Notes under the pieces: model-generated
What the model was told of the DNA's origin: nothing
The model's database searches: none
Seen by the model: only the letters and a program-made list of their open reading frames with translations
Assembly: GCF_000739635.1 (NCBI RefSeq)
Contig: NZ_BATQ01000151.1
Coordinates: forward strand, 1 to 64,000
Length of the DNA: 64,000 bases
Source: Verrucomicrobium sp. BvORR034
GTDB taxonomy: Bacteria > Verrucomicrobiota > Verrucomicrobiia > Verrucomicrobiales > Verrucomicrobiaceae
Direction of reading: 5' to 3'
Translations under genes and position numbers: made by a program
In this document: piece after piece, positions 1-64,000 of the stretch
Numbering within the stretch: the stretch's first letter is position 1
Layout: every line of letters begins with the position of its first letter

Positions 1-2599
1 CAGGAGACTGAAGTTTCAAAAGCAGTTCATGACCGGCACGAAAGCGGGGAGCCTCCGCCAGAGCATCCAGCACGTGCAGACGCGCGGCCTTGGCATCCGT
101 GGGCTGCAAGAGCCGTGCCAGCGCGAAGTTCACCTGCACAGGATTGTCCGGCCCCAAGGTCATGAGGTGCTTCAGGGCCACCACCGCGCCTTCGCAATCC
201 CCCTGCGCTTCACAAGCCGCCGCCATCGCCTCGTGAGGGCGTTTTAGGAAGGGATCGATGGCCAAAAGCCGCTTCACCGCCACGAGCACACCCGGCCACT
301 GGCGGGCCTCGGTCTCCAGTTCGATCAGGCGCAAGCTCGCCTGGGAGGCATCCGCCGTCCGCCCCATCCACTCCCGCAACATGCCAGCCTCCTCAGTGGG
401 CTGCTTGAGCCCACGGTAAGCCTGGGCGGCCAATTGATAGCCGTTCGTTGGCTCAGGGTCTTCAGGGAACAACGCAATCAACTTGCGTGAGACCTCCAGC
501 GCCTCCGACCAGCGCTCCCCGGCAAGCAAGCGGCGCGTAGCTTGCCGCAACCCCCAGAGATTGTTGGGCCGATCCTTGAGCCACGCCGCCATGGCCGAGG
601 CGTCCCGCACATCCAGCGCATCTTTCTCCGGCTCGGTCCAGTCAGCCTTGGCCCCCAACTGTTGGGCCTTCCCTTTGAGGTGAACGGCAAAGGTGGCATC
701 CATCTTTTGCACGGATGCCATGTTACGATCCAGCGCTTCGTTGATCCGCCGCCCCTCTGCCAAATCCTTCAGCACACCCTGGAACTTGGCCTCCCCATAG
801 GTGGCGATCATCCAGTCCACCGCCTGCGCCGCCTCAAAGTAGGCAAACATGAGGTGATCACTGCTCTCCGGGTTCAGGAAAGCGCCGCTCATTTTGCTCA
901 GCGGTGTGAAAGTCTTCTCATCCAGCACCATCTTCCGGTAGGTGCCGGACATCCGCATGCCCCAGGCCGGATCCCGCCGTTGCTCCTCATACACGGAGAT
1001 GCCCTCGCTGAGCCAGCGCGGCATGCGATTCCGCGTCACCGTGAGGGTCACCACATGGCAAAACTCATGCCACAGCGTGCTCTCCCAGTTACTGCGGTTG
1101 GCCGCCACGCTGCCCGGGCTGTTCATCGTCACCACCGTGCCGAAGCACGCCCCCAGGATGCCCTGTCCGCCCAGATTGCCAAAGGTGCGGATCGCGAAAT
1201 CCTGCTGCGAGGGGAAGAACTCCACCAGCACCGGATGGTCCAGCACCAGTCCATAGCGGGCACACAGCACTTCCTTTGCCTCACGCAGCAGTTGCAGAGC
1301 CCGGTCGCCGTAGATAGCTGCATCCCGCATGGGCATCTTGAGCACAAAGTCCGGCTCTGTCCTTACCGCGAACCCCTTCATCTCGGCCTCCAGCAGACCG
1401 ATGTTGTACGCCTGGACGTTGTAGGCATCCGCCTTGCGGATCTCCTCGCCTAGCTTCCAGGCCTCCTCCTCACGGCCGAGGCGGAAGAGGGCGTGGCAGA
1501 GCTGCAGCTTGGCCTCCAGATGACTGGGGTCCATCTTCACCGCCTCACGCAAATGATCGCTGGCCTCCTGGAAGCGATAGGCACGGGACAGGCAGCGACC
1601 AATGACATAGTCCACCTCCGGGTTTTGCGCCCAGGCTTCCAGCGCCTGCTTCCTCGCACTCGCAGCCTCTTTCTCCCGGTTGGATACCAGCGTGGCCAGC
1701 ACGGATCTCATGGCCCAGGCTTCGGGGTGATCCTCATTCACGGAGGTTACAGCGTCTAGGGCCTTGTCCGCCTCCGCGAACTGCTCAGCTCCAATGGAGT
1801 GCTCCGCAAGCAACAGCAGCGCCCCGGCGTGCGAGGGATTGCTCTCCACCACCTGTTGGGCCAGCGTCAGACTTTGCTTCCGGTCGGAGGACTGAAAGGC
1901 GCGTGCCAGACCGTAGCGAAGGTCATTGTTCTGGCTGTGCTCCTTGAGCCCTGCCCGAAATTCATCGGCCGCTTTGGCAAAGTCGGACTTCTGGAGCGCC
2001 AGTTCCCCACCCGCCAGATACGCGTCCAGCAGGGTGCGGTCCTTCTTTTTGGCAGGCACGTAGAACTGCGCCACCACCTTCTGCGGATCCGCCCCGGCAG
2101 CGAGGGCAGCACGCCCTAGCACCACCAGATCCTGGGCGGTGCGCTGGCTGGCAGACTGTTTCTTTGCGGCGGCATTCACCTGCTGGAGATACCCTGCGGC
2201 GGCATCCCTTTGGCCGTAGGCCAGCACGGCATCATGGCAGGCCATGAGCGTCTTCAAGTCATTGCCGTGGGCAAGGGCCGCCTCCTTGGCGACACGCAGC
2301 ACATCGTCCTTCCGTCCCAAAGCTCTGAGCGCCTCCAATCGCAATATCCACCATTCCGGAGAAGGCGCACCGTTCTGGATATACAACTCGCTCAACCGGG
2401 CCACCTGCTGATACTCGCCCTCCTGGATGAGCACCCGCACCGGAGGCAGATTGCGCTCGTCAAAGACCCGCTTCAAATCCAGCGTCTGTGCAGGGAGCAA
2501 AGCGGCGGAGGCAAGGAATCCCCCCGCTACCAATCCACACCAGAGGACGCTCCACCGGCGGCTTGCACAGCCGTTGCCGGTGACTCGAAGTCGGAGCAT
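1..2599 (-). CDS. Secreted TPR protein with peptidase-MA-like (gluzincin) domain, C-terminus cut by the window
   Basis: The frame is open from an ATG at 2599 down to the window edge (866 residues, no stop), so the C-terminus is missing. Residues 1-37 form a signal peptide with a hydrophobic core ending near LLPAQ. Helical Ala/Leu-rich repeats of TPR type fill the regions before and after a central domain. That domain carries WHEFCH (HExxH at 511-515) followed by WLSEGIS, whose Glu532 is a likely third zinc ligand, as in peptidase-MA-like gluzincins. This suggests a periplasmic or exported zinc peptidase on a TPR scaffold. The substrate is unknown. The gene lies 82 bp downstream of the deacetylase-like gene on the same strand. 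The opposite strand is also widely open, but the protein motifs settle the coding strand. Confidence 0.8.
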   Translation of the reverse strand, partial: MLRLRVTGNGCASRRWSVLWCGLVAGGFLASAALLPAQTLDLKRVFDERNLPPVRVLIQEGEYQQVARLSELYIQNGAPSPEWWILRLEALRALGRKDDVLRVAKEAALAHGNDLKTLMACHDAVLAYGQRDAAAGYLQQVNAAAKKQSASQRTAQDLVVLGRAALAAGADPQKVVAQFYVPAKKKDRTLLDAYLAGGELALQKSDFAKAADEFRAGLKEHSQNNDLRYGLARAFQSSDRKQSLTLAQQVVESNPSHAGALLLLAEHSIGAEQFAEADKALDAVTSVNEDHPEAWAMRSVLATLVSNREKEAASARKQALEAWAQNPEVDYVIGRCLSRAYRFQEASDHLREAVKMDPSHLEAKLQLCHALFRLGREEEAWKLGEEIRKADAYNVQAYNIGLLEAEMKGFAVRTEPDFVLKMPMRDAAIYGDRALQLLREAKEVLCARYGLVLDHPVLVEFFPSQQDFAIRTFGNLGGQGILGACFGTVVTMNSPGSVAANRSNWESTLWHEFCHVVTLTVTRNRMPRWLSEGISVYEEQRRDPAWGMRMSGTYRKMVLDEKTFTPLSKMSGAFLNPESSDHLMFAYFEAAQAVDWMIATYGEAKFQGVLKDLAEGRRINEALDRNMASVQKMDATFAVHLKGKAQQLGAKADWTEPEKDALDVRDASAMAAWLKDRPNNLWGLRQATRRLLAGERWSEALEVSRKLIALFPEDPEPTNGYQLAAQAYRGLKQPTEEAGMLREWMGRTADASQASLRLIELETEARQWPGVLVAVKRLLAIDPFLKRPHEAMAAACEAQGDCEGAVVALKHLMTLGPDNPVQVNFALARLLQPTDAKAARLHVLDALAEAPRFRAGHELLLKLQSP

Positions 2600-2650
2600 A
2601 CGTGAGGTTAAACGTATTCCGACAGAAAGAGATACGGGAAAAATTCATTT

Positions 2651-2670
2651 TGTGTCGCGCCCCCGACACA
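2651..2670 (-). terminator. Hairpin between the deacetylase-like gene and the TPR peptidase gene
   Basis: On the minus strand TGTGTCG pairs with CGACACA (7 bp, loop GGGGCG) and is followed within a few bases by an interrupted run ending in TTTTT. It lies just after the stop of the deacetylase-like gene. It resembles an intrinsic terminator, but the T tract is not immediately adjacent. Confidence 0.45.
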
Positions 2671-2681
2671 CCAGCCGTCCC

Positions 2682-3716
2682 CTAGCCGTCCTCCTGCTGC
2701 AACAGCAGCAGTTTGCCATCGGGCAGCGCGTCGAACCGCACGGTGTGATCTGGCTGCACGGACACCTTCTGTTCTTTGCCCTCGTGGACGACTTTCACCT
2801 TCTTCCAACCTGCTGGAACACGGGTCACCCAGGTGAGCGGCAAGTCGTAATATTTTGGATCGGCCGTGGTGGTCAGCTGGAGCTTGATGGCCTTCTCACC
2901 CGCCTCCACCACCTTGGTGACAGCGGCATTCCGTTCCGTTTCATACTGATGCTGCGAGATGTGGTCCGTGATCCAAAGGTCGCCACGATCGCTCCGCTCC
3001 TTCAGGGCATCCAGCAAGGGGAAGAAAACGGCTTGCGGCAGAGGCCAGAAATCTTGATACCCGAGGCGCGGGGTGGTGCGCTCCACGCCATGCACCACGA
3101 GGTACTCCATGCCGCCTGACGCGATCGCCTTGTCCGCCAGCGCCAGCATCTCCTCGGTGGTCTTCAGATGATAAACCGCCCCGTGCCCCGTGAAGGGTGG
3201 CCGGTCGATCATATGGTGCTTCTTCAGCAGTTCCTCAAGCTGGGCGGGGGTGATGTTCCAGGCATCCTTGTCCACCCCGGGCTGTCCATAGGAAACAAGA
3301 CGCTCCGCCTTTCCCGGCACCATCTCCCGGATGATCCGGGCGCACTCCCCGATCTCCCACTCCGCATTCTCCAGGTCCTTCACACCCTTGTGGGTCATGG
3401 TGTGATTTCCGTAAACCATGCCCTGTTTCCACAGCTTCTCCTGCCAGTCGGTGGCGAACTTGAGGTACTCCCCTTTCCCCGGATTGATGTAGAAGGTGGC
3501 GACGAGCCCCCGCTTCACAAGCTCCGGCGCAGCCACCTGCACGTGGCTCGGCCAGCTGTCGTCAAACATCAGCAGAAAAGCGGCCTTGCGATCGTCCTTC
3601 CACTTGGCGACCCGGGTCTCTCCCACCTGGGGCGTCTGACCGGGCAGCAAGGACGAGCAGAACAGCAGACAGAGGACGGTGGTGGCGAAAAAGAAGGAAC
3701 GTGACATTCGCCCCAT
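2682..3716 (-). CDS. Secreted polysaccharide deacetylase-like protein (NodB/CE4 fold)
   Basis: 344 residues. An N-terminal signal peptide ends near LLPGQ (residues 1-27). The CE4/NodB fold is indicated by the first motif FLLMFDDSWPSH (Asp52-Asp53 as general base and metal ligand) and the second motif GNHTMTH (His105 and His109 as metal ligands). A beta-rich segment from about residue 255 to the end looks like an accessory domain. By family it should remove acyl groups from a surface or dietary glycan; the substrate cannot be told. Two ATGs are possible, at 3716 and 3707. The second (MSRSFFF) has a GGGG stretch just upstream and gives a more typical signal peptide. Confidence 0.75.
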   Translation of the reverse strand: MGRMSRSFFFATTVLCLLFCSSLLPGQTPQVGETRVAKWKDDRKAAFLLMFDDSWPSHVQVAAPELVKRGLVATFYINPGKGEYLKFATDWQEKLWKQGMVYGNHTMTHKGVKDLENAEWEIGECARIIREMVPGKAERLVSYGQPGVDKDAWNITPAQLEELLKKHHMIDRPPFTGHGAVYHLKTTEEMLALADKAIASGGMEYLVVHGVERTTPRLGYQDFWPLPQAVFFPLLDALKERSDRGDLWITDHISQHQYETERNAAVTKVVEAGEKAIKLQLTTTADPKYYDLPLTWVTRVPAGWKKVKVVHEGKEQKVSVQPDHTVRFDALPDGKLLLLQQEDG

Positions 3717-3758
3717 GCAAACACGGATCCCCGCACAAAGGCAAGCCTCCAGCCTGAC

Positions 3759-4205
3759 TCAGCTCAGCGCCCCTCGTTTCCAGAGCCCCCAAAGCAGCAG
3801 CGCCAGATTCAGACCCGCCAGAAGCAAATGGGTGTTCATGTCACGCCTCACCCTTCGCCGATGCTGCTCCATCTCGATTGGGCACATTTTGCGAGAAAGA
3901 GCGGCGAACAATGCTCCCGCCACGCCGCAGGCCACGAGCGAACTCTGCACGGTCACAAAGGGCATCCTGGTGACGAAATTGTGCCAGAGCATCACCCCAA
4001 ACGCGACCATCAGGAGGAGCATTGAAGCCATTCCAGTCCACATCACCGCCGGGTAGTTCGAGTAGAACTCCTGCAGACGCTTCCTTTCTGCTTCGATCGA
4101 GGTCTGCCCATTTTCGGGAAAGGGCGCCGCCGATGCCGGGTCGACCTCTGAAAGAGAATCGTCATAGGGGCGGGACGGAATGCTGGGCTCCGGCTTTTCA
4201 GACAT
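3759..4205 (-). CDS. Small three-TM membrane protein of unknown function
   Basis: 148 residues from the ATG at 4205 (MSEKPEPSIP). An upstream in-frame extension is possible but is Ser/Arg-rich and not protein-like. An acidic, Pro-rich cytosolic head (1-50) precedes predicted membrane segments at about 53-74, 85-104 and 126-143. A basic loop with the pattern RRRVRRD lies between the last two. I do not recognise the family. It sits 42 bp upstream of the deacetylase-like gene on the same strand and may be co-transcribed. Confidence 0.6.
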   Translation of the reverse strand: MSEKPEPSIPSRPYDDSLSEVDPASAAPFPENGQTSIEAERKRLQEFYSNYPAVMWTGMASMLLLMVAFGVMLWHNFVTRMPFVTVQSSLVACGVAGALFAALSRKMCPIEMEQHRRRVRRDMNTHLLLAGLNLALLLWGLWKRGALS

Positions 4206-4484
4206 CGGCCGATTGTGAGAGTTTTGCGAAGCATCGTCAAGCGACTGAAGCTGGCGAAAGTGGGAAGCTCTGTTTGTACTACAAGCAGAGCGTCGCTGAC
4301 ATTGTCGGGAGATGCTTGGGCTCATTGCGGGCAGGCGAAAGCGGAGCCTGGGGAACAATGGCTGAGTCATGGAAGCTGCCTATCGATCGCTTCGCTCACC
4401 AGCTGGTTGGGACAACCGGACTACGTCCGCAATGGATGCTGAAAGCAGTGCGGAGCTTTAGCTCGATTCACGGCTGCGCCCCCT

Positions 4485-5657
4485 TCACTTTTCCAACGCA
4501 GCGCGCAGAATCCCGTCGCATGCCCCGGCGGTGACACCCCAGGACAATCCAGAGCCATAGGCCGCAATGCGTTGGCGGTCAGGGGCCTCCTCCAGCACAC
4601 GCTGGAGACCTGTGGTCAGTTCCTCCTCGTTCGCCGGCGGCACCAGCGCGCCTTTCCACGGGGCATCCACGATTTCGTGAATGCCGCCCACATCGGTCGC
4701 CACCACGGGCAGGCCACTCGCCATGGCCTCCAGAACCACGTTCGGCAGGCCTTCATTGTGGCTGCTCATGCACAGAACATCCGCCGCCCGCATCCAGGAG
4801 GCGATCTGCCCGGCATCCTGGGGACCAAGGAAATAAACACTGTCTGAAATTCCCAGCTCAGCCGCCAGCTTTTCCAGCCCTTCCCTCATGGGCCCCTTGC
4901 CCGCCAGCCGGAGCTGGAGCGGCGCGCCCTGCCATCCTGCCCGCAACCGGGCAAAGGCCCGCAGGAGCAGCTCGGGATTTTTCACCGGCAGGAGATTGCC
5001 CACATAGAGGATCACCGTGACCTTGTCCTTGAGTCCCAACTTGCCTCGCTCTTCTTCTCGGGAGCACCCATGAAACAACGAGACATCCACGCCATTGTGC
5101 ACGGGATGAAGCTTGGACTTTTCCGCCCCTGCTTCACCCAGCAGTGTCGCCAGAGACCGGCTCCGCGTGATGACACCACGGCTCGCCTTCACGGCCTCCA
5201 GAATGGCCTGCTTGCGCCGGGGTACTTTCAGATACTTGTGCACGTCTGAGCCCTGGGCGATCAGCACCGTCGGCGTACCGGCCGAGGCGGCAGCGCGGGT
5301 GGCGACCCCACCGTCGGGGTAGAGCCAGCTCGCCAGCAACACGTCCCAAGCCCCCTCTGCCCTCACCTTCACCAACTCCCGTTTCACGGCCCGGTACATC
5401 AGCCCGGGGTTCCACGCATCCCCCACCTTGGGGATGTAAGGCACCGGGACATAACGCGGCTGGAAGACCTCATCCTGGGATCGAGGCAACAACTTCAACC
5501 CTGCCCCCCGCCATGCGCTCAGCGTGGGCCGCAGGGCCACCACCCGGATGTCCCAGCGATCCTTCAGATGATGCAGCAGCGTCACGTTGTCCAGACCGCG
5601 ATACGGTTCTTTCGTATCGGGAAAAAGATTGGAGACAAAGAGCAGCCGGGGACGCAT
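4485..5657 (-). CDS. GT4 family glycosyltransferase (TuaC-like)
   Basis: 390 residues, ATG at 5657. The GT-B fold is seen in the N-terminal opening FVSNLFP, the acceptor-side QGSDVHKYL near 135-143, NGVD at 188-191 and the nucleotide-sugar site SSHNEGLPNVVLEAMASG, in which Glu302 and Glu310 form the EX7E motif of retaining GT4 enzymes. It is likely a cytosolic enzyme adding a sugar to a lipid-linked polysaccharide intermediate. The opening resembles teichuronic-acid TuaC-type proteins. It lies downstream of the GT-C gene on the same strand (33 bp gap), so both probably act on the same polymer. Confidence 0.85.
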   Translation of the reverse strand: MRPRLLFVSNLFPDTKEPYRGLDNVTLLHHLKDRWDIRVVALRPTLSAWRGAGLKLLPRSQDEVFQPRYVPVPYIPKVGDAWNPGLMYRAVKRELVKVRAEGAWDVLLASWLYPDGGVATRAAASAGTPTVLIAQGSDVHKYLKVPRRKQAILEAVKASRGVITRSRSLATLLGEAGAEKSKLHPVHNGVDVSLFHGCSREEERGKLGLKDKVTVILYVGNLLPVKNPELLLRAFARLRAGWQGAPLQLRLAGKGPMREGLEKLAAELGISDSVYFLGPQDAGQIASWMRAADVLCMSSHNEGLPNVVLEAMASGLPVVATDVGGIHEIVDAPWKGALVPPANEEELTTGLQRVLEEAPDRQRIAAYGSGLSWGVTAGACDGILRAALEK

Positions 5658-5690
5658 GCAGAATAGAGTTAAACTTTCGGCACATCTCCA

Positions 5691-7364
5691 TTAAGGAGAA
5701 TGCTCACGATGATATACCAGAAGCGTGCCCTGCTCGCGACCACGAACCACAGGCAGAGAATGAGAGAGCAGCCAGTCGGAGCCCGACTGTTCCAGCGCAC
5801 GTTTGAGCTGGGAATAATAGGGCATGCGGTTGGCCCCCGGCACCCCTTCGTCAATCACCACATAGCTGACGGACTTCTTGGTCAGATGCTCCAGCAAGGC
5901 CGTCTCGGTGGCAAACGCGGGCGTGTAGTCACGCCCCAGCCAATCCATGCTGGCGAGCTCCTTGGTGGAACGCAACACGCGAAGGCTGGGACGCTGACGC
6001 ACCTGCGCATCAAACGCGGCGGCGGCAATGAGCGCGCCCTCTCCTCTCGCGTCCGAGCAGATCAGCCACGCATCACTCACAGGTTTCGCCTGTGCAGGCA
6101 GTGTGGCGACCATGGCATTCACTGCCGCAGTGTAACCGTGCACGTTTTTGTCCTTCGGCATCCACTGCCCTGTCGTCACCAGCGAAAGGAGCAAGACCCC
6201 AAGGCCAACCACTCCGCCGATCCAAACCGGCCGCAGGGCCATCGCCCGGCTCCACACGCACAAGCTGTGCGCCAGCAGCAGGAACGCCGGAGCCACCAGA
6301 GGCACAAGGTAGCGAGCCGACATGCCGGCGGGCACCGTGAAGATCAGAACCAATGCGGCAAAGAGCAATGCCCACAGTGTCGATTCATAGGCCGAGGGGC
6401 GTCGGCATCGCAACCAACCCATCAACATGACAAGTGCGGCCAACCCCAGCAGGACCAGCACTGGGTACCCGAGATAGTGCGAGGCGGCATCGCCATAGTA
6501 GCCGAAAGCACGCCGAAAGTGCTCGGTCACAGGCAGTCCACTCATACCTTCCTTCGTGAACTTGTAAGAAAAGAGCTGCCACGGCATCGCGAAAACCACG
6601 ACCGGCAAAGGGGCCAACCACAGCGAGGGCCGGAGCACCAACCGCCACTGACCTGAAATGGCAATCGCCAGAGGTGGCACCAAGGCGAGCATGAGACCGG
6701 AACCCTTGATCAAGATGGCCAGGGCGGCGGCAAAGCCGAAGCCAAGGGCGAGCCGCTTCGACGGCCTCTCCAAATAGGCTGCCATGGCCCACGTCGCCAC
6801 CAGACAGGCCAACGCAAGAAACAAATCCGACATCACCAGCAACACAAGCTGCTGGATGGGCGGAGCCAGAATCACCAGCAAACCAGCCCCCACCGCCACC
6901 CACGGCGCAACCAGCTTCGCCCCTACTCGGGCCGTCACCGTCCCCAGAGCGGCCAGCAGCACGGCCTGCAACATCAGCAGCGCCCCTTGTGTGGGCTTGA
7001 ACCCGAGCCACACCCCCGCAAGTCCGTAGAAGCCCGGCGGATAGTGCCCCAAAGCCACTCTGGGCAAACGGTCATAATATTGCTCCGCGAACCGCAGAGG
7101 ATGCTGCCCCGGTGCCTGAAGGAGATAATCCCGCACCATGAGGCTGGTGACAGCGTGAGCCGCTTCATCAGGATCTCCGCCCAGATCGCTGCCATGCGCT
7201 CCGCCACGCCACTGGAGAAACAGGGCCACGCAAAAAAACGCGGCCCAAGTCATGGCCCAGACACCCCACCCCCGCCCAGCGGCCGGCTCGGGGAAAGTCT
7301 GCAGCGTGGAAACAGGTTCAGGTCCAGAATGGCTCATGGTGCGAACGGATGTGAAGCGCGCCAT
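5691..7364 (-). CDS. GT-C membrane glycosyltransferase (PMT/ArnT-like, GT39/GT83 type)
   Basis: 557 residues with about ten or more hydrophobic segments. After the first TM (about 36-51) comes a periplasmic loop with GDPDEAAH (63-70), the acidic catalytic motif of dolichyl/polyprenyl-phosphate-sugar-dependent GT-C enzymes. A soluble periplasmic domain follows from about residue 420. By family it transfers a sugar from a polyprenyl-phosphate donor on the outer face of the inner membrane to a glycan, lipid or protein. The start may instead be the ATG at 7337 (MSHSGPEP). It is divergent from the epimerase gene, with about 100 bp between them. Confidence 0.8.
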   Translation of the reverse strand: MARFTSVRTMSHSGPEPVSTLQTFPEPAAGRGWGVWAMTWAAFFCVALFLQWRGGAHGSDLGGDPDEAAHAVTSLMVRDYLLQAPGQHPLRFAEQYYDRLPRVALGHYPPGFYGLAGVWLGFKPTQGALLMLQAVLLAALGTVTARVGAKLVAPWVAVGAGLLVILAPPIQQLVLLVMSDLFLALACLVATWAMAAYLERPSKRLALGFGFAAALAILIKGSGLMLALVPPLAIAISGQWRLVLRPSLWLAPLPVVVFAMPWQLFSYKFTKEGMSGLPVTEHFRRAFGYYGDAASHYLGYPVLVLLGLAALVMLMGWLRCRRPSAYESTLWALLFAALVLIFTVPAGMSARYLVPLVAPAFLLLAHSLCVWSRAMALRPVWIGGVVGLGVLLLSLVTTGQWMPKDKNVHGYTAAVNAMVATLPAQAKPVSDAWLICSDARGEGALIAAAAFDAQVRQRPSLRVLRSTKELASMDWLGRDYTPAFATETALLEHLTKKSVSYVVIDEGVPGANRMPYYSQLKRALEQSGSDWLLSHSLPVVRGREQGTLLVYHREHSP

Positions 7365-7461
7365 GCATGCCGCGAGATATTCGAATGTGCAAATTTATCC
7401 TTGCAAGCGACGCGGCAAAAGTCGAAGCAGGGCGCGCTGCAACCCCAGTCCAATCAAGCAA

Positions 7462-8487
7462 ATGAGCCGGTACCAGAGCGTTCTCTCCACCCTTGAAGCC
7501 AAGCCCCGTCGCTGGGTGGTGACCGGGGCCGCCGGATTCATCGGCTCGCATCTTGTCGAAAAACTCCTCCGCACCGGCCAGACCGTCGTGGGAGTGGACA
7601 ATCTGGCCACGGGCAAACTTCACAACCTGGAACAAGTGCAGCAAGCGGTGGGTGAGGAGGGCTGGAGTCGCTTCACCTTCGCCGAACGCGATGTGCGGCT
7701 GCTGGATGACTGCCTTCACATCCTGGAAGGAGCCGATCACGTGCTGCACCAGGCCGGCATCGGCTCGGTGCCGCTCTCGATCGAAAAGCCACGCGAGGTT
7801 CATGACGCCAACGTGACTGGTTTCCTGAACCTGCTCATCAGCGCCCGCCAGCACGGTCTGAAGCGGGTGGTGTACGCCTCCAGCAGCTCCGTGTACGGCG
7901 ATGACCCCGTGTTGCCAAAGCGGGAAGACAGCATCGGCACGCCCCTCTCTCCGTATGCGGCGAGCAAGTACATGGACGAAGTGTACGCCGCGACATTCCA
8001 GAAATGCCATGGCCTGGAAAGCGTGGGTCTGCGCTATTTCAACATCTTCGGCCCCCGCCAGGATCCCCACGGAGCCTACGCGGCGGTGATCCCTCTTTGG
8101 ATTTCCCTGCTGCGCAAACAGGAGCCAGTCTTCATCAATGGCGACGGCAGCACCACTCGCGACTTTTGTTATGTGGCGAACGTGGTGCAGGCCAACATCC
8201 TGGCCGCGACGGCAGAACATCCTGACCTGCAGTGCGAATCCTTCAACGTCGGTCTGGGCGGACGCACCACCCTGACCGAGCTCTTTGACGCGCTGAGAGA
8301 CGCCGTGGCCCACCGCGCCCCAGAGCTGGCCGGCCTGACCCCGACCTATCGCGAGTTCCGCGCTGGCGACATCCAGCACTCCATGGCAGACATTTCCAAG
8401 GCCCAGCGGTTGCTGGGCTACGAGCCCACCCACTCCGTCGCGGACGGTCTGGGCGAGGCGCTGGAGTGGTACTGGGACAACTTGTGA
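7462..8487 (+). CDS. wbpP: UDP-N-acetylglucosamine C4-epimerase (WbpP/TviC type)
   Basis: 341 residues from the ATG at 7462; longer upstream extensions are basic and unlike the family. It is an extended short-chain dehydrogenase with the NAD site GAAGFIG (22-28), the catalytic Ser run at 140-143 and Y165xxxK169. The start MSRYQSVLSTL and the blocks LHQAGIGSVPLSIEKP, NIFGPRQDPHGAYAAVIP and FREGD-like RAGDIQHSMADISKA match the WbpP/TviC group, which interconverts UDP-GlcNAc and UDP-GalNAc (and the uronic acids). It is the only clear nucleotide-sugar enzyme in the window, so HexNAc is a likely component of the polymer. It begins a four-gene plus-strand run to 11580. Confidence 0.88.
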   Translation: MSRYQSVLSTLEAKPRRWVVTGAAGFIGSHLVEKLLRTGQTVVGVDNLATGKLHNLEQVQQAVGEEGWSRFTFAERDVRLLDDCLHILEGADHVLHQAGIGSVPLSIEKPREVHDANVTGFLNLLISARQHGLKRVVYASSSSVYGDDPVLPKREDSIGTPLSPYAASKYMDEVYAATFQKCHGLESVGLRYFNIFGPRQDPHGAYAAVIPLWISLLRKQEPVFINGDGSTTRDFCYVANVVQANILAATAEHPDLQCESFNVGLGGRTTLTELFDALRDAVAHRAPELAGLTPTYREFRAGDIQHSMADISKAQRLLGYEPTHSVADGLGEALEWYWDNL

Positions 8488-8547
8488 TCCTGCCCGTTCC
8501 GCCGTACAGCTAGGCCCGACCACGACCCAACTGAGTTCCCCTTCTCC

Positions 8548-9285
8548 ATGCCTCCCGAACCGTCCCCAGCCAAAGCCCGCCAGGAGGAGTTCGACGAGTT
8601 TGCCGGTGACTATGATGCCGCCCTCAACAAGGGGCTGAAGTTCACCGGTGAGAAAAAGGAGTACTATGCGGAAGGACGCGTGCGCTGGCTGCAACAGCGC
8701 CTGGCCCACCTCAAGCTCGGCCAGCCCAAGATCTGCCTGGACTACGGCTGCGGCACCGGCACCTCCGCCCCCCAGCTTACTTCAGTTCTAGGGATCAACG
8801 AATACCTCGGCTTTGACCCCTCCACGGAGTCGGTCACTGAAGCGACGCGTACGCACGGTCAGCATGGAGGGTCGGGCTCTGCCCGCATCTCCTTCACCCA
8901 CGATCTGGCCGGCATCCCGTCCAATTCCATGGACATGGCCTTCTGCAACGGGGTGTTCCATCACATCCCGCCCGTGGAACGCGCCGGATGCGTCCAGGAG
9001 ATCGTCCGTATTCTCAAGCCTGGCGGGGTGTTTGCGTTTTGGGAAAACAACCCGTGGAACCCCATCGTGCGCCTGCTGATGCACCTGGTCCCCTTTGACC
9101 GGGACGCCATCATGCTATGGCCGCTGGAGGCCAGAAAGCTGGTTTCCGCAGGCGGGCTCACGTTCCTCGACCGGACCTATTACTTCATCTACCCTTCATC
9201 CCTGGCCTTCCTGCGCCCCACCGAACCCGCGCTCTCCGGCCTGCCGCTGGGCGGCCAGTATTTGCTGGTGTTTCAGAAGCCTTAG
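8548..9285 (+). CDS. Class I SAM-dependent methyltransferase
   Basis: 245 residues, ATG at 8548. Motif I is CLDYGCGTGTSAP (63-75), followed by an acidic residue after the second strand in YLGFDPSTE. The post-motif CNGVFHHIPP and the LKPGG loop (ARILKPGG-type) complete a Rossmann methyltransferase of the Methyltransf_11 type. It lies 60 bp after the epimerase and 18 bp before a GT2 gene, so O- or N-methylation of a sugar in the polymer is likely. The acceptor cannot be read from the sequence. Confidence 0.85.
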   Translation: MPPEPSPAKARQEEFDEFAGDYDAALNKGLKFTGEKKEYYAEGRVRWLQQRLAHLKLGQPKICLDYGCGTGTSAPQLTSVLGINEYLGFDPSTESVTEATRTHGQHGGSGSARISFTHDLAGIPSNSMDMAFCNGVFHHIPPVERAGCVQEIVRILKPGGVFAFWENNPWNPIVRLLMHLVPFDRDAIMLWPLEARKLVSAGGLTFLDRTYYFIYPSSLAFLRPTEPALSGLPLGGQYLLVFQKP

Positions 9286-9303
9286 ATCCACCTCTTGCCG
9301 TCC

Positions 9304-10476
9304 ATGAGCGATCCGCTGGCCATGGCTGTCTTTGCCGGACTCGTGCTCATGCTGGCCTATGTCCACGTGGGCTATCCGGTGCTCATGGCCATGCTGGCAC
9401 GGAAGTTTTCCCGCCCTCTCAAGCCGGACAACTCGGGATCGCCCCCCACATTTTCCGTGCTGCTCTGCGTGCACAATGAGGCTGCCCGCATCGAGCCGCG
9501 CCTGCAAAATCTCGCCTCTCTGACCTGGCCCGGTCCGGTGGAATTCATCGTGGTGTGCGATGGCTGCACGGACCAGACGTCGGAGGTGGCCCGTAAAGTG
9601 AGCCCTCTGGTCAAAGTCCTGGAGCAGCCGACGAAGTCCGGAAAACCGGCTGGGCTCAATGCCGCTGCGAGCGTGGCCACAGGCGACCTTCTCGTATTCT
9701 GCGATGCCCGCCAGACCTTTGCCCAGGACGCCATTCAACACCTCGCAGCTCCTTTTTCCGATCCAGAAATCGGTGCCGTGTCGGGCTCACTGGAGATCGC
9801 AGGCTCCGAGGCAGGAGGCGGCCAGGGCGTGGATCTCTATTGGAAACTGGAGAAGAAGCTCCGCGAATGGGAGGGGCAATACAACTCCGTGGTGGGCTGC
9901 ACCGGAGCCATCTATGTCTTGCGCCGGGATCTCTATCTCCCCCTGCCTGCGGATACGCTCCTCGATGATGTGGTGCTCCCCATGCAGGCAGTGATGCAGG
10001 GCAAACGGGTCTTGTTCAATCCGGCCGCCCAGGCTTTCGATCCGCAAACCCTCGATCCTGAAGTGGAGAGCCGCCGCAAGCTTCGCACGTTGGCGGGCAA
10101 CTACCAGATGCTGTTGCGTCACCCCGCTTGGCTGTTACCCGGACGATGCCCCATCTGGTGGCAGGTCATCTCGCACAAGTACCTCCGGCTCGCCGTACCC
10201 TGGATGCTGGGATTGCTACTCGTGGTCACAGCCATCCTCATTCACCATCCGCTGTTTGTCGCGGCGTTCGCAGGCCAAGTGCTGTGTTATGCCCTCGCCG
10301 TTGCAGGCATGCTTTTCCCGGGCATCAAACACAAGGCGCTCTCTATTCCCGCTGGTTTCCTCCTGCTCCAGACCGCCAATCTTCGCGCACTGTTTGCCTG
10401 GCTCGCTTCCCTGAAGGACCCCAACCGGCTGTGGCGTCAGCCTCCGGCCCGCCGCTCCCCTCCACCCACTCCGTGA
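9304..10476 (+). CDS. Membrane-anchored GT2 glycosyltransferase
   Basis: 390 residues from the ATG at 9304; a TTG nine bases earlier is less likely. One N-terminal TM (about 8-28) precedes a GT-A domain. It has FSVLLCVHNEA, the nucleotide-binding CDGCTD (85-90), FCDAR at 132-136 in place of a classical DXD, and LLDDVVLPMQ as the ED-like catalytic site. Two or three C-terminal TM segments follow from about 296. This is the architecture of processive or polyprenyl-linked GT2 enzymes such as hyaluronan-synthase-like proteins, though no clear QxxRW is seen. It probably elongates or adds a sugar at the inner membrane. The next gene starts 9 bp after the stop. Confidence 0.85.
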   Translation: MSDPLAMAVFAGLVLMLAYVHVGYPVLMAMLARKFSRPLKPDNSGSPPTFSVLLCVHNEAARIEPRLQNLASLTWPGPVEFIVVCDGCTDQTSEVARKVSPLVKVLEQPTKSGKPAGLNAAASVATGDLLVFCDARQTFAQDAIQHLAAPFSDPEIGAVSGSLEIAGSEAGGGQGVDLYWKLEKKLREWEGQYNSVVGCTGAIYVLRRDLYLPLPADTLLDDVVLPMQAVMQGKRVLFNPAAQAFDPQTLDPEVESRRKLRTLAGNYQMLLRHPAWLLPGRCPIWWQVISHKYLRLAVPWMLGLLLVVTAILIHHPLFVAAFAGQVLCYALAVAGMLFPGIKHKALSIPAGFLLLQTANLRALFAWLASLKDPNRLWRQPPARRSPPPTP

Positions 10477-10485
10477 CCTTGTTCC

Positions 10486-11580
10486 ATGCTGAGAGCATTT
10501 GACCGCTGGCTCATCCCCTATCTCAATCGCACCCGTCGTCGCTGGCAGGAGCATGAGACGTGGCACGTGATGCTCGCGGTCTGCGATCATTTTGAGCCGT
10601 TTCATGACACGGATCTGGAAGGAGCGCGCCGTGCCATGGCGGACTGGAACACCCGCCTGCCAGACCTCGCCGAACGCTACCGGGATGCCGCGGGAGTCGG
10701 CTACAAGCACACCTTCTTTTATCCCGTGGAGCAGCATCACGAGGAAATCGTCGGCAACCTGGCCGACCTCTGCCGCCGAACGGGCAGCGAAGTGGAGGTG
10801 CACTTGCACCATCACCATGACACTGCGGCAGGCCTCGAGGAAAAACTCGATGCTGGCATCGCCGACCTTCGTCGGATGGGTTGCCTGGGAACAGATCGAG
10901 ACGGTCGAGTCCGCTTTGGATTCATTCACGGCAACTGGGCGCTCGACAACTGCGGCGACGCGGACGGACGCAACTGCGGCGTATCCGACGAACTAGGCAT
11001 TCTGCGGCGCAAGGGCTGCTATGCCGATTTCACGATGCCTTCCGCGCCGCACTTCACGCAGACGCGCACCATCAACTCCCTCTACTACGCTCAAGACACG
11101 CCGGCAGCGAACTCACATGACACCGGCACAGCGGTGAAGAAAGGCACCACCGCGCCACTGCGTGATCGCGAGGATCACCTGCTTCTGGTGCAAGGGCCGC
11201 TGGGGCTCAACTGGGACCGACGGAAGTGGAACCTCATCCCCCGCGTGGAGAATGCTGAGATCTCCGGCGCAAATCCCTGGACCGCGGGGCGCTGGCAGCT
11301 CTGGCTGGAGCTATGCCCCAGCGTCGTAGAAGGTGCCCCCTGGATCTTCGTCAAGCTGCACACCCATGGCGGCATCCCGCGCAACTACCACACGCTGCTG
11401 GGATCGCCTGCCGAAGCCTTCCACTCCGCCGCCAAACATCAGTTGCCCAATGGAAGCAAAGTCCAGCTTCACCACGTGACCAGCCGGGAGATGATCAACA
11501 TGCTGCACGCTGCGGAGGACGGGCACGAAGGAGATCCGGAGCGCTACCGTGACTACCTGTACAAAGCCCCTGCACCGTGA
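10486..11580 (+). CDS. Polysaccharide-deacetylase-like protein, His-rich, uncharacterised family
   Basis: 364 residues, ATG at 10486. No signal peptide or TM is seen, so it is probably cytosolic. The layout suggests a NodB-like or related (beta/alpha) barrel: AVCDHFEPF near 31-39 with Asp34, VHLHHHHD at 105-112, FGFIHGNWALDN at 145-156, and KLHTHGG near 289-295. The repeated His/Asp clusters at strand ends suggest a metal site. I do not recognise a named family with a proven reaction. Its place as the last gene of the epimerase/methyltransferase/GT2 run suggests it edits a precursor glycan (for example N-deacetylation of HexNAc), which is inference. Confidence 0.6.
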   Translation: MLRAFDRWLIPYLNRTRRRWQEHETWHVMLAVCDHFEPFHDTDLEGARRAMADWNTRLPDLAERYRDAAGVGYKHTFFYPVEQHHEEIVGNLADLCRRTGSEVEVHLHHHHDTAAGLEEKLDAGIADLRRMGCLGTDRDGRVRFGFIHGNWALDNCGDADGRNCGVSDELGILRRKGCYADFTMPSAPHFTQTRTINSLYYAQDTPAANSHDTGTAVKKGTTAPLRDREDHLLLVQGPLGLNWDRRKWNLIPRVENAEISGANPWTAGRWQLWLELCPSVVEGAPWIFVKLHTHGGIPRNYHTLLGSPAEAFHSAAKHQLPNGSKVQLHHVTSREMINMLHAAEDGHEGDPERYRDYLYKAPAP

Positions 11581-11602
11581 GGTGACAGGGGCCTGGAAGA
11601 TT

Positions 11603-11636
11603 GAGGATCCAATCCTCCCCTCCACATCTGGAGGGG
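11603..11636. terminator. Overlapping hairpins between convergent genes
   Basis: Two stems lie back to back: GAGGAT/ATCCTC (11603-11617, loop CCA) and CCCCTCC/GGAGGGG (11617-11636, loop ACATCT). They share one base and so could be alternatives. They sit in the 70-bp gap where the deacetylase-like gene and the Wzc gene converge. Neither strand has a T tract, so termination is only suggested by position. Confidence 0.4.
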
Positions 11637-11650
11637 GCTGAATCAGGAAA

Positions 11651-13936
11651 CTACTTCAACGAAGTGCTGGAGATCCGCACCTTGGGCTTGCCAGCGTTAC
11701 GGGTCTGAGGCTGCGACAGCCCCTCTTCTTCGTCATCGAACATCTGGTAGTAGTGCGCCGACGAGTAGTAGTAGTTGTAGTAGTTTGAGATCTTGGAAAG
11801 GTCCACGCTGTTGAGCACAACGCCATAGAGCTTGGCCCCGGCTTTCTGGATGTGACCGATGGCCTCGATCACGTCGCGGCGGTGGGTGATCTCTGATTTC
11901 ACCACCAAGACAACCCCATCAGCCACCCGTTGCAGGGAGGTGGTCTCGCTCAATCCCAATACAGGAGGGGTATCCAGCAAGATCCAGTCGTAGTCGTGTT
12001 TCCACTCCTCGATCGCCTGCTCAAGGCCAAGACGGCAGAGCAGTTCCGATGAGCCCGCCACGGTGTCGCCACGGGAATAGTAGTCCAAAAGAGGAAGCGG
12101 TGTGTGACGCTTCATTTCCTCCAACGTCATCTCACCCGTCAGCGCCTGGCAAAGGCCGGGACCACGAGTTTCTCTGAAGAGACGGTGCACACGGCCGCGG
12201 CGGAAGTCGAGGTCCACGAGAAGCACTCGCGCTCCCGAAGACTGGAACGCCCAGGCCAGGTTTGCGCACGTCGTGGTCTTGCCTTCGCTCGGCCGGGAGC
12301 TGGTGAGCATGATCACCTTGGCACCTTCTTTGTTCCCCGCCTGCAAGGCGAGGTGGGCCCGGATCACCCGGTAGCACTCCAGAACGTTGTTGGGCTTCTT
12401 GGATTCATCCTCCACCGGTCGGGTGATGTTTTCCAGGATCTCCGGGGTGGATTTGGGCACCACACCGATGCCTTTGATCCCGGTCGCCTTCTCAAACGCC
12501 TCGAGACTCGTAAACTGGTCGTTCAACTGCTCCAGGGCAAAGGGCACGCCCAAGCCCAACCCCACGGCAAGAACCAGCGCCATCATGGCCAGCTTGGACT
12601 TGGTCGGACTTACGGGGTTGTCATCACGCAGTGTGGTGAACTCTCTGAACCGGATGTCGACGCGCTCTTTGTCCACGCCAAACTCCATGGTGGTCACCAG
12701 CTTGGAGAGATCGGTGTAGGCTTTGCTCCAGGCAAGATCCCCTTCCTGGCCCAGCGTGTACTCCTGACGAAGTTTGTTCAGCTTCTCCGTGGACTTGGCG
12801 TACTCGGGAATCTTGGTCTCCAGTTGTACAATCTCCTGCTGCACACGACGGTAGTCCACGTCGAAGCGCTTGCGCTCCACGTCCAATTCTGCGGTCAGGC
12901 TCTCGTTGATGAGCCGGAGTTTCTCCCGCAGTTTTTTCATCACATCGTGATCTTCCAGGTAGGTTCGGGAAGCTTCTTCGACGTCCTTTTCTACCGTGCG
13001 TTTGTCACGCTCAAGCTGCTGCCAGGGGCGCAGGCCTTCCATCATCGAGGGCTGCACCACCACCTGTTGTGCGGAGGGCAGACCAAAAGCCAGGGCGGGA
13101 TGAGTCAGGGCATCCTTCATGTCGCCCGTAGCAGGCAGCACCTGGCCGACGGTGCTCTTTTCCGTGGCGATGCTTTTGGAGTTCTCAAGGATGGAAAGTT
13201 CTTCCAAAGGATCGAGTCCGACCGCCCGGCGAGCAGTGATGACGCTGCGCACGTCATCGTATTTGCGGAGCTTGTGCTGCGCACGGAGCAGATCCACCGG
13301 CACCTGGGCCAGGGCATTCTGTTCAATCATCAGTTCCGTGATGGCATTCGTCCGCTCGAAGTCCACCTGGCCCTTGAGCTTGGCGTCAATCTTCTGCTTG
13401 AGCAGCACCAGCTCATCCTGATACTTCTTCACCGCCACGTCCATCCACGCGAGGCGCTGCTCGCGGTAGTAGGATTCATATTGGTCAACAAGAGCCTTGG
13501 GGAACTCACGAACCACCCAAGGGTGGGGCGAATACACATCCACCTGCAGGGTGGCAAAGTCGAGAATACCCACCGACACCTTGCGGAGCGGACCATCACG
13601 CAGCTTCTCATAGCTGTCCGTGGACTGACCAATGCCAAGACGGTGAGCCGTCCAAGCCAGCATCTGACGGGAACTGAGCTGCCCCGCGACATTGCGCTGG
13701 GCGCGAGCCTGACTGATCGCCTCAATGCTGTCCGAGGTGATGGGCAGCGCGAAGAACTTCATGTCGATCAGCCCTCGGGAGTAATAAACCGAGGGGGTGA
13801 ACATGAAATAGCAGACCCCAAGCAGGCACCCCAAAATCATCAGCAACACCATCAGGCGGCCGTATTTGAGATAGCCTAAAACCTGAGTAAGAATATTCAG
13901 CCCCACCGGCAGGGCTTTCTGGTTGCTGGTCTGCAT
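11651..13936 (-). CDS. wzc: Wzc-like polysaccharide co-polymerase with BY-kinase domain
   Basis: 761 residues, ATG at 13936. TM1 (about 27-47) and TM2 (about 445-468) flank a long periplasmic coiled-coil region (about 175-420) typical of PCP-2a chain-length regulators. The cytosolic kinase has Walker A SSRPSEGKTTT (about 545-555), Walker A' VLLVDLDFRRGR and Walker B WILLDTPPVLG (about 650-660). The tail carries the Tyr cluster NYYNYYYSSAHYYQMF (about 716-731), the expected autophosphorylation sites. It should control polymer length and open the export channel with the OPX protein encoded 65 bp upstream. No cognate low-molecular-weight or PHP phosphatase is present in the window. Confidence 0.93.
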   Translation of the reverse strand: MQTSNQKALPVGLNILTQVLGYLKYGRLMVLLMILGCLLGVCYFMFTPSVYYSRGLIDMKFFALPITSDSIEAISQARAQRNVAGQLSSRQMLAWTAHRLGIGQSTDSYEKLRDGPLRKVSVGILDFATLQVDVYSPHPWVVREFPKALVDQYESYYREQRLAWMDVAVKKYQDELVLLKQKIDAKLKGQVDFERTNAITELMIEQNALAQVPVDLLRAQHKLRKYDDVRSVITARRAVGLDPLEELSILENSKSIATEKSTVGQVLPATGDMKDALTHPALAFGLPSAQQVVVQPSMMEGLRPWQQLERDKRTVEKDVEEASRTYLEDHDVMKKLREKLRLINESLTAELDVERKRFDVDYRRVQQEIVQLETKIPEYAKSTEKLNKLRQEYTLGQEGDLAWSKAYTDLSKLVTTMEFGVDKERVDIRFREFTTLRDDNPVSPTKSKLAMMALVLAVGLGLGVPFALEQLNDQFTSLEAFEKATGIKGIGVVPKSTPEILENITRPVEDESKKPNNVLECYRVIRAHLALQAGNKEGAKVIMLTSSRPSEGKTTTCANLAWAFQSSGARVLLVDLDFRRGRVHRLFRETRGPGLCQALTGEMTLEEMKRHTPLPLLDYYSRGDTVAGSSELLCRLGLEQAIEEWKHDYDWILLDTPPVLGLSETTSLQRVADGVVLVVKSEITHRRDVIEAIGHIQKAGAKLYGVVLNSVDLSKISNYYNYYYSSAHYYQMFDDEEEGLSQPQTRNAGKPKVRISSTSLK

Positions 13937-14001
13937 GTCGCGTCTCTGAAAGGATGGATGGGCCGGCTTGGAAAGGGAGTCCCAAGAAGCGGCTTGAGTC
14001 T

Positions 14002-14754
14002 CTAGAATCCGAATACTTTTTCTGGCACTACCACAATATCCCCCGTTCGAATGGGAATGTCTGGAAGCTTGCCATCTGCCACAGCCTTCAGATCAATGGG
14101 CATCTTCTTCTTGGGCTGGGACGGAGCCGCCTGGCGCAAAACATAAGCCTTGGCTTCGTTGGAGAAACGGGCGAATCCACCGGAGATCAGAATGGCTTCA
14201 TAGACCCCCATGGTTTTACCAATCTCCACCGTAAGGTTGTGCTGCCCAGGGCGGGCCACTTTGCCAGTGATGTACACCAGCATCTGTTGCGTCGTGGCAC
14301 TGGACTGGCTACCACCCACCATGGAAGTCCGGTCAAGGATGACAGTGGCCACCCGCAGTTTCTGACTCTCCAGAAGCTCCTTCATCCGTGCCTCTGCCTG
14401 GGAGGGCGTCAACCCGGCCAGCTGAATTCTCCCCATAGTGGGGAAGATGATGTGCCCCTCGGCACGCACGGTGTAGCCACCATTAAGCGTGGCATCCTCC
14501 AGGACATAAATGTCCACGGACTCACCAGGGCGGATGGGGATGTTCTTGGGATCCGTAGGAGCTTGGGCTCTTGGAGCCGAATACGGGTCGAACGGAGGAG
14601 TGTCGAGAGCCGGCTTGGTCTTGCAAGAGACCAGCCCCGCGATCAGAAACGCCAGCAGACCGGCGGTGCATCGTGCTGCTCTACTAAATTCAGCGGGTTT
14701 TCCGGGTGAGGAGAGGTTGGGCTGGGGGCGGAGCATCAGAACGGTTTTCGACAT
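14002..14754 (-). CDS. wza: Short Wza/OPX-type polysaccharide export lipoprotein
   Basis: 250 residues, ATG at 14754. The lipoprotein signal peptide ends in LVSC (Cys44). The polysaccharide export (PES) domain spans about 73-142 and one SLBB domain about 158-245 (YITGKVARPGQH onward), with the end PEKVFGF. E. coli Wza is about 380 residues and has further SLBB repeats plus a C-terminal helix that forms the outer-membrane pore; both are absent here. The protein therefore probably stays periplasmic or lipid-anchored and needs a partner pore, for which the beta-barrel gene 1.1 kb upstream in the operon is the obvious candidate. On its own strand a TTGACA lies 50-60 bp upstream, without a convincing -10 box. 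Confidence 0.88.
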   Translation of the reverse strand: MSKTVLMLRPQPNLSSPGKPAEFSRAARCTAGLLAFLIAGLVSCKTKPALDTPPFDPYSAPRAQAPTDPKNIPIRPGESVDIYVLEDATLNGGYTVRAEGHIIFPTMGRIQLAGLTPSQAEARMKELLESQKLRVATVILDRTSMVGGSQSSATTQQMLVYITGKVARPGQHNLTVEIGKTMGVYEAILISGGFARFSNEAKAYVLRQAAPSQPKKKMPIDLKAVADGKLPDIPIRTGDIVVVPEKVFGF

Positions 14755-14843
14755 TTAATTACTGGGGCCTGGGAACCTTTGGGTGAAATCTCGATGCCAG
14801 TCACAGGAGTACTGTCAAAACTATCACGTGGCCTAAATTTGAA

Positions 14844-14869
14844 GCGACCGCCAATAACCTGGCGGTCGC
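14844..14869 (-). terminator. Strong stem-loop upstream of the OPX gene (terminator or attenuator)
   Basis: GCGACCGCCA and TGGCGGTCGC form a perfect 10-bp stem with loop ATAACC (plus strand reading). On the minus strand it is followed by TTCAAATTT. It lies 83 bp after the stop of the EF-hand protein gene and 90 bp before the OPX start. It may partly terminate transcription so that the barrel and EF-hand proteins are made in different amounts from Wza and Wzc. Confidence 0.55.
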
Positions 14870-14951
14870 GAAAGTCGCCCTCCGGATCAAAAATGCAACA
14901 CTTGCACTAGCTAACCGTTGAGCATCAAATCTGGAAACTCCGGTGCGAAGA

Positions 14952-15797
14952 TTACTTCGTCGAGCGGGAGGCTGGGCTGACCCAAACCCCTTCGGCGTTG
15001 TTGTTAACGAAATCTTTGCGAACTGGCTCTTCTTGCACAGTGATCAGGATGTGATCGAAGGCAGTGCGGAAGAGTTTGAGCGGCGGGCTGGGAGTATCCA
15101 CGCCACGGGTGGGATCCCCTTTGCCGCGGTGGGCTACCGTTCCCAGAATCCGAACGTCACCGAGATAGGCACCGGAGGGCTTCACGCCTTCCACATACAC
15201 GAACCGGGGAATGATGCTCGGAAGGTTGGCAGGATAGCGCTCGGCGCTGATTGCAAACTCGATGAGACGCATTTGAGGATTGGCCGAGTCGAGCAAAAGC
15301 TCCGTGCGGGCGGCATCACGCCAAACGCGAACGCGACCCACAGACTGCTGCTCTTCTTCGAAGGAACCAAACTCGCCCGACTCTGCCGCACGATTGATGC
15401 CGCAAACTTCGAGCCCCACCACCACATCACCTTCAAAGTCAATGCGATAGGGCTTCACTTCGATGACGATCTTCGACATTTCCCCTTCCCCGAGAATCAA
15501 CCCTGGAGGAGTTTGCTCAAAGCCGCCCTGGTCCTGTGCATCCCCCTGGCGGATGGAGCCGTCATAGTTGAGGTCTGCATCCAGGTCGATACGGGCGATG
15601 CGACGATTCAGGTCACGATAGCGGTTGAGCTTCTGACCGTAGTAGGAATGAAAGTCGCCAGGAAGATCCTGCTTGGTTTCGGTTCCTTTGTTCCGGTTCG
15701 AGATCCCACCACCACTTTGAGGCTCGCCACTCAACAGAGTGGAGATCGTGACGGTCAGGGCCGCGAAGGAGCAGATGGCCTTGGTTGATAGTTTCAT
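14952..15797 (-). CDS. Exported protein with an EF-hand/dockerin-like calcium loop, unknown function
   Basis: 281 residues from the ATG at 15797 (MKLSTKAIC); an upstream TTG would add 13 residues that spoil the signal peptide. The signal peptide ends near residue 23. At 75-86 the loop DLNYDGSIRQGD has ligands at positions 1, 3, 5 and 12 with Gly6 and Ile8, a textbook EF-hand/dockerin loop. The rest is rich in beta strands (for example MSKIVIEVKPYRIDF). I do not recognise a family. It lies between the barrel gene (55 bp gap) and the OPX gene, so an envelope role in polymer export, perhaps calcium-stabilised, is inferred. Confidence 0.65.
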   Translation of the reverse strand: MKLSTKAICSFAALTVTISTLLSGEPQSGGGISNRNKGTETKQDLPGDFHSYYGQKLNRYRDLNRRIARIDLDADLNYDGSIRQGDAQDQGGFEQTPPGLILGEGEMSKIVIEVKPYRIDFEGDVVVGLEVCGINRAAESGEFGSFEEEQQSVGRVRVWRDAARTELLLDSANPQMRLIEFAISAERYPANLPSIIPRFVYVEGVKPSGAYLGDVRILGTVAHRGKGDPTRGVDTPSPPLKLFRTAFDHILITVQEEPVRKDFVNNNAEGVWVSPASRSTK

Positions 15798-15852
15798 GGC
15801 AGAGGTGGTTAAGCTTCGGAGGAGGATTGAATCCAAGGATGTGGGAGCCGGA

Positions 15853-18147
15853 TCAGTACACGTAGTTCACGCCCATGATTAACAAATGTTCTTTCACATT
15901 ACTGCCCTTCGCACCCCGCTGATCCAGATACTGGTAGGTGACGTTGCCGTTCAAGCGAGCCAGTAGAGGACGCTGGATCGTAGCGTAGTAGATCCAGATT
16001 TCCTCATCCGTAGTGCCTTCCTTGGCAGCTTCGTTGTTCTGATAGGTGATCCCGGCGGTGATCCCTGTGTCATCACCCAGGCTGTAGCCAGCCTGAGCTC
16101 CGAGGGTCCAGCCCTGGAATTCCGCGCCATCCCCAAGACGACGGGAGTCTTGATACTGGCCGTAGGCTCCGAGACGGAGGCGCTCATTGACCGAGTGGTT
16201 GATGGTGTAGCGGACGTATTGGCCGAGGTATTCGTCAAGCTGCTCGGAAAGGGTGTAAACCTGCCCACCAGACAGAGAGTGGCGGGTGTACTGCGTAAGG
16301 TCGTGGCTCACCCCCACATCCCACGTGAAGGAACCGTCCTCGCTGGCGTTTTCACCGTTCTGCCAGAAGTAACCGACCTGACCGTACATGGAAAGGTACT
16401 CGGTCACGCGCCCTGTGACACGGGCAAACACCTGGTGGGACATGGTGTCGAAGTGATCCGGGGTGACCCCTTGATAACCAAAGCTCGGGGCGAACATCCA
16501 GTCGTCTCCCATGTAGCTGTACATGAGGCTGAACTGATCTGCGTCGTTGTGGTCATCCAGATCCGCTTGTGCCCAGTAGTCGGAATGAATCACGTTGCCC
16601 AGGAGCCACCACTCGTTCTGGAAGGGACGCTGGAACTCAAATCCAATGTCATTGCGGTAGCCGCCAAAGCGGGGATCCCAGAAGGATTCGCTACGGGACG
16701 TGCTGTCGAGGATCTCAGAACCGAAGCGATAGCGTCCGACGGCATCCACCTCACCCACTTCCCAACCTTCATAGAAGTCGGCAAGGGAGTTGGAGACACC
16801 GAAGTAGTCATACAGACGGAACATCCAGGGGCCATTCTCCCACTCCACGTTGAGCCGGGCGTTCGTGCCCAAAGCCCAGCCGGAACCGATCCCTGTGGAA
16901 AACCCAACCTCCCCTTCCCCGGGCAGGAAGTAGAAGAACATGGAGGAAGTGATGTAAATCTGGTCGGTGATCCGCAAGGCGGCACGAATGGGAATGCCGA
17001 TGATGCTGATCCAGCCATCATTGTCCACTCCCTCTGGCAACGGGGCGTCACCGGAGTAGTCCGTGTACAACATGGACGCGGACACGCCCAAGAAATCAAG
17101 GTACAACGGGCCAAGCTTCAGCATCACGCGATCCGCCGCGATGTCTTCCGAGAAGATTCCAAAGCCGTAGTCCAGATCGACCGTCAGGAAATCTGGATCT
17201 GGTGAATGATAAAGCGCGTTGTTGCCCGGCATCACCGTGCGAAGACCCCGCTCCAACCGGTCGTAGAACGCCCCATTGCGCTGGTAATAGTTGTCTGGAG
17301 CTGAACGCACCGGCCAGAGACCAGAATAAGCCCAGTAGCCGCGGTCACCCTTGGCACGGGGATAGTCCGCATTCCCGCCAGCGAGAATCGGAGACTCGGC
17401 CTGGGTCGGGAAATAACCACCCTGCGATGGCGGGGCAGAGTTTTCAGGAATGGGTCGCAACGGGCTATCCACCCGGGACTGGCTCAGGGCTTGAGGCACT
17501 TCATAGCGCTGGCCGATCACGCGGCCCGCTCCTGACGAACGTCGGCCCATTGGACGGGCCTGGACGGCCGGAGCCGTCTCATAATAAGAATCCGCCTGCG
17601 TGTTGACCATGGTCTCACGGGCGGTGTTGACTTCGGCGGGGGCAGCTTGAGGAGCCTTTCTGGCTTGATAGGGAGCCGGATCTTTGGTCGCACTCTGCAC
17701 CGGCATCGCAGGCGGCACTTGCGGATCCAACGGGGCCACGGAAGGCGCTGGCACCACGGGAACCATCTCTGGAGCGGGAGTCGGAGCCGGCGTAAATGTC
17801 GGCGGCGCTACCGGAGCAGGGGCCGGGGCTGGCACCTGGGTCGGGACGCCCTGAACAGGGGCAGGAACCGGGGTAACGGGAACGGCAGGCGCCGGAACAG
17901 GTGCAGCAGGCTGTGCCGTGGGCGGCAGTGGCTGAATGGTCTCGAACTCAGGTGGACGGAGGTTCGGAGGGGCATCACCCAGCGGAGGAGCTCCTTCCGC
18001 AGCCTGGAAGGCAGGAGGGAGGAGCAAATTCACTGCCACGGTATTTCCACCTTGCTGGGCGCAAAGCGGTGCCGCAACAAAAGCAGTGGATGACAGCAGG
18101 ATGGCCAGCTGAGTGCGGGCGAAGTAGTGCGGGCGAATAGATCCCAT
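15853..18147 (-). CDS. Outer-membrane beta-barrel protein with Pro-rich linker, probable polysaccharide export porin
   Basis: 764 residues from the ATG at 18147 (MGSIRPHYFA). The signal peptide ends near PLCAQ. A long Pro/Ala/Val-rich segment (about 50-150, with many PAP and PVP units) could span the periplasm or the peptidoglycan. From about residue 290 onward come alternating amphipathic strands with many aromatic residues and short turns, and the C-terminus is MGVNYVY, whose terminal aromatic residue fits a BAM-dependent barrel. Its operon partners are a short OPX protein and Wzc. Beta-barrel partners are known for OPX proteins that lack their own pore helix, so this is the likely outer-membrane exit. 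Homology to a named porin family is not evident by eye. Confidence 0.8.
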   Translation of the reverse strand: MGSIRPHYFARTQLAILLSSTAFVAAPLCAQQGGNTVAVNLLLPPAFQAAEGAPPLGDAPPNLRPPEFETIQPLPPTAQPAAPVPAPAVPVTPVPAPVQGVPTQVPAPAPAPVAPPTFTPAPTPAPEMVPVVPAPSVAPLDPQVPPAMPVQSATKDPAPYQARKAPQAAPAEVNTARETMVNTQADSYYETAPAVQARPMGRRSSGAGRVIGQRYEVPQALSQSRVDSPLRPIPENSAPPSQGGYFPTQAESPILAGGNADYPRAKGDRGYWAYSGLWPVRSAPDNYYQRNGAFYDRLERGLRTVMPGNNALYHSPDPDFLTVDLDYGFGIFSEDIAADRVMLKLGPLYLDFLGVSASMLYTDYSGDAPLPEGVDNDGWISIIGIPIRAALRITDQIYITSSMFFYFLPGEGEVGFSTGIGSGWALGTNARLNVEWENGPWMFRLYDYFGVSNSLADFYEGWEVGEVDAVGRYRFGSEILDSTSRSESFWDPRFGGYRNDIGFEFQRPFQNEWWLLGNVIHSDYWAQADLDDHNDADQFSLMYSYMGDDWMFAPSFGYQGVTPDHFDTMSHQVFARVTGRVTEYLSMYGQVGYFWQNGENASEDGSFTWDVGVSHDLTQYTRHSLSGGQVYTLSEQLDEYLGQYVRYTINHSVNERLRLGAYGQYQDSRRLGDGAEFQGWTLGAQAGYSLGDDTGITAGITYQNNEAAKEGTTDEEIWIYYATIQRPLLARLNGNVTYQYLDQRGAKGSNVKEHLLIMGVNYVY

Positions 18148-18154
18148 AACGCAG

Positions 18155-18433
18155 TCAGTCCTGAAGCTTCCTCCTGAAAAACCCAAACCGTTCAAAGGCC
18201 GAGTAGTCGGCGGCAAATAAGCAATAGAACAAATAAATGTAAAGGCCCACTAATGGAAGAAACAAAATGATGGCGGACCAAAACAGTTTCAAGACGTTGT
18301 TCTGAGCCCGCCCCCAAATGCTGGCAAGGCTGGTGACCACCAGCCCCAGCCAGGCAAATACGATCGCCCAATAGATGGGATCGATCAGGTTCTGCACCTT
18401 AAGCTGAAGAAAATTCAGGGCGGCTTCTCGCAT
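18155..18433 (-). CDS. Small two-TM protein (PLDc_N-like)
   Basis: 92 residues, ATG at 18433. Hydrophobic segments lie at about 20-40 and 50-72, the second with the pattern FLPLVGLYIYLFY. Such two-helix proteins with W..I.LFLPLVGL..Y are typical of the phospholipase-D N-terminal (PLDc_N) family, a small membrane module without catalytic residues. Its stop lies 7 bp before the barrel start, so it is the first gene of the export operon. Its function is unknown; assisting assembly of the export complex is only a guess from position. Confidence 0.65.
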   Translation of the reverse strand: MREAALNFLQLKVQNLIDPIYWAIVFAWLGLVVTSLASIWGRAQNNVLKLFWSAIILFLPLVGLYIYLFYCLFAADYSAFERFGFFRRKLQD

Positions 18434-18674
18434 ACAGGGTTTACTTCAAGTAATAATCGACAACCCATTGATAAAAAGCAGATTTCGACGCCTGACAAGC
18501 CTTAGTTTCGCTAACAAAACGTCAATTCGAGGCAAGGACCGCTCCAAGTTCGCCAGCAGCTTCCAAGCCACCTGCATTACCCAGTTGGATACCCAAACTG
18601 CATTTTCTCATTTTCTCTTCTTGGTTTTTGCCAAGCCAGCGGTAATGGGACGCTGTTTATATCCGCCCGCAGCC

Positions 18675-18833
18675 ATGAGCAATATTACCAAGCCACGGAT
18701 CGCCCTCCTTCTTCTGATCGCCTGTGTGCTGAGCGGGTGTGTCTCTCGAAGGGACTACAAGTACCCCTACTTCGGCGGCGGAACCAATTCCAGCGTGCCG
18801 CCACGCGGATCTGGCGTGAGCCGCGGCCTCTAG
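18675..18833 (+). CDS. Small lipoprotein
   Basis: 52 residues from the ATG at 18675 (MSNITKPRIA). The signal peptide ends in the lipobox LSGC (Cys near residue 22). The mature part is only about 30 residues: basic and Tyr-rich first (RRDYKYPYFGGG), then Ser/Gly/Pro-rich. It resembles the tiny lipoproteins often found beside envelope loci. No family is recognised. It is divergent from the export operon, across a 241-bp gap (18434-18674) that should hold promoters for both directions; I see no convincing -35/-10 pair there. Confidence 0.6.
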   Translation: MSNITKPRIALLLLIACVLSGCVSRRDYKYPYFGGGTNSSVPPRGSGVSRGL

Positions 18834-18910
18834 TTTTCAAATGCCTGAAGCGCTTCAAAGCTCCCGCCTTCTACGACGGCTGGGTTTGAAGCTCTGCCCG
18901 CCCTGACTCT

Positions 18911-19183
18911 ATGCTCGTCCTCTCTGTCTCCTCAACCGCCAGCCTTTCCGCCTCGCCCCGGCTGCGCCAGAACGGCTTTACCCTGCTTGAAACGCTGGTT
19001 GCCCTCGCGGTGTTGATCACGCTGACCATGGTGGTGGCCTCGATCTACAAGCACCACACCGGTGCCCCGGCCAGCCCTGAACCAACCCCGGTCGAGATGG
19101 AAACCCGGCCCAGAAATCTGTCGCCTACGGAGATGCCCACTTTGCGCGATCCTGTGGACACTCCTGCGCCCTCCCGCCAATAG
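18911..19183 (+). CDS. Short prepilin-like protein with N-methylation motif
   Basis: 90 residues, ATG at 18911. The type IV prepilin/pseudopilin signature is complete: NGFTLLETLVALAVL at about 21-35, with cleavage expected between Gly and Phe and Glu at position 5 of the mature protein. The hydrophobic helix then runs to about 46. Only about 45 further residues follow, Pro-rich and disordered-looking, with no globular pilin head. No pilus assembly gene is nearby. It may be a minor pseudopilin or an envelope-tethered peptide that uses a prepilin peptidase encoded elsewhere. Confidence 0.65.
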   Translation: MLVLSVSSTASLSASPRLRQNGFTLLETLVALAVLITLTMVVASIYKHHTGAPASPEPTPVEMETRPRNLSPTEMPTLRDPVDTPAPSRQ

Positions 19184-19216
19184 GCACCCGACGCGGCTCT
19201 CTAAGCTTGGTGCCCG

Positions 19217-20359
19217 ATGTCTGGCTCTGACGCCCCCTCCGTCGAAAACGCAACGGTCACTCCCATGCAGGGGTGCCGATGGCTTCTCAGCCTGATCCGC
19301 GGTGTCATCCGCTTTTTTTCCTGGATGAGCCTGGGTTGGCTGTTCGTGGCAGCGCTGGCGATCCACTGGGTGGGACAACACAACCCCACCCCCGCATTTT
19401 TGCTATTTCTTCCCGCCTGGCTCTGGTGCGCTCCGGGGCTGGCCATGCTTGTTCCAGCTCTGCTGTTTGACTTCCTCCGGTCAGGGGCGCCCCTGCTTCT
19501 GGCCACCCTTTGCTTCCTGGGGCCGGTGTTGGGCTACGAGTTCTCTTTCGGGAGCCCTTCGCCTCAAGGCGCCCGCACGCTGAAGGTTATGACCTACAAC
19601 CGTGGTCAAAGCCAGGGCACCAGCCTGCAGCCTTTCAAGAATCAGAATCAGCCGGACTTGCTCGCCCTGCAGGATTCCGGCGGTCGAGCCCAATCCTACC
19701 TGGAGGCAGATGGCTACAAAGAGTTTTCCCACGGCTCCAGCTCGGGCGAGTTTCTGCTGCTCAGCAAGTTCCCGATCCTCAGCACACAGCCAATAGTGTT
19801 CGAGCACCAGCCCAACAAGCAGGGCCAGATTCAGCGCACCGAGCTGGGGGCGCGGTTTGAGCTTGATTGGGCGGGCACCCGGGTTGCCGTGTACAACATG
19901 CACTTCCCCACTCACCGGGGTATGCTCCAGTCTGAACGCAACGGGGGCTTTCTTTCTGGAGTGCTCGGGATCCCCGGCACTCCCCTGGCCCAGAAGCGTC
20001 ACAACCGCGAAGCGTACTGGGAGGTCACCCTCCGCCAGATCCGCCAGGTTTCCGACCAGATTGGCAAGGAGACGATTCCCGTCATCCTCGTTGGGGACAT
20101 GAACAATCCCCCCTTCGGGCCGTTTCATCGCACCCTATGTGAACATCTCGTGGACGGCCATAACGAGGCTGGCCAGGGCTATGGCTACACCTTTCCCGGG
20201 CAAACCAACAATCCTCTGGCCCTGTTCCGCCCCTGGTTGCGCATCGACTACGCCCTCCACTCAAAGGGTGATTGGGCAACCCTGCGTCACGAGGCCGAGC
20301 CGAGCCGCACCTCACAACACCGCGCCCTCTTTGCCGAATTCGGCAACGTCAGCCGCTGA
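19217..20359 (+). CDS. Membrane-anchored endonuclease/exonuclease/phosphatase (EEP) family protein
   Basis: 380 residues, ATG at 19217. Two or three hydrophobic segments lie at about 36-52, 60-84 and 92-106. The EEP catalytic domain then follows, facing the periplasm or the membrane: MTYNRG near 125-130, NMHFPTHRG, the metal and nucleophile-orienting GDMNNPP, DYALHS and the terminal SQHRAL (S-x-H). The usual metal-binding Glu of the LQE motif reads LQDSGG (Asp153), an unusual replacement. Related proteins hydrolyse phosphodiesters in nucleic acids, inositides or lipids. Its place in the polymer locus hints at a polyprenyl- or lipid-phosphate substrate, unproven. The GT4 gene follows after 26 bp. 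Confidence 0.75.
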   Translation: MSGSDAPSVENATVTPMQGCRWLLSLIRGVIRFFSWMSLGWLFVAALAIHWVGQHNPTPAFLLFLPAWLWCAPGLAMLVPALLFDFLRSGAPLLLATLCFLGPVLGYEFSFGSPSPQGARTLKVMTYNRGQSQGTSLQPFKNQNQPDLLALQDSGGRAQSYLEADGYKEFSHGSSSGEFLLLSKFPILSTQPIVFEHQPNKQGQIQRTELGARFELDWAGTRVAVYNMHFPTHRGMLQSERNGGFLSGVLGIPGTPLAQKRHNREAYWEVTLRQIRQVSDQIGKETIPVILVGDMNNPPFGPFHRTLCEHLVDGHNEAGQGYGYTFPGQTNNPLALFRPWLRIDYALHSKGDWATLRHEAEPSRTSQHRALFAEFGNVSR

Positions 20360-20385
20360 TCGCGGACCCGCAATATCACCCGCCG

Positions 20386-21690
20386 ATGGGCCCCATCCAG
20401 AAGACCTTCCTCGCCCCGCCAACCACTTCCGGTCCCGCACGACCGAAACTGCTGTGGATCAATTGTCGCCTGCTGCACCCGCTGATCGGCGGAGACCGCC
20501 TCCGCACCTATCACATGCTGCGGATCCTGAAGCAGGATTTTGAGATCACCTATCTTTGTCCGACCACGCCCGACGACACCCCGGATGCCGCCGAGAAGGC
20601 GGGCGAGTACTGCGATCACCTGATCGCCTTCCCCCATCGCTTCTCCCGCCGGGGCAGTCTGGAGTTCGTCTGGGGCGCTCTCAGGAATAGCCTGTGGGGG
20701 CAACTGCCCTACATGGCTCAACGCTATGTGTCCCCCGGCATCTCCAATTGGATACACCAGCACGCTGGCGGCACTTCGTTTGACCTGGTCGTCTCAGATT
20801 ATCTGGTTTCGTGGGTGCACCTCAAACATCTGCCCTCACCTCCCCAGGCCCCGGTGGTGGCATTTCAACACAACGTCGAATCGTTGATCTGGCGTCGACA
20901 TGCCACTTCGGTCAAGAACCCACTCAAACGCTGGATCTTCCAGCGGGAAGCACAGCTCACTGCGGCCATGGAGTCCGACTGCGCATCCGCAGTCGCCGGC
21001 CAGGTCACCGTCTCTCCTGAAGAAACCCACTACTTCAAAGTGGAATGCGGCATGCCCAATGTACTGGGCGACGTGCCCACCGGTGTGGACGCGGTTTACT
21101 TCAGTCCCTCTGCAAATCCCGAACCGCACACCGTGGCGTTTCTAGGTTCGATGGATTGGGAGGCCAACCGCCAGGCCGTCCGCAGCTTTCTTAAAGAGTG
21201 TTTTCCAGCGATTCGCGAGGCGTTTTCAGACGCCAAGTTTCTCATTATCGGGAGAAACCCACCTGCTGACCTGAAAGAACTCGCTGCACAAGATCCCAGC
21301 ATCGTCGTCACCGGCACGGTGCCCGATGTGCGCCCCTATCTTGCCCAGGCCTCCGTCATGATCCTCCCTCTACAGGTGGGAGGCGGCACGCGCATCAAGG
21401 TGTTCGAGGCCCTCGCCGCTGGACTGGCGGTGGTGTCCACTTCCGTGGGAGTCGAAGGATTGCCGGTGAAGCATGACGAGCACGCCCTGATTGCCGACAC
21501 CCTGCCTGCTTTTACGGACGCCACCCTGTCCCTGCTTCGAGAACCTGAAAAGGCCCGGAAACTAGGCTTGGCAGGACGTCGGTTGGTGGAAGAGAACTTT
21601 TCCTGGCAGGCCGCCTCCCAGAAGTTCAAGACGTTGTGCGAGCCGCTCATGCACCAGGCTTCGCAATCGGCCGTGGCTAAAGGTTCTTGA
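20386..21690 (+). CDS. GT4 glycosyltransferase of the exopolysaccharide (TIGR03087-like) type
   Basis: 434 residues from the ATG at 20386 (MGPIQKTFLA); upstream in-frame sequence overlaps the EEP gene. It has the GT-B fold: an N-terminal GGDRLRTYHMLR region, HNVESLIWRR, the domain-start signature FLGSMDWEANRQA and the donor site PLQVGGGTRIKVFEALAAG near 330-350, with Glu in the second domain. The LGSMDW block and overall layout resemble glycosyltransferases of exopolysaccharide/PEP-CTERM loci, but no exosortase gene is present in the window. The last 14 bp overlap, tail to tail, the end of the Wzy-like gene. Confidence 0.83.
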   Translation: MGPIQKTFLAPPTTSGPARPKLLWINCRLLHPLIGGDRLRTYHMLRILKQDFEITYLCPTTPDDTPDAAEKAGEYCDHLIAFPHRFSRRGSLEFVWGALRNSLWGQLPYMAQRYVSPGISNWIHQHAGGTSFDLVVSDYLVSWVHLKHLPSPPQAPVVAFQHNVESLIWRRHATSVKNPLKRWIFQREAQLTAAMESDCASAVAGQVTVSPEETHYFKVECGMPNVLGDVPTGVDAVYFSPSANPEPHTVAFLGSMDWEANRQAVRSFLKECFPAIREAFSDAKFLIIGRNPPADLKELAAQDPSIVVTGTVPDVRPYLAQASVMILPLQVGGGTRIKVFEALAAGLAVVSTSVGVEGLPVKHDEHALIADTLPAFTDATLSLLREPEKARKLGLAGRRLVEENFSWQAASQKFKTLCEPLMHQASQSAVAKGS

Positions 21691-23203
21691 GGATGTAGTC
21701 CCAGAGAAAGAAGACCAACCAGGCCCCGAGGGCCGCCAGTCCAATATCGGCCAAGGTTGGCCTTACCAGCCACCTTGGCAGAGTCTTCAGTACCTCTTCA
21801 GAGATCTGCCAGATCCCAGCAACCCGACCACGGGTGCCGCCCTCATTCGGATCAGAATCAGAATCGGAATCAACAACTGCCCCTGAGCCACTCATGGCCA
21901 TGGATCCTGAATAGTCCGATCCGCCTGGAGCATTGCCAGCCATGGCCAGCACGGGCATCGGCTGAGGAGGCCACGGCACAATGTTTGAAAGAGGTTCGGG
22001 CAACCCCGCGCCCCCGGCCTTAAGGCCAGCCGCGCTCTCCTTGGCCTTGTCAAAGAGCATGATCCGGTGAAACGCCGAGATTCCGGCAAAGAACAGGAAC
22101 AACTCCGTGTGATAAGCACGGTCAATCATCCAGTTCGAGATGGCAAAACCGACGAGCAGGGCAAAAAGACATCGTCGACACGACTCTTCCATCTGGTTCT
22201 TGGTCTTGCACAAAACGAGGGAGCGAAGTCCAAGCCAGAAGAGGCCCACGTACAAAGCGAGTCCCATGGGTCCCAGTTCCGCCCCCACCTGCACGTAGCC
22301 GCTGTGAGTCGCCTTGTTCAGCCACATCTTCTGCCATTGGATCGTGGCACGAAATGTCTTCCACCCCTGACCCGTGAAATGGTTGCGACTGGCGGTTCGC
22401 GCCTGCTCCCAGGCCAGCAAGCGGCCTTGCACCCCTTCGTCCGCACGAAGGTTCCCCATTTCACTCATACGCGGCATGACGCTGATGGCGGCACCGCCCC
22501 CCGCGAGTGCAGCTGTGATGGCCAGCACTTGAACGATCTTGGACTTCCCGAAGACCCAGGCCAGCACGAGGGTGGCGAAACCTGCGAGCACAGCGCCTTT
22601 CGATTCCGTCAGGTACACGCACTCATAGGCGATGACCCAGAGGATGATCGCCACCGTCTTCTTCATGACCCCGCCCTTCCAGAAAAACAGGAAATACGCC
22701 AGCGGGACAATGACCACGACGGAGTGCGCCAACGAGTTGGGGTTGTTGTGCATCCACGTCCCCAGCGCCAGACGGCCCTTGTTTGAGGCGGTAAGCGCTT
22801 GGGCTCCAGTGGGATCAATCCCCACCTTGCTGAGCAGGCCAAACATGGCCAGCACGGTGAGCGCAATCAGCCAGTAGATCAGGTACTTGCGCAACCGCTC
22901 CACGGAACGCAGAGCCTGTACCGTCACAAAATAGAAGGCGAACAGCGGAAGCGAGTCCTTAAAAGCCCCATACGGATAGGGGTGCGTGACGCCGATGAAG
23001 ATGTAGAGCGCCAGCACCCACCAATCCAAAGGGGTGAGGAAAAGCTGCAGCTTCCTTCCCTCCTCCTTGGCCCGGGAGACCATGGCAAAAATCGCCACCG
23101 CCATGATCGGGGTGACGATGCCGACGCCGATGAGTCCAGCCACCCAGTCCTGAGGACGGATGTAGTAAACCAGCAGGACGAGGACGACGGTTACGAAATC
23201 CAT
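21677..23203 (-). CDS. O-antigen ligase/polymerase-like membrane protein (Wzy/WaaL superfamily)
   Basis: 508 residues from the ATG at 23203 (MDFVTVVLVL). About ten to twelve membrane segments are interrupted by a larger periplasmic loop (about 255-310) with GRLLAWEQA and TGQGWKTF, then the conserved THSGYVQVGAELGPMGLALY, in which His and Glu match the Wzy_C/O-antigen-ligase pattern. A cytosolic Ser/Gly/Pro-rich stretch and one last TM end the protein, longer than usual for the family. It should polymerise repeat units or ligate glycan to a lipid at the periplasmic face. The methyltransferase gene ends 16 bp upstream. Confidence 0.83.
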   Translation of the reverse strand: MDFVTVVLVLLVYYIRPQDWVAGLIGVGIVTPIMAVAIFAMVSRAKEEGRKLQLFLTPLDWWVLALYIFIGVTHPYPYGAFKDSLPLFAFYFVTVQALRSVERLRKYLIYWLIALTVLAMFGLLSKVGIDPTGAQALTASNKGRLALGTWMHNNPNSLAHSVVVIVPLAYFLFFWKGGVMKKTVAIILWVIAYECVYLTESKGAVLAGFATLVLAWVFGKSKIVQVLAITAALAGGGAAISVMPRMSEMGNLRADEGVQGRLLAWEQARTASRNHFTGQGWKTFRATIQWQKMWLNKATHSGYVQVGAELGPMGLALYVGLFWLGLRSLVLCKTKNQMEESCRRCLFALLVGFAISNWMIDRAYHTELFLFFAGISAFHRIMLFDKAKESAAGLKAGGAGLPEPLSNIVPWPPQPMPVLAMAGNAPGGSDYSGSMAMSGSGAVVDSDSDSDPNEGGTRGRVAGIWQISEEVLKTLPRWLVRPTLADIGLAALGAWLVFFLWDYILKNL

Positions 23204-23219
23204 GGACAGGGTTCCACGC

Positions 23220-24065
23220 TCAGCGCTCCGCCCCACGCGTCGCACTCACCACCACATTATTGAGGATCTTGCGGGCTGCAACCGTCCGGAGCTTTTGAGG
23301 AAGAAAGCGCAGCGTGGTCTCGATGATCAGCCAGAGCCAAAGGCCCCGTTTCTCCTCGTGCTGACCCCGCACAAAAGCCCCCACCCAGTCAAAACCCGCC
23401 TTGCGCAATTCTGCGCTGAGGCCGGCGTAGGTCCATTCCTTGAGGTGAAAGGTCTCCAACCCGGAGGTGAAGTACCGGGAGATATCATGCGGCCCGGAGA
23501 ACTCGTGCGGAGTACTGAGCACGTAAGTCCCCCCCGGCTTGAGGATTCTGGCAGCCTCGGCCAGATGCACGGGCACGTCATCGGGGTGAACATGCTCCAG
23601 GACCTGATAGCTGAATGCCAGGTCGAAGGTGCGATCAGGCAATGGGATGGACAATCCGTCGTGGTAAACCCATTCCACCCCCTCTTCACTGGCAGGCTGA
23701 CGATCCCCTTGCTCACAGACCTCCACGGCCACCACACGCCCCGCCTTTCCGCGGACTGCACGTGAAAGCTCTCCGCTTCCGGCACCGAATTCAACAAACT
23801 GGCACTTGGGTCCCATGAAGGAACTCAGCAGGCGCAGCTGGCTGCGAACCGCCGCTGCGGCAGCCTCGGGACTTTTGGCACGATCTGTTCGAGGATGATC
23901 CGGCACCCGCTTGTAGAGTTCCGCATACAGACGAGGCACCAAGACAGGCCGCTCTTCCCGGGTGCTCGCCCTCAGCCGGTTGGCCAGTTCGCGTTCGACC
24001 TCAAAATGATGACGTAGGGATTCAGGGGAGCGTTCCACAGGCAGACAGTCGGCGGCGATTAACAT
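23220..24065 (-). CDS. Class I SAM-dependent methyltransferase
   Basis: 281 residues from the ATG at 24065; a TTG three codons earlier overlaps the upstream stop. Motif I is FVEFGAGSGELS (about 90-101), then VVAVEVCEQ as the acidic second strand. Next come the FDLAFSYQVLEHVHP block and ARILKPGG, all typical of Methyltransf_11/25 proteins acting on small molecules or sugars. A helical N-terminal extension of about 85 residues precedes the domain. It lies between the priming transferase (5 bp gap) and the Wzy-like gene (16 bp gap), so it probably modifies the repeat unit. Confidence 0.82.
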   Translation of the reverse strand: MLIAADCLPVERSPESLRHHFEVERELANRLRASTREERPVLVPRLYAELYKRVPDHPRTDRAKSPEAAAAAVRSQLRLLSSFMGPKCQFVEFGAGSGELSRAVRGKAGRVVAVEVCEQGDRQPASEEGVEWVYHDGLSIPLPDRTFDLAFSYQVLEHVHPDDVPVHLAEAARILKPGGTYVLSTPHEFSGPHDISRYFTSGLETFHLKEWTYAGLSAELRKAGFDWVGAFVRGQHEEKRGLWLWLIIETTLRFLPQKLRTVAARKILNNVVVSATRGAER

Positions 24066-24070
24066 CCAGA

Positions 24071-25534
24071 TCAACCAAGGGTGTTGGCCGTTGCATCCAC
24101 TCTGGAGGCCACACCAGCAAGATCCCGCACGACCGATTCCAGTTCTGAGCGCTGATTGACACCGCCACCGATCACAATGCGGGCGGTATCCAGCAGGATG
24201 AAGAGATCCAACGTGATCGTCATGTGCTTCATGTAGTAGAGGTCATACTCCAGCTTCCGGCGGGCATCATCCACCGTGGCCCCATAGGGATAGTTGACCT
24301 GCGCCCAGCCCGTGAGGCCAGGAGCCACCAAGAGTCGTTCACGGAAGTAAGGAATCTCCAGAGCGAGCTGATCTTCAAATTCCGGGCGCTCAGGACGCGG
24401 CCCCACGAAGCTCATCTCCCCGCGGAGGATGTTCAACAACTGCGGGATCTCATCCACCCGGAACTTCCGAAGCAATCCGCCGCCAGGAAAAGTGCGGTTG
24501 TCGTTCTTCTTCGCCCACTGCGGGCCATTAGCTTCCGCATCCACGCGCATGGTGCGCAGCTTCAGCACCTGGAAAGTTTTGCCCAGACGACCGCTGCGGA
24601 TCTGTCTAAAAAAGACCGGACCGCCTGGCGAAGCAAGGCGCACCCAAATCATGCCTGCCAACAAGATGGGGAAGGACAGCAGGCCTACCACCAGAGAGAT
24701 CACTACATCGAAGAGGCGCTTCCACTTCCGCACATAGGAGCGGTGCGGCAGGGTGCTGGCGTGGAGCAGCCACTCCAGGTCCACCAGAGAAAGTGGCACC
24801 AGCCGGTAGGCGTCCTCCATGATGTCGGCCAGGGTCACCAGACGCACTCCAGAAAAGGAAACATTGCGAAGCACGTTTGCCAGCCGGGGATCCCGGAGCT
24901 GGGATTTGGTGCACAACACACTGTCAATGCGCAGGTTCGTCACCAGTTCGGGCAAATCTTCCAGGACGGAATGCCCCGGATCAACGGAGGCGCCGCCCTC
25001 GGTGAACTCCTGCCGGGTGTCCACCAGGCCAGTGAGCTGATAGAACGGAGCGCCCACTTTCTTGAGCCGCTGCCAGACCAGCATGTCCGCATCACTGGAG
25101 ACAAGCATCACCACCCGGTCACGCACGCCCAGACTGCGTCGGATCAGCAGCCCGTGATGCAGCACCAGCATCAGATAGGTGAGCGGCATCGAGATCAACA
25201 ACACACCGCGCCCCAGACGGGCATTCAGAATGAGCGACCCCAGCGAGAGCATGAGGATCAGCGACCCACCATAACAAAGAGCCAGCACGACCAGCCGATA
25301 ACGGTGCCGGATGTGAATACGATTGGAGTACAGCCCTGCCCCGTAGATCATGCACGGAAGGGCAAACCCCGCCGCCAAAATTGCTGGCAGGTAATCCGTA
25401 AGCCGCTCGGGCAGTGGGTCATTGAACCGCAGCACCGACCCCAAGGCCACACCCAACATCAGGATGAGCCCGTCCAGCAAGAAGTGTGTCCTCACTGCAA
25501 GCCAGATGTCCTTGCTGTGAGATCGGTTGGTCAT
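24071..25534 (-). CDS. Polyprenyl glycosylphosphotransferase, priming enzyme (WcaJ/WbaP type)
   Basis: 487 residues, ATG at 25534. Four N-terminal TM helices, a Rossmann-like CoA-binding region (about 140-240) and a fifth hydrophobic helix (about 273-300) precede the Bac_transf catalytic domain. Signatures are FFRQIRSGRLGKTFQVLKLRTM, FRVDEIPQLLNILRG, MSFVGPRPERPEF, PGLTGWAQVNYPYGA and YDLYYMKH, the full set for family members that move hexose-1-phosphate from UDP-sugar to undecaprenyl phosphate. This is the first committed step of the polymer. A terminator-like hairpin sits 31-57 bases upstream of the start, leaving little room for a private promoter, so its expression may depend on read-through from the gene upstream. 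Confidence 0.93.
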   Translation of the reverse strand: MTNRSHSKDIWLAVRTHFLLDGLILMLGVALGSVLRFNDPLPERLTDYLPAILAAGFALPCMIYGAGLYSNRIHIRHRYRLVVLALCYGGSLILMLSLGSLILNARLGRGVLLISMPLTYLMLVLHHGLLIRRSLGVRDRVVMLVSSDADMLVWQRLKKVGAPFYQLTGLVDTRQEFTEGGASVDPGHSVLEDLPELVTNLRIDSVLCTKSQLRDPRLANVLRNVSFSGVRLVTLADIMEDAYRLVPLSLVDLEWLLHASTLPHRSYVRKWKRLFDVVISLVVGLLSFPILLAGMIWVRLASPGGPVFFRQIRSGRLGKTFQVLKLRTMRVDAEANGPQWAKKNDNRTFPGGGLLRKFRVDEIPQLLNILRGEMSFVGPRPERPEFEDQLALEIPYFRERLLVAPGLTGWAQVNYPYGATVDDARRKLEYDLYYMKHMTITLDLFILLDTARIVIGGGVNQRSELESVVRDLAGVASRVDATANTLG

Positions 25535-25564
25535 GAGGGGAGAGAAAGGTAATGCTGGAACCCG

Positions 25565-25640
25565 AAAAAAATCAGGCGCGTGTCACCTGATGTCCGGCAG
25601 ATAGGCATTCTGTCGAGCGAAAATAAAGCTTGTCAGGTGA
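25565..25640 (-). promoter_or_regulatory. Intrinsic terminator with a competing upstream segment: possible attenuator before the priming gene
   Basis: On the minus strand ATCAGGTG pairs with CGCCTGAT (25571-25591; 8 bp including one G-U, loop about 5 nt) and runs straight into seven T residues (25565-25571): a clear intrinsic terminator. Upstream, TCACCTGA (25633-25640) is the exact complement of TCAGGTGA in the first terminator arm (25583-25590) and could form an alternative, anti-terminating stem. Segment 1 lies only 4 nt after the stop of the GT4 gene, so a terminating ribosome could mask it. The terminator is seen; the switch is inference. Confidence 0.6.
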
Positions 25641-25644
25641 AATG

Positions 25645-26772
25645 TCATTCCCCTGCCCCAGAAAGCGACGAATAGAGCGCATCATAAGCATTTACCATGG
25701 CATCGAGCGAGAAAAATTGTTCCACATGCTTCCGGGAGTTCCCTCCAAGCTCTAGAAGCTCCTGGGGTGAAGCCGTCGCCGCAACCGTCAACCCCTGAGC
25801 CAGCGCGGGAATGGTGCCGTAGTTACCCACCCACCCATGATCCGGCGTGCGGACGATCTCACGCACCCCGCAGACGTCATTGGCCACTACAGGAAGCCCG
25901 GTGGCCATGGCCTCCAGCACCGCATTCGGCAATCCTTCGTTGGAAGAGGACACCACCAGCACATCCAGCGCCTGATACCAGGGCGCCGGATCCTGCTGGA
26001 ATCCGGCCCAAACCACGCGGTCTCTGAAGGGACTCTGCTCCATCCGCTGCAACACCCGCCCCTTCTCTGGCCCCCCATCGCCCACCATCAGCAGGTGGAC
26101 TTCCGGGTGCTCCGCCGCCATCGCGTCAAAGGCCTCCAGGAGATCCATGTGCCGCTTCTGGGCACCAAACCTCGCCACAATCCCCAGCCATCTCCCCGCT
26201 GGGGCAAGGCCAAGACGACGACGCACCGCTTCTTTATCAGGCGCAGGAGCAAAACGGACGCAGTCCACGCCATTTAAAATACGGGACAGCCGCCGATGCC
26301 CCGGCCCAATGGCAATCATTTGATCCATCTGCTGCTGCGAGACGGAAAAGACCGCCGATGCTCGCGGATAGAGGAAGCGACGCTGCCAGCGGCGTTTCGA
26401 CGAAAGCTCGGCTCCGTCCCAGATGGTGTGCTCGGAGTGCACGAGATGCGGCGCACCACGACGGGGACAGGCAAGCGTGGTATAAATGAGCCCACCCAGG
26501 TGGCGGGTGTGCACGACGTCATAGCCCCGCGCTCTCACCAGTTGCCGCAGAGCCGTGACCGTGCCCCAGGAGAATCCCGGCGACTTGCCAAGCACATGTA
26601 CCGGCATGCCTGATGGCAGGCGCGCTTCGAATGGCCCGCCCCTCGTCAGGCAGCAGACCTCAAACTCAAACTTTCCCGGATCCATGCGGGAGACCATCTG
26701 AGCGAGGACATTTTCCATGCCCCCCGGCTCAAGACTGTCTACCACCTGGAGGATCCGCAGTCGATCAGCCAT
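25645..26772 (-). CDS. GT4 family glycosyltransferase
   Basis: 375 residues from the ATG at 26772 (MADRLRILQVVDS). The GT-B fold is marked by DSLEPGGMENVLA at 10-22, HSEHTIWDG, NGVD near 168, WLGIVARFGAQKRH and the donor site SSSNEGLPNAVLEAMATG with an EX7E pair, followed by PVVANDVCGVREIV. It is a retaining cytosolic sugar transferase of the group that includes WaaG- and EPS-type enzymes. Its start overlaps the end of the preceding methyltransferase by 8 bp, so it is translationally coupled, and a strong terminator follows its stop. Confidence 0.87.
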   Translation of the reverse strand: MADRLRILQVVDSLEPGGMENVLAQMVSRMDPGKFEFEVCCLTRGGPFEARLPSGMPVHVLGKSPGFSWGTVTALRQLVRARGYDVVHTRHLGGLIYTTLACPRRGAPHLVHSEHTIWDGAELSSKRRWQRRFLYPRASAVFSVSQQQMDQMIAIGPGHRRLSRILNGVDCVRFAPAPDKEAVRRRLGLAPAGRWLGIVARFGAQKRHMDLLEAFDAMAAEHPEVHLLMVGDGGPEKGRVLQRMEQSPFRDRVVWAGFQQDPAPWYQALDVLVVSSSNEGLPNAVLEAMATGLPVVANDVCGVREIVRTPDHGWVGNYGTIPALAQGLTVAATASPQELLELGGNSRKHVEQFFSLDAMVNAYDALYSSLSGAGE

Positions 26773-27586
26773 GCCCGGGCTTCTCCAGAGTGGTGATGAT
26801 GTCCTCGTAGAGGCCAGCGGCATGGAAGGTGCCCCCGTCCTGCCAGCCATCGATCTGGCTTTTCACCACCAGACCATGTTTGGCAGCAAGTTCGTTCATC
26901 TTCGCGGTGGTCAGGTTACTGCGCCATCCGCCGTGCGCCCCGCCGGCGGAGCCGTGGTGCAAGACGGTCCTCCCACCCGGCTTGAGCACCCGGGCAATCT
27001 CCCTCAGGTACGCCTCCACATCAGTATCATTGATGTGAACGAAGACGTCAAAGGACCAGACCAGATCCACGGACTGGTCCGCGACTCCGGGAAGAGAGTT
27101 TCCATCGGTGAGCCCGATGCGAAACTTTGGATCTTTGCCAAACTTCTCCTGACAGACCTCCACACAGGTAGCGGAGATATCGAGCCCTTGGTACGAGGAG
27201 CAATGCTTGAGCAACTCCCCTGTCCACCGTCCGGCACCGGGCCCAATCTCTACCACCACGGCACCCGCTGGCACCGCAGGAATGAGGATGTGCTTCATGA
27301 GGCTGGCCTTCCACTCTTCATTAGGAGTCCACTCGTCACCACCACCGTCCCAGTTCCAGCTTTCCCAGATCGCACGGTTCATCGCCCGGCTGTTCATTCC
27401 AGGAATGCCACGCTTTTCCCGCAGGACCTGCATGCCCCCAAACGCCTTGTTGGCCACCGCGCTGGCGGCTCCGTAAACCCCCAGAAGCAGGGTCCAGGTG
27501 AGTCCGTTCTCGCGCACGGCAAGGCCTGCCAGATTGAGTTTCTGGCCCAGGGTCATTCGCCGGCGATTCTGTACAAGGTCTTTCAT
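26765..27586 (-). CDS. Class I SAM-dependent methyltransferase
   Basis: 273 residues from the ATG at 27586 (MKDLVQNRRR). The first 100 residues are helical and basic. Motif I is VVVEIGPGAGRWTGE (110-124), then YQGLDIS, DLVWSFDVFVHI and LKPGGRTVLHHG in order. The DVFVHI block resembles sugar or lipid O-methyltransferases of polysaccharide loci. Its start overlaps the upstream GT2 by 4 bp (ATGA) and its end overlaps the downstream GT4 by 8 bp: a tight three-gene unit. Confidence 0.83.
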   Translation of the reverse strand: MKDLVQNRRRMTLGQKLNLAGLAVRENGLTWTLLLGVYGAASAVANKAFGGMQVLREKRGIPGMNSRAMNRAIWESWNWDGGGDEWTPNEEWKASLMKHILIPAVPAGAVVVEIGPGAGRWTGELLKHCSSYQGLDISATCVEVCQEKFGKDPKFRIGLTDGNSLPGVADQSVDLVWSFDVFVHINDTDVEAYLREIARVLKPGGRTVLHHGSAGGAHGGWRSNLTTAKMNELAAKHGLVVKSQIDGWQDGGTFHAAGLYEDIITTLEKPGHG

Positions 27587-28617
27587 GAAGTGGTGGTGTA
27601 GTCGGCAGGACGTTTTTCCAAAGTTGATCCAGCCATAGCAGCCGGCTGGCCAGGAGGATTTGTCGATCCCCGAAAAAGCGAGAGAAGGCCGAGGGCAAGA
27701 AAGCGGAACCGGAACCCCCGGGGATAACCGCAGGCGGCGGCGTGCTGGACCCAAAAGCGTCGGCCGACCGAGCGGAAACACTGCCTCATGGCCGCGGCCC
27801 GATCTCCCGCTGCCAGATGCATGCGGGCAGACTGATAAAGGCAAATAGCTTCCGCCTCCCGGCGCAGGTTACTCGTGAGAGCCACTGCAGGATTGGCCGC
27901 AGCCTTGGCCAGCACCTGTAGAATGGAATCCGTCTGGCGGACGGCGTGACGGGACATGTTCGTCCCATGGTCACGCTTGCGATGAAGCACGCTTTTCAAC
28001 ATCAACACGGGACCGGCCGTGGCGGCACGAATCCACATGTCGCGATCCTCAGAAGCCTTCAGCGCCGGATCAAACCCTCCAAGCGAGAGCAACACCTTCC
28101 GATTCGCCAGGACAATCGGCGCAAAGCGGTTTCTCAATACAAAGTCATGAGCCGTGAAGCTGCCCACCTTCCCGCCCACCTGTGTGGAGGCGGGTGACAG
28201 CCAGTCGCCATTGGCATCAATCATGCGCCCCAGCGAGCCCACCACCACTGCCTTGCGATCGCTGTTGAGCTGTGCCTGCACCAATTCCGCGACCGCCTGC
28301 GGCTCCAGTTCGTCATCGGCATCTAGGAACAACACCCACTCGTGTCGGGCGAGTTCCATCCCGGTGTTTCTGGCCGCAGACAACCCGGCATTGTTCTTCC
28401 GATGGCAGGTGATCTTGGGAGCAAAGGCCGCAACGATCCCAGGCGTGCCGTCGGTGGAGCCATCATCCACGACCAAGACTTCCAGCTCCCCGGCATACGC
28501 CTGAGCCAGAGCGGTGCGGATCGCCTGCCCTACAAACCTCTCATAATTGTAAACCGGTATCACAATCGACACCCCTGGGAGAGTGCCGCTTGATTCGGTT
28601 GAGTGGTCAGAGCTCAT
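27583..28617 (-). CDS. GT2 family glycosyltransferase
   Basis: 344 residues from the ATG at 28617 (MSSDHSTESS). The GT-A domain begins GVSIVIPVYNYERFV, with the nucleotide-binding VDDGSTDGT near 57-65 and the metal-binding LDADDELEP near 110. NRKVLLSLGGFDP is the acceptor-side motif. The C-terminal 110 residues are helical and basic with a membrane-associating look (FRFRFLALGLLSLF). It is a cytosolic inverting sugar transferase and heads the operon GT2-methyltransferase-GT4. It diverges from another GT2 gene across a 172-bp region holding a palindrome. Confidence 0.87.
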   Translation of the reverse strand: MSSDHSTESSGTLPGVSIVIPVYNYERFVGQAIRTALAQAYAGELEVLVVDDGSTDGTPGIVAAFAPKITCHRKNNAGLSAARNTGMELARHEWVLFLDADDELEPQAVAELVQAQLNSDRKAVVVGSLGRMIDANGDWLSPASTQVGGKVGSFTAHDFVLRNRFAPIVLANRKVLLSLGGFDPALKASEDRDMWIRAATAGPVLMLKSVLHRKRDHGTNMSRHAVRQTDSILQVLAKAAANPAVALTSNLRREAEAICLYQSARMHLAAGDRAAAMRQCFRSVGRRFWVQHAAACGYPRGFRFRFLALGLLSLFRGSTNPPGQPAAMAGSTLEKRPADYTTTS

Positions 28618-28699
28618 GGGATGTCCAGAATTTCCAACGGACGATATGCCAGAGGGTGCCTTTGTCTGCAACAAGATGGAGAATCCTTGTCGACAATGA

Positions 28700-28748
28700 C
28701 ACGCAAATTGACGAGCATTTGCGTGACAGGTTTTAAGGTTTTTGCGTG
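28700..28748 (+). promoter_or_regulatory. Inverted repeat with a third half-site over a candidate promoter
   Basis: CACGCAAAT (28700-28708) and ATTTGCGTG (28717-28725) form a perfect 9-bp inverted repeat with an 8-bp spacer. A third half-site TTTGCGTG lies at 28741-28748. The repeat overlaps a possible plus-strand promoter, TTGACG (28708-28713) and TTTAAG (28732-28737, spacer 18), 50-80 bp upstream of the GT2 start at 28790. It lies between two divergent glycosyltransferase transcription units. This is the form of an operator for a dimeric regulator; the regulator is unknown. Confidence 0.55.
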
Positions 28749-28789
28749 CACTTACCTACTGAAAGTGAGAAGGATGCACGCCCTGCTCA

Positions 28790-29518
28790 ATGCCACTGCT
28801 TTTCTCCGTCATTCTCCCCGTCCTGCACGCCGATGGCAAGCTGGGGAAGACGCTCGACTCCATTGCCAGTCAGGATTTTGACGATTTGGAGGTCCTGGTG
28901 ATGGATGGCGGAGCTTCCCCATCCACAGAACTGCTGGTAAAGCGCAGCCCTTTGCACCGGGAAGGCCGCCTGCACTACGTGGGAAAACCGGACCGCGGCA
29001 TCTATGATGCGATGAACGAGGCTCTCAACCTGGCCGCAGGCAGGTACATCTATTTCATCGGTGCTGGCGACGCCCTGCGCCCCCAGGCCCTCGCCGCCGT
29101 GCGAGACCAACTGCCCGCGAGCGACTCCAGTCTGGTGTACGGGAATGTCATGCGGGGAGCACAGGTCTATGACGGCCCTTTCGACGCCTGGCGGCTCTGC
29201 CACCGGAACATCTGTCACCAAGCCGCCTTTTATGGGCGGGACATCTTCCAGCTGGTGGGACGATTCTCCCTTTCCTACCCGGCATGTGCAGACTGGGAGT
29301 TCAACATGCGCTGCTACGGCGATTCCCGCATCGCCAAGCACTACATTGAGACTGTGGTGGCGGACTTCGAGCAGGGCGGCCTGAGCGCTCACGGAGACCC
29401 GGCGTTTAACCGCGATCACGGCCACCTCATCCGCCGGCATCTGGGGCTGCTCCCCTTCTTAAGATGGGCAATTGGGGTGACCAAGACCCGGGCCCTCACG
29501 CGGCTGCGCCATGAGTAA
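28790..29518 (+). CDS. GT2 family glycosyltransferase (WcaE-like)
   Basis: 242 residues, ATG at 28790. It is a compact GT-A domain: FSVILPVLHADG, LVMDGGASPST and KPDRGIYDAMNEALNLA, then IYFIGAGDALRP where the DXD is reduced to GAGD. NICHQAAFYGRDIF and ACADWEFNMRCYG follow. The GIYDAMNE block and short length match the group of GT2 enzymes that includes WcaE-type colanic-acid transferases. It is the first gene of the long plus-strand cluster and lies just ahead of the GbsR regulator gene. Confidence 0.85.
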   Translation: MPLLFSVILPVLHADGKLGKTLDSIASQDFDDLEVLVMDGGASPSTELLVKRSPLHREGRLHYVGKPDRGIYDAMNEALNLAAGRYIYFIGAGDALRPQALAAVRDQLPASDSSLVYGNVMRGAQVYDGPFDAWRLCHRNICHQAAFYGRDIFQLVGRFSLSYPACADWEFNMRCYGDSRIAKHYIETVVADFEQGGLSAHGDPAFNRDHGHLIRRHLGLLPFLRWAIGVTKTRALTRLRHE

Positions 29519-29568
29519 TCCGGCAAATAACGAAGCAATGGGAACAAATGTCAGTTGCAATTCGTTGG

Positions 29569-29590
29569 GAACGTTCAAAATTTTCTGAAC
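29569..29590 (+). promoter_or_regulatory. Overlapping palindromes at the start of the GbsR/MarR gene
   Basis: GAACGTTC (29569-29576) is a perfect palindrome. It overlaps GTTCAAAATTTTCTGAAC (29573-29590), in which seven of nine base pairs are symmetric. The second ends two bases before the ATG. Such sites directly at the start of a MarR-type gene suggest autoregulation, which is inference. Confidence 0.4.
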
Positions 29591-29591
29591 A

Positions 29592-30125
29592 ATGTTCTCC
29601 AACTCCTCGACCCACCAGGGCCTTTCATGGGCGGCAGAACGACATCGTTTCATTGAAGCAGGAGGAAACACCTCCCATGCCTTCGGATTGGGCCGGATGA
29701 TCGGCAGAGCCTATGCCATGCTATACCTCGCGACGAGCCCGATGTCGCTGGACGAGATTGCCGCGACGCTCAGGGTCAGCAAGGCCAGCGCCAGCACCGT
29801 GCTTCGGCAACTCGCCTCCTGGCAGGCAGTCCGCCAAATCTGGGTGGCGGGAGACCGCAAGGACTACTACGAGGCGGAGACGGATTTTGCGGTGATCTTG
29901 AAGGAAGGGCTGATGCCGGGAGTCCGGAAGAAGCTGCAGACGGCAGGCACCCAGATCGAAAAGACGCTGCAAAGCTCCACCCAGAAAGCGTCAGCGACAC
30001 CGGCAAACGAAGAGGTGTCCCCCGCCGACCAGGCGGAAATTCGGCGGCGGCTGCGTTCGGCGCAGCAACTCCATCAACGTCTGGATAAAGTGCTGGGGAG
30101 CAAGCTGCTCGCCCGGTTTCTTTGA
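29592..30125 (+). CDS. GbsR/MarR-family transcriptional regulator
   Basis: 177 residues, ATG at 29592. A winged helix-turn-helix occupies about 40-100: MSLDEIAATLRVSKASASTV is the recognition region, and the wing RQIWVAGDRKDYY contains the Asp-Arg pair common in MarR-type wings. The pattern GRMIGRAYAMLYL before it is typical of GbsR-like proteins. A helical C-terminal half suits dimerisation. It lies inside the polysaccharide cluster, 73 bp after a GT2 and 115 bp before another, so it probably controls part of the locus. The ligand is unknown. Confidence 0.82.
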   Translation: MFSNSSTHQGLSWAAERHRFIEAGGNTSHAFGLGRMIGRAYAMLYLATSPMSLDEIAATLRVSKASASTVLRQLASWQAVRQIWVAGDRKDYYEAETDFAVILKEGLMPGVRKKLQTAGTQIEKTLQSSTQKASATPANEEVSPADQAEIRRRLRSAQQLHQRLDKVLGSKLLARFL

Positions 30126-30240
30126 TCCAGATCAGTTCAAATCATTGCGACAGGAGCCCTCTGAGGACTGCTCTCCACCCAATTCCAAGCATGGCCGCAA
30201 CTCTCTGCGACCAATGGCGGCAGCGTGACGAAATCTGATT

Positions 30241-31242
30241 GTGCCAGCCGCTGCCCCTACAGTCTCGATTGTCATTCCCGCTTATCGGAAAGCGGCGACT
30301 CTGGCCAGAGCGCTCCAAAGCGTGGCCAACCAGTCGTACCGGGACTTCGAGCTGCATGTGGTGGATGACTCAGGCAACGAGGACCTCAGGCCTTTGGTGG
30401 CGCAGTACGCGGTCACCAGCTACACACCCCAGAACTGCCAGGGCCCGGGAGCCGCTCGAAACCGGGGTCTGACCCTGTGCACAGGCCGCTATGTCATCTC
30501 TCTGGACCACGACGATGAGTGGGATCCGGATTTTCTGGAACGGGCCGTCGAGGCGATCGAGCATCACCATGCGGACACCATCTGGATGAACTTCCGCATT
30601 TCCGGCATTCGCGACCGCGCAGACTGCCTCGCCACCAGCCCGTCTCGACGGAAGTTGTTTGCCCACCAGACGGAGAAGTCGTGGCTCATGACCCACGATC
30701 AGGCCTGTCGTTTCTATCTGGGCAGGATGGCCCCCCTCTCCAACAGCGCCATGCTCTTCCGTAGAGAAAAGCTGGGAACCGGCTGGTATGAGAAGGCCAT
30801 GATGGCAGACGACTGGCTGCTCATGGCCCGACTGCTGATGGACCCTGCAATCAAAACCGGCATCGTGGCCGCCCCTTCATGGACCAAACATGAAGACGGA
30901 AGCCACCGCTCCCTCTGGTCTCAGGAAACCGGCAGACGCTGTGTGCATGATGTCACCTATGCCTGGCAGCACTACGCGCCCGCGATGACACCTGCGAACC
31001 AGCAACAGGTGCGACTCTACCTGGGCAACCTGCACTACAAACTTGCCTACCACTGCTTCTGGGCCGGCGACCACACAGAGGGCCGGGACAATGTCCGGCT
31101 CGGGAGAGGCCTGGCTGGCATCACAGGCCAGTCGCTCCTCCTCGTCATGATCTTCGCCCTCCGCAAACTGGCAAGAGCGGCGGGCCTCCCACCCCTTAGC
31201 ACTCTGAATCGGGCTCCCAAGCAAACCAGTACGCAGCCCTGA
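30241..31242 (+). CDS. GT2 family glycosyltransferase
   Basis: 333 residues with a GTG start at 30241 (no in-frame ATG before the domain). The GT-A domain opens VSIVIPAYRKAATLARAL, has HVVDDSGNED, then NCQGPGAARNRGL and SLDHDDEWDPDF with the DHDD metal site. NSAMLFRREKLGTGWYEKAMMADDW marks the acceptor region. The C-terminal third is helical with a hydrophobic stretch near the end (LLLVMIFALRKLA) that may sit on the membrane. It is followed after 36 bp by the ABC exporter pair. Confidence 0.86.
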   Translation: MPAAAPTVSIVIPAYRKAATLARALQSVANQSYRDFELHVVDDSGNEDLRPLVAQYAVTSYTPQNCQGPGAARNRGLTLCTGRYVISLDHDDEWDPDFLERAVEAIEHHHADTIWMNFRISGIRDRADCLATSPSRRKLFAHQTEKSWLMTHDQACRFYLGRMAPLSNSAMLFRREKLGTGWYEKAMMADDWLLMARLLMDPAIKTGIVAAPSWTKHEDGSHRSLWSQETGRRCVHDVTYAWQHYAPAMTPANQQQVRLYLGNLHYKLAYHCFWAGDHTEGRDNVRLGRGLAGITGQSLLLVMIFALRKLARAAGLPPLSTLNRAPKQTSTQP

Positions 31243-31278
31243 TTCTGATTCCCCTGCCCCCGAGCTATTTCAGTCATC

Positions 31279-32190
31279 ATGGAAAACCCGCCCTCTCCAA
31301 CCCAGGCCTCTGCGGCTGACATCGCCCCGCTGGAAACCGGCGACGACGAGACTTGGGATCTCATCATCCGGCCGAAGTCCGGCTGGCTGGAACTGCACCT
31401 CGAAGATCTCTGGCGTTATCGCGACCTGCTCTGGATGTTCGTCCGGCGCGACTTCGTGGCGCAATACAAACAGACCATTCTGGGCCCGCTCTGGTTTCTG
31501 ATTCAGCCCCTGCTCACGACGCTGACGTTCACCATCATCTTCAGCGGGGTGGCCAAGCTCTCCACAGACGGCCTGCCGCCCCTGCTCTTCTACCTCGCCG
31601 GCACCGCCCCGTGGAACTACTTCGCCACCTGCGTGACCAAGACGTCCACCACGTTTGTTACCAACGCGAACCTGTTCGGAAAGGTGTACTTCCCTCGACT
31701 GGTCACGCCCATCTCCATCGTCATCTCCACCCTCATCCAGTTCGCCATCCAGTTCGCGCTCCTGCTGGGCACATTGATCTGGTACCTGGCGAAAGGCGAA
31801 CCCATCACTCCACACTGGACGGGCATTGCTTTGATGAGTCCGCTGCTCATTGTCATGATGGCTGCTCTGGGCCTTGGGGTGGGCATCATCGTCTCCGCCC
31901 TCACCACCAAGTATCGCGACCTTTCCTTCCTCGTGACCTTCGGCATCCAGCTCGCCATGTATGCGACGCCGGTGGTGTACCCTCTCTCATCCGTTCCGGA
32001 GCGCTACCGCTCCTGGATGGAGCTCAATCCCATGACCCCGGTCATCGAGGCCTATCGCGCGGTTTACCTGGGGGTCGGGGCCTTCGACTGGGGCTCCCTC
32101 ACTTACAGCGCCGGGTTCACCCTTGCCACCCTTCTGGTGGGCATCATCATCTTCAACCGGGTGGAAAAGACGTTCGTGGACACCGTTTGA
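31279..32190 (+). CDS. wzm: ABC-2 type polysaccharide exporter, permease (Wzm/TagG-like)
   Basis: 303 residues, ATG at 31279. A cytosolic N-terminal part with the sequence LWMFVRRDFVAQYKQTILGPLWF, the amphipathic entry found in Wzm/TagG/KpsM proteins, precedes six hydrophobic segments between about 68 and 300. Cytosolic loops are short. It should form the inner-membrane channel that flips a finished lipid-linked polymer to the periplasm, driven by the ATPase encoded 16 bp downstream. Confidence 0.92.
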   Translation: MENPPSPTQASAADIAPLETGDDETWDLIIRPKSGWLELHLEDLWRYRDLLWMFVRRDFVAQYKQTILGPLWFLIQPLLTTLTFTIIFSGVAKLSTDGLPPLLFYLAGTAPWNYFATCVTKTSTTFVTNANLFGKVYFPRLVTPISIVISTLIQFAIQFALLLGTLIWYLAKGEPITPHWTGIALMSPLLIVMMAALGLGVGIIVSALTTKYRDLSFLVTFGIQLAMYATPVVYPLSSVPERYRSWMELNPMTPVIEAYRAVYLGVGAFDWGSLTYSAGFTLATLLVGIIIFNRVEKTFVDTV

Positions 32191-32206
32191 GAATCCTTTC
32201 TACCCC

Positions 32207-33487
32207 ATGCCGAGCGACACTGTCATCTCCGTCCGCAATCTCTCCAAACTCTACCGTCTGGGGGAGGTCAGCACCGGCGTGCTGGCCCACGACCTGAACC
32301 GCTGGTGGCACCGGTTCCGGGGCAAGGAGGATCCTTACACCCGGCTGGGTGCCGTCAACGACCGCACCGCCAAGGCCAGCAGCGACTACGTGTGGGCCCT
32401 GCGTGACACGAGCTTCGACGTGCGGCGCGGGGAGGTGCTGGGAGTTATTGGAAAGAACGGCGCCGGCAAGAGCACGCTGCTGAAGCTGCTCTCCCGGGTG
32501 ACCAGCCCCACTGGCGGAGAGATCAAGGTGCGCGGGCGGATTGCAGCCCTGCTTGAGGTCGGAACGGGCTTTCACCCGGAACTCACCGGAAGGGAGAACA
32601 TCTTCCTCAACGGCGCCATTCTGGGCATGCGCAAGCCAGAGATCGTGCGCCGGCTCGATGAAATCGTCGAGTTCAGCGGATGTGAACGCTACGTGGACAC
32701 CCCGGTGAAACGCTACAGCTCCGGCATGTATGTGCGGCTTGCCTTCGCCGTCGCCGCCCACCTCGATCCCGATATCTTGATTGTGGACGAGGTTCTGGCC
32801 GTGGGTGACGCAGAGTTCCAGCAGCGCTGCATCGGCAAGATGAAGGATGTGGCCGCCACCAGCGGGCGGACGGTCATCTTTGTGAGCCACAACCTCAGCG
32901 CCGTGCAGTCCCTCTGCAATTCTGTCATCCGCATGCAGGAAGGCACCCTGGTCTCCGCCACGCGGGATGTGCAGACGGAGATCAATCTTTACCTGAGCAA
33001 TGCTCAACGGGGTAACAGCCACTTCCCCAAACGCCTCTCGGCAGAGATCACTCTGGACGCGCTCAAGGTCTCACCGGGTCAGGTGGCGAGCCGTTCCCGC
33101 GCGGAAATCACCGTGAGCCTGGAGACCTCCGTCGCCACACGGATGACGGACGCCTGCATCCTCATCTATGACGCCAAGGGCACACGGGTCGCCATATTAG
33201 ATGGGCGGGAAACAGGGCTCGCTCCCATGAGACTCGCGGCAGGTCGCACCGATCTGGTGTTTGATATTGCCACCGCCAACCTGGTTCCCGGCACCTACAA
33301 TCTGGGCCTGTACTTTCACTCCGGCCTTACCAACGTCAATCTTACAGACCTCATGGAAATGACCGTCCTTGAGACCTCCGCCCTGGGCGTGCCCACCTAC
33401 CCGGCTGAGCACCGTGGCTTTGCCCTGCTCGACTTCAAGACCCGCTGGCAGACGCCTGACTCTGCTCCGCCAACCGCCTCAGCTTAA
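32207..33487 (+). CDS. wzt: ABC-type polysaccharide exporter, ATPase with C-terminal carbohydrate-binding domain (Wzt-like)
   Basis: 426 residues from the ATG at 32207 (MPSDTVISVR); an earlier in-frame start lies inside the permease gene. The ATPase has Walker A GKNGAGKST (82-90), the Q-loop region, signature YSSGMYVRLAF near 167 and Walker B ILIVDEVLAVGD. An insertion rich in Trp, Arg and Lys (about 30-60) precedes Walker A, as in other Wzt proteins. From about 245 the C-terminal beta-sandwich resembles the Wzt domain that reads the modified non-reducing end of O-antigens. Nearby FkbM and other methyltransferases could supply such a cap. Confidence 0.92.
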   Translation: MPSDTVISVRNLSKLYRLGEVSTGVLAHDLNRWWHRFRGKEDPYTRLGAVNDRTAKASSDYVWALRDTSFDVRRGEVLGVIGKNGAGKSTLLKLLSRVTSPTGGEIKVRGRIAALLEVGTGFHPELTGRENIFLNGAILGMRKPEIVRRLDEIVEFSGCERYVDTPVKRYSSGMYVRLAFAVAAHLDPDILIVDEVLAVGDAEFQQRCIGKMKDVAATSGRTVIFVSHNLSAVQSLCNSVIRMQEGTLVSATRDVQTEINLYLSNAQRGNSHFPKRLSAEITLDALKVSPGQVASRSRAEITVSLETSVATRMTDACILIYDAKGTRVAILDGRETGLAPMRLAAGRTDLVFDIATANLVPGTYNLGLYFHSGLTNVNLTDLMEMTVLETSALGVPTYPAEHRGFALLDFKTRWQTPDSAPPTASA

Positions 33488-33526
33488 ACACTACCTCTTC
33501 CCGCCACCATCTTCCGAGACCCCGTC

Positions 33527-34342
33527 ATGCTGTCCTATATTTCCAAACGCATCAACGACCGGATTGGCCACCTCCGGTTCAATTCCCGCGGCTACTTCCC
33601 CTACTTCGGCACCCAAGTCTATGCCCCCAAGGGATGCGTCCTCTACACCCGGCTGCGCCATGAGGGTGTGTTTGAGAGAGACACCTGCCACTATCTGGTG
33701 AAGGCGGCGCGGGAGGGCACCTGGTTTCTGGATGTAGGAGCCAACCTGGGACTGATGTCGGCCCCGGTCCTGGCCCAAAAGCCAGGCGTGAAGGTTCTTT
33801 CCATCGAACCGTCTCCCAACTCCCACCCCTATCTCAAACAAACGCGGGACCATTCTCCCTATGCCGACCGGTGGCAGACGCTGAGCAAGGCCGTGAGCCG
33901 GAACACGGGCACGGTGGACTTCGTCCTGGCTGATGAATCGCACGCCGCCTTCGAAGGCATGCGCGACACGGGACGCGTCTCCATGAAGCGCAAGGTGCAG
34001 GTGGAAACCGCGCCGCTCGACGCCATCTGGGAATCCATCGGCTCCCCGCCGGTTTCGCTGATCAAGATCGACGTGGAAGGAGCCGAGACGGAAGTGTTGG
34101 AAGGTGCCAGGAAATTGCTCGCAAGCTGCCGCCCCACGGTGGTGCTGGAGTGGAACCCTCTCAATCTTCACGCCTACGGCACGCCGCTGGGTTGGCTCCT
34201 CGATTTCGCTGCGGAGACCGGCTATTTCTGCTGCGACATGACCACCATGGCGGCCATCCACAACCTGGAGCACCTGGAGCACCTCTCCTCTCAGGGTCGG
34301 GAGAACTTCGTCCTGTATCCCAAGAACACGCAGGCGTCCTGA
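33527..34342 (+). CDS. FkbM family methyltransferase (first of three paralogues)
   Basis: 271 residues, ATG at 33527. Motif I is FLDVGANLGLMS and the SAM-acidic strand is VLSIEPSPNSHPYL. The FkbM signature LIKIDVEGAETEVLEGA sits near 181-197. An N-terminal segment GYFPYFGTQVYAPKGCVLYTRL precedes the domain. FkbM enzymes O-methylate sugars or polyketides. It follows Wzt by 39 bp, so it may cap or decorate the exported chain. It has two further family members 5-7 kb downstream, with different N-termini. Confidence 0.87.
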   Translation: MLSYISKRINDRIGHLRFNSRGYFPYFGTQVYAPKGCVLYTRLRHEGVFERDTCHYLVKAAREGTWFLDVGANLGLMSAPVLAQKPGVKVLSIEPSPNSHPYLKQTRDHSPYADRWQTLSKAVSRNTGTVDFVLADESHAAFEGMRDTGRVSMKRKVQVETAPLDAIWESIGSPPVSLIKIDVEGAETEVLEGARKLLASCRPTVVLEWNPLNLHAYGTPLGWLLDFAAETGYFCCDMTTMAAIHNLEHLEHLSSQGRENFVLYPKNTQAS

Positions 34343-34393
34343 GCTGTCCTGCGTACGCAGGTTCGCTCCCTCCTTCCCTCTCATCCATCGTTC

Positions 34394-35476
34394 GTGGCAT
34401 CCAACGCCCCCCAGTTGTCCGCGCCCAAGTTTTCCATCTGCCTCCCCACGCTGAATGCCCGTGCATTCCTGGAGGAGCGGTTGGAGTCCATCCTGTCGCA
34501 GACCCTGACAGACTGGGAACTGATCGTATGCGACAGCCACTCCACAGATGGCACCTGGGAATACCTTTCCCAATGGGCGAACGATCCGCGTGTGCACCTG
34601 CACCGGGTGCCCAAGGAGGGGCTCTATGCCGGCTGGAACGAGTGCCTGAAGCGGGCCACCGGGAAGTATGTGTACATCGCCACGGCGGACGACACCTGCG
34701 CCCCAGAACTGCTGGAGCGGCTGGCCGAACCGATGGACGGCAACGAAAACATCGCGGTGGCCTACTGCGGGTACCGGGCCATCGACGGCCGGGGCCAGGA
34801 ACTGACCGTGCGCCGCACCACCTTTCAGAAGTTCATCGAACCGTGGATGAACGCACGCCATGATGTGGATGGGCGGGCGCTGTTCCTCATCACCTGCGCT
34901 TTCGATCACAATTGGGGCAGCGTGACCGGGTTTGCCTTCCGACGCTCGCTCCTGGACAGGACTGGCCTCTTCCGCACGGATATGGGAATGAACGCGGACT
35001 GTGAGTGGGCCCTGCGGACCTTGCTGGTCAGCCCGCTGGTCGCCTTCATTCCCGGACGGCTGGCCACCTGGCGACTCCATGAGGCCCAAGCCAGCCGGGA
35101 CTGGGGCATGGACGATGCACGACTCTGCCGCGACAGCATGAGAGATCTGCTGAACGATACCCAGGCCGGGCTCCCTGAAGCATGGAAGACGGTCCCGGGC
35201 TGGCGTGACCAGTTGATGCTCAAGCGCGAATGGAGCTACAAGGAGCTCTCTTCCCTCTTCCGGTTTGTGGCCCGTGCCACCCCCCGGCGGTTCCTCGCCC
35301 AGTGCTTGAGAGTGGGGAGAAAGGATCCCCAGTTGTTTTTCCACCAGTTGTTCCGGTTGTTTGCGTTCCCCCCGATGCCGACCTCCTCCTGGGAAGAGCA
35401 TGCCAACCATTTACTGGCCACATTCCCGTGCGACTGGCCACCGGCCTTGGCACTCGCTGCCGACCGGCCTTCCTGA
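34394..35476 (+). CDS. GT2 family glycosyltransferase, paralogue A1
   Basis: 360 residues from a GTG at 34394. The GT-A domain reads FSICLPTLNARAFLEERLES, DWELIVCDSHSTDGTWEYL, VPKEGLYAGWNECL and YIATADDTCAPELL (TADD as metal site). These blocks are almost the same as in the gene at 37574, so the two arose by duplication. The C-terminal 110 residues are helical and basic. It is a cytosolic inverting transferase. Its substrate should be close to, but need not equal, that of its paralogue. Confidence 0.86.
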   Translation: MASNAPQLSAPKFSICLPTLNARAFLEERLESILSQTLTDWELIVCDSHSTDGTWEYLSQWANDPRVHLHRVPKEGLYAGWNECLKRATGKYVYIATADDTCAPELLERLAEPMDGNENIAVAYCGYRAIDGRGQELTVRRTTFQKFIEPWMNARHDVDGRALFLITCAFDHNWGSVTGFAFRRSLLDRTGLFRTDMGMNADCEWALRTLLVSPLVAFIPGRLATWRLHEAQASRDWGMDDARLCRDSMRDLLNDTQAGLPEAWKTVPGWRDQLMLKREWSYKELSSLFRFVARATPRRFLAQCLRVGRKDPQLFFHQLFRLFAFPPMPTSSWEEHANHLLATFPCDWPPALALAADRPS

Positions 35477-35520
35477 CCGCAACACCTCCCAGTTTGACCT
35501 TCGCCTCATCCTGTCCTCCG

Positions 35521-36549
35521 ATGTCCTCTAGCGCCAGTCCCCTCGTCGAAGTCCGCGTCATCACCTACAAGCGCCCGGAACTCCTGGTCAGGGCCTTGCG
35601 CTGCCTGCTCGCCCAGACTTATCCCCACTGGAAGGCCGCAGTGTTCGACGACTCCGCCGGCCAGGAGGGCAGTCAGGTGGTGGAGTCCATGGCCGACCCG
35701 CGCATCGAGTACCTCCCGAATCCGGAAAACCTCGGCATGGTGGGCAACTTGAGCAAGGCCTTCGGTCCGGAAAAGTATTTCCCGGAATCCCGCTATGCCT
35801 GCGTGCTGGAGGATGACAACCTGTTTGGCCCGGAGCTGATTGAGCGCAATGTCGCCAGCATGCAGCAAGCCACCCAGCTGCCCGTGCTAGTGAGAAACTA
35901 CAGCGTGGTGGACATCCATGAAGATGGCACCATCACGGAAACCGACCGCCAGCCCATGCGCGAAATCTGGGGCGACGCTCCGCGCGAGATCACCTTTGAT
36001 GACCGCGTGATCGAGGCCTTTTTCAGCTACACGCTGGGGACCATGAGCTACTTTTGGGATCTGAACAGCAAGGTGGACCTCTCCATCAGGTACGAGCTGC
36101 ACAACGGTGCCATCGCAGAAGGCTGCCGGGCCATCAGTTTCCGCGAATCCTGCTGGTATGAACCGGATCCGCACTCCGTCTTCAGCCGCTTCATCTGCAA
36201 GAAGCAGACGCCCCGCAAGGAGCGCAATGATGGGTTGAAAGGGAACCGGCTGGCCCGCCTGAGCCGGCTGCGCCTCACCCGCATGCTGCATCGACATGTC
36301 CGGCAGGAGATGAAGCTACCCTTTGCCCAACTGCTCAAGAAAACCCGCTCTGAAGCCGAGGCCAGGTGGCTTACGCTCCTGCTTGCGGAAATAGGTTACC
36401 TCCCCGCCCTCCTTCACTTGCGCGGCGGCAAGGCCTGGTCAGAAGTGCTCAAAGCCATCCCCCTCAGGCTTCTGTATGAGAAGGATCACGTACGCCTTTC
36501 CGCCGCTGCGGAACAGGCCAGACGCCCTGGTACGCCGGTGAATGCCTAG
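35521..36549 (+). CDS. GT2 family glycosyltransferase
   Basis: 342 residues from the ATG at 35521 (MSSSASPLVE). It opens VEVRVITYKRPELLVRALRC, a variant of the GT2 start, then AVFDDSAGQEGS as nucleotide site and CVLEDDNLFGPEL as the metal site (EDDN). IEYLPNPENLGMVGNLSKAF links them. The C-terminal 120 residues are helical and Arg-rich. It is not close to the neighbouring A1/A2 GT2 pair. It lies 44 bp after A1 and 47 bp before the first GT9. Confidence 0.83.
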   Translation: MSSSASPLVEVRVITYKRPELLVRALRCLLAQTYPHWKAAVFDDSAGQEGSQVVESMADPRIEYLPNPENLGMVGNLSKAFGPEKYFPESRYACVLEDDNLFGPELIERNVASMQQATQLPVLVRNYSVVDIHEDGTITETDRQPMREIWGDAPREITFDDRVIEAFFSYTLGTMSYFWDLNSKVDLSIRYELHNGAIAEGCRAISFRESCWYEPDPHSVFSRFICKKQTPRKERNDGLKGNRLARLSRLRLTRMLHRHVRQEMKLPFAQLLKKTRSEAEARWLTLLLAEIGYLPALLHLRGGKAWSEVLKAIPLRLLYEKDHVRLSAAAEQARRPGTPVNA

Positions 36550-36596
36550 GCCTGACCCACGAGTATCATGACAAGTGTGCGACGAACCAGCCCTCC

Positions 36597-37514
36597 ATGC
36601 TGAAGTATCTGGCCAGTCCCGTCTGGAAACGGCGGGCAACCATGCTGCAGCTCGCGTTTCAGCGAACCTGGCGGACGAACATCAGCGCCCCCTGGAAGCG
36701 GCGCGAGCTGGAGGTGTACGCCATCCCCAGCGGCCTGGGCGATGAGGTCATGGCAGCAGGAGTGGCGCAGGCAGCGTCCCGCGCGAACCCTGAACTGCGA
36801 TTGATTTTTCACACCCGGCATCCAGATCTGTTCGAAGGCATGGCGGGGTTCTCTGCAGTGCAAAGGCTGGCACCGGGGACCACACCGAAAAACGCCCTGG
36901 GTCTGACCTACGCTGCCAAGCACGATGCCCCGGTCATGGTTCAGATGGCACAGTACCTGGGAATGCCGCTCTCAGAGTTTCGCATAGATCTGCCGCGGCG
37001 TCCGGAGTCCGAAGTGCCTGCGGAATGCCGCCAACCCGGCCCCCTCATCACCATCCAAACCACGGCCAGCAACTGGACGCCCAACAAACAGTGGCCAGAA
37101 GCCCACTGGAGAACCTTCCTGGAGGGGCTGCCCCCCTCCTGCACCGTCGTAGAACTGGGAGCCCGCAGCATCTTCACCACCCCGCCCTCCCATCCCGGCT
37201 ACCGGGAGTTGTTGGGGCGAACTTCCCTCGCTCAGTACGCCGCCGCCATTCAGGCAAGCCACGTGTTCGTCGGCCCGGTCTCGGCCGGAATGCATCTCGC
37301 CCACGGCTATGGAGTACCGTCCTCCATCATCATTGGTGGATACGAGGTGCCTCATCCCTACCCGCTTTCGAAGCAGTTCTACCGGGCGGAACCCTGCGCC
37401 CCATGCTGGCTCCGGGATGCCTGCACCTACGGTAGAAAATGTCTTCAGGAAATACATCCTCGTGAGGTGCTGGCCGCCACACTCCAGTTGCTGGAGCGTC
37501 CACCGCATGCGTAG
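36597..37514 (+). CDS. GT9-like (heptosyltransferase-type) glycosyltransferase, paralogue B1
   Basis: 305 residues, ATG at 36597. It has the GT9 opening YAIPSGLGDEVMAAG near 41-55, ITIQTTASNWTPNKQWP at the nucleotide-binding half, FVGPVSAGMHLAHGYGVPS near 221-239 and IIGGYEVP. Near the end is a CX2CX5CX5C cluster (CAPCWLRDACTYGRKC), of the kind found at the C-termini of heptosyltransferases. GT9 enzymes use ADP- or GDP-activated sugars. A paralogue with the same blocks lies at 39878. Confidence 0.83.
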   Translation: MLKYLASPVWKRRATMLQLAFQRTWRTNISAPWKRRELEVYAIPSGLGDEVMAAGVAQAASRANPELRLIFHTRHPDLFEGMAGFSAVQRLAPGTTPKNALGLTYAAKHDAPVMVQMAQYLGMPLSEFRIDLPRRPESEVPAECRQPGPLITIQTTASNWTPNKQWPEAHWRTFLEGLPPSCTVVELGARSIFTTPPSHPGYRELLGRTSLAQYAAAIQASHVFVGPVSAGMHLAHGYGVPSSIIIGGYEVPHPYPLSKQFYRAEPCAPCWLRDACTYGRKCLQEIHPREVLAATLQLLERPPHA

Positions 37515-37573
37515 TCTCGAACCCGGCTCACTCCCTGCTTCCATTCTCAGCCGCAAAACTGCCCACACGTATT

Positions 37574-38725
37574 TTGACACGCCCCGTCCTCCAGCCAAAT
37601 CCAGCATTGAAGACTTCTGAGCGCCCGCTTGTATCCATCTGCCTGCCCACGCTGAACGCCATTGAGTTCCTGCAACAGCGGACAGATTCCATCCTCTCCC
37701 AGACGGTGCGCGACTGGGAACTGATCGTTTGCGACAGCTATTCAGACGACGGCACCTGGGAGTATCTCTCCAAACTGGCATCAGATGCGCGGGTACGTCT
37801 CTACCAGGTTCCCAAGGAGGGGCTCTACGCGGGCTGGAATGAATGTTTGCGACGGGTTCGAGGAGAATTCGTCTATGTGGCAACGGCGGACGACACGATG
37901 TATCCACGCTGCCTGGAGATTCTGGCCGCCCCGCTGCTGGCCAATCCGGACGTGGACATGGTCATGACGGAAGTCGATGAAATTGACATCAACGACCAAA
38001 TCCTGCCCCGTCCGCAACCCCGCATCTGGAAGTATCTGGGCGCGGCGCTGCAAGGTCGCCCGGGCAGAGTTTCCCGCGAGACCTTCGCGCTGCTCCTGGC
38101 TGGCTTCCCCCTGGGAATCGGCAGCATCACAGGCGTGCTCATCCGCCGCCGGCTGCTGGAGAAGTCCGGCCTCTACCCCACGGATCTTTCCTATCTGGGT
38201 GATGCAGAGTGGGCTCTGCGGGCCGCGCTCGCCTCAGATGTCATTGCCCTTCCAGACCGGGTCGCCACCTGGCGCATCCGGCCCGGCCAGGCATCGAGGA
38301 AATTCGATCTGGGGCAGTCTCTGATCTTCCGCAAGGCCCTGGAGCGCGTGCTGGATGACCCCCAGAGCGGCGTGCCCGACCACTGGAAGCAGGTGCCTGG
38401 ATGGCGCAAGCGCGTGCTCGGCCCCAGATCCTGGGCCGCCGTTGAGTACTCCGGCCTCCTGCGCATGCACCTGCGCAGAAATGCCCACCTCTTCCCACGC
38501 CGGTTGATGAACACCTGGCGGCAGGACCGCGCCCTGTTCTGGGAACGGGTGACCTCCCTGTTCGCCCTCCCGGCAGGTCTGCGACGGGACTATGAAACAA
38601 TTGTGTCAGAACTTCTCAAAGATTTTCATGCAGAGTGGCCGCCTCGCATCGTAGAGATCCCCGCGGACCAAACGGCGTCGCCCGCCCAGGCCACCTCATC
38701 CGTCAGCCATTCATCATCGTGGTAG
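37574..38725 (+). CDS. GT2 family glycosyltransferase, paralogue A2
   Basis: 383 residues if the TTG at 37574 is used; no ATG or GTG is available in frame before the domain. Domain blocks VSICLPTLNAIEFLQQR, DWELIVCDSYSDDGTWEYL, VPKEGLYAGWNECL and YVATADDTMYP match the gene at 34394 nearly residue for residue in the N-terminal half, while the middle (acceptor) region differs and the C-terminal part is similar in layout. It is a tandem-type duplicate that may add a related sugar or the same sugar in another linkage. Confidence 0.83.
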   Translation: MTRPVLQPNPALKTSERPLVSICLPTLNAIEFLQQRTDSILSQTVRDWELIVCDSYSDDGTWEYLSKLASDARVRLYQVPKEGLYAGWNECLRRVRGEFVYVATADDTMYPRCLEILAAPLLANPDVDMVMTEVDEIDINDQILPRPQPRIWKYLGAALQGRPGRVSRETFALLLAGFPLGIGSITGVLIRRRLLEKSGLYPTDLSYLGDAEWALRAALASDVIALPDRVATWRIRPGQASRKFDLGQSLIFRKALERVLDDPQSGVPDHWKQVPGWRKRVLGPRSWAAVEYSGLLRMHLRRNAHLFPRRLMNTWRQDRALFWERVTSLFALPAGLRRDYETIVSELLKDFHAEWPPRIVEIPADQTASPAQATSSVSHSSSW

Positions 38726-38730
38726 TTTCC

Positions 38731-39807
38731 GTGAATTCATCTTTGAGCGATCAGCAGGAGTATCCCAGCCGCCCGGTGGTGCCCAGGAATCCGTTCAAGA
38801 TCGCGTCCCTGCCGTGGCAGGCGCGCCTCTATGCCTTTGCCTATCACGGGGGCCGGCGCACCCGCAGCGGGAATCTGGCCGCGGCACTGGCCCGCCGGGC
38901 CTACCGGTTCTCGCAACAGCTCCGCCTCCCCTCCACAGGCCGCTTTGAACTGGCGCTGCCCAAGGGGGGCAAAACCATCGCCTTTGACGCTCACAACACC
39001 CAGTTTCATGCGATCTACCTGCCCAAGTACCGGTCGGGCTACGAGGTGGAAACCGGCACGCTCATCGACACCTTTGCCTCCGAGACCTCGAGCTTCTGGG
39101 ATATTGGAGCCAACTGGGGCTACTTCAGCCTTCATCTCGCGGCCCATCCGGAGTTTTCAGGTTCAATTCACGCCTTTGAGCCCTTCCCGCGGTCGCACTG
39201 GGATCTGGCCAGCGCCGTGGAACAAGCAGGCCTGCAGAAGGTGATCACTTGCCATGAGGTAGCCTTGTCAGACAAATCCGGCCAGGTGGGAATGAAACTG
39301 GCGGACAATCTCCACAGCGGCCTGGGCATGGTGGATGAATCCAGTGGCGGAGCCAGGATGGCCTGCTCCACCGCTGACAGCCTTCCTCTCCCCCCTCCTT
39401 CATTGATCAAGATGGACGTGGAAGGCCACGAGCTCGCCGTGTTGAAAGGCGCCTCTGCCACCATCCAGTCTGCCAAACCCTGGATCATCCTTGAGAACTG
39501 GCGGGAAAAGCCGACCAACACCCTCTCCCCCCTCCATTGGCTGGAAGACGCAGGGTACCAGCTTTACATTCCGGCGTGGATTGACTCCAGGGAGCCAGGG
39601 ATGCCCCACCTGACCCAGGAGTTCCATACCCAAGGCGGCCCCGGCGTCGAAAGCACGAAACTTCTGGCTCTGGTACGCATCCGCGCCGTCCAACGTTACC
39701 TTTTCAGTGAGCACGTGAACCTCTTCGCCGCCCACAAGGACAAGGCGGAGGCACTAAAGTTGAAGTTCCCGGCCAACCGGCTGTCGAACATCCTGATTGA
39801 TCCCTAG
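38731..39807 (+). CDS. FkbM family methyltransferase (second paralogue)
   Basis: 358 residues from the GTG at 38731, five bases after the previous stop; upstream in-frame sequence is inside the GT2 gene. Motif I is FWDIGANWGYFS, the acidic strand is IHAFEPFPRS and the FkbM signature is LIKMDVEGHELAVLKGA. A basic, helical N-terminus of about 60 residues and a C-terminal extension distinguish it from the other two copies. It is a likely sugar O-methyltransferase. A perfect hairpin repeat begins 3 bp after its stop. Confidence 0.83.
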   Translation: MNSSLSDQQEYPSRPVVPRNPFKIASLPWQARLYAFAYHGGRRTRSGNLAAALARRAYRFSQQLRLPSTGRFELALPKGGKTIAFDAHNTQFHAIYLPKYRSGYEVETGTLIDTFASETSSFWDIGANWGYFSLHLAAHPEFSGSIHAFEPFPRSHWDLASAVEQAGLQKVITCHEVALSDKSGQVGMKLADNLHSGLGMVDESSGGARMACSTADSLPLPPPSLIKMDVEGHELAVLKGASATIQSAKPWIILENWREKPTNTLSPLHWLEDAGYQLYIPAWIDSREPGMPHLTQEFHTQGGPGVESTKLLALVRIRAVQRYLFSEHVNLFAAHKDKAEALKLKFPANRLSNILIDP

Positions 39808-39809
39808 TA

Positions 39810-39827
39810 GGCGGGTGTCCACCCGCC
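39810..39827. repeat. Palindromic intergenic hairpin (REP-like)
   Basis: GGCGGGTG and CACCCGCC form a perfect 8-bp stem around a TC loop, directly after the FkbM stop. It resembles the TCC-loop hairpins near 58 and 59.4 kb. It argues against a start at 39797 for the next gene, which would translate through it. Confidence 0.6.
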
Positions 39828-39877
39828 GGATCAGAAATGCCCTCTCCGGATCAGTGGTCGGCAAAATTCCAACGATA

Positions 39878-40816
39878 GTGCGTCGAGTCGCAGCGAAGCT
39901 GCAGCGGCAGGTCTTTGTACGTTGCATGCGAGCGATGCCTCGCACCGTCCTGGCCTGCATGCGGTTGCGAGCTCGCTTCCTTCCTAGCAACCTCAGCACA
40001 TACTCCGTGGCGGGTGGATTGGGAGATGAACTGATGATCTGGGGGGTCCTGCAGAGCTTTGCCGCCCGCAGGCCTTCTGCAAGGGTCACCTTCCACAGCC
40101 GGTTCGCGGAAGTGCTCAAGCAGGTTCCCAGCACCATCCAGGTCATTCCCTATGACGCAGGAAACCTCCCCAAAGGTTCCACAGGACTCGGCTATGTTGG
40201 CAAGACCCAGCAGTCCATCAACGAACAGATGGCCTCCCGCCTGGGACTGGTTCCCGACAAGTACCCTATTCCTCTTCCCAGCTTCCCAACCGGTACTCCG
40301 GGAGGCCAGTATCCGACAGCTGGCAGAATCATCGTCATCCAGCCGGTGGCGAGCGCCTGGACGCCCAATAAGCAGTGGCCCCTGGCCTATTGGACAAAGC
40401 TGGTGGAATCCCTCCCTCCGGATGTGACGGTGGTGGAGCTCGGGCAGAGCTCCTTTTTCACCACTCCACCCCGGCATCCGCACTTTGTCTCCATCGCAGG
40501 CTCGACGTCTGTGTCAGCCTACCTCGCAGCCATATCGCATGCCACGGTGTTCGTGGGCCCGCCTTCCAGCGGCATGCATGTCGCCCATGCCTATGGGGTC
40601 CCATCCGTCATCGTTGTCGGCGGGTACGAAGCGCCAGTCTATCCTTACCCGCTAGCCATCCAGTTGCACACGAACATGCCCTGCTCCCCCTGCTGGCTGT
40701 GCTCTGCCTGCCCTTACGACCGGGCGTGTCTTCGAAAAATCAACCCTGAGGTGGTCCTGGACGCTGTGCTGACTCAGCTGGAAACTGTCAGTAGCAAGGC
40801 CTCGTCCCATGCGTGA
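39878..40816 (+). CDS. GT9-like glycosyltransferase, paralogue B2
   Basis: 312 residues from the GTG at 39878. This start is chosen because it aligns with the paralogue at 36597 (about 40 residues before the YxxxxGLGDE motif) and avoids the hairpin at 39810. Blocks YSVAGGLGDELMIWG, VIQPVASAWTPNKQWP, FVGPPSSGMHVAHAYGVPS and VVGGYEAPVYPYPL match B1. The C-terminal Cys cluster CSPCWLCSACPYDRAC has one extra Cys. It is a sugar transferase of GT-B fold; the donor is unknown. Confidence 0.82.
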   Translation: MRRVAAKLQRQVFVRCMRAMPRTVLACMRLRARFLPSNLSTYSVAGGLGDELMIWGVLQSFAARRPSARVTFHSRFAEVLKQVPSTIQVIPYDAGNLPKGSTGLGYVGKTQQSINEQMASRLGLVPDKYPIPLPSFPTGTPGGQYPTAGRIIVIQPVASAWTPNKQWPLAYWTKLVESLPPDVTVVELGQSSFFTTPPRHPHFVSIAGSTSVSAYLAAISHATVFVGPPSSGMHVAHAYGVPSVIVVGGYEAPVYPYPLAIQLHTNMPCSPCWLCSACPYDRACLRKINPEVVLDAVLTQLETVSSKASSHA

Positions 40817-40897
40817 TGCTCGCGGACGTGTCCGCAGCCGCCTCCGCCGTGTGGCCAAAAACACGCCCTCTCACTTTCGCGACGTCTCTACCCACTG

Positions 40898-41683
40898 ATG
40901 CCCCTCCCCTTCCACAGGCAGTTTGCGAATCTCAGGAGCTACCTTGCTGCCTACGGCGGCCCATACGGGATTTGGGCTTATTTCAAACTGCGCCTCGGTC
41001 AGAAAGGCAGGCTCGTGAGCGTGAAACCTCCCAGGGCACGGTATCCGGCCACGGTCCGAAGAGGCACCGTGGATGTCGGTGTTTGGGATGAAGTGTTCAT
41101 TTCTGGAGAATATGCGGCCCCTTCAGCCGCCTCCTCCCCCAGGTACATCGTCGATGCAGGAGCCAACATCGGCCTCACCTCCATCTTCTATGCCATCGCC
41201 TTTCCCGAGGCCACCATCATCGCGATCGAGCCAGCGGAGGAGAACTGGGACCTGCTCCAGCGCAACGCCAGCGCCTATCCAAAGATCAAACCCACGCTCG
41301 CGGCCCTCTGGCCCACCACGACCCGGGTCAACATCGCGAACCCGACCGATGCCAGCGTGTCCTTCTTCTGCAGTGAATCGACCGGTGACGGCACGGTGCA
41401 GACGGTGACCGTACCGGAGTTGATGCAACAACATGAGATGCCCCACATCGACATCCTCAAGGTGGATGTGGAAGGAGCCGAGAAAGCCATTTTCTCAGCA
41501 GCGGCTCCGTGGATCGGAAAGGTGCGCCGGTTCGCCATCGAATTTCACGACCGGAAGGTGCCCGGATGTCGGGCCAGTTTTGAGGCCGTCGTGCCTCCCT
41601 CAACAAGCGAGTGCATAAGAAAGGGACAAACCGATCATATCACGATGAAGAGTGAATCGATCCCCCTCAATTCTTACCCTTGA
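40898..41683 (+). CDS. FkbM family methyltransferase (third paralogue)
   Basis: 261 residues, ATG at 40898. Motif I is IVDAGANIGLTSIFYA and the acidic strand is IIAIEPAEENWDLL. The family signature ILKVDVEGAEKAIFS sits near 185-199. VSVKPPRARYPATVRRGTVD at the N-terminus is the usual FkbM lead-in. The final 35 residues after FHDRKVPGCRASFE are short of the family's normal last strand, so the C-terminus may be slightly truncated. It is followed by an AT-rich gap of 81 bp, where the tight packing of the cluster breaks. Confidence 0.83.
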   Translation: MPLPFHRQFANLRSYLAAYGGPYGIWAYFKLRLGQKGRLVSVKPPRARYPATVRRGTVDVGVWDEVFISGEYAAPSAASSPRYIVDAGANIGLTSIFYAIAFPEATIIAIEPAEENWDLLQRNASAYPKIKPTLAALWPTTTRVNIANPTDASVSFFCSESTGDGTVQTVTVPELMQQHEMPHIDILKVDVEGAEKAIFSAAAPWIGKVRRFAIEFHDRKVPGCRASFEAVVPPSTSECIRKGQTDHITMKSESIPLNSYP

Positions 41684-41764
41684 TATTGAGACAACAAATC
41701 AAGAACATTCTCGCTTAGCACTTGTTTTCGCTGTAGCATTGCTATTCTTGCAAAGCGCCCGTTT

Positions 41765-42655
41765 ATGGTGCGTTTCTCCATGCCCGCTCCTTCCACATCC
41801 ATGCCTCGCCGTTCACTGCACCGGGGTATCATCTATGTGGCCACAGGCGAGAAGCACCTTCAAGAAGCGCTGATCTCAGCGCGGCAGGCGACGAAGTTGA
41901 TGCCTGACCTTTCGCTCTCGATCTTCACCGACCAGACCGTGCCGGAAGGATTGTTTGATCATGTCTTTCCGGCTGCAACAGGAGAGATGGGACGGCGGGC
42001 CAAGATCCGGGCCATGATGGAGAGCCCCTACGAGCAGACCCTCTATCTGGACACTGACACCTACATCTGCCAGCCCTGTGAGGATATCTTCTGGTCGCTG
42101 GAGCGGTTCGATCTGGCAGTGGCCCATGAGGTGTACCGGAACGAGTACAAGTTCGAAGAGTTTCCGGGCACCTTCCCCTCATTCAACACCGGGGTCGTGG
42201 TCTTCAACAAGAATCCTCTGGTGTCCAAGTTCCTCGCTGACTGGGAAACAAGCTACGAGACGGTGTTCTCCAAGAAGCGCAAGGCGGATCAACCTGCGTT
42301 CCGCCACACGTTGTTTCACTCCAAAGTGAACTTCTACGTGCTCCCAAACGAGTACAATTTCCGGACCAATTATCCGGTCGTGCTCGGAGGTTTTGCCTCG
42401 GTGAAGATCCTGCATGACCGAAGCCCCTGCCTGGAAGATCTGGCTCAACTGCTAGGTCACGACACCAGCCACCCGCCACTCTACTATGGCCCGGTGCACG
42501 TCAGGTTCTTCCTCACCTGGTGCCGCATCCGCCTCAAGACCTTGGCGAAACGTGCCCAAAGCCTGGGTCTGACTGGCACCATCAAGCGTGTCTTCGGCCG
42601 CAAGTCGGCCGGAGGGAACACCAGCGGCTCGGAAACGAGCACTGCCCGGCAATAA
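41765..42655 (+). CDS. Nucleotide-sugar glycosyltransferase (GT8-like), paralogue C1
   Basis: 296 residues, ATG at 41765 (further ATGs follow at codons 6 and 13). A GT-A type domain begins IIYVATGEKHLQEALIS, with the metal-binding LYLDTDTYICQP (DTD) near 96-107, FNTGVVVFNKNPLV and LPNEYNFRTNYP. This pattern is that of retaining nucleotide-diphospho-sugar transferases of the GT8 kind. A second copy with the same blocks follows at 42900, after a 244-bp AT-rich gap. Confidence 0.78.
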   Translation: MVRFSMPAPSTSMPRRSLHRGIIYVATGEKHLQEALISARQATKLMPDLSLSIFTDQTVPEGLFDHVFPAATGEMGRRAKIRAMMESPYEQTLYLDTDTYICQPCEDIFWSLERFDLAVAHEVYRNEYKFEEFPGTFPSFNTGVVVFNKNPLVSKFLADWETSYETVFSKKRKADQPAFRHTLFHSKVNFYVLPNEYNFRTNYPVVLGGFASVKILHDRSPCLEDLAQLLGHDTSHPPLYYGPVHVRFFLTWCRIRLKTLAKRAQSLGLTGTIKRVFGRKSAGGNTSGSETSTARQ

Positions 42656-42899
42656 GCCGCATGGGGCTGGAGCAAAAGAAGCATGCATACACCCATGGGA
42701 GTATATCACGGCAGCTTTTCGACTTTTATCGTCTCCATTAAAATACATACTTGCATTTCAACTGTGATAGAGTTCTTATGCTCTAAAGCATCGCCCTATA
42801 TCCCCCTCGGATTGGAGCTTGATCGCTTATCATGCCCTCTCACAGGAGGTTTTTCCACTCACGCTGAATGCAAGAAGCTATCGCTGGCCCTTTTGAAAT
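42656..42899. other. AT-rich gap between paralogues, no gene seen
   Basis: The 244 bp are clearly more AT-rich than the flanking genes and hold no plausible reading frame. There are small symmetric motifs (CCCATGGG, TAGAG/CTCTA) and TTGCAT near 42750, but no convincing promoter pair. It may carry an internal promoter or be a scar of the duplication. Confidence 0.4.
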
Positions 42900-43682
42900 A
42901 TGAGCGAGGTAGGGTTGCACTACGTCGCGACTGGCTTGCGACACTTGCAGGAAGCGGTGGCCTCTCGAAGAAGTGCCAAGCTTCAGATGCCTTCATTGCC
43001 AGCAGCGATTTTCACCGATCTGGTGGATCACCCGGTGACCAAGGAGTTTGATTTTGTGTTTCCGGTGGTGAAGGCAGAACATTCCTTCCACGATGTGGTG
43101 GAACCCCTGCTGCGCAGCCCCTTTGAAAAGACGCTGCATCTGGACACGGACACCTATGTCTGCGACGACTGCAGTGAGATCTTTGAGGCGCTCAACCACT
43201 TCGAGATCGCCGTGGTTCATGATCCCTGGCGCAGTGATCTCGCCATGGAGACGCTCCCGCAGAGTCTCCCGACCATCAATGGCGGAGTGATCGCCTACCG
43301 GATCACTCCTTCTGTACGGGCTCTGCTGGAAAGCTGGCCCCGCATCCACAAGGACAAGTTTGCCTGCGGCACACGCCAGAACCAGCCTTCCCTGAGAGAG
43401 GCGGTGTACCTGAGCAACGCCCGGGTGCTGATCCTCCCGCCTGAGTACAACCTGCGCGTCTGGCATCCCGTCGCGATCGGCGGCTTCTCCAAGGTGAAGA
43501 TCATCCACGACCGGCGGAATGATCTGCCCAGGCTGGCGCAGGAGCTCAACCAGGGCACCCGGCCCAGAGTGTTTGGTCGCATCGACTGGAGACTCTATTT
43601 CTACTACCTGCGGTCTCGCATCGTCAAGGTAGTGGGCCGCATGCTTGGCAAAGCTGGCCTGAAGAGCAAGTACTCTTTCTAA
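42900..43682 (+). CDS. Nucleotide-sugar glycosyltransferase (GT8-like), paralogue C2
   Basis: 260 residues, ATG at 42900. It shares with the preceding gene the start VGLHYVATGLRHLQEA, LHLDTDTYVCDDCSEIF (DTD), INGGVIAYRI, LPPEYNLRVWHP, IGGFSKVKIIHDR and a basic C-terminal helix. C1 has FNTGVVVF where C2 has INGGVIAY, and the region before it differs, so acceptor use may differ. The start codon has only a weak ribosome-binding site. Confidence 0.78.
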   Translation: MSEVGLHYVATGLRHLQEAVASRRSAKLQMPSLPAAIFTDLVDHPVTKEFDFVFPVVKAEHSFHDVVEPLLRSPFEKTLHLDTDTYVCDDCSEIFEALNHFEIAVVHDPWRSDLAMETLPQSLPTINGGVIAYRITPSVRALLESWPRIHKDKFACGTRQNQPSLREAVYLSNARVLILPPEYNLRVWHPVAIGGFSKVKIIHDRRNDLPRLAQELNQGTRPRVFGRIDWRLYFYYLRSRIVKVVGRMLGKAGLKSKYSF

Positions 43683-43761
43683 GCACCCGGCGTCAAAAAA
43701 AGCACCGGGAAGAAGGGTTGCTGCTGCACCCCTCCAAAAAAAGCAGCTATCAGCGGTTATC

Positions 43762-44943
43762 ATGACCGAAGCCGTCCGCTCCGCACCTGCCGTGTGCGAT
43801 CACTCCGCGTCAAAGGGAGAGACTGCACCGGCACCGCCCCCGCGAATGCAAGGGCAGCGGCAGCCAGGGCTGGACATCCTGCGCTGCCTGGCCGTGGCGC
43901 TCGTGCTGGGATCCCACTTCCCTGTGTGTCCCGAGGAAACCAGCCGCCCCCTGCATCAGGTGACTCAGATGCTGCGCACGGGCGGATGGGTAGGGGTGGA
44001 TCTTTTCTTTGTCCTGAGCGGTTTTTTGGTGTCTGGATTAATATTTGCGGAATGGCATAAAACGGGGTCGGTCAGGGTCGTGCGGTTCATGGTCCGCCGT
44101 TCGTTCAAGATCATCCCCTCCCTGTATTGCCTGATTGGCGTGACGGTGGTCGTTCAGTATCTGTCGGGCGGGGGCATCCCATGGAAGGCTGTGGCGGGTG
44201 AGCTTCTGTTTCTACAGAACTACTATCACCGGCTTTGGCAACACACCTGGTCTCTGGCGGTGGAGGAGCATTTCTACACCCTCGTGGCGCTGGTAGCGGC
44301 ATGGTGCCTATGGGAGCGGAAGCCTTGGCACAACGGGAAGGCACTGTCTGCGTCACTCCTGGCGGTCTGCGCCATCTGCTTGGGAGTGCGAATCTACAAT
44401 GCCTCTTTGCATCCGGGCTTTGCTGAGTACCTGCACTTGTACAAGACCCATCTGCGGCTGGATACGCTGGCCTTCGGAGTGCTCATTGCCAGCTACTGGC
44501 ACCGGCCGAACTCCAAGCTTCCCGCCTGGGCGCAAAAGCACACGCTGCCGCTCAACCTTGCAGGCGTCCTGGGATTCCTGCCCTTTTTCCTGATCACCCG
44601 CCAAACTCACTGGCTGATGTACACCGCCGGCCTGACCCTCCTGGCCCTGGCCTCCGGAGCACTGCTGCTGGGACTGGCAACAATGAAGCCAAGCAAACAG
44701 TGGGCCGTGGCAGCATTGACGTTTGTGGGTCGGAACTCCTATGGGATCTACCTCTGGCACCTGGCCCTGCCACGCTGGCTGGGGTTGATACCCGGGCTCA
44801 ATGAGGCGGGCGGCTTGAACTGGTGGACGCTGACCGCCATCTACTGGGCAGGTGCCATCCTCCTGGGGGTGATCTCCACCCGGCTGGTGGAAACGCCCTT
44901 CCTCGCCCTGCGCAATCGTTTTTTCCAGGCACGCACGGCTTGA
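43762..44943 (+). CDS. Acyltransferase family 3 membrane protein
   Basis: 393 residues, ATG at 43762. Ten or so TM segments follow the family opening PGLDILRCLAVALVLGSH, in which the conserved His of the catalytic region is present. WVGVDLFFVLSGFLVSG and HTWSLAVEEHFY are further signatures of the OafA/NolL/ExoZ type. These proteins move an acyl group, often acetyl, from the cytosol onto sugars on the periplasmic side. A relative lies at 47438. Confidence 0.9.
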   Translation: MTEAVRSAPAVCDHSASKGETAPAPPPRMQGQRQPGLDILRCLAVALVLGSHFPVCPEETSRPLHQVTQMLRTGGWVGVDLFFVLSGFLVSGLIFAEWHKTGSVRVVRFMVRRSFKIIPSLYCLIGVTVVVQYLSGGGIPWKAVAGELLFLQNYYHRLWQHTWSLAVEEHFYTLVALVAAWCLWERKPWHNGKALSASLLAVCAICLGVRIYNASLHPGFAEYLHLYKTHLRLDTLAFGVLIASYWHRPNSKLPAWAQKHTLPLNLAGVLGFLPFFLITRQTHWLMYTAGLTLLALASGALLLGLATMKPSKQWAVAALTFVGRNSYGIYLWHLALPRWLGLIPGLNEAGGLNWWTLTAIYWAGAILLGVISTRLVETPFLALRNRFFQARTA

Positions 44944-44994
44944 GCCGCCTGCCCGGTGGTGCTTTCAACTCTGTCCACTTCGTCCCACTTGTTG

Positions 44995-46128
44995 ATGCCA
45001 AGTTCCTCCAACACCCGTAGAGCCAGGCACCGTGTGCTGCTGGTCATGGATCTCATTCCTCGCGGTCGTCGCACCTGGGAGGCGTGGCTGCTGGATCTGA
45101 CGGCGACGTTGGCCGCAAGGGATTCCCAACTTTGCCTGCTCCTCCCAGAGGTCGGGCCGGAATGGTTCCAGCAAGAACTGGAAACTGCAGGAGGCCAATT
45201 GAGGGCGAATCCCGCACTGCGCGGGCGATTCGACAAACCAGTGGTTCAGGCGGCAATCACCGAGCTCCAACCCACCTCAGTGGTAGTGGGATTCTATCCC
45301 ATGCTCAGCCCGACCGTCTTGAGCACTGTGAGAATGCGACCGGTGACCGAGGCCTACTACATTGATCAGAGCTCCCTGGAGATCCCGGTGCGCACGGGAT
45401 GGAAGGGGCTGGCGACCCGGTTGCGGGGGCGGATGTTTTCCAAGCGATATCAAAAGATCATCACGGTCTCCGACTTCAAGGCAGGCCGACTGACGAGCCG
45501 ACTGGGGATACCTGGAGAACGGCTAAAACGCATCTACAACGGCGTGCCTCTACAGCGTTTCCAAACTCCCCCTACGCCAGGTGAACTGCGGGACGCGATC
45601 GTCTTTGCCGGGCAGATGGCTTCCTACAAGGGAGTGACCACCCTGCTCCAGGCCTACCGCCTGATGGCGGAGCGATGGCCGGACTGTCCCACGCTTCAGT
45701 TCGCCGGCGAGGGCCCGCTCAAGGAACCACTCATCCAGGAGATGCGTGACAGCCCGCTCGCGGGCAAGGTGGAGTTTCTAGGGCAGCGACAGGACGTGCC
45801 GGAACTGATGATGAGTGGACGTTGCGTGGTGATCCCCAGCGAGTGGGACGAAGCCTGTGCCTTTTCTGCACTGGAAGCGATGGCCGCAGGACGGCCTGTC
45901 ATCACCTCTGATGCTGGCTCGCTCCCCGAACTGATGGGCCCCGACGGGGTCGTCTTCAAGAAGAAGGACGTCTCCGGACTCTCCAGTGCGCTGGAGAAAG
46001 TGCTGCGGGGTGAGCTGTCCCCATCCCCGGACGAAAAGGCCGCCCGACTGCGCAAACGGGCGTTCGAACACTTCACGCTGGAACGCATGACCCGAGAATA
46101 CGCGGACCTGCTGGCTCCGATGAAATAA
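44995..46128 (+). CDS. GT4 family glycosyltransferase
   Basis: 377 residues from the ATG at 44995 (MPSSSNTRRA); upstream GTGs would add an unlikely leader. GT-B landmarks: VLLVMDLIPRGRRTWEAWL, YIDQSSLE, ITVSDFKAGRL, IYNGVPLQRF, IVFAGQMASYKGV and the donor site PSEWDEACAFSALEAMAAG with EX7E, followed by PVITSDAGSLPELM. It is a retaining cytosolic transferase. It follows the acyltransferase by 51 bp and is 8 bp from the next gene. Confidence 0.86.
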   Translation: MPSSSNTRRARHRVLLVMDLIPRGRRTWEAWLLDLTATLAARDSQLCLLLPEVGPEWFQQELETAGGQLRANPALRGRFDKPVVQAAITELQPTSVVVGFYPMLSPTVLSTVRMRPVTEAYYIDQSSLEIPVRTGWKGLATRLRGRMFSKRYQKIITVSDFKAGRLTSRLGIPGERLKRIYNGVPLQRFQTPPTPGELRDAIVFAGQMASYKGVTTLLQAYRLMAERWPDCPTLQFAGEGPLKEPLIQEMRDSPLAGKVEFLGQRQDVPELMMSGRCVVIPSEWDEACAFSALEAMAAGRPVITSDAGSLPELMGPDGVVFKKKDVSGLSSALEKVLRGELSPSPDEKAARLRKRAFEHFTLERMTREYADLLAPMK

Positions 46129-46136
46129 CGGCGCGG

Positions 46137-47441
46137 ATGCAGCTCCTCCAAACCAGACTGAAAGACGGGCTGACGCACCACCGCGGCCTGCGCAATGCCA
46201 AGGCCCTGCTGCAGCATGCGGCAGGAGTCCTGCGCAGAGACCCGGTGCAGAGCCTGCTGGCCTATCAGGGTGCGGAGTCCCCTTGGGTCGAAAGACGCGT
46301 CAATCCCCACCGGGATGGAAAGGCGCTCCTGAATGAAGCGGCGGTGATTCCCCTGCTGGAGCGCTACCGGCAGATCTATGAGGGCGACCCAGTGCTCTCA
46401 AGAAGTTTGATCCTGAAACCTCCGGGACTAGACGGTGAAAAAGGCGTGCTCTATGTGGCCTTCGAATACAATCTGTACCGCCTGCTGCGAGGGCTGGCCG
46501 ACCCGGCCGAGCTTCTGAACCGGTATGATCTAGTACTCTCCACAAGCTGGTCCCCCACCAGCTACGGGCTGCTGGAATGGGCGCTGCGGATTGTGCCGGG
46601 TACTCTCTACCTGGAGGCCGGCAACCCTGCGGAGATCGCCAAGCTGGAGGCCTATCACCCGAGGATCCGCTGCGTCAGCACCATGCCGTGTGAATGGATC
46701 CATCCCGACAATTTCAACCCCAAGCCCCACGCAGCCCGCGCCTATGATATCCTGATGGTGGCCAACTGGGCCCCATTCAAACGGCACTACGAACTCTTCG
46801 CCGCGCTGGCGAAGCTGCCTGCATCGCTCAAGGTCGCCCTCATCGGCCAAAAGGAGGCGGGGCGGACCGCGCAGAGCATCACCGCCACGGCGCGCAGCTT
46901 GGGGGCGAAACAAGAGCTGGAGGTCTTCGAAAGCCTGCCCATCCAGAAAGTGCGGGAGATCCAGTGCGACAGCAAAACGGCGGTGCTGATGAGCCGCCGC
47001 GAGGGCAGTTGTGTGGCTGCGATGGAGGCCCTCTTTGCCAACACGCCGCTAGGCATGCGGGCAGACGCCCACGTGGGATCAAGGAAATATGTGAACGAAC
47101 ATACAGGGAGGCTCCTCAACCCGCAGCGGGGCATTCACCATGAACTGGCGGCGCTGCTGGAGGCTGCCCCACATTTGGAGCCACGGCAGTGGGCGGTGGA
47201 CCACCTTTCCTGCCACCACGCGATCACCAGGCTCAACAATGAGCTCAAAAAACACGCAGTCGAACAGGGTTGTCGCTGGACGCGGGATCTGGCGGCCATG
47301 TGCTGGAATCCCTATCCCGGCTATGTGCGGGAGCAGGACTGGCAGGAGCTGCGCCCGTTGTATGAGGGGCTGCACAGCGAGTTTCCCAATGTCTTTCCAT
47401 TGAACCTCGTGGAATCCCCCCGGGGCATCCGTTCATCATGA
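46137..47441 (+). CDS. GT4-like glycosyltransferase
   Basis: 434 residues, ATG at 46137. The N-terminal half is divergent (ILKPPGLDGEKGVLYVAFEY, STSWSPTSYGLLEWAL). The C-terminal Rossmann domain has ILMVANWAPFKRHYEL, VALIGQKEAGRT and SRREGSCVAAMEALFANTPLG, where Glu and Glu are spaced EX7E. It is probably a cytosolic GT-B enzyme. Its stop overlaps the ATG of the next acyltransferase (ATGA), so the two are translationally coupled and may act on the same residue. Confidence 0.75.
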   Translation: MQLLQTRLKDGLTHHRGLRNAKALLQHAAGVLRRDPVQSLLAYQGAESPWVERRVNPHRDGKALLNEAAVIPLLERYRQIYEGDPVLSRSLILKPPGLDGEKGVLYVAFEYNLYRLLRGLADPAELLNRYDLVLSTSWSPTSYGLLEWALRIVPGTLYLEAGNPAEIAKLEAYHPRIRCVSTMPCEWIHPDNFNPKPHAARAYDILMVANWAPFKRHYELFAALAKLPASLKVALIGQKEAGRTAQSITATARSLGAKQELEVFESLPIQKVREIQCDSKTAVLMSRREGSCVAAMEALFANTPLGMRADAHVGSRKYVNEHTGRLLNPQRGIHHELAALLEAAPHLEPRQWAVDHLSCHHAITRLNNELKKHAVEQGCRWTRDLAAMCWNPYPGYVREQDWQELRPLYEGLHSEFPNVFPLNLVESPRGIRSS

Positions 47442-48688
47442 TCACGAGTTCCAGCCAGCGGAATCTGATGCTCGATGTCATCCGGGCGTTTGCCGTGCTC
47501 ATCGTGCTGGTGCATCACATTGATGGGAATCTGAGCGTGAGCAGGGCGGAGCAGGCATCCTTTGCCCCTTATGCACCGCTCTTCGTTCCGGGCTGGGTGG
47601 GGGTGCCGATTTTCTTTGTCCTTTCAGGATTCCTGATCGGCTCCCTCTTGATCCAGGAACATGTGCGGACCGGTTCCGTCAACGTTGGACGGTTCCTCGT
47701 TCGCCGGGGTTTCAAAATCTACCCGCCGTTCTACATCCTGCTGGCGGGCTACATCCTGCTGATGGTGGCCGGAGGTTCCCGCCCTGAACCCGAACGGCTG
47801 ATGCGGGAGATCCTTTTCCTGCAAAACTATGGCTCAGGGGGGCTCATGGATGTGACGTGGTCCCTGGCCGTGGAGGAGCATTTTTATTTCCTCTTTGCCG
47901 CCCTGGTGTGGCTCAGCCTGAGTCTGCGGGGTCGTTCGAGTGGTGGTCCGGATGCTGCAACACAGGTGACCACCGCCAAGGTATTTGGCTTCCTGCCCTC
48001 GCTGGCAGCGGGTTTTGCGCTGGCGTGCCTCGTGCTTCGGATCGTGGAGTTCGCCCCGTATGTGTCGGGCTCGCTGGACAACACTATGAAGAACACCCAC
48101 CACCGGATTGATGCCCTTTTCATCGGTGCGGCGCTAGCCTATCTGCACTGGCGGGGCGCCACCTGGCGCTTGCTGAGCCAGCCCGTTTGGAAGGTGACCG
48201 CGATCACCCTGACGCTGACGACCTTTGTGCTGGTGGCCTTGTCTGGTGGCAGCAGCATTGACCGGTTCCACAAGGTGACCTGGCTGTACCTGCTGGTCTC
48301 TCTCGCCACGAGCTATGTCGTCTACTTGGCCCTGGTGTGGCAGGGCCGCAGCCATGCCTTGCTCAAAGGTCTGGCCTCGGTGGGAACGGCCTCATACTGC
48401 ATCTATCTGGTCCATATACCGGTGTACCGCGTGGTGGCCAAGCTGTCGTTTTTCCAGTCCCTGCCTTATCCGCTTGCCGCCAAGATCTTCTGTGCCCTGC
48501 TCCTGGCCATTGTGGTCGGTTTTGTCATGACCCGCATCGTGGAGGTGCCCTTCCTGCAACTCAGGAACCGGCTCTTCCCCTCCACCACCACAGCGCTGGG
48601 AACTCCTGGGCCAGCCGGATCCCTCCCTCCCGGGAAAGCAGCCGCTCCCGGTCCACCTCCAGAGCCCCCGCCCAACCAAATCTCGTAG
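47438..48688 (+). CDS. Acyltransferase family 3 membrane protein
   Basis: 416 residues, ATG at 47438 overlapping the previous stop. Family blocks: LMLDVIRAFAVLIVLVHHID, WVGVPIFFVLSGFLIGSLL, FLVRRGFKIYPPFY and VTWSLAVEEHFYFL, with about ten TM helices. The C-terminal 35 residues are Pro/Gly-rich and cytosolic-looking. It is the second O-acyltransferase of the cluster, so at least two acyl decorations are possible. Confidence 0.9.
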   Translation: MITSSSQRNLMLDVIRAFAVLIVLVHHIDGNLSVSRAEQASFAPYAPLFVPGWVGVPIFFVLSGFLIGSLLIQEHVRTGSVNVGRFLVRRGFKIYPPFYILLAGYILLMVAGGSRPEPERLMREILFLQNYGSGGLMDVTWSLAVEEHFYFLFAALVWLSLSLRGRSSGGPDAATQVTTAKVFGFLPSLAAGFALACLVLRIVEFAPYVSGSLDNTMKNTHHRIDALFIGAALAYLHWRGATWRLLSQPVWKVTAITLTLTTFVLVALSGGSSIDRFHKVTWLYLLVSLATSYVVYLALVWQGRSHALLKGLASVGTASYCIYLVHIPVYRVVAKLSFFQSLPYPLAAKIFCALLLAIVVGFVMTRIVEVPFLQLRNRLFPSTTTALGTPGPAGSLPPGKAAAPGPPPEPPPNQIS

Positions 48689-48709
48689 CTCTGGCTCCTG
48701 CCAAGTATC

Positions 48710-49597
48710 ATGTCTCTGGATCTTCTGCGTAAATTCCTCCGCAGCTGGCTCTCACTTTCCGCACCCATGGCCGTGGCCATGGATGCCGCCCAGTCTGACT
48801 TCGATGTTCACTTGCTCTGCTGCAGGAAGGATGTGCCGATGGCCACGGCAGGGCTCATGAGCTTCTGCAAGGCCTGGACCGGAGCGCCATTCGGGCTCCA
48901 CATCCACAGTGATGGCAGCCTGGAACAGGAGGACATCGACTTTCTCCAGAAGCGCTTCACTGGAGTGCGGGTGCATTCCAACATCGATCCTGCCATCCAC
49001 AAGGCCATGACGGCCAATCTGCCAACGGCAGCGCGTGTGCGGTACTCGCTGAAGTCGGTCCTGTTGCAAAAGATCCTGGATCCCTACTGCGTGGCCGGCT
49101 CCCGCCCCATCATGATCCTGGACTCAGACATTCTGTGGTTCCAGCCCCCCCAGCTCATGGTGGAGCACCTCGAACGAGGATGTCCTCATCCGCTGGTAAC
49201 CCGGGGCAATGGGGATACTCCTTTCGAGTTCGGAGATCATGCGGGATTCCCGCGAGAATGCTCCCGGGTGAACTCCGGGGTGGTGCTGTATCGCCGGTCA
49301 CAACTCGACAGCGAAGTCCTGGAAAGTTTCCTTGAATCCGCTGATCTGGATCGCCGCCTGAATGCCCACTTCGTGGAGCAAACAGCCTATGCGCTGGCTC
49401 TACGCGACTTTCAGTTCCTGCCCTACCAGCAATACACCATTGACCTCCCGAAAGACGCTCACACCGTCTGCCGACACTACACGGGACCGAGGCGGGATGA
49501 ATGGCTCAAGGAGAACCTGCAGTTCCTGCTGACACTCCCCTTCCGGCGGCCAGCACGAAAAGTGACGGGCATCGAAACGGCACCGATTCCGATCTGA
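48710..49597 (+). CDS. Putative GT-A glycosyltransferase
   Basis: 295 residues, ATG at 48710. A GT-A-like core is visible: DVHLLCCRKDVPMATAGLMS, FGLHIHSDGSL, RYSLKSVLLQKILDPY and the metal-binding IMILDSDILWFQPP (DSD), then RVNSGVVLYRRSQL and the late HYTGPRRDEWL with a His that often binds diphosphate. These features recall nucleotide-diphospho-sugar transferases with a GT8/GT24-like order. No specific family is certain. It precedes the VanZ-like gene by 10 bp. Confidence 0.7.
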   Translation: MSLDLLRKFLRSWLSLSAPMAVAMDAAQSDFDVHLLCCRKDVPMATAGLMSFCKAWTGAPFGLHIHSDGSLEQEDIDFLQKRFTGVRVHSNIDPAIHKAMTANLPTAARVRYSLKSVLLQKILDPYCVAGSRPIMILDSDILWFQPPQLMVEHLERGCPHPLVTRGNGDTPFEFGDHAGFPRECSRVNSGVVLYRRSQLDSEVLESFLESADLDRRLNAHFVEQTAYALALRDFQFLPYQQYTIDLPKDAHTVCRHYTGPRRDEWLKENLQFLLTLPFRRPARKVTGIETAPIPI

Positions 49598-49607
49598 CCG
49601 TACTCTT

Positions 49608-50522
49608 ATGCCGCTCGCGATGAAGCAAGGGCTCCCTTCATTCTCCAAGCTGGGAATCTTTGGCCCTTGCGCACTGATTCTGGGAATCAGCGTGGCGTTG
49701 CTGCTCCCCCTGCCCCAACCTGGGGACTCTGGCTGGGGGCCTCTCCTTTGGGACTGGGGTCATGTGCCCCTCTTTGCCGCGCTGGGATGGAGTCTGGCAC
49801 CCCGACGAGGGAGGCCGGGCGAAGGATTCCGCTGGTTCCTCGCGGTATCGTGCCTGGTATTGCTTCCCTTTTTGATGGAAGGAATGCAGGCGCTGACCTC
49901 CCGCAATCCGGACTGGCGCGACGGGCTCCACGGCATGCTTGGAGGTCTGGCTGGCTTGACGTTCCGTTTTGCGTGGTATCAGTCGCGCCGTCGGAAGTGG
50001 GGACTGCTCGCCGTGTCTGTGCTGCTCGTGCTCACCGCCTCCTGGCCGTTGATCAGGTACGGAAGCGCATTGATCCCGGGGAGAAAGGCGTTTCCGCATC
50101 TGACTCCTTTCACCTGGCTGGGAACGACACCTTTTTGGGCGATGGAGGTAGGTGGAGTAGAGCGTCCTCTCGAATACGAGGCGGGTACCGTGGTTTTGCC
50201 AGTAGAACCGCGTGGCCACACCAGCCTGCAGTATTGGCCGCCGACCGAACGCTGGGCAGACTTCGCCCAGCTTTCCATCCGATGCAGGTCAGGAGCGGCC
50301 GCCCCTTTCGTACTAGGGGTGCGGGTGGACGGACAGGAATCTTCCCGCCGTCTGCGACTCCAGGCGACGGTGAACCCGGGTGACAATGACCTCCTGATCC
50401 CCCTCGAGGAGGGAAGTGATGCCGCGGAAGTGCTCCGCGCCGTTCACAAACTGACCCTGTTCTCTCAAGATCCCGGCACTCAGGGCTGGCTGTCGATTGA
50501 GAGAATCGCCCTTATCCCGTAG
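49608..50522 (+). CDS. VanZ-like membrane protein with C-terminal beta domain
   Basis: 304 residues, ATG at 49608 (a second ATG four codons later). The N-terminal 150 residues hold four or five TM segments with DWGHVPLFAALGWSL and NPDWRDGLHGMLGGLAG, the pattern of VanZ-like proteins (D..KH..F...LG...D...N..G). The C-terminal half (about 175-304) is extramembrane and beta-rich, ending LSIERIALIP, and looks like a jelly-roll that could bind carbohydrate. VanZ-like proteins are common at the ends of polysaccharide loci; their role is unclear. It converges with the GT2 on the minus strand with 4 bp between. Confidence 0.72.
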   Translation: MPLAMKQGLPSFSKLGIFGPCALILGISVALLLPLPQPGDSGWGPLLWDWGHVPLFAALGWSLAPRRGRPGEGFRWFLAVSCLVLLPFLMEGMQALTSRNPDWRDGLHGMLGGLAGLTFRFAWYQSRRRKWGLLAVSVLLVLTASWPLIRYGSALIPGRKAFPHLTPFTWLGTTPFWAMEVGGVERPLEYEAGTVVLPVEPRGHTSLQYWPPTERWADFAQLSIRCRSGAAAPFVLGVRVDGQESSRRLRLQATVNPGDNDLLIPLEEGSDAAEVLRAVHKLTLFSQDPGTQGWLSIERIALIP

Positions 50523-50526
50523 GCAT

Positions 50527-51654
50527 TTACCGCTCGTACCGCTTCAGCGTGTGCAAGCCCAGCAGGCCGAGGCACAGGAGGAGCGGGACGCTGAGGAAGT
50601 GGACAATGGCCACGAGGGTGTGGGTGAGATTGAGCCCCGCGAAGCTGGAGCCTGCCCAGATGACGAAGACGGAGAGCACCACGAGGGCGATGGCCAGCAT
50701 CACGCCTGAAAGCAGGAAGAAGAGAGTGCCCTCGTCCATGTTGATCAGCCAGCGCGTGATGCCTGCCGGCTTGTCACTGGAGCGCAGGTAGCACATGCAG
50801 GAGTACATGTAGAACTGCGTGCCGACCAACCCGGCCAGAAGGAGGAGCGCCTGGCTGTGGAGGTCAAAGATATTCAGCCCCAGGAAATTCACGGGACCGG
50901 TGATGACAGCGAGGATCTGCAGCAAAGTGGCGAACACGACGGCAATGAGGCCAAGCCACTCAAACATCTGAGGCCGCTCTGAGAAGATGAAGAGCAGGTG
51001 CCGCATGCCATCCCGCCAGGTGCGCAGATGCGGCACGCGATCCGGCGGGTTGGGATTCAGGCCAGAGGGGATCTCCACGTATTGGGCGCGGTGTTTGAGC
51101 GCCTTGATGAGCAACTCGGAGGCGAACTCCATGCCGGAAGAACGCACCGCCCAGGCCTGAAACGAGGTTTTGCGCAGGCAGCGGAAGCCAGAATTGCAGT
51201 CGGACAGTTTCCCCTGGAAGAACAGGTTGATCAGGGAGGTCAGCACCGGCGTGCCCAGATAGCGGTGCAGTGTGGGCATGGCACCAGGCTTGATGACCCC
51301 TTTGATGCGCGAGGCGATGCCCATGTCCGCATCGGCAGTCGAAGTCGCCTCATAGAGCGGCAGGGCGTGCTCGTAGAGGTAGGTGTTGTCCGCATCGGCG
51401 AACATCACATACCGCCCCTCTGCCGCCTCAATGCCGCCACTGAGCGCGGCTCCATAGCCTCTCCTCGTGACCGGCACGACCCGGGCTCCCAGCGAGGTGG
51501 CGATTTCCCTTGAACGGTCGGTGCTGCCGTTGTCAGCCACGACAATCTCATAGCGGAGCCCGGCCGCTTTCTCCAGCGACTGGCGAACCTTGGTGATGCA
51601 CTCACCCAGGGATTTTTCTTCGTTGAGACAGGGAAAAACAAACGTCAGATCCAC
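50527..51654 (-). CDS. Membrane GT2 glycosyltransferase (polyprenyl-phosphate type)
   Basis: 375 residues from the GTG at 51654 (reads VDLTFVFPCLNEEKSL). An alternative GTG at 51744 would add 30 Ser/Lys/Arg-rich residues not expected for the family. The GT-A domain has VVADNGSTDRS, RRGYGAALSGGI, FADADNTYLYEH (DXD), SRIKGVIKPGAMP and NSGFRCLRKTSF. Four C-terminal TM segments follow from about 245. It resembles the GtrB/DPM-like group that loads a sugar onto undecaprenyl phosphate, and it could supply the donor for the GT-C protein at 5691. Confidence 0.82.
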   Translation of the reverse strand: MDLTFVFPCLNEEKSLGECITKVRQSLEKAAGLRYEIVVADNGSTDRSREIATSLGARVVPVTRRGYGAALSGGIEAAEGRYVMFADADNTYLYEHALPLYEATSTADADMGIASRIKGVIKPGAMPTLHRYLGTPVLTSLINLFFQGKLSDCNSGFRCLRKTSFQAWAVRSSGMEFASELLIKALKHRAQYVEIPSGLNPNPPDRVPHLRTWRDGMRHLLFIFSERPQMFEWLGLIAVVFATLLQILAVITGPVNFLGLNIFDLHSQALLLLAGLVGTQFYMYSCMCYLRSSDKPAGITRWLINMDEGTLFFLLSGVMLAIALVVLSVFVIWAGSSFAGLNLTHTLVAIVHFLSVPLLLCLGLLGLHTLKRYER

Positions 51655-51889
51655 GGCGCGGCAATCTGGGGAGTTTGGTGAACGACGCGAGTCTTTTTTC
51701 GCTTCAAAATTACCTCTTACGGCAGGTGGATTCACGGTCTCCACTCACGCCCGAGTGGCGTCCGCAGCCAGAATCGTCGGGCGTTTTATCCAAACAGATC
51801 CTAAGAAAGTTCCAGGGCGGGTCTGAACCAAAAGTTGTCCTAATCGGATCACCAAATGTGATTGCACGGTACGTATTGTCCATCCTCCT

Positions 51890-54800
51890 ATGAATTTACT
51901 CCCTCGCTTCGCCGGTTTATTGACGCGCGCCTTGCTCGTTCTTGCTGTGTCTGCAGGCCTGGCGGACGCGGCGCCCCTGGTCTTTGAAGGCACCACTGGG
52001 CCAGGAAAGGGCAAGCATATTGTCTTCCTGGCGGGTGACCATGAGTACCGCTCGGAGGAGTCGCTCCCGGCACTGGCCCGCATCCTGGCGAAACACCACG
52101 GCTTCAAGTGCACGGTGCTCTTCGACATCGACGCCCAGGGGGACATCGTGGCGGGCGAGGTTCCCAACATCCCCGGCATGGAGGCACTCGATTCCGCCGA
52201 CCTCGCGGTGGTGTTCCTGCGCTTTCAGAACCTTCCCGCAGATCAGATGAAGCACTTCGATGCTTACCTGAACCGCGGCGGCCCAGTGGTCGGCCTGAGG
52301 ACGGCAACGCATGGCTTCAAGATTCCAAAGGACGGTCCCTTTGTGAAGTACTCGTTTGATTACAAAGGTGTCGACTACGAACTGGGCTTCGGTCATCAGG
52401 TGCTCGGCCAGACATGGGTGGGGCACTATGGCACCAATCACAAGCAAAGCACCCGCATTGCCATCGTGCCGGACAAGGCCTCACATCCCATCCTGCGTGG
52501 GGTGAAGGACGTGTGGGTGCAGGCCGGTGGCTATGTAGGCAAGCCGACGAGCGGCGAGATTCTGACCATGGCGCAACCGCTCAACGGCATGACCTCCGAC
52601 TCACCTGCGGATGCAACCAAGCCTCCCATGCCAAGTGAGTGGACGCGCACGTACAAGACGGCGTCTGGCAAAGAAGGCCGCGTCTTCACGACGCTCTACG
52701 GCACCTCGGAAGACATCACGAATGACGGATATCGCCGCCTCGTCGTGAATGGCATGCTCTGGGCAGTTGGCCTGGAGGACCAGATCAAACCGGATCTCAA
52801 CATTGAGTTCGTCGGCCCCTTCAAGCCCAACACCTTCGCCGGTGGCGCGTACGCCCGCGGCATCAAGCCAGAGATGTATGCAGGCTACGAAAGTCCGATC
52901 CCGGCAAACAACAACACCAAGGGTGCCCCCAAACCCCAGCCTGCAGCCAAGCTCGAACCCGCCAAACCAGCCGCTCCCACCGCCGCGCCTGCTCCTATGG
53001 TGACCGGCAAGCCAGCCCGCTTCGTGCGCATCGAACTCCCCGGAGACCGCGAGACCCTGACGCTGGCCGAGGTGGAAGTCATCGCAGGAGGCAAGAACAT
53101 CGCTCCCACCGGCAAAGCCACCCAATCAACCACGACTCACGGGGGCAGCCCTGAGCGGGCGCTGGATGGCAACAAAAGCTCTGACTGGGGCAAGAGCGGC
53201 CAGACCCACACTCAGGAGAACAAGCCCAATCCCTGGTGGGAACTCGACCTCGGCAAGGCGACGGATATTGAGAAAATCGGCATCTGGAATCGCGAAGGAC
53301 TCTCCGGCCGCCTCGATGCTTTCACGCTGCGGCTCCTGAATGCGGATCGGAAAGACGTCTTCGTCGCCACCAAAGTTGAAGCTCCAGAGTCGATGACCGT
53401 CGACATCAAGGACAAGGGCAAACTCACTTACCTCACCTTCGACGGCAAGCCGGGCAAACCTGCCTCAAAAAACGGCAAGTCAGGCAACACCAGCGGAAGC
53501 AGCCCCTCCGGCCCACCGGAACCGCCGCTTGCCGAGGTACCTGCTGACTACAAGGACCCTCTGCCGTTCACGTTCAGCAAGGGTGAAGTCGTCGCGATTC
53601 TCGGCAACGGTCTTCCGGAGCGCATGCAGCACGATGGCTGGATGGAGACAGTCTTGCAGAGCCAGCTGGCGAACCAGCAGGTGCGCTTCCGCAACATGAC
53701 CACCAGCGGGGACCGCCCGAACTCCTACCCGCGCAGCCCGGGCCAGATCTCGATGGCCACTTACTTGCAGCATGTGAAGGCGGACGTGGTATTCGGCTTC
53801 TTTGGCTACAACGAGTCCTACGACAACAAACCGGATGAATACAAAGCGCAGCTTCTTGAGTTCGTGAAGAAGACGCGCGGCACCAAGCCGAATGGCAAGT
53901 CGTTCCCGCGCATCGTCCTCTTCAGCCCCATCGCGCACGAGGACACGCACAATCCGAATGTCCCCGACGGCAAGGCGCACAATGTGCAGCTCGAAGCCTA
54001 CACAAAGGCCACGGAAGCCGCGGCGAAAGAGGCGGGCGTTGCCTTTGTTGATTTGTATCATCCTTCGCTGGCGCTCTTCAAGGCCGCGAAAGAACCGCTT
54101 ACGATCAACGGGGTCCACCTTACCGATGAGGGCAATCGTCAGCTCGCAGAAGTGATTGGCACCGCCCTGCTCGGCAAAGTGGTGAGCGCGTCGGCCTCTC
54201 TGGATCCATTGAGAGAGGCCGTGCTCGACAAGAGCTACCACTGGTATCAGCGCTACCACGCCTCTGATGGCAATGACGTCTGGGGCAGCCGTTCGACGCT
54301 GGCCTTCGTGGATGGCCAGACCAACGGCGTGGTCCTGCAGCACGAGCTCTCCATGCTCGATGTCATGACCGCGAACCGTGACGAACGTGTGTGGGCAAGG
54401 ATCACCGGGGGAGACAAGAAGATCGATGACAGCAATGTGCCCACTCCTGTACCAGTGAAGTCAAACGTCGGCGGCGCCAGCAAGAGCAGCAGCGCGCAGA
54501 AGGAAGGCCGCCTCACCTACATCAGCGGCGAGGAAGGCATTAAGCACATGGCCGTGCGGAAGGGCTTCGAGGTGCAGCTCTTTGCCGATGAGCAGAAGTT
54601 TCCTGAACTGGCGAATCCTGTGCAGATGCAGTTCGACGTCAAAGGCCGCCTCTGGGTGGCGGTGTGGCCCGACTATCCAAAGTGGGAGCCGCTGAAGGAG
54701 TCACGCGATGCCTTGATCATCCTTCACGATGACAACAACGACGGCAAGGCTGACCGCTCTACCGAGTTTGCAAAAGTGAACAACCCGCTCGGGTTCGAGT

Positions 54801-56407
54801 TCTGGAATGGCGGTGTGCTCGTCACCCGGCAGAGCGAACTTCTGTTCCTGAAGGACACGGATGGCGATGACAAGGCGGACGTGCGCATCATCATGCTGCA
54901 GGGTCTCGACAGCAGCGACACGCACCATGGCGCCAACAATCTCATCTACGGCCCGGATGGTGGCATCTACTGGCAGAGTGGCGTCTTCATGCAGCACAAC
55001 CACGAGCATCCGTGGGGACCGTCACTGCAGGCATCTGCAAGCGCCATGTACCGCTTTGATCCCCGCCGCTTCACCATCTCAAAACACGCAGACAATTCCC
55101 CAAATCCGCACGGCACCTCGTTCGACTACTGGGGGTATCAGTATGCCACCGACGGCACCGGCGGTCGCGCGTATCAGGTGCGCCCCGAGGGCAGCAGCTT
55201 CAAGATGTATGAACTGCTCAAGAAGGAAGTGCGCCCCGTCACCGCAAGCGAGGTGGTGAGCAGCCAGCACTTCCCCGCGGAAATGCAGGGCGATTTCCTG
55301 ATTTGCAACGTCATCGGATTCCTGGGCGTGAAGCAGTATCACCTGGAGCGCGATGCGGAGAAGGCTTCCGTCTGGGGTGAACCTTCGGGCGAGGAACTCA
55401 CCGTCAAAGTCACCCAAGCAGACGGCACCGTGGCGGAGGAGAAGTCCCGCGGCTTCCTTATGAGCGGCGACAAGAACTTCCGCCCCTCGGATGCGGTCTT
55501 TGCTCCCGATGGCTCGCTTTATCTGGCCGACTGGCACAATGTCATCATCGGCCACATGCAGCACAACGTGCGAGACCCCAATCGTGACCACGCCCATGGA
55601 CGCATCTACCGCATCACGGCGACCGGACGCGAGTTGCAGAAGCCTGTGGCCATCGCTGGCCAGCCCATCCCTGCGTTGCTGGAAAATCTGAAGCACCCGA
55701 CGGACAGCATCCGCCACCGGACCCGTATCGAACTCAGTGCCCGTGACTCGAAAGAAGTGATCACCGCGACAACGGAGTGGCTCAAACAGTTCGACTCAAA
55801 CAAGAAAGAGGACGCGCATCACCTGCTGGAAGGCCTCTGGCTCCACCAGCAGCACAATGTGCGCAACGTTGAGTTGCTCGGCCAGCTCCTGAAGTCCCCT
55901 GAGCCGCATGCCCGCAACGCTGCCCACGTGGTGCAGCACCTGTGGTACAATGTCGAATCCACCCTGCATGGCGGCATCATCGCCGGCGATGTGGAAGCGA
56001 AGGCTCAGAAATCCGGCATCCTCAGCGACACTCCAGAGCTCACCACCATCCGCATCGCCACCGTGCCTGAGCGCATGATGTATGATGTGAAAGAGCTCAC
56101 CGTGAAACCGGGTAAGAAGGTGAAGCTCATCTTCGCCAATCCCGACTTCATGCCGCACAACATCCTGCTGGTAAATCCCGGAAAAATCGATGAGGTCGCC
56201 AACAAGGCCCTGGTGATGGGTGCCCAGGGCTTTGAGACTGGTTTCATTCCCGAGAGCAAGGAAATCCTCTGGCACAGCAAGCTGCTGGATCATGGAAAAG
56301 AACAGATCATCGAGTTCACCGCCCCCGAGAAGGCTGGTGAGTATCCCTATGTCTGCTCATTCCCGGGACACTCCATCATCATGCGCGGGGTACTGAAGGT
56401 GAAGTAA
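51890..56407 (+). CDS. Secreted multi-domain protein: ThuA, discoidin-like, SGNH hydrolase, PVC-type dehydrogenase-like propeller, azurin-type copper domain
   Basis: 1505 residues, ATG at 51890, signal peptide to about 27. Order: ThuA domain (about 40-295, HIVFLAGDHEYR), Pro/Ala linker, F5/8 type C-like domain (about 378-515), SGNH-type hydrolase-like domain (about 565-765, NGVHLTDEGNRQLAE near the end), then the PVC-specific putative membrane-bound dehydrogenase propeller (about 882-1245), a helical HEAT-like stretch, and a cupredoxin. In the last, His1423, Cys1489, His1494 and Met1498 repeat the azurin spacing C-x4-H-x3-M, so a type 1 copper site is expected. No CxxCH haem motif is present, unlike many relatives. 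It is likely a periplasmic sugar oxidoreductase/esterase chain with its own electron carrier. Confidence 0.88.
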   Translation: MNLLPRFAGLLTRALLVLAVSAGLADAAPLVFEGTTGPGKGKHIVFLAGDHEYRSEESLPALARILAKHHGFKCTVLFDIDAQGDIVAGEVPNIPGMEALDSADLAVVFLRFQNLPADQMKHFDAYLNRGGPVVGLRTATHGFKIPKDGPFVKYSFDYKGVDYELGFGHQVLGQTWVGHYGTNHKQSTRIAIVPDKASHPILRGVKDVWVQAGGYVGKPTSGEILTMAQPLNGMTSDSPADATKPPMPSEWTRTYKTASGKEGRVFTTLYGTSEDITNDGYRRLVVNGMLWAVGLEDQIKPDLNIEFVGPFKPNTFAGGAYARGIKPEMYAGYESPIPANNNTKGAPKPQPAAKLEPAKPAAPTAAPAPMVTGKPARFVRIELPGDRETLTLAEVEVIAGGKNIAPTGKATQSTTTHGGSPERALDGNKSSDWGKSGQTHTQENKPNPWWELDLGKATDIEKIGIWNREGLSGRLDAFTLRLLNADRKDVFVATKVEAPESMTVDIKDKGKLTYLTFDGKPGKPASKNGKSGNTSGSSPSGPPEPPLAEVPADYKDPLPFTFSKGEVVAILGNGLPERMQHDGWMETVLQSQLANQQVRFRNMTTSGDRPNSYPRSPGQISMATYLQHVKADVVFGFFGYNESYDNKPDEYKAQLLEFVKKTRGTKPNGKSFPRIVLFSPIAHEDTHNPNVPDGKAHNVQLEAYTKATEAAAKEAGVAFVDLYHPSLALFKAAKEPLTINGVHLTDEGNRQLAEVIGTALLGKVVSASASLDPLREAVLDKSYHWYQRYHASDGNDVWGSRSTLAFVDGQTNGVVLQHELSMLDVMTANRDERVWARITGGDKKIDDSNVPTPVPVKSNVGGASKSSSAQKEGRLTYISGEEGIKHMAVRKGFEVQLFADEQKFPELANPVQMQFDVKGRLWVAVWPDYPKWEPLKESRDALIILHDDNNDGKADRSTEFAKVNNPLGFEFWNGGVLVTRQSELLFLKDTDGDDKADVRIIMLQGLDSSDTHHGANNLIYGPDGGIYWQSGVFMQHNHEHPWGPSLQASASAMYRFDPRRFTISKHADNSPNPHGTSFDYWGYQYATDGTGGRAYQVRPEGSSFKMYELLKKEVRPVTASEVVSSQHFPAEMQGDFLICNVIGFLGVKQYHLERDAEKASVWGEPSGEELTVKVTQADGTVAEEKSRGFLMSGDKNFRPSDAVFAPDGSLYLADWHNVIIGHMQHNVRDPNRDHAHGRIYRITATGRELQKPVAIAGQPIPALLENLKHPTDSIRHRTRIELSARDSKEVITATTEWLKQFDSNKKEDAHHLLEGLWLHQQHNVRNVELLGQLLKSPEPHARNAAHVVQHLWYNVESTLHGGIIAGDVEAKAQKSGILSDTPELTTIRIATVPERMMYDVKELTVKPGKKVKLIFANPDFMPHNILLVNPGKIDEVANKALVMGAQGFETGFIPESKEILWHSKLLDHGKEQIIEFTAPEKAGEYPYVCSFPGHSIIMRGVLKVK

Positions 56408-56439
56408 GAGCCGGCATCTGCTCAATCGTCATGGCTTTC

Positions 56440-56478
56440 GGTGGAGGGGCGGCAGTTCCGTCTCTCCACCTCGTTTTT
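56440..56478 (+). terminator. Intrinsic terminator after the multi-domain protein gene
   Basis: GGTGGAGGGGCGG pairs over 13 positions (including G-U pairs) with CCGTCTCTCCACC across the loop CAGTT, followed by TCGTTTTT. It lies 33 bp after the stop codon at 56407. This is a clear rho-independent terminator. Confidence 0.85.
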
Positions 56479-56631
56479 GTGAAGTGCGCTTCAGCCGGGA
56501 CCCGTAGAATGGCTCACCTGAGAGGGTCTGGCTGCCCCCCCCAGGGAAACTGAAGGTGTCTCCCCTACCCCGGAGCCTCCAAGGATCCTGGGGGACACTC
56601 ACGCCAGTCGTTCAGTTGGAACCGTTTACAC

Positions 56632-56706
56632 TGGCGTCCCCGGCAAGAATCGAACTTGCATTTAAGGTTTAGGAAACCCTCGTTCTATCCATTGAACTAC
56701 GGGGAC
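56632..56706 (-). tRNA. tRNA-Arg (anticodon CCT)
   Basis: Minus strand, 75 nt with the 3' CCA encoded. Acceptor GTCCCCG pairs with CGGGGAC, the D stem is GTTC/GAAC and the anticodon stem AGGGT/ACCTT encloses TTCCTAA with anticodon CCT. The T arm is GCAAG-TTCGATT-CTTGC. The discriminator is G. All cloverleaf parts are present, so it should be functional and decode AGG. The reading frame that crosses it on the plus strand is spurious. Confidence 0.93.
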
Positions 56707-56874
56707 ACGGGAGCGGGCAATATGCGCGGTGATTTTGCCGTGGCAAGGAGTTCCTCGGGGTGGCGACCTCACGTGGGAGGCAGCCAAAAAGTCTGCTGGA
56801 CTCCTGACATAGGATTGTCAGTCTCAGCAGCTACTTTCTGGAGAACCTCCGTTTCCCCCTCCATCTGCCCTCCG

Positions 56875-57981
56875 ATGCCTGAATCCGACGCACCTCCCTC
56901 CGCTCCCGCTCTGAAAGACTGGTTTGATGAAGCTCGATTCCGGCGGACCGGGCAGGAGATGGCAGCTGTGCTCCCTGCCTTCAAGCAGAAGACATATCTG
57001 GCCCAGGCCCTGCCGGGACTGGATGATCTGAGCCTCATGCAGCGACTCCGCAGGATGACGGAGAGTCTCCATGCCGGGCTCCCAGGGCCCTATCGGCATT
57101 CGCTGGATGCCTTGCGGCAACTGGCTCCACGGATCGATCACAACTTTGTGACGCTGGTGCTGCCGGATTATGTGGGTCTGTATGGGTTGGAGGACTTCGA
57201 GGCCTCCATGGCGGCGCTCAAGGACTTCACGGTGTATGGCTCCTCGGAGTTTGCCGTGCGGGAGTTCCTCAAGCGCGATCTGACCAGGACGCTGAAGGTG
57301 ATGAAGAAGTGGTCCGGGGACGAGCACGAAGCCGTGCGTCGGTTGGCCAGTGAGGGTTCACGCCCGAGACTACCGTGGTCGTTTCGACTGGAGGAACTCG
57401 TGAAAGATCCCTCCCCCACCCTGCCGATCCTGGAAAATCTGAAGGCAGACTCCAGCCTGTATGTGCGCAAGTCGGTCGCGAATCACTTGAATGACATCGC
57501 GAAGGATCATCCCGAGTGGATGATGGACCGGCTCTCGGGCTGGCCTCTGGGGGAGGTGCATACGGCATGGATTGCGAAGCGGGCCCTGCGCACGCTGATC
57601 AAGCAAGGGGATGCACGGGCACTGGGTCTGGTGGGAGCAGGCGAGGCTCCAGAGGTGGAGGCACTGGTGTTTTCCGTGAACCCCAAGAAGATCGAACTGG
57701 GCCAGCACCTTGTGCTTGAGCTGCAGCTCAAGTCGTTGGCAAAGAAGTCCCAGCGGCTGGTGGTGGACTACGTCATTCACTATGTGAAGAAATCCGGAGG
57801 CGCGACGGAGAAGGTGTTTAAGTGGAAGGAGCTGGATCTGGCCGTCGGAGAGTCCGTGACGTTGACACGACGCCAGCAGATCAAGGATTTCACGACTCGC
57901 GTGCACTACGCGGGGAAGCACGTGGTGGAAGTAGCGGTCAACGGCCAGCGCCTGGCGAAGACGGCGTTTGTGTTGGGGTGA
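56875..57981 (+). CDS. alkC: AlkC-type DNA glycosylase (HEAT-like repeats with C-terminal Ig-like domain)
   Basis: 368 residues from the ATG at 56875 (MPESDAPPSA). The upstream in-frame stretch overlaps the tRNA and is not coding. Paired helices of HEAT type fill about 11-255, including LMQRLRRMTESLHAGLPGPY, RRLASEGSRPRLPWS (155-169) and VRKSVANHLND (197-207), blocks shared with AlkC-like alkylpurine glycosylases. From about 260 a beta-rich Ig-like domain follows, the extra domain known for AlkC but not AlkD. The protein should excise N3-alkylated bases such as 3-methyladenine. It is a single gene, not linked to the polysaccharide cluster. Confidence 0.83.
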   Translation: MPESDAPPSAPALKDWFDEARFRRTGQEMAAVLPAFKQKTYLAQALPGLDDLSLMQRLRRMTESLHAGLPGPYRHSLDALRQLAPRIDHNFVTLVLPDYVGLYGLEDFEASMAALKDFTVYGSSEFAVREFLKRDLTRTLKVMKKWSGDEHEAVRRLASEGSRPRLPWSFRLEELVKDPSPTLPILENLKADSSLYVRKSVANHLNDIAKDHPEWMMDRLSGWPLGEVHTAWIAKRALRTLIKQGDARALGLVGAGEAPEVEALVFSVNPKKIELGQHLVLELQLKSLAKKSQRLVVDYVIHYVKKSGGATEKVFKWKELDLAVGESVTLTRRQQIKDFTTRVHYAGKHVVEVAVNGQRLAKTAFVLG

Positions 57982-58023
57982 CACAGCCGTCCCGGCTGTG
58001 CGTGCCACCGGCGTCCCGCCGGT
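57982..58023. repeat. Two tandem REP-like hairpins with TCC loops
   Basis: CACAGCCG-TCC-CGGCTGTG (57982-58000) and ACCGGCG-TCC-CGCCGGT (58007-58023) are perfect stems with the same three-base loop. They directly follow the alkC stop and lie between convergent genes. They may act as a transcription end or as repetitive extragenic palindromes. Confidence 0.75.
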
Positions 58024-58064
58024 TCAGTGCGTGAACGATGCATCTCAGCGAAGCCCCGCCGTTC

Positions 58065-59225
58065 TCACCTTGAACCCTGCCTCTCCTTGATCGCCGCCTC
58101 GTGCTCCTCACGGGTCACAGCTCCGTCGCTGTTCGTGTCCAAGCGTTGGAACAACGGGGCTGGGCCGGAGAACTCCTCCTTGGTGACCTTGCCGTCCTGA
58201 TTTTTGTCATCCTTGCGGGAGATGACTTCCCAAGGAATGCCACGTCGTCCGCCCTGCGCGGCTCCAGGCCCAGCGGGGACTTCCTTGGCTGTGCTGTCGG
58301 TGACCAGCGCATCCACCGTGGTGCTGCCCTCCTTCAGACGCTGGTCGAAAAACTTGGCCACCATGTCTTCGATGTCCTTTCCTGAGAACCCCGGACCACC
58401 GTGACCCGCATTGTGGATGGTGTGGAAGTGGGCGCTCACCCCGGTTTTCTTCAGGGCATCAAAGAGCAGCTCGCTCTGGTTGATCGGCACGGTGGCGTCC
58501 TTGTCGCCATGCACGATGAGGAAAGGAGGATCGGCCTTGTCCACAAAGGTGATCGGGTTGGCCTTCGCCGCCTTGTCCTTGTTCTCCATCACCACGCCGC
58601 CCAGCAGTTTGCTTTCTGGCGAGGTCGGATCGGCATGGCGTTCATAACCCGGCCGGGTGACAAAGGCAACCAGATCTGTGGGGCCATAATAATCGCACAC
58701 CGCCTGCACCTTGCTGGACTGGTCGAGGTTCGTTTTTACATCGAACTCTTTGACCTCCCCGCTGGTGCCGAGCAGGGCCACGAGGTGCCCGCCGGCGGAA
58801 CTGCCCCAAACACCGAACTTGTCCGGGTCCAGGCGATACTCTGCCGCATGGGCCCGCAGCCAGCGGACGGCGGCCTTGCAGTCCTCGATCTGGGCCGGGA
58901 ACACCGCGTGACTGGTAAGCCGGTAGTTGATGCTGGCCACGGCGTAACCCCGCGCGACGTAGCCTTCGCGCAAGGGAGGGCAACCGTCCTTGCTGCCAGC
59001 CTGCCAGGCCCCGCCGTGAACCCAGATGATGAGCGGGACCTTGCCCTCCGCTTTGGCGGGCAGGTAGAGGTCCAGTTTGTGACGTTCATGGCCATCGGGC
59101 ACGTATTCCAGATCGCGATGGGCGGTCACGCCAGATGAAGTCTGCGCCGAGAGCGGCTGCAAGGCGGCTGCGGCAGCGATGGCCGCCAGGAGCGGAAGGA
59201 GCGTGGTACGGAGGATAGGTGCCAT
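58065..59225 (-). CDS. Secreted alpha/beta hydrolase (BD-FAE/carboxylesterase type) with C-terminal EF-hands
   Basis: 386 residues, ATG at 59225. A signal peptide (to about 28) precedes an alpha/beta hydrolase domain with the oxyanion HGGAW (70-74), nucleophile elbow GSSAGG (Ser143), an Asp in VHGDKDATVP and the catalytic His in NAGHGG. The order fits feruloyl/acetyl esterases of the BD-FAE/hormone-sensitive-lipase type. After about residue 330 two EF-hand-like loops follow, DDKNQDGKVTKEEF and DTNSDGAVTREEH. It may deacylate extracellular plant-like glycans, with calcium supporting folding. It is a single gene between repeats. Confidence 0.85.
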   Translation of the reverse strand: MAPILRTTLLPLLAAIAAAAALQPLSAQTSSGVTAHRDLEYVPDGHERHKLDLYLPAKAEGKVPLIIWVHGGAWQAGSKDGCPPLREGYVARGYAVASINYRLTSHAVFPAQIEDCKAAVRWLRAHAAEYRLDPDKFGVWGSSAGGHLVALLGTSGEVKEFDVKTNLDQSSKVQAVCDYYGPTDLVAFVTRPGYERHADPTSPESKLLGGVVMENKDKAAKANPITFVDKADPPFLIVHGDKDATVPINQSELLFDALKKTGVSAHFHTIHNAGHGGPGFSGKDIEDMVAKFFDQRLKEGSTTVDALVTDSTAKEVPAGPGAAQGGRRGIPWEVISRKDDKNQDGKVTKEEFSGPAPLFQRLDTNSDGAVTREEHEAAIKERQGSR

Positions 59226-59335
59226 GTGAGCGGGCGGAAAGGTGTTTGGGGTCCAACCAGCGTAGGGAGGAAAGGTTTCAGGGTGGGCGAAGATTGGGGG
59301 CTGGGAGCGGTGCGAAAATCCGGAGACGACGGATG
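59226..59335. other. Upstream region of the esterase gene
   Basis: No gene is seen in this 110-bp part. It should contain the promoter of the minus-strand esterase gene; no clear -35/-10 pair stands out. The rest of the gap up to 59726 is described by the repeat entry and otherwise holds nothing recognisable. Confidence 0.35.
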
Positions 59336-59627
59336 CGATGGGCCTACCGCTCCGCGGTAGAAACAGTCTGGCCGTTTTCCATGGGTAGTCCTCGCTTCAC
59401 TCGGCCGACCCATGGCTAATCATGGAGAACCCTCCGGGTTCGGAGAGCAAGTTTGGTGATACAGTGGTCGAAGTTCACCTGACAAACCTAGGGACATTGT
59501 ACGTTGGCACATTGTGCATTGAACCCGGAGGGTTCGCCATGCGTAGCCATGGGTGAAGCGAGCGTAGCGAGTGCCACCCATGGATAGTTCGCGCCGGCAA
59601 TTCTACCGCGGAGCGGTAGGCCCATCG
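59336..59627. repeat. 292-bp MITE-like element with 27-bp perfect terminal inverted repeats
   Basis: The ends at 59336-59362 and 59601-59627 are exact inverted copies of 27 bp. Inside are a second exact inverted pair of 15 bp (59427-59441 and 59521-59535) and imperfect copies of a CCATGGGT...ACCCATGG unit (59379-59415 and 59547-59583). About 79 bp in the middle are unique. Each arm contains hairpins with TCC/GGA loops. There is no coding capacity, so it looks like a non-autonomous mobile or REP-composite repeat. I could not see a target-site duplication. Confidence 0.75.
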
Positions 59628-59726
59628 GGTGCCTTCTGTCTTTCGGCGATCGCAATCCTCATTCGCGCCACGCACGTGCAACTTGCCCCTTGATCTGCGC
59701 GCCCAACTCTGCCCCTTCCTTCCCTT

Positions 59727-60629
59727 GTGAAACACTGGTTCCGTCGCCTCCTCAAAATCACCATCGGGGTCTGCCTGATCGTGGGCGCGTTGCTGCTCTG
59801 GAACCTGCGAGCCCCTGCAGTTCCGGAACCGACCGCCTTTCCCAAGATTGATCTGAACGCCTGGAAAAAATCCCCTCCCCTCAAACTGCGCGTGGTCACC
59901 TGGAACGTCTGGGGACTGCGCTGGATCACGCCACGCCGTGCGGAACGACTCCGAAAGGTGGCCGAGGAGGTTGCCCGCTTGAAGCCCGACATCGTGGGGT
60001 TTCAGGAAACATTCGTGGAGGCAGACCGGGCGGAGTTGACACAGGCGCTGCGCGCGGTGGGGCTGGAGCATTCCCGCTACTTTCACAGCGGCCTCGTGGG
60101 CAGTGGGCTGCTCACGGTGAGTCGCTATCCGATCCTTACGGAAGGGTTCATCCGCTATGCCAGCAATGGCCGTCCCGAGGCGCTGCAACATGGTGACTGG
60201 TGGGCAGGCAAGGGCTTGTCCCTCTGCACCCTGGACCTGGGTGAAGGGCGGCGGCTCTCCTTTGGCAACACGCACCTGCATGCACGATACAAAGAGAACC
60301 GCTATCACGCCACGCAACTGGCGCAGAGGACACAATTGGTGCCGTGGGTGAAGAAGGTTCGCGAGACGGGTTTGCCAGCCTTGTGGACGGGTGATTGGAA
60401 CAACACTCCGGACAGCGATGTGCTGAGCCCGCTGGCGGAGGCGGGGGCGTGGAAATTACTCTCCACGGACCAGCCGCGGATTGATCACGTGTTTGGCAGC
60501 GGTGAGGGATGGGAGTGGACAGTGCTGGCCCAAGGATCGGTGAACGGCAAGCTGGAGAGCGATCCGAAGGTGCCGTGGAGTGATCATGCGGCGGTGTGGG
60601 TGGACGTGGAGCTCCACTCTAAATTATGA
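59727..60629 (+). CDS. Exported or membrane-anchored EEP-family phosphohydrolase (nSMase-like)
   Basis: 300 residues with a GTG start at 59727. A single N-terminal TM (about 9-25) anchors an EEP domain: VTWNVWGLRW, the metal-binding Glu in GFQETFVE, GLLTVSRYPIL, NTHLHARY, GDWNNTPDS and the final SDHAAVW. All main catalytic residues are present, unlike the relative at 19217. The layout resembles neutral sphingomyelinase-like and DNase-I-like proteins. Its substrate is unknown. The stop codon lies inside an AT-rich repeat at 60620. Confidence 0.82.
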   Translation: MKHWFRRLLKITIGVCLIVGALLLWNLRAPAVPEPTAFPKIDLNAWKKSPPLKLRVVTWNVWGLRWITPRRAERLRKVAEEVARLKPDIVGFQETFVEADRAELTQALRAVGLEHSRYFHSGLVGSGLLTVSRYPILTEGFIRYASNGRPEALQHGDWWAGKGLSLCTLDLGEGRRLSFGNTHLHARYKENRYHATQLAQRTQLVPWVKKVRETGLPALWTGDWNNTPDSDVLSPLAEAGAWKLLSTDQPRIDHVFGSGEGWEWTVLAQGSVNGKLESDPKVPWSDHAAVWVDVELHSKL

Positions 60630-60726
60630 ATTATGAATTGGGAATGAAACTTCTGGCGCAGCTCTGACATGGAAGTGGCGACAGTGGTCAGGCATTCACA
60701 ATTCCTCATTCCTCATTCATAATTTT
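60620..60726. repeat. AT-rich inverted repeat supplying both stop codons of two convergent genes
   Basis: The left arm (60620-60648) is built of ATTATGA/ATTGGGAATGA units; the right arm (60697-60726) is an imperfect inverted copy with CCTCATT units. The stop of the EEP gene (TTATGA) is in the left arm, and the last residues of the DUF5722 protein (IMNEE plus stop) are encoded by the right arm. About 48 bp of ordinary sequence lie between the arms. Confidence 0.6.
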
Positions 60727-62859
60727 CCCCTTATACGGCACCTCATCCCAACTCTTGATGCCCAAGATGGGCAAAGCAAACGCACTCGCCTTATCCCACT
60801 CCGGAGTGCCTATGGCCTGGTAGAGATGCCAGATGGGTTTGATGCCCAAGGGGTCTCCCGCGTCATCGCGGAATTTCCGCAACCCCAGGCGCAATCCGCC
60901 TTCTGACCGATCATCGGCCCAGAGGTGGTACTGGAACGCAGTCACGGTGGGCAGGGATTCGATCTTCTTCCAGGCGTAGGCCATGCCGGCGGCCTGATCG
61001 GCCAGGGTCTTTTCTGAGTAGTCGGGGGAATTCAGCCCCTGCTCTGTGAGCTGAATCTCGCGAGGCTGTCCCTGATAAGCCACGCGTGGCAGGCGGGCCC
61101 AGGCGTCCAGCACCTCCATGTTCTTGAAGGTGATGAACGGGGCATTGAAATCAAAGGTCGCACCCGGATCTTCCCAGGTACGGGTATTGCGGAGGTCTTC
61201 CGCATACGGGTGATAGGCGATGCCCCAAGGGAAGTCACCTTCCTTCCTGCTGAACTGGACGAGGTATTCCAACAAAGCGCGACCGGCATAAGCCCGGGGA
61301 TCGAGTTTCAGGGTCCAACCGTGCTCCAGGGAGATCAAGGATTTGGCGTGGGCATCATACTGACCCGCCAGCAACCAGGCCACGCGCATGGATTTCTGAT
61401 AGAGGTCGAGGTAGGTGAGATCAGTCTTGTCGCCGGCGTTAGTCCAGTAGAAGCCGCTGTTGATCTCATTGTGCATGATCCAGTGGTGCACCCGACCGTA
61501 CTTGCCATCCGGGCGGCTGTAGCGTTCGGTGACCAGGTTCATGGCGGCGGCATAGGCCTGCGCGCCCTCCTGGGTGGCAAAGTTGGGCATGACGTAGAGG
61601 CCGATGGGCTCGGCATGCGGATGCCCGGCCATCTTGATCCACGCCCCCTCCGCGGCCTCACGCTCCTGGGGCAGCAGGATGATGGCAGAGACCATCAGTT
61701 GCTTCCTGGCCGCGATGGTCATGTAGCGGTCGTAGCCAGCCAGCACGCCTTCGTTCACATACCAGGTGCGGCCAGCATAGGTGTAGGGCGTTTTCCCTTC
61801 GCCGGGGGTCGGGGACAGCAGGTGATTGAGCAGGATGTTCAGCGTCACGGAGGTGATGCCGAGCTTGTCCATGTCCTCATGATCAAACTCACAACCGCCG
61901 AGCCCCTTCTTGGACCGGGGCTGCATCAGGGACAAATCGGCGCGGGGCGTTTGCTTTTCCACGTACCGCAGCGCGGAAACGGGCTCCACTCCCTCCGCAG
62001 TCCTTTGCACCACGACCCAGCCGGAGAGGAGGAGATCGCGATCCTTCACTGTGTCGCGCGGAACGCTGACGGTGAAGGCCCCTTGGGCATCCGCCAGGAT
62101 AGCGTGGACGGCGGCGGGGTGTTTCAAGTTCGTGACGTCCTCCCACATCGGCACCTCCGCGAGCAACCACGGCTGATTGGGGTCGGCAACCCGGCCTTCG
62201 ATCTTGATCTGGGATGGATCGGCGGAGACAGCGGTGATCTGGTGCGGAAACTCCTGGCTGAGATATTTCCTCATCCTCTCTGCCAGCGCGCGGTCGTCTT
62301 TGATCCGCGCATCCTTGGTTGCCGCCAATTCAGCCTCCTGAGCCGTGGCCGCACGGGCCTTCAGGTTCCGAAAGCGGGCAACTAATCCAGGCGATTCTCC
62401 CCAAGTGAGGCGCAACGTTCTGACCGGGAGGGCAGGTTTTGCGGAAGCATCCCGCAGATCAATCGCCTGCTGCCCCCACCCTTCCCTGCGGCCCACACCC
62501 TGCACCGTCACCAGATGCGGGATATCGAGCAACGAACCGACAAACACCAACATGCGCCCAACGCCAGTGAGGCTGAAGTACTCAAACGACAGGATGGGCT
62601 CCTTTACGAGATCAAGCCCCTCCCCCTCCACTCGAACGTGAAAATAAGGATCCGGCCCCGTTGTACGCACCTCCCACTCGCCATTGTCCAAGGGAGTGAG
62701 CTCCACCTGGTTGGCTCCTTCTTTTAGGGGGGTGAGGGTGATGTCGGCCTGCAGGGTGGAGACGCAGGTCAAAGAGCAAGCCACGAGACAGCAGACAAGG
62801 GCTGCGACTCGGACTTTGGCCCGAGTGAAAGAAAAATGGGACAAGGAAGAGATCAACAT
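60706..62859 (-). CDS. Secreted DUF5722 protein, glycoside-hydrolase-like TIM barrel
   Basis: 717 residues, ATG at 62859, signal peptide ending near residue 38. An N-terminal beta domain (about 40-170) and a connecting segment precede the DUF5722 region from about 315. Landmarks are DMDKLGITSVTLNILLNHLL, TWYVNEGVLAGYD, WIMHNEINSGFYW (Glu465) and IQLTEQGLNSPD (Glu606). The two Glu at strand ends match the acid/base and nucleophile of clan-A glycosidases such as GH5 and GH39, so a retaining glycosidase is likely. The last residues are encoded by a repeat arm, so the C-terminus may have been altered. Confidence 0.83.
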   Translation of the reverse strand: MLISSLSHFSFTRAKVRVAALVCCLVACSLTCVSTLQADITLTPLKEGANQVELTPLDNGEWEVRTTGPDPYFHVRVEGEGLDLVKEPILSFEYFSLTGVGRMLVFVGSLLDIPHLVTVQGVGRREGWGQQAIDLRDASAKPALPVRTLRLTWGESPGLVARFRNLKARAATAQEAELAATKDARIKDDRALAERMRKYLSQEFPHQITAVSADPSQIKIEGRVADPNQPWLLAEVPMWEDVTNLKHPAAVHAILADAQGAFTVSVPRDTVKDRDLLLSGWVVVQRTAEGVEPVSALRYVEKQTPRADLSLMQPRSKKGLGGCEFDHEDMDKLGITSVTLNILLNHLLSPTPGEGKTPYTYAGRTWYVNEGVLAGYDRYMTIAARKQLMVSAIILLPQEREAAEGAWIKMAGHPHAEPIGLYVMPNFATQEGAQAYAAAMNLVTERYSRPDGKYGRVHHWIMHNEINSGFYWTNAGDKTDLTYLDLYQKSMRVAWLLAGQYDAHAKSLISLEHGWTLKLDPRAYAGRALLEYLVQFSRKEGDFPWGIAYHPYAEDLRNTRTWEDPGATFDFNAPFITFKNMEVLDAWARLPRVAYQGQPREIQLTEQGLNSPDYSEKTLADQAAGMAYAWKKIESLPTVTAFQYHLWADDRSEGGLRLGLRKFRDDAGDPLGIKPIWHLYQAIGTPEWDKASAFALPILGIKSWDEVPYKGKIMNEE

Positions 62860-62898
62860 TGGAGAGCAAACTCATACGCTCGGTTGTCCTCCATTGAA

Positions 62899-63429
62899 TC
62901 ATTGGCCTGGTTGATCATCCGCTTTGCGTCGCCGGTATGCTTCCATTTCGGAGGGAGTCATCAATCGTTCCATGATAGGGTGCTTTTGCAGCCAGTAGCT
63001 CAGGCAGTAGATCGGAGCCATGGCCGCATATCCTGTCTCATAGGTCATCTTAAGCACCGCTCCGCTTTTGGACCGGAGCGCAGCCACATTAAGCCCCCCA
63101 ATCAGAGGTGAACTCACCTCTCCAGATGGGCCGTATTTGAAGTTGCCGAATTCACCGCCGGCAATTTCATCTGCCGGCATTTGTGTCATGCTGCCTGCGA
63201 AAGAACTCAGAAGTCGTCGGGTAGTCCAGATGTACCAATCCTCGTTTGAGAATATGCCCGTAACAATGGGGATCTCGCCGGACTGGAGATCAACTTGCGC
63301 AGGATAGTGCAACCGGCTGGCCCCGATGGTCGTGGACTCCCATCGTTCCACGTGCATGGTCGCCTTTCTGATATGCGTGATAGCGATCCAGGCGATCCGC
63401 ATATCGTCACTCACATAGTAGGGGGACAT
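62899..63429 (-). CDS. Hypothetical protein
   Basis: 176 residues from the ATG at 63429 (MSPYYVSDDM); a TTG at 63486 would add 19 residues. No signal peptide or TM is seen. A beta-rich first half (IAWIAITHIRKATMHVERW) is followed by a region with FNKYGPSGE-like FKYGPSGE, and it ends in a charged helix MTPSEMEAYRRRKADD. I do not recognise the family. It sits 39 bp upstream of the DUF5722 gene, on the same strand, and 72 bp after the VOC gene, so the three may be transcribed together. Confidence 0.5.
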   Translation of the reverse strand: MSPYYVSDDMRIAWIAITHIRKATMHVERWESTTIGASRLHYPAQVDLQSGEIPIVTGIFSNEDWYIWTTRRLLSSFAGSMTQMPADEIAGGEFGNFKYGPSGEVSSPLIGGLNVAALRSKSGAVLKMTYETGYAAMAPIYCLSYWLQKHPIMERLMTPSEMEAYRRRKADDQPGQ

Positions 63430-63501
63430 CGGCGAATTCAATTGTGGTTTCCACTGTGAGGTCACTCCACCAATTGAGCGCCCCAACTGCCATAGGCGCT
63501 G

Positions 63502-63861
63502 TCATGCCGTGCCAAACATCACCCGTCTTCCGTCCGGGTCCACCACGGTGATGACCACGTCATCCTGCGAATCCACCGGCACGTTCATAACCACGAGCTT
63601 TTCAAGGAAGGCCTTCTGATCGGAAATCTGGAAGTAGAGGTGCGTGAGGTTGGATTCACGCAATGCGGGATGAGTGTGGGTGGCAAAAGCTTTGGCATCA
63701 TGCAGAGCGAGCTGCACGCCATCGCGATCCAGCTTCCAGTACACGTAGCCGCTGCCGGTGCCCACTTCCTCCCAGGCCAGCCCCGCCACATCCCGATAAA
63801 ACGCGGCGGTGGTGGGCGGATCTTCGGAAGTGAGAAAGATGCCTCGGAGAGTGGATTTCAT
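63502..63861 (-). CDS. VOC family (glyoxalase/bleomycin-resistance-like) protein
   Basis: 119 residues, ATG at 63861. It has the single-domain VOC layout: IFLTSEDPPTTAAFYRDVAGL with the strand-helix opening, VYWKLDRDGVQLALHD in the middle and VVDPDGRRVMFGTA at the end, the common DPDGN-like finish. Such proteins dimerise to make one metal site; here the usual ligand positions are only partly visible (His54 in LALHD and a late position without Glu). Function cannot be assigned beyond the fold. Confidence 0.82.
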   Translation of the reverse strand: MKSTLRGIFLTSEDPPTTAAFYRDVAGLAWEEVGTGSGYVYWKLDRDGVQLALHDAKAFATHTHPALRESNLTHLYFQISDQKAFLEKLVVMNVPVDSQDDVVITVVDPDGRRVMFGTA

Positions 63862-63883
63862 GCGTCAAAAACCAAGCACGAGT

Positions 63884-64000
63884 TCACGGAGCCTTCGGAT
63901 AGTCGCCGCCATTCAGACTCTTGACCACGGATTTCAGCCAGTCGTTGAGGGCTTCCTGCATGGCGGGCAGGCGATCGGGCTGCTCGGCAAAGAGGACGCG
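63884..64000 (-). CDS. C-terminal end of a probable sulfatase, cut by the window
   Basis: Only the last 38 residues are inside the window, ending at the TGA at 63884. The text AEQPDRLPAMQEALNDWLKS, followed by SVVKSLNGGDYP, matches the C-terminal helix and tail of secreted sulfatases (arylsulfatase/choline-sulfatase type) that are abundant in Verrucomicrobiota. The active-site part lies outside. The VOC gene starts 22 bp downstream on the same strand. Confidence 0.6.
   Translation of the reverse strand, partial: RVLFAEQPDRLPAMQEALNDWLKSVVKSLNGGDYPKAP

Follow-up and report, generated by a model that had tools for sequence, protein, structure and literature searches.

A calcium-loop protein as a candidate third component of a composite polysaccharide exporter in Verrucomicrobium

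The locus described here raises a simple question: what does a protein encoded between a putative outer-membrane beta-barrel and a short OPX lipoprotein contribute to polysaccharide export? It lies in a 64-kb window (the whole stretch of DNA that was analysed) from Verrucomicrobium sp. BvORR034, in which a sequence-only reading had proposed a five-gene export set. All five ORFs proved to be real and correctly placed, and all are on the minus strand: a PLDc_N-like protein (18433-18155, 92 aa), the barrel (18147-15853), the protein in question (15797-14952, 281 aa from its ATG), which we call the loop protein, the OPX lipoprotein (14754-14002) and a Wzc-like co-polymerase with a fused tyrosine autokinase (13936-11651, 761 aa). 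Other polysaccharide genes in the window encode a sugar transferase, a Wzy-like protein, glycosyltransferases and an ABC exporter pair. Our preferred answer, to which we assign about an even chance, is that the loop protein acts with the barrel in the periplasm, stabilised by calcium, as part of a composite polysaccharide exporter.

The loop protein is inherited together with the barrel

A survey of 141 genomes of the order found the loop protein in 44, with one copy per genome; each of these also encodes a matching barrel (E ≤ 3e-72). Among the remaining 97 genomes, three had a barrel at this level or more weakly (to 2.5e-39), as scored with a profile trained on barrels adjoining the loop gene. 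Failure of the two to co-occur in relatives had been named beforehand as refuting the earlier proposal; the result was 44 of 44 versus 3 of 97. Among 387 genomes of the phylum, the 6 that have the loop protein are also the 6 that have the barrel. Genomes with other barrels have no loop protein, and none is encoded near the second barrel-OPX-Wzc set of the organism's own genome. Within genera g3, g11, g14 and g29 the presence of the loop protein and that of the barrel vary together, except in three barrel-bearing genomes where the loop protein was not found: G122 and G125 (no match at E ≤ 10) and G138 (79% complete). The loop protein is dispensable in some lineages. In four genomes (L067-L070) the loop gene lies on another contig, and the barrel is still present.

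Distances between loop proteins, computed over related rows, followed those of the barrel (r 0.85, and 0.56 after removing Wzc) more closely than those of the OPX protein (0.68 and 0.10, respectively); the correlation with Wzc was 0.80, and 0.33 after removing the barrel. The loop protein is shown to be inherited together with the barrel and, being co-inherited with the channel, is therefore probably a genuine additional component of the exporter.

The suggestion that the five-gene order defines a subtype was borne out for the recurring set but not for the order, which is not fixed. Its stable core is the trio of barrel, loop protein and OPX, whose genes adjoin one another in 32 of 44 loci; 12 of these have no Wzc directly behind. 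The PLDc_N-like gene, present in 33 of the 44 loci, directly precedes the barrel in 27 and Wzc in 6; these 6 are among the 12 trio loci just mentioned. From the contiguity of the trio and the position of the PLDc_N-like gene before Wzc, we read the set as an outer-membrane trio plus an inner-membrane pair.

These patterns bear on three other explanations. The loop protein could instead be secreted into the matrix or onto the surface and bind the exported polysaccharide with the help of calcium, its gene neighbouring the exporter since both serve the same polymer. The available part of PMC4584020 describes such a protein, the biofilm matrix protein CabA of Vibrio vulnificus, which binds calcium and works only with exopolysaccharide, and a unit related to the loop protein lies inside a 1390-aa open frame of G289, from another family of the phylum (profile match; probability 94%). 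The likeness to CabA is one of description, both being calcium-type proteins associated with exopolysaccharide; CabA, however, is secreted via its own CabB and CabC (same excerpt), whereas the loop protein tracks barrel and OPX. Its almost one-to-one association with a single barrel subfamily, its gene's place in the middle of the trio (32 of 44 loci) and its absence from other-barrel genomes all argue against a matrix role, which we regard as possible, if unlikely. A periplasmic chaperone that folds or inserts the barrel, and stays outside the finished channel, would explain why the evolution of the loop protein follows the barrel more than the OPX protein, and would fit its dispensability in a few lineages. 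The protein matches no chaperone family, however, and its gene is kept between barrel and OPX, beyond mere nearness to the barrel, which makes this role distinctly unlikely. We find it very improbable that the gene is an operon passenger with a separate job: three barrel-bearing genomes manage without it and it can sit elsewhere (L067-L070), but in those four genomes it still occurs only with the barrel, and outside G122, G125 and G138 the two covary in all four genera named above.

A calcium-type loop and a predicted beta-sandwich

The loop protein, which has a signal peptide by eye, is probably exported to the periplasm. The sequence-only reading had called it an EF-hand protein. Its 12-residue calcium-type loop was upheld, but its membership in the EF-hand family was not. 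The loop, DLNYDGSIRQGD (15540..15575, minus strand; residues 75-86), carries the motif D-x-N-x-D-G and is the only such loop in the protein, and a full loop arose in 36 of 20,000 shuffles of the protein. Its four key positions are kept in 40 of 44 members, and all six positions in 37 of 44 by alignment (L065, one of these, has a one-residue gap); D, N, D and G individually are kept in 44, 39, 43 and 40 of 44. The four members that lack the Gly are the same four that left the cassette. We expect the loop to bind calcium.

Family membership was rejected on three grounds. No EF-hand or dockerin model was among the 14 Pfam families touched at E ≤ 1 by 43 members, no second full loop was present in any of the 44 proteins, and in a low-confidence model the loop is preceded by a strand and not by a helix. 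The protein itself has no Pfam or NCBIfam match, and hhalign gave 0.1% for a relationship to the OPX protein. The model (pLDDT 47.7, three sequences) predicts a beta-sandwich. A Foldseek search with it returned nothing at E ≤ 0.001; the top rows (RhoGDI, cohesins and antibody domains, E 1.6e-3 to 1e-2) were not used.

The best structural match of this model was the calcium-binding middle domain of peptidylarginine deiminases (Z 9.8); among the VIA rows listed, deiminase matches ranged from Z 9.8 to 8.6, all from the model with pLDDT 47.7. In both structure and profile alignments the loop falls in register with deiminase calcium site 6, whose ligand pattern, D-x-D/N-x-D-G, it follows, and its Asn corresponds to the Asn of actinobacterial and fungal deiminases. 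The match is not confined to the middle domain, because the rows overrun it at both ends: about half of the 50 VIA rows start in the N-terminal domain of the enzyme, and 43 of 50 run on to enzyme residues 354-367.

Sequence profiles did not confirm deiminase-type homology, and the resemblance is that of a low-confidence model. The loop family profile found no deiminase in the PDB, its best match being beta-lactoglobulin (E 0.27, taken as chance). With hmmsearch run without filters, PAD2 ranked 16th and PAD4 118th of 2861 scored sequences, the others being decoys. Comparison of PAD_M with the loop family by hhalign gave a probability of 2.3% (P 0.02), and PAD2 plus PAD4 against the G289 unit gave 2.2%. 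Units related to the loop protein turned up in only 3 of the 194 phylum genomes searched, too few to connect the two families. PAD_M (PF08527) was not among the Pfam matches of 43 loop proteins, and none of 145 genomes searched across the phylum, own genome included, scored over its cut-off; the plasmids searched held no PAD_M relative. The likeness thus consists of the fold of a low-confidence model with the loop placed on calcium site 6, whereas the loop protein is a stand-alone, exported-looking protein of 281 aa with no catalytic C-terminal deiminase domain, no Pfam match and no significant sequence match to PAD_M. We consider doubtful a bolder version of our proposal: the loop protein would act as a gate or clamp, ordered by calcium and consisting of a deiminase-type middle domain, and calcium would lock it in the shape that joins barrel and OPX, giving a three-part channel under calcium control. 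Should the resemblance be true, it would mean that this calcium-binding domain also works on its own in bacteria.

Proposed place in a composite exporter

A need for a separate pore follows from the OPX protein itself. It matches Poly_export (Pfam, 3.8e-13) and has one SLBB stretch, just under the Pfam cut-off (26.5 versus 27 bits); the single SLBB domain and the missing pore helix described earlier were both recovered. The OPX family profile covers only residues 61-231 of the 359 in Wza (2j58). Of 39 family members, 36 have their last Gly-Asp starting 13 residues before the C-terminus. With the Wza match stopping at 231 and so short an end, there appears to be no room for D3 or the D4 helix, and neither profile alignment nor the C-terminal ends indicate a Wza-type (class 1) pore helix. 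As judged from sequence, the protein is the D1-D2 part of Wza without the pore helix. At 250 aa (221-262 aa in 37 of 39 relatives, with two ORFs of 287 aa) it appears to belong with the short OPX proteins of composite translocons (≤280 aa, D1-D2 only, no C-terminal helix). Its Cys44 is kept in 28 of 28 aligned sequences.

With no membrane-spanning part of its own, the OPX protein would require some separate pore, and the putative barrel gene lies two places upstream. Its length from the ATG agrees with the 764 residues first reported, and the Pro richness noted at the same time is concentrated in residues ~1-240 (52 Pro in the first 240 residues, 19 in the other 524). Weak profile matches and a C-terminal Phe/Tyr (39 of 40 family members) suggest a barrel: TIGR03016 scores 20.2 bits against a cut-off of 90.85 and DUF2490 falls below the Pfam cut-off, and at E ≤ 0.1 the family matches TIGR03016 in 21 of 37 members, BBP2_2 in 7 and DUF2490 in 7. 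The AlphaFold2 model, built like that of the loop protein from three sequences (from the window, L031 and L032 only), failed (pLDDT 29). That failure leaves some place for a Wzi-like surface anchor, Wzi being an 18-stranded barrel that anchors capsule (excerpts of PMC9601211), but the weak match to a PEP-CTERM-system outer-membrane protein and the need for a pore make an anchor scarcely credible.

The inner-membrane side is represented by the Wzc-like protein (TIGR01007, 131.6 bits versus a cut-off of 108.05; AAA_31 match). Of the earlier description of the smallest protein, the two membrane helices hold by eye, but the PLDc_N assignment falls short (PF13396, 17.2 bits; Pfam cut-off 23.3). We read this protein as belonging to an inner-membrane module with Wzc.

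The OPX and barrel part fits the published composite translocon of D1D2-OPX and beta-barrel (EpsY/EpsX of Myxococcus xanthus and VpsN/VpsM of Vibrio cholerae; class 3 OPX), for which direct contact of the two proteins was proposed (excerpts of PMC9601211). Reliance of a short OPX on a separate barrel, claimed earlier, accords with this system, and the likeness extends to the co-polymerase with autokinase and the surrounding polysaccharide genes. The present set differs in having an additional conserved protein of exported appearance, encoded between barrel and OPX, and a small membrane protein that accompanies Wzc; the available portions of PMC9601211 and PMC9603273 mention no counterpart of either. 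What is new is the loop protein; the kind of translocon is already described. Our search of the open-licence literature found no paper on OPX-type export in Verrucomicrobiota, nor one on a calcium-binding or immunoglobulin-like periplasmic adaptor of beta-barrel polysaccharide export.

In the arrangement that we favour, Wzc and the adjoining PLDc_N-like protein would form the inner-membrane module, the OPX lipoprotein would assemble into a ring in the periplasm, and the barrel would serve as the pore across the outer membrane. The loop protein, as a small beta-sandwich, would be the periplasmic subunit of the outer-membrane module, with one calcium ion holding the edge of the sandwich in shape. 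It would dock on the periplasmic side of the barrel and probably help the OPX ring to settle or stay in place. It is a concrete candidate for a third component where short OPX rings join a separate barrel.

The genes also resemble XrtA/PEP-CTERM exopolysaccharide systems: models of these systems (TIGR03027, TIGR03016 and TIGR03018) give the best or good scores for the OPX protein, the barrel and the sugar enzymes. The export-gene scores are nevertheless far under the cut-offs (TIGR03027, 67.7 of 180 bits; TIGR03016 as given above), and the cluster holds no exosortase; three were found, on other contigs (C186, C63 and C70). Promoter-like sites in the window numbered 3 versus 2.8 expected, and terminator-like sites 11 versus 7.0. 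A hairpin between the loop gene and OPX (14844..14869, minus strand; 11 pairs, loop of 4) is absent from the latter list. Its stretch folds with a z of -2.40, equalled in 4 of 200 shuffles, and it may serve to part or process the transcript.

The export locus and its short OPX protein

The five open reading frames of the sequence-only reading are present as described, on the minus strand at 18433-11651 of a source genome contig (genome, 8.58 Mb). They encode a PLDc_N-like protein, a putative outer-membrane beta-barrel (764 aa), a 281-aa protein with a calcium-type loop (15797-14952; hereafter the loop protein), a short outer-membrane polysaccharide export (OPX) lipoprotein (250 aa) and a Wzc-like protein, in that order. 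The PLDc_N-like stop codon lies 7 bp from the barrel ATG (at 18147); the barrel and loop genes stand 55 bp apart, the loop and OPX genes 197 bp, and the OPX and Wzc genes 65 bp. Elsewhere, where loop gene and OPX adjoin, they are separated by at most 203 bp and mostly by less than 150 bp. The 197-bp gap contains a strong hairpin of 11 pairs (14844-14869) with no T run after it, which may separate or process the transcript.

The OPX protein has a Poly_export domain and one SLBB stretch (Pfam), and its Cys44, by eye the lipoprotein cysteine, is kept in 28 of 28 aligned relatives. The match of the family profile to Wza is limited to residues 61-231 of 359, and the last Gly-Asp starts 13 residues before the C-terminus in 36 of 39 family members; D3 and the pore helix are therefore absent. 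The protein fits the description of D1D2 OPX in the text of PMC9601211 and PMC9603273. The main text of neither contains the string "Verrucomicrob", and one figure legend of PMC9601211 names the PVC superphylum. The Wzc-like protein matched the autokinase model TIGR01007 above cut-off. For the barrel, weak but consistent signals point to the assigned identity: profile matches at E <= 0.1 among 37 members (TIGR03016 in 21, BBP2_2 in 7, DUF2490 in 7), and a final Phe or Tyr that 39 of 40 proteins share. Its strongly Pro-rich N-terminal part occurs in the three Verrucomicrobium genomes; several other relatives have long, less Pro-rich N-termini, and most have short ones. The exporter is of a known kind, and what is new about it is a conserved extra component, the loop protein.

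Co-inheritance of the loop protein with barrel and OPX

A D1D2 OPX and a companion barrel are co-inherited with this third protein. The loop protein of the window is 96% identical to one in Verrucomicrobium sp. BvORR106. Searches of 141 genomes of the order, with the protein and with its profile, detected the family in 44, in a single copy per genome by profile. Among 387 genomes of the phylum, six encoded it at full length, all within the order; a seventh match fell on a short stretch of an open frame of 1390 aa in genome G289 (L088, 3-4175). That related unit (profile 3.7e-6, hhalign 94%) adjoins other calcium-type repeats, and 3 of 194 genomes of the phylum yielded units of this sort.

A strong barrel match (E <= 2.5e-39; next best, 1.5e-21) occurred in 47 of the 141 genomes: the 44 carriers plus G122, G125 and G138, the last a contig-edge fragment. 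In the phylum set it occurred in the same six genomes as the loop protein; weaker barrel relatives occur in genomes both with and without it. The co-occurrence anticipated by the sequence-only reading was thereby observed, all 44 carriers having the barrel as against 3 of 97 non-carriers (Fisher's test on 44/0/3/94, 2e-33, which ignores shared descent). Four genera (g3, g11, g14, g29) show both presence and absence, with the two proteins covarying except in G122, G125 and G138. The barrel profile is biased, since the barrels it was trained on lie close to the loop gene; it nevertheless recovered six divergent barrels outside its training set (G029, G079, G131, G116, G122, G125).

G122 and G125, sisters in the 47-row barrel tree (100/100), gave no loop-protein match at E <= 10, and in G138 (79% complete) the loop protein was not found and OPX follows the barrel by 18 bp. 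The source genome also carries a further, distant set of barrel, OPX and Wzc genes (L084, contig C151, 8092-13225; barrel 1.4e-13 to the profile), with neither a loop nor a PLDc_N-like gene within 19.9 kb. On this evidence, some lineages can do without the loop protein.

Gene order was read at 44 loci, namely the window plus 43 retrieved regions, none longer than 20 kb. With iterated profiles, 40 of these loci yielded the barrel, 39 OPX, 34 Wzc and 33 the PLDc_N-like gene. The loop gene adjoins the barrel in 33 of the 40 loci with both, and OPX in 32 of 39. Six loci have the order loop - PLDc_N - barrel - OPX - Wzc, and at locus L065 the opposite strand carries the loop gene, ~4 kb from the barrel. 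In four genomes (L067-L070) it is on a separate contig while PLDc_N - barrel - OPX - Wzc remain together; their barrels group in 78% of bootstrap trees. Twelve of the 32 loci with a contiguous barrel - loop - OPX trio have no Wzc directly behind OPX: just the PLDc_N-like gene intervenes in L054, six have Wzc at another place within the retrieved region, and in five it was not found, one of them (L063) a 4-kb contig. The PLDc_N-like gene was found in six of these twelve, directly before Wzc each time; in the remaining 27 loci having it, it directly precedes the barrel. From this pattern we divide the cassette into two modules, one made up of barrel - loop - OPX and the other of PLDc_N - Wzc.

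Across 33 loci, loop-protein distances correlated with those of the barrel (0.85), Wzc (0.80) and OPX (0.68), values for which no significance is claimed, the rows being related by descent. With Wzc removed, the correlations were 0.56 (barrel) and 0.10 (OPX); with the barrel removed, that with Wzc was 0.33.

The calcium-type loop, its fold and possible role

The loop reads D75-L-N77-Y-D79-G80-S-I82-R-Q-G-D86. Among 44 members, Asp-1 is conserved in 44, Asn-3 in 39, Asp-5 in 43, Gly-6 in 40, Ile/Leu/Val-8 in 44 and Asp/Glu-12 in 41; the four without Gly-6 are the same four that left the cassette, and count as one observation because they form one group. A full loop appeared in 36 of 20,000 shuffles of the protein. 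The label "EF-hand protein" given by the sequence-only reading was not borne out; "EF-hand-like loop" fits. A predicted hydrolase at 58065-59225 has, by contrast with this single-loop protein, two EF-hand-type loops close to its C-terminus (by eye).

A structural model built from a three-sequence alignment (pLDDT 47.7, pTM 0.57) consists predominantly of strands. Foldseek returned no match to it at E <= 0.001. Among the 50 VIA-align rows listed (Z 9.8 to 8.6, where models without relatives typically reach a top Z of 7-8), 47 are titled deiminases; the other three represent mouse cytoplasmic lattice chains, two of which appear as PAD6 and the third presumably so. Of the 50 alignments, 43 extend beyond the deiminase middle domain. 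Residue 45 of the model (R69) falls on PAD2 residue 117 in eleven PAD2 rows; if ungapped, D75-x-N77-x-D79-G80 would align with D123-x-D125-x-D127-G128 (numbering anchored on D125 and E131 as given in the text of PMC8826395), a suggestive register on the calcium residues. This register recurs, collinear to the end of the domain, in a low-threshold profile alignment, although at a probability of 2.3% (P 0.02). The Asn at the D125-equivalent position is shared with actinobacterial and fungal deiminases, in which Asn replaces D125 according to the same text. On balance, the loop protein is somewhat more likely than not to resemble a deiminase middle domain.

We infer an arrangement in which the barrel would be the pore, the OPX protein would form a periplasmic ring, and the loop protein, stabilised by calcium, would dock on the barrel and assist in seating the ring. 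A calcium-ordered docking part is plausible by analogy, because ordered calcium binding in the deiminase middle domain is tied to communication with the neighbouring domain, as described in the text of PMC8826395. Alternatively, the loop protein could be a matrix protein like CabA, as presented in the text of PMC4584020, a helper of barrel assembly or a passenger, and the barrel could play a Wzi-like role.

Genes surrounding the cassette

Near the five genes lie a Wzy-like protein and an ABC-2 exporter pair, besides a sugar transferase, so that the polymer may take either a Wzy or an ABC route. The ABC-2 pair follows a MarR-like regulator (29592-33487), and by eye the same genes adjoin OPX - Wzc at two other loci (L076 and L077), which hints at an ABC-type route. 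An endonuclease/exonuclease/phosphatase-family protein adjoins the cassette (19217-20359), and relatives of it lie beside the PLDc_N-like and barrel genes, by eye, in L076 (7211-8356) and L077 (3521-4690). Divergent from the export genes, a small protein at 18911-19183 carries a prepilin-type methylation motif above the Pfam cut-off (24.3 vs 21.2 bits).
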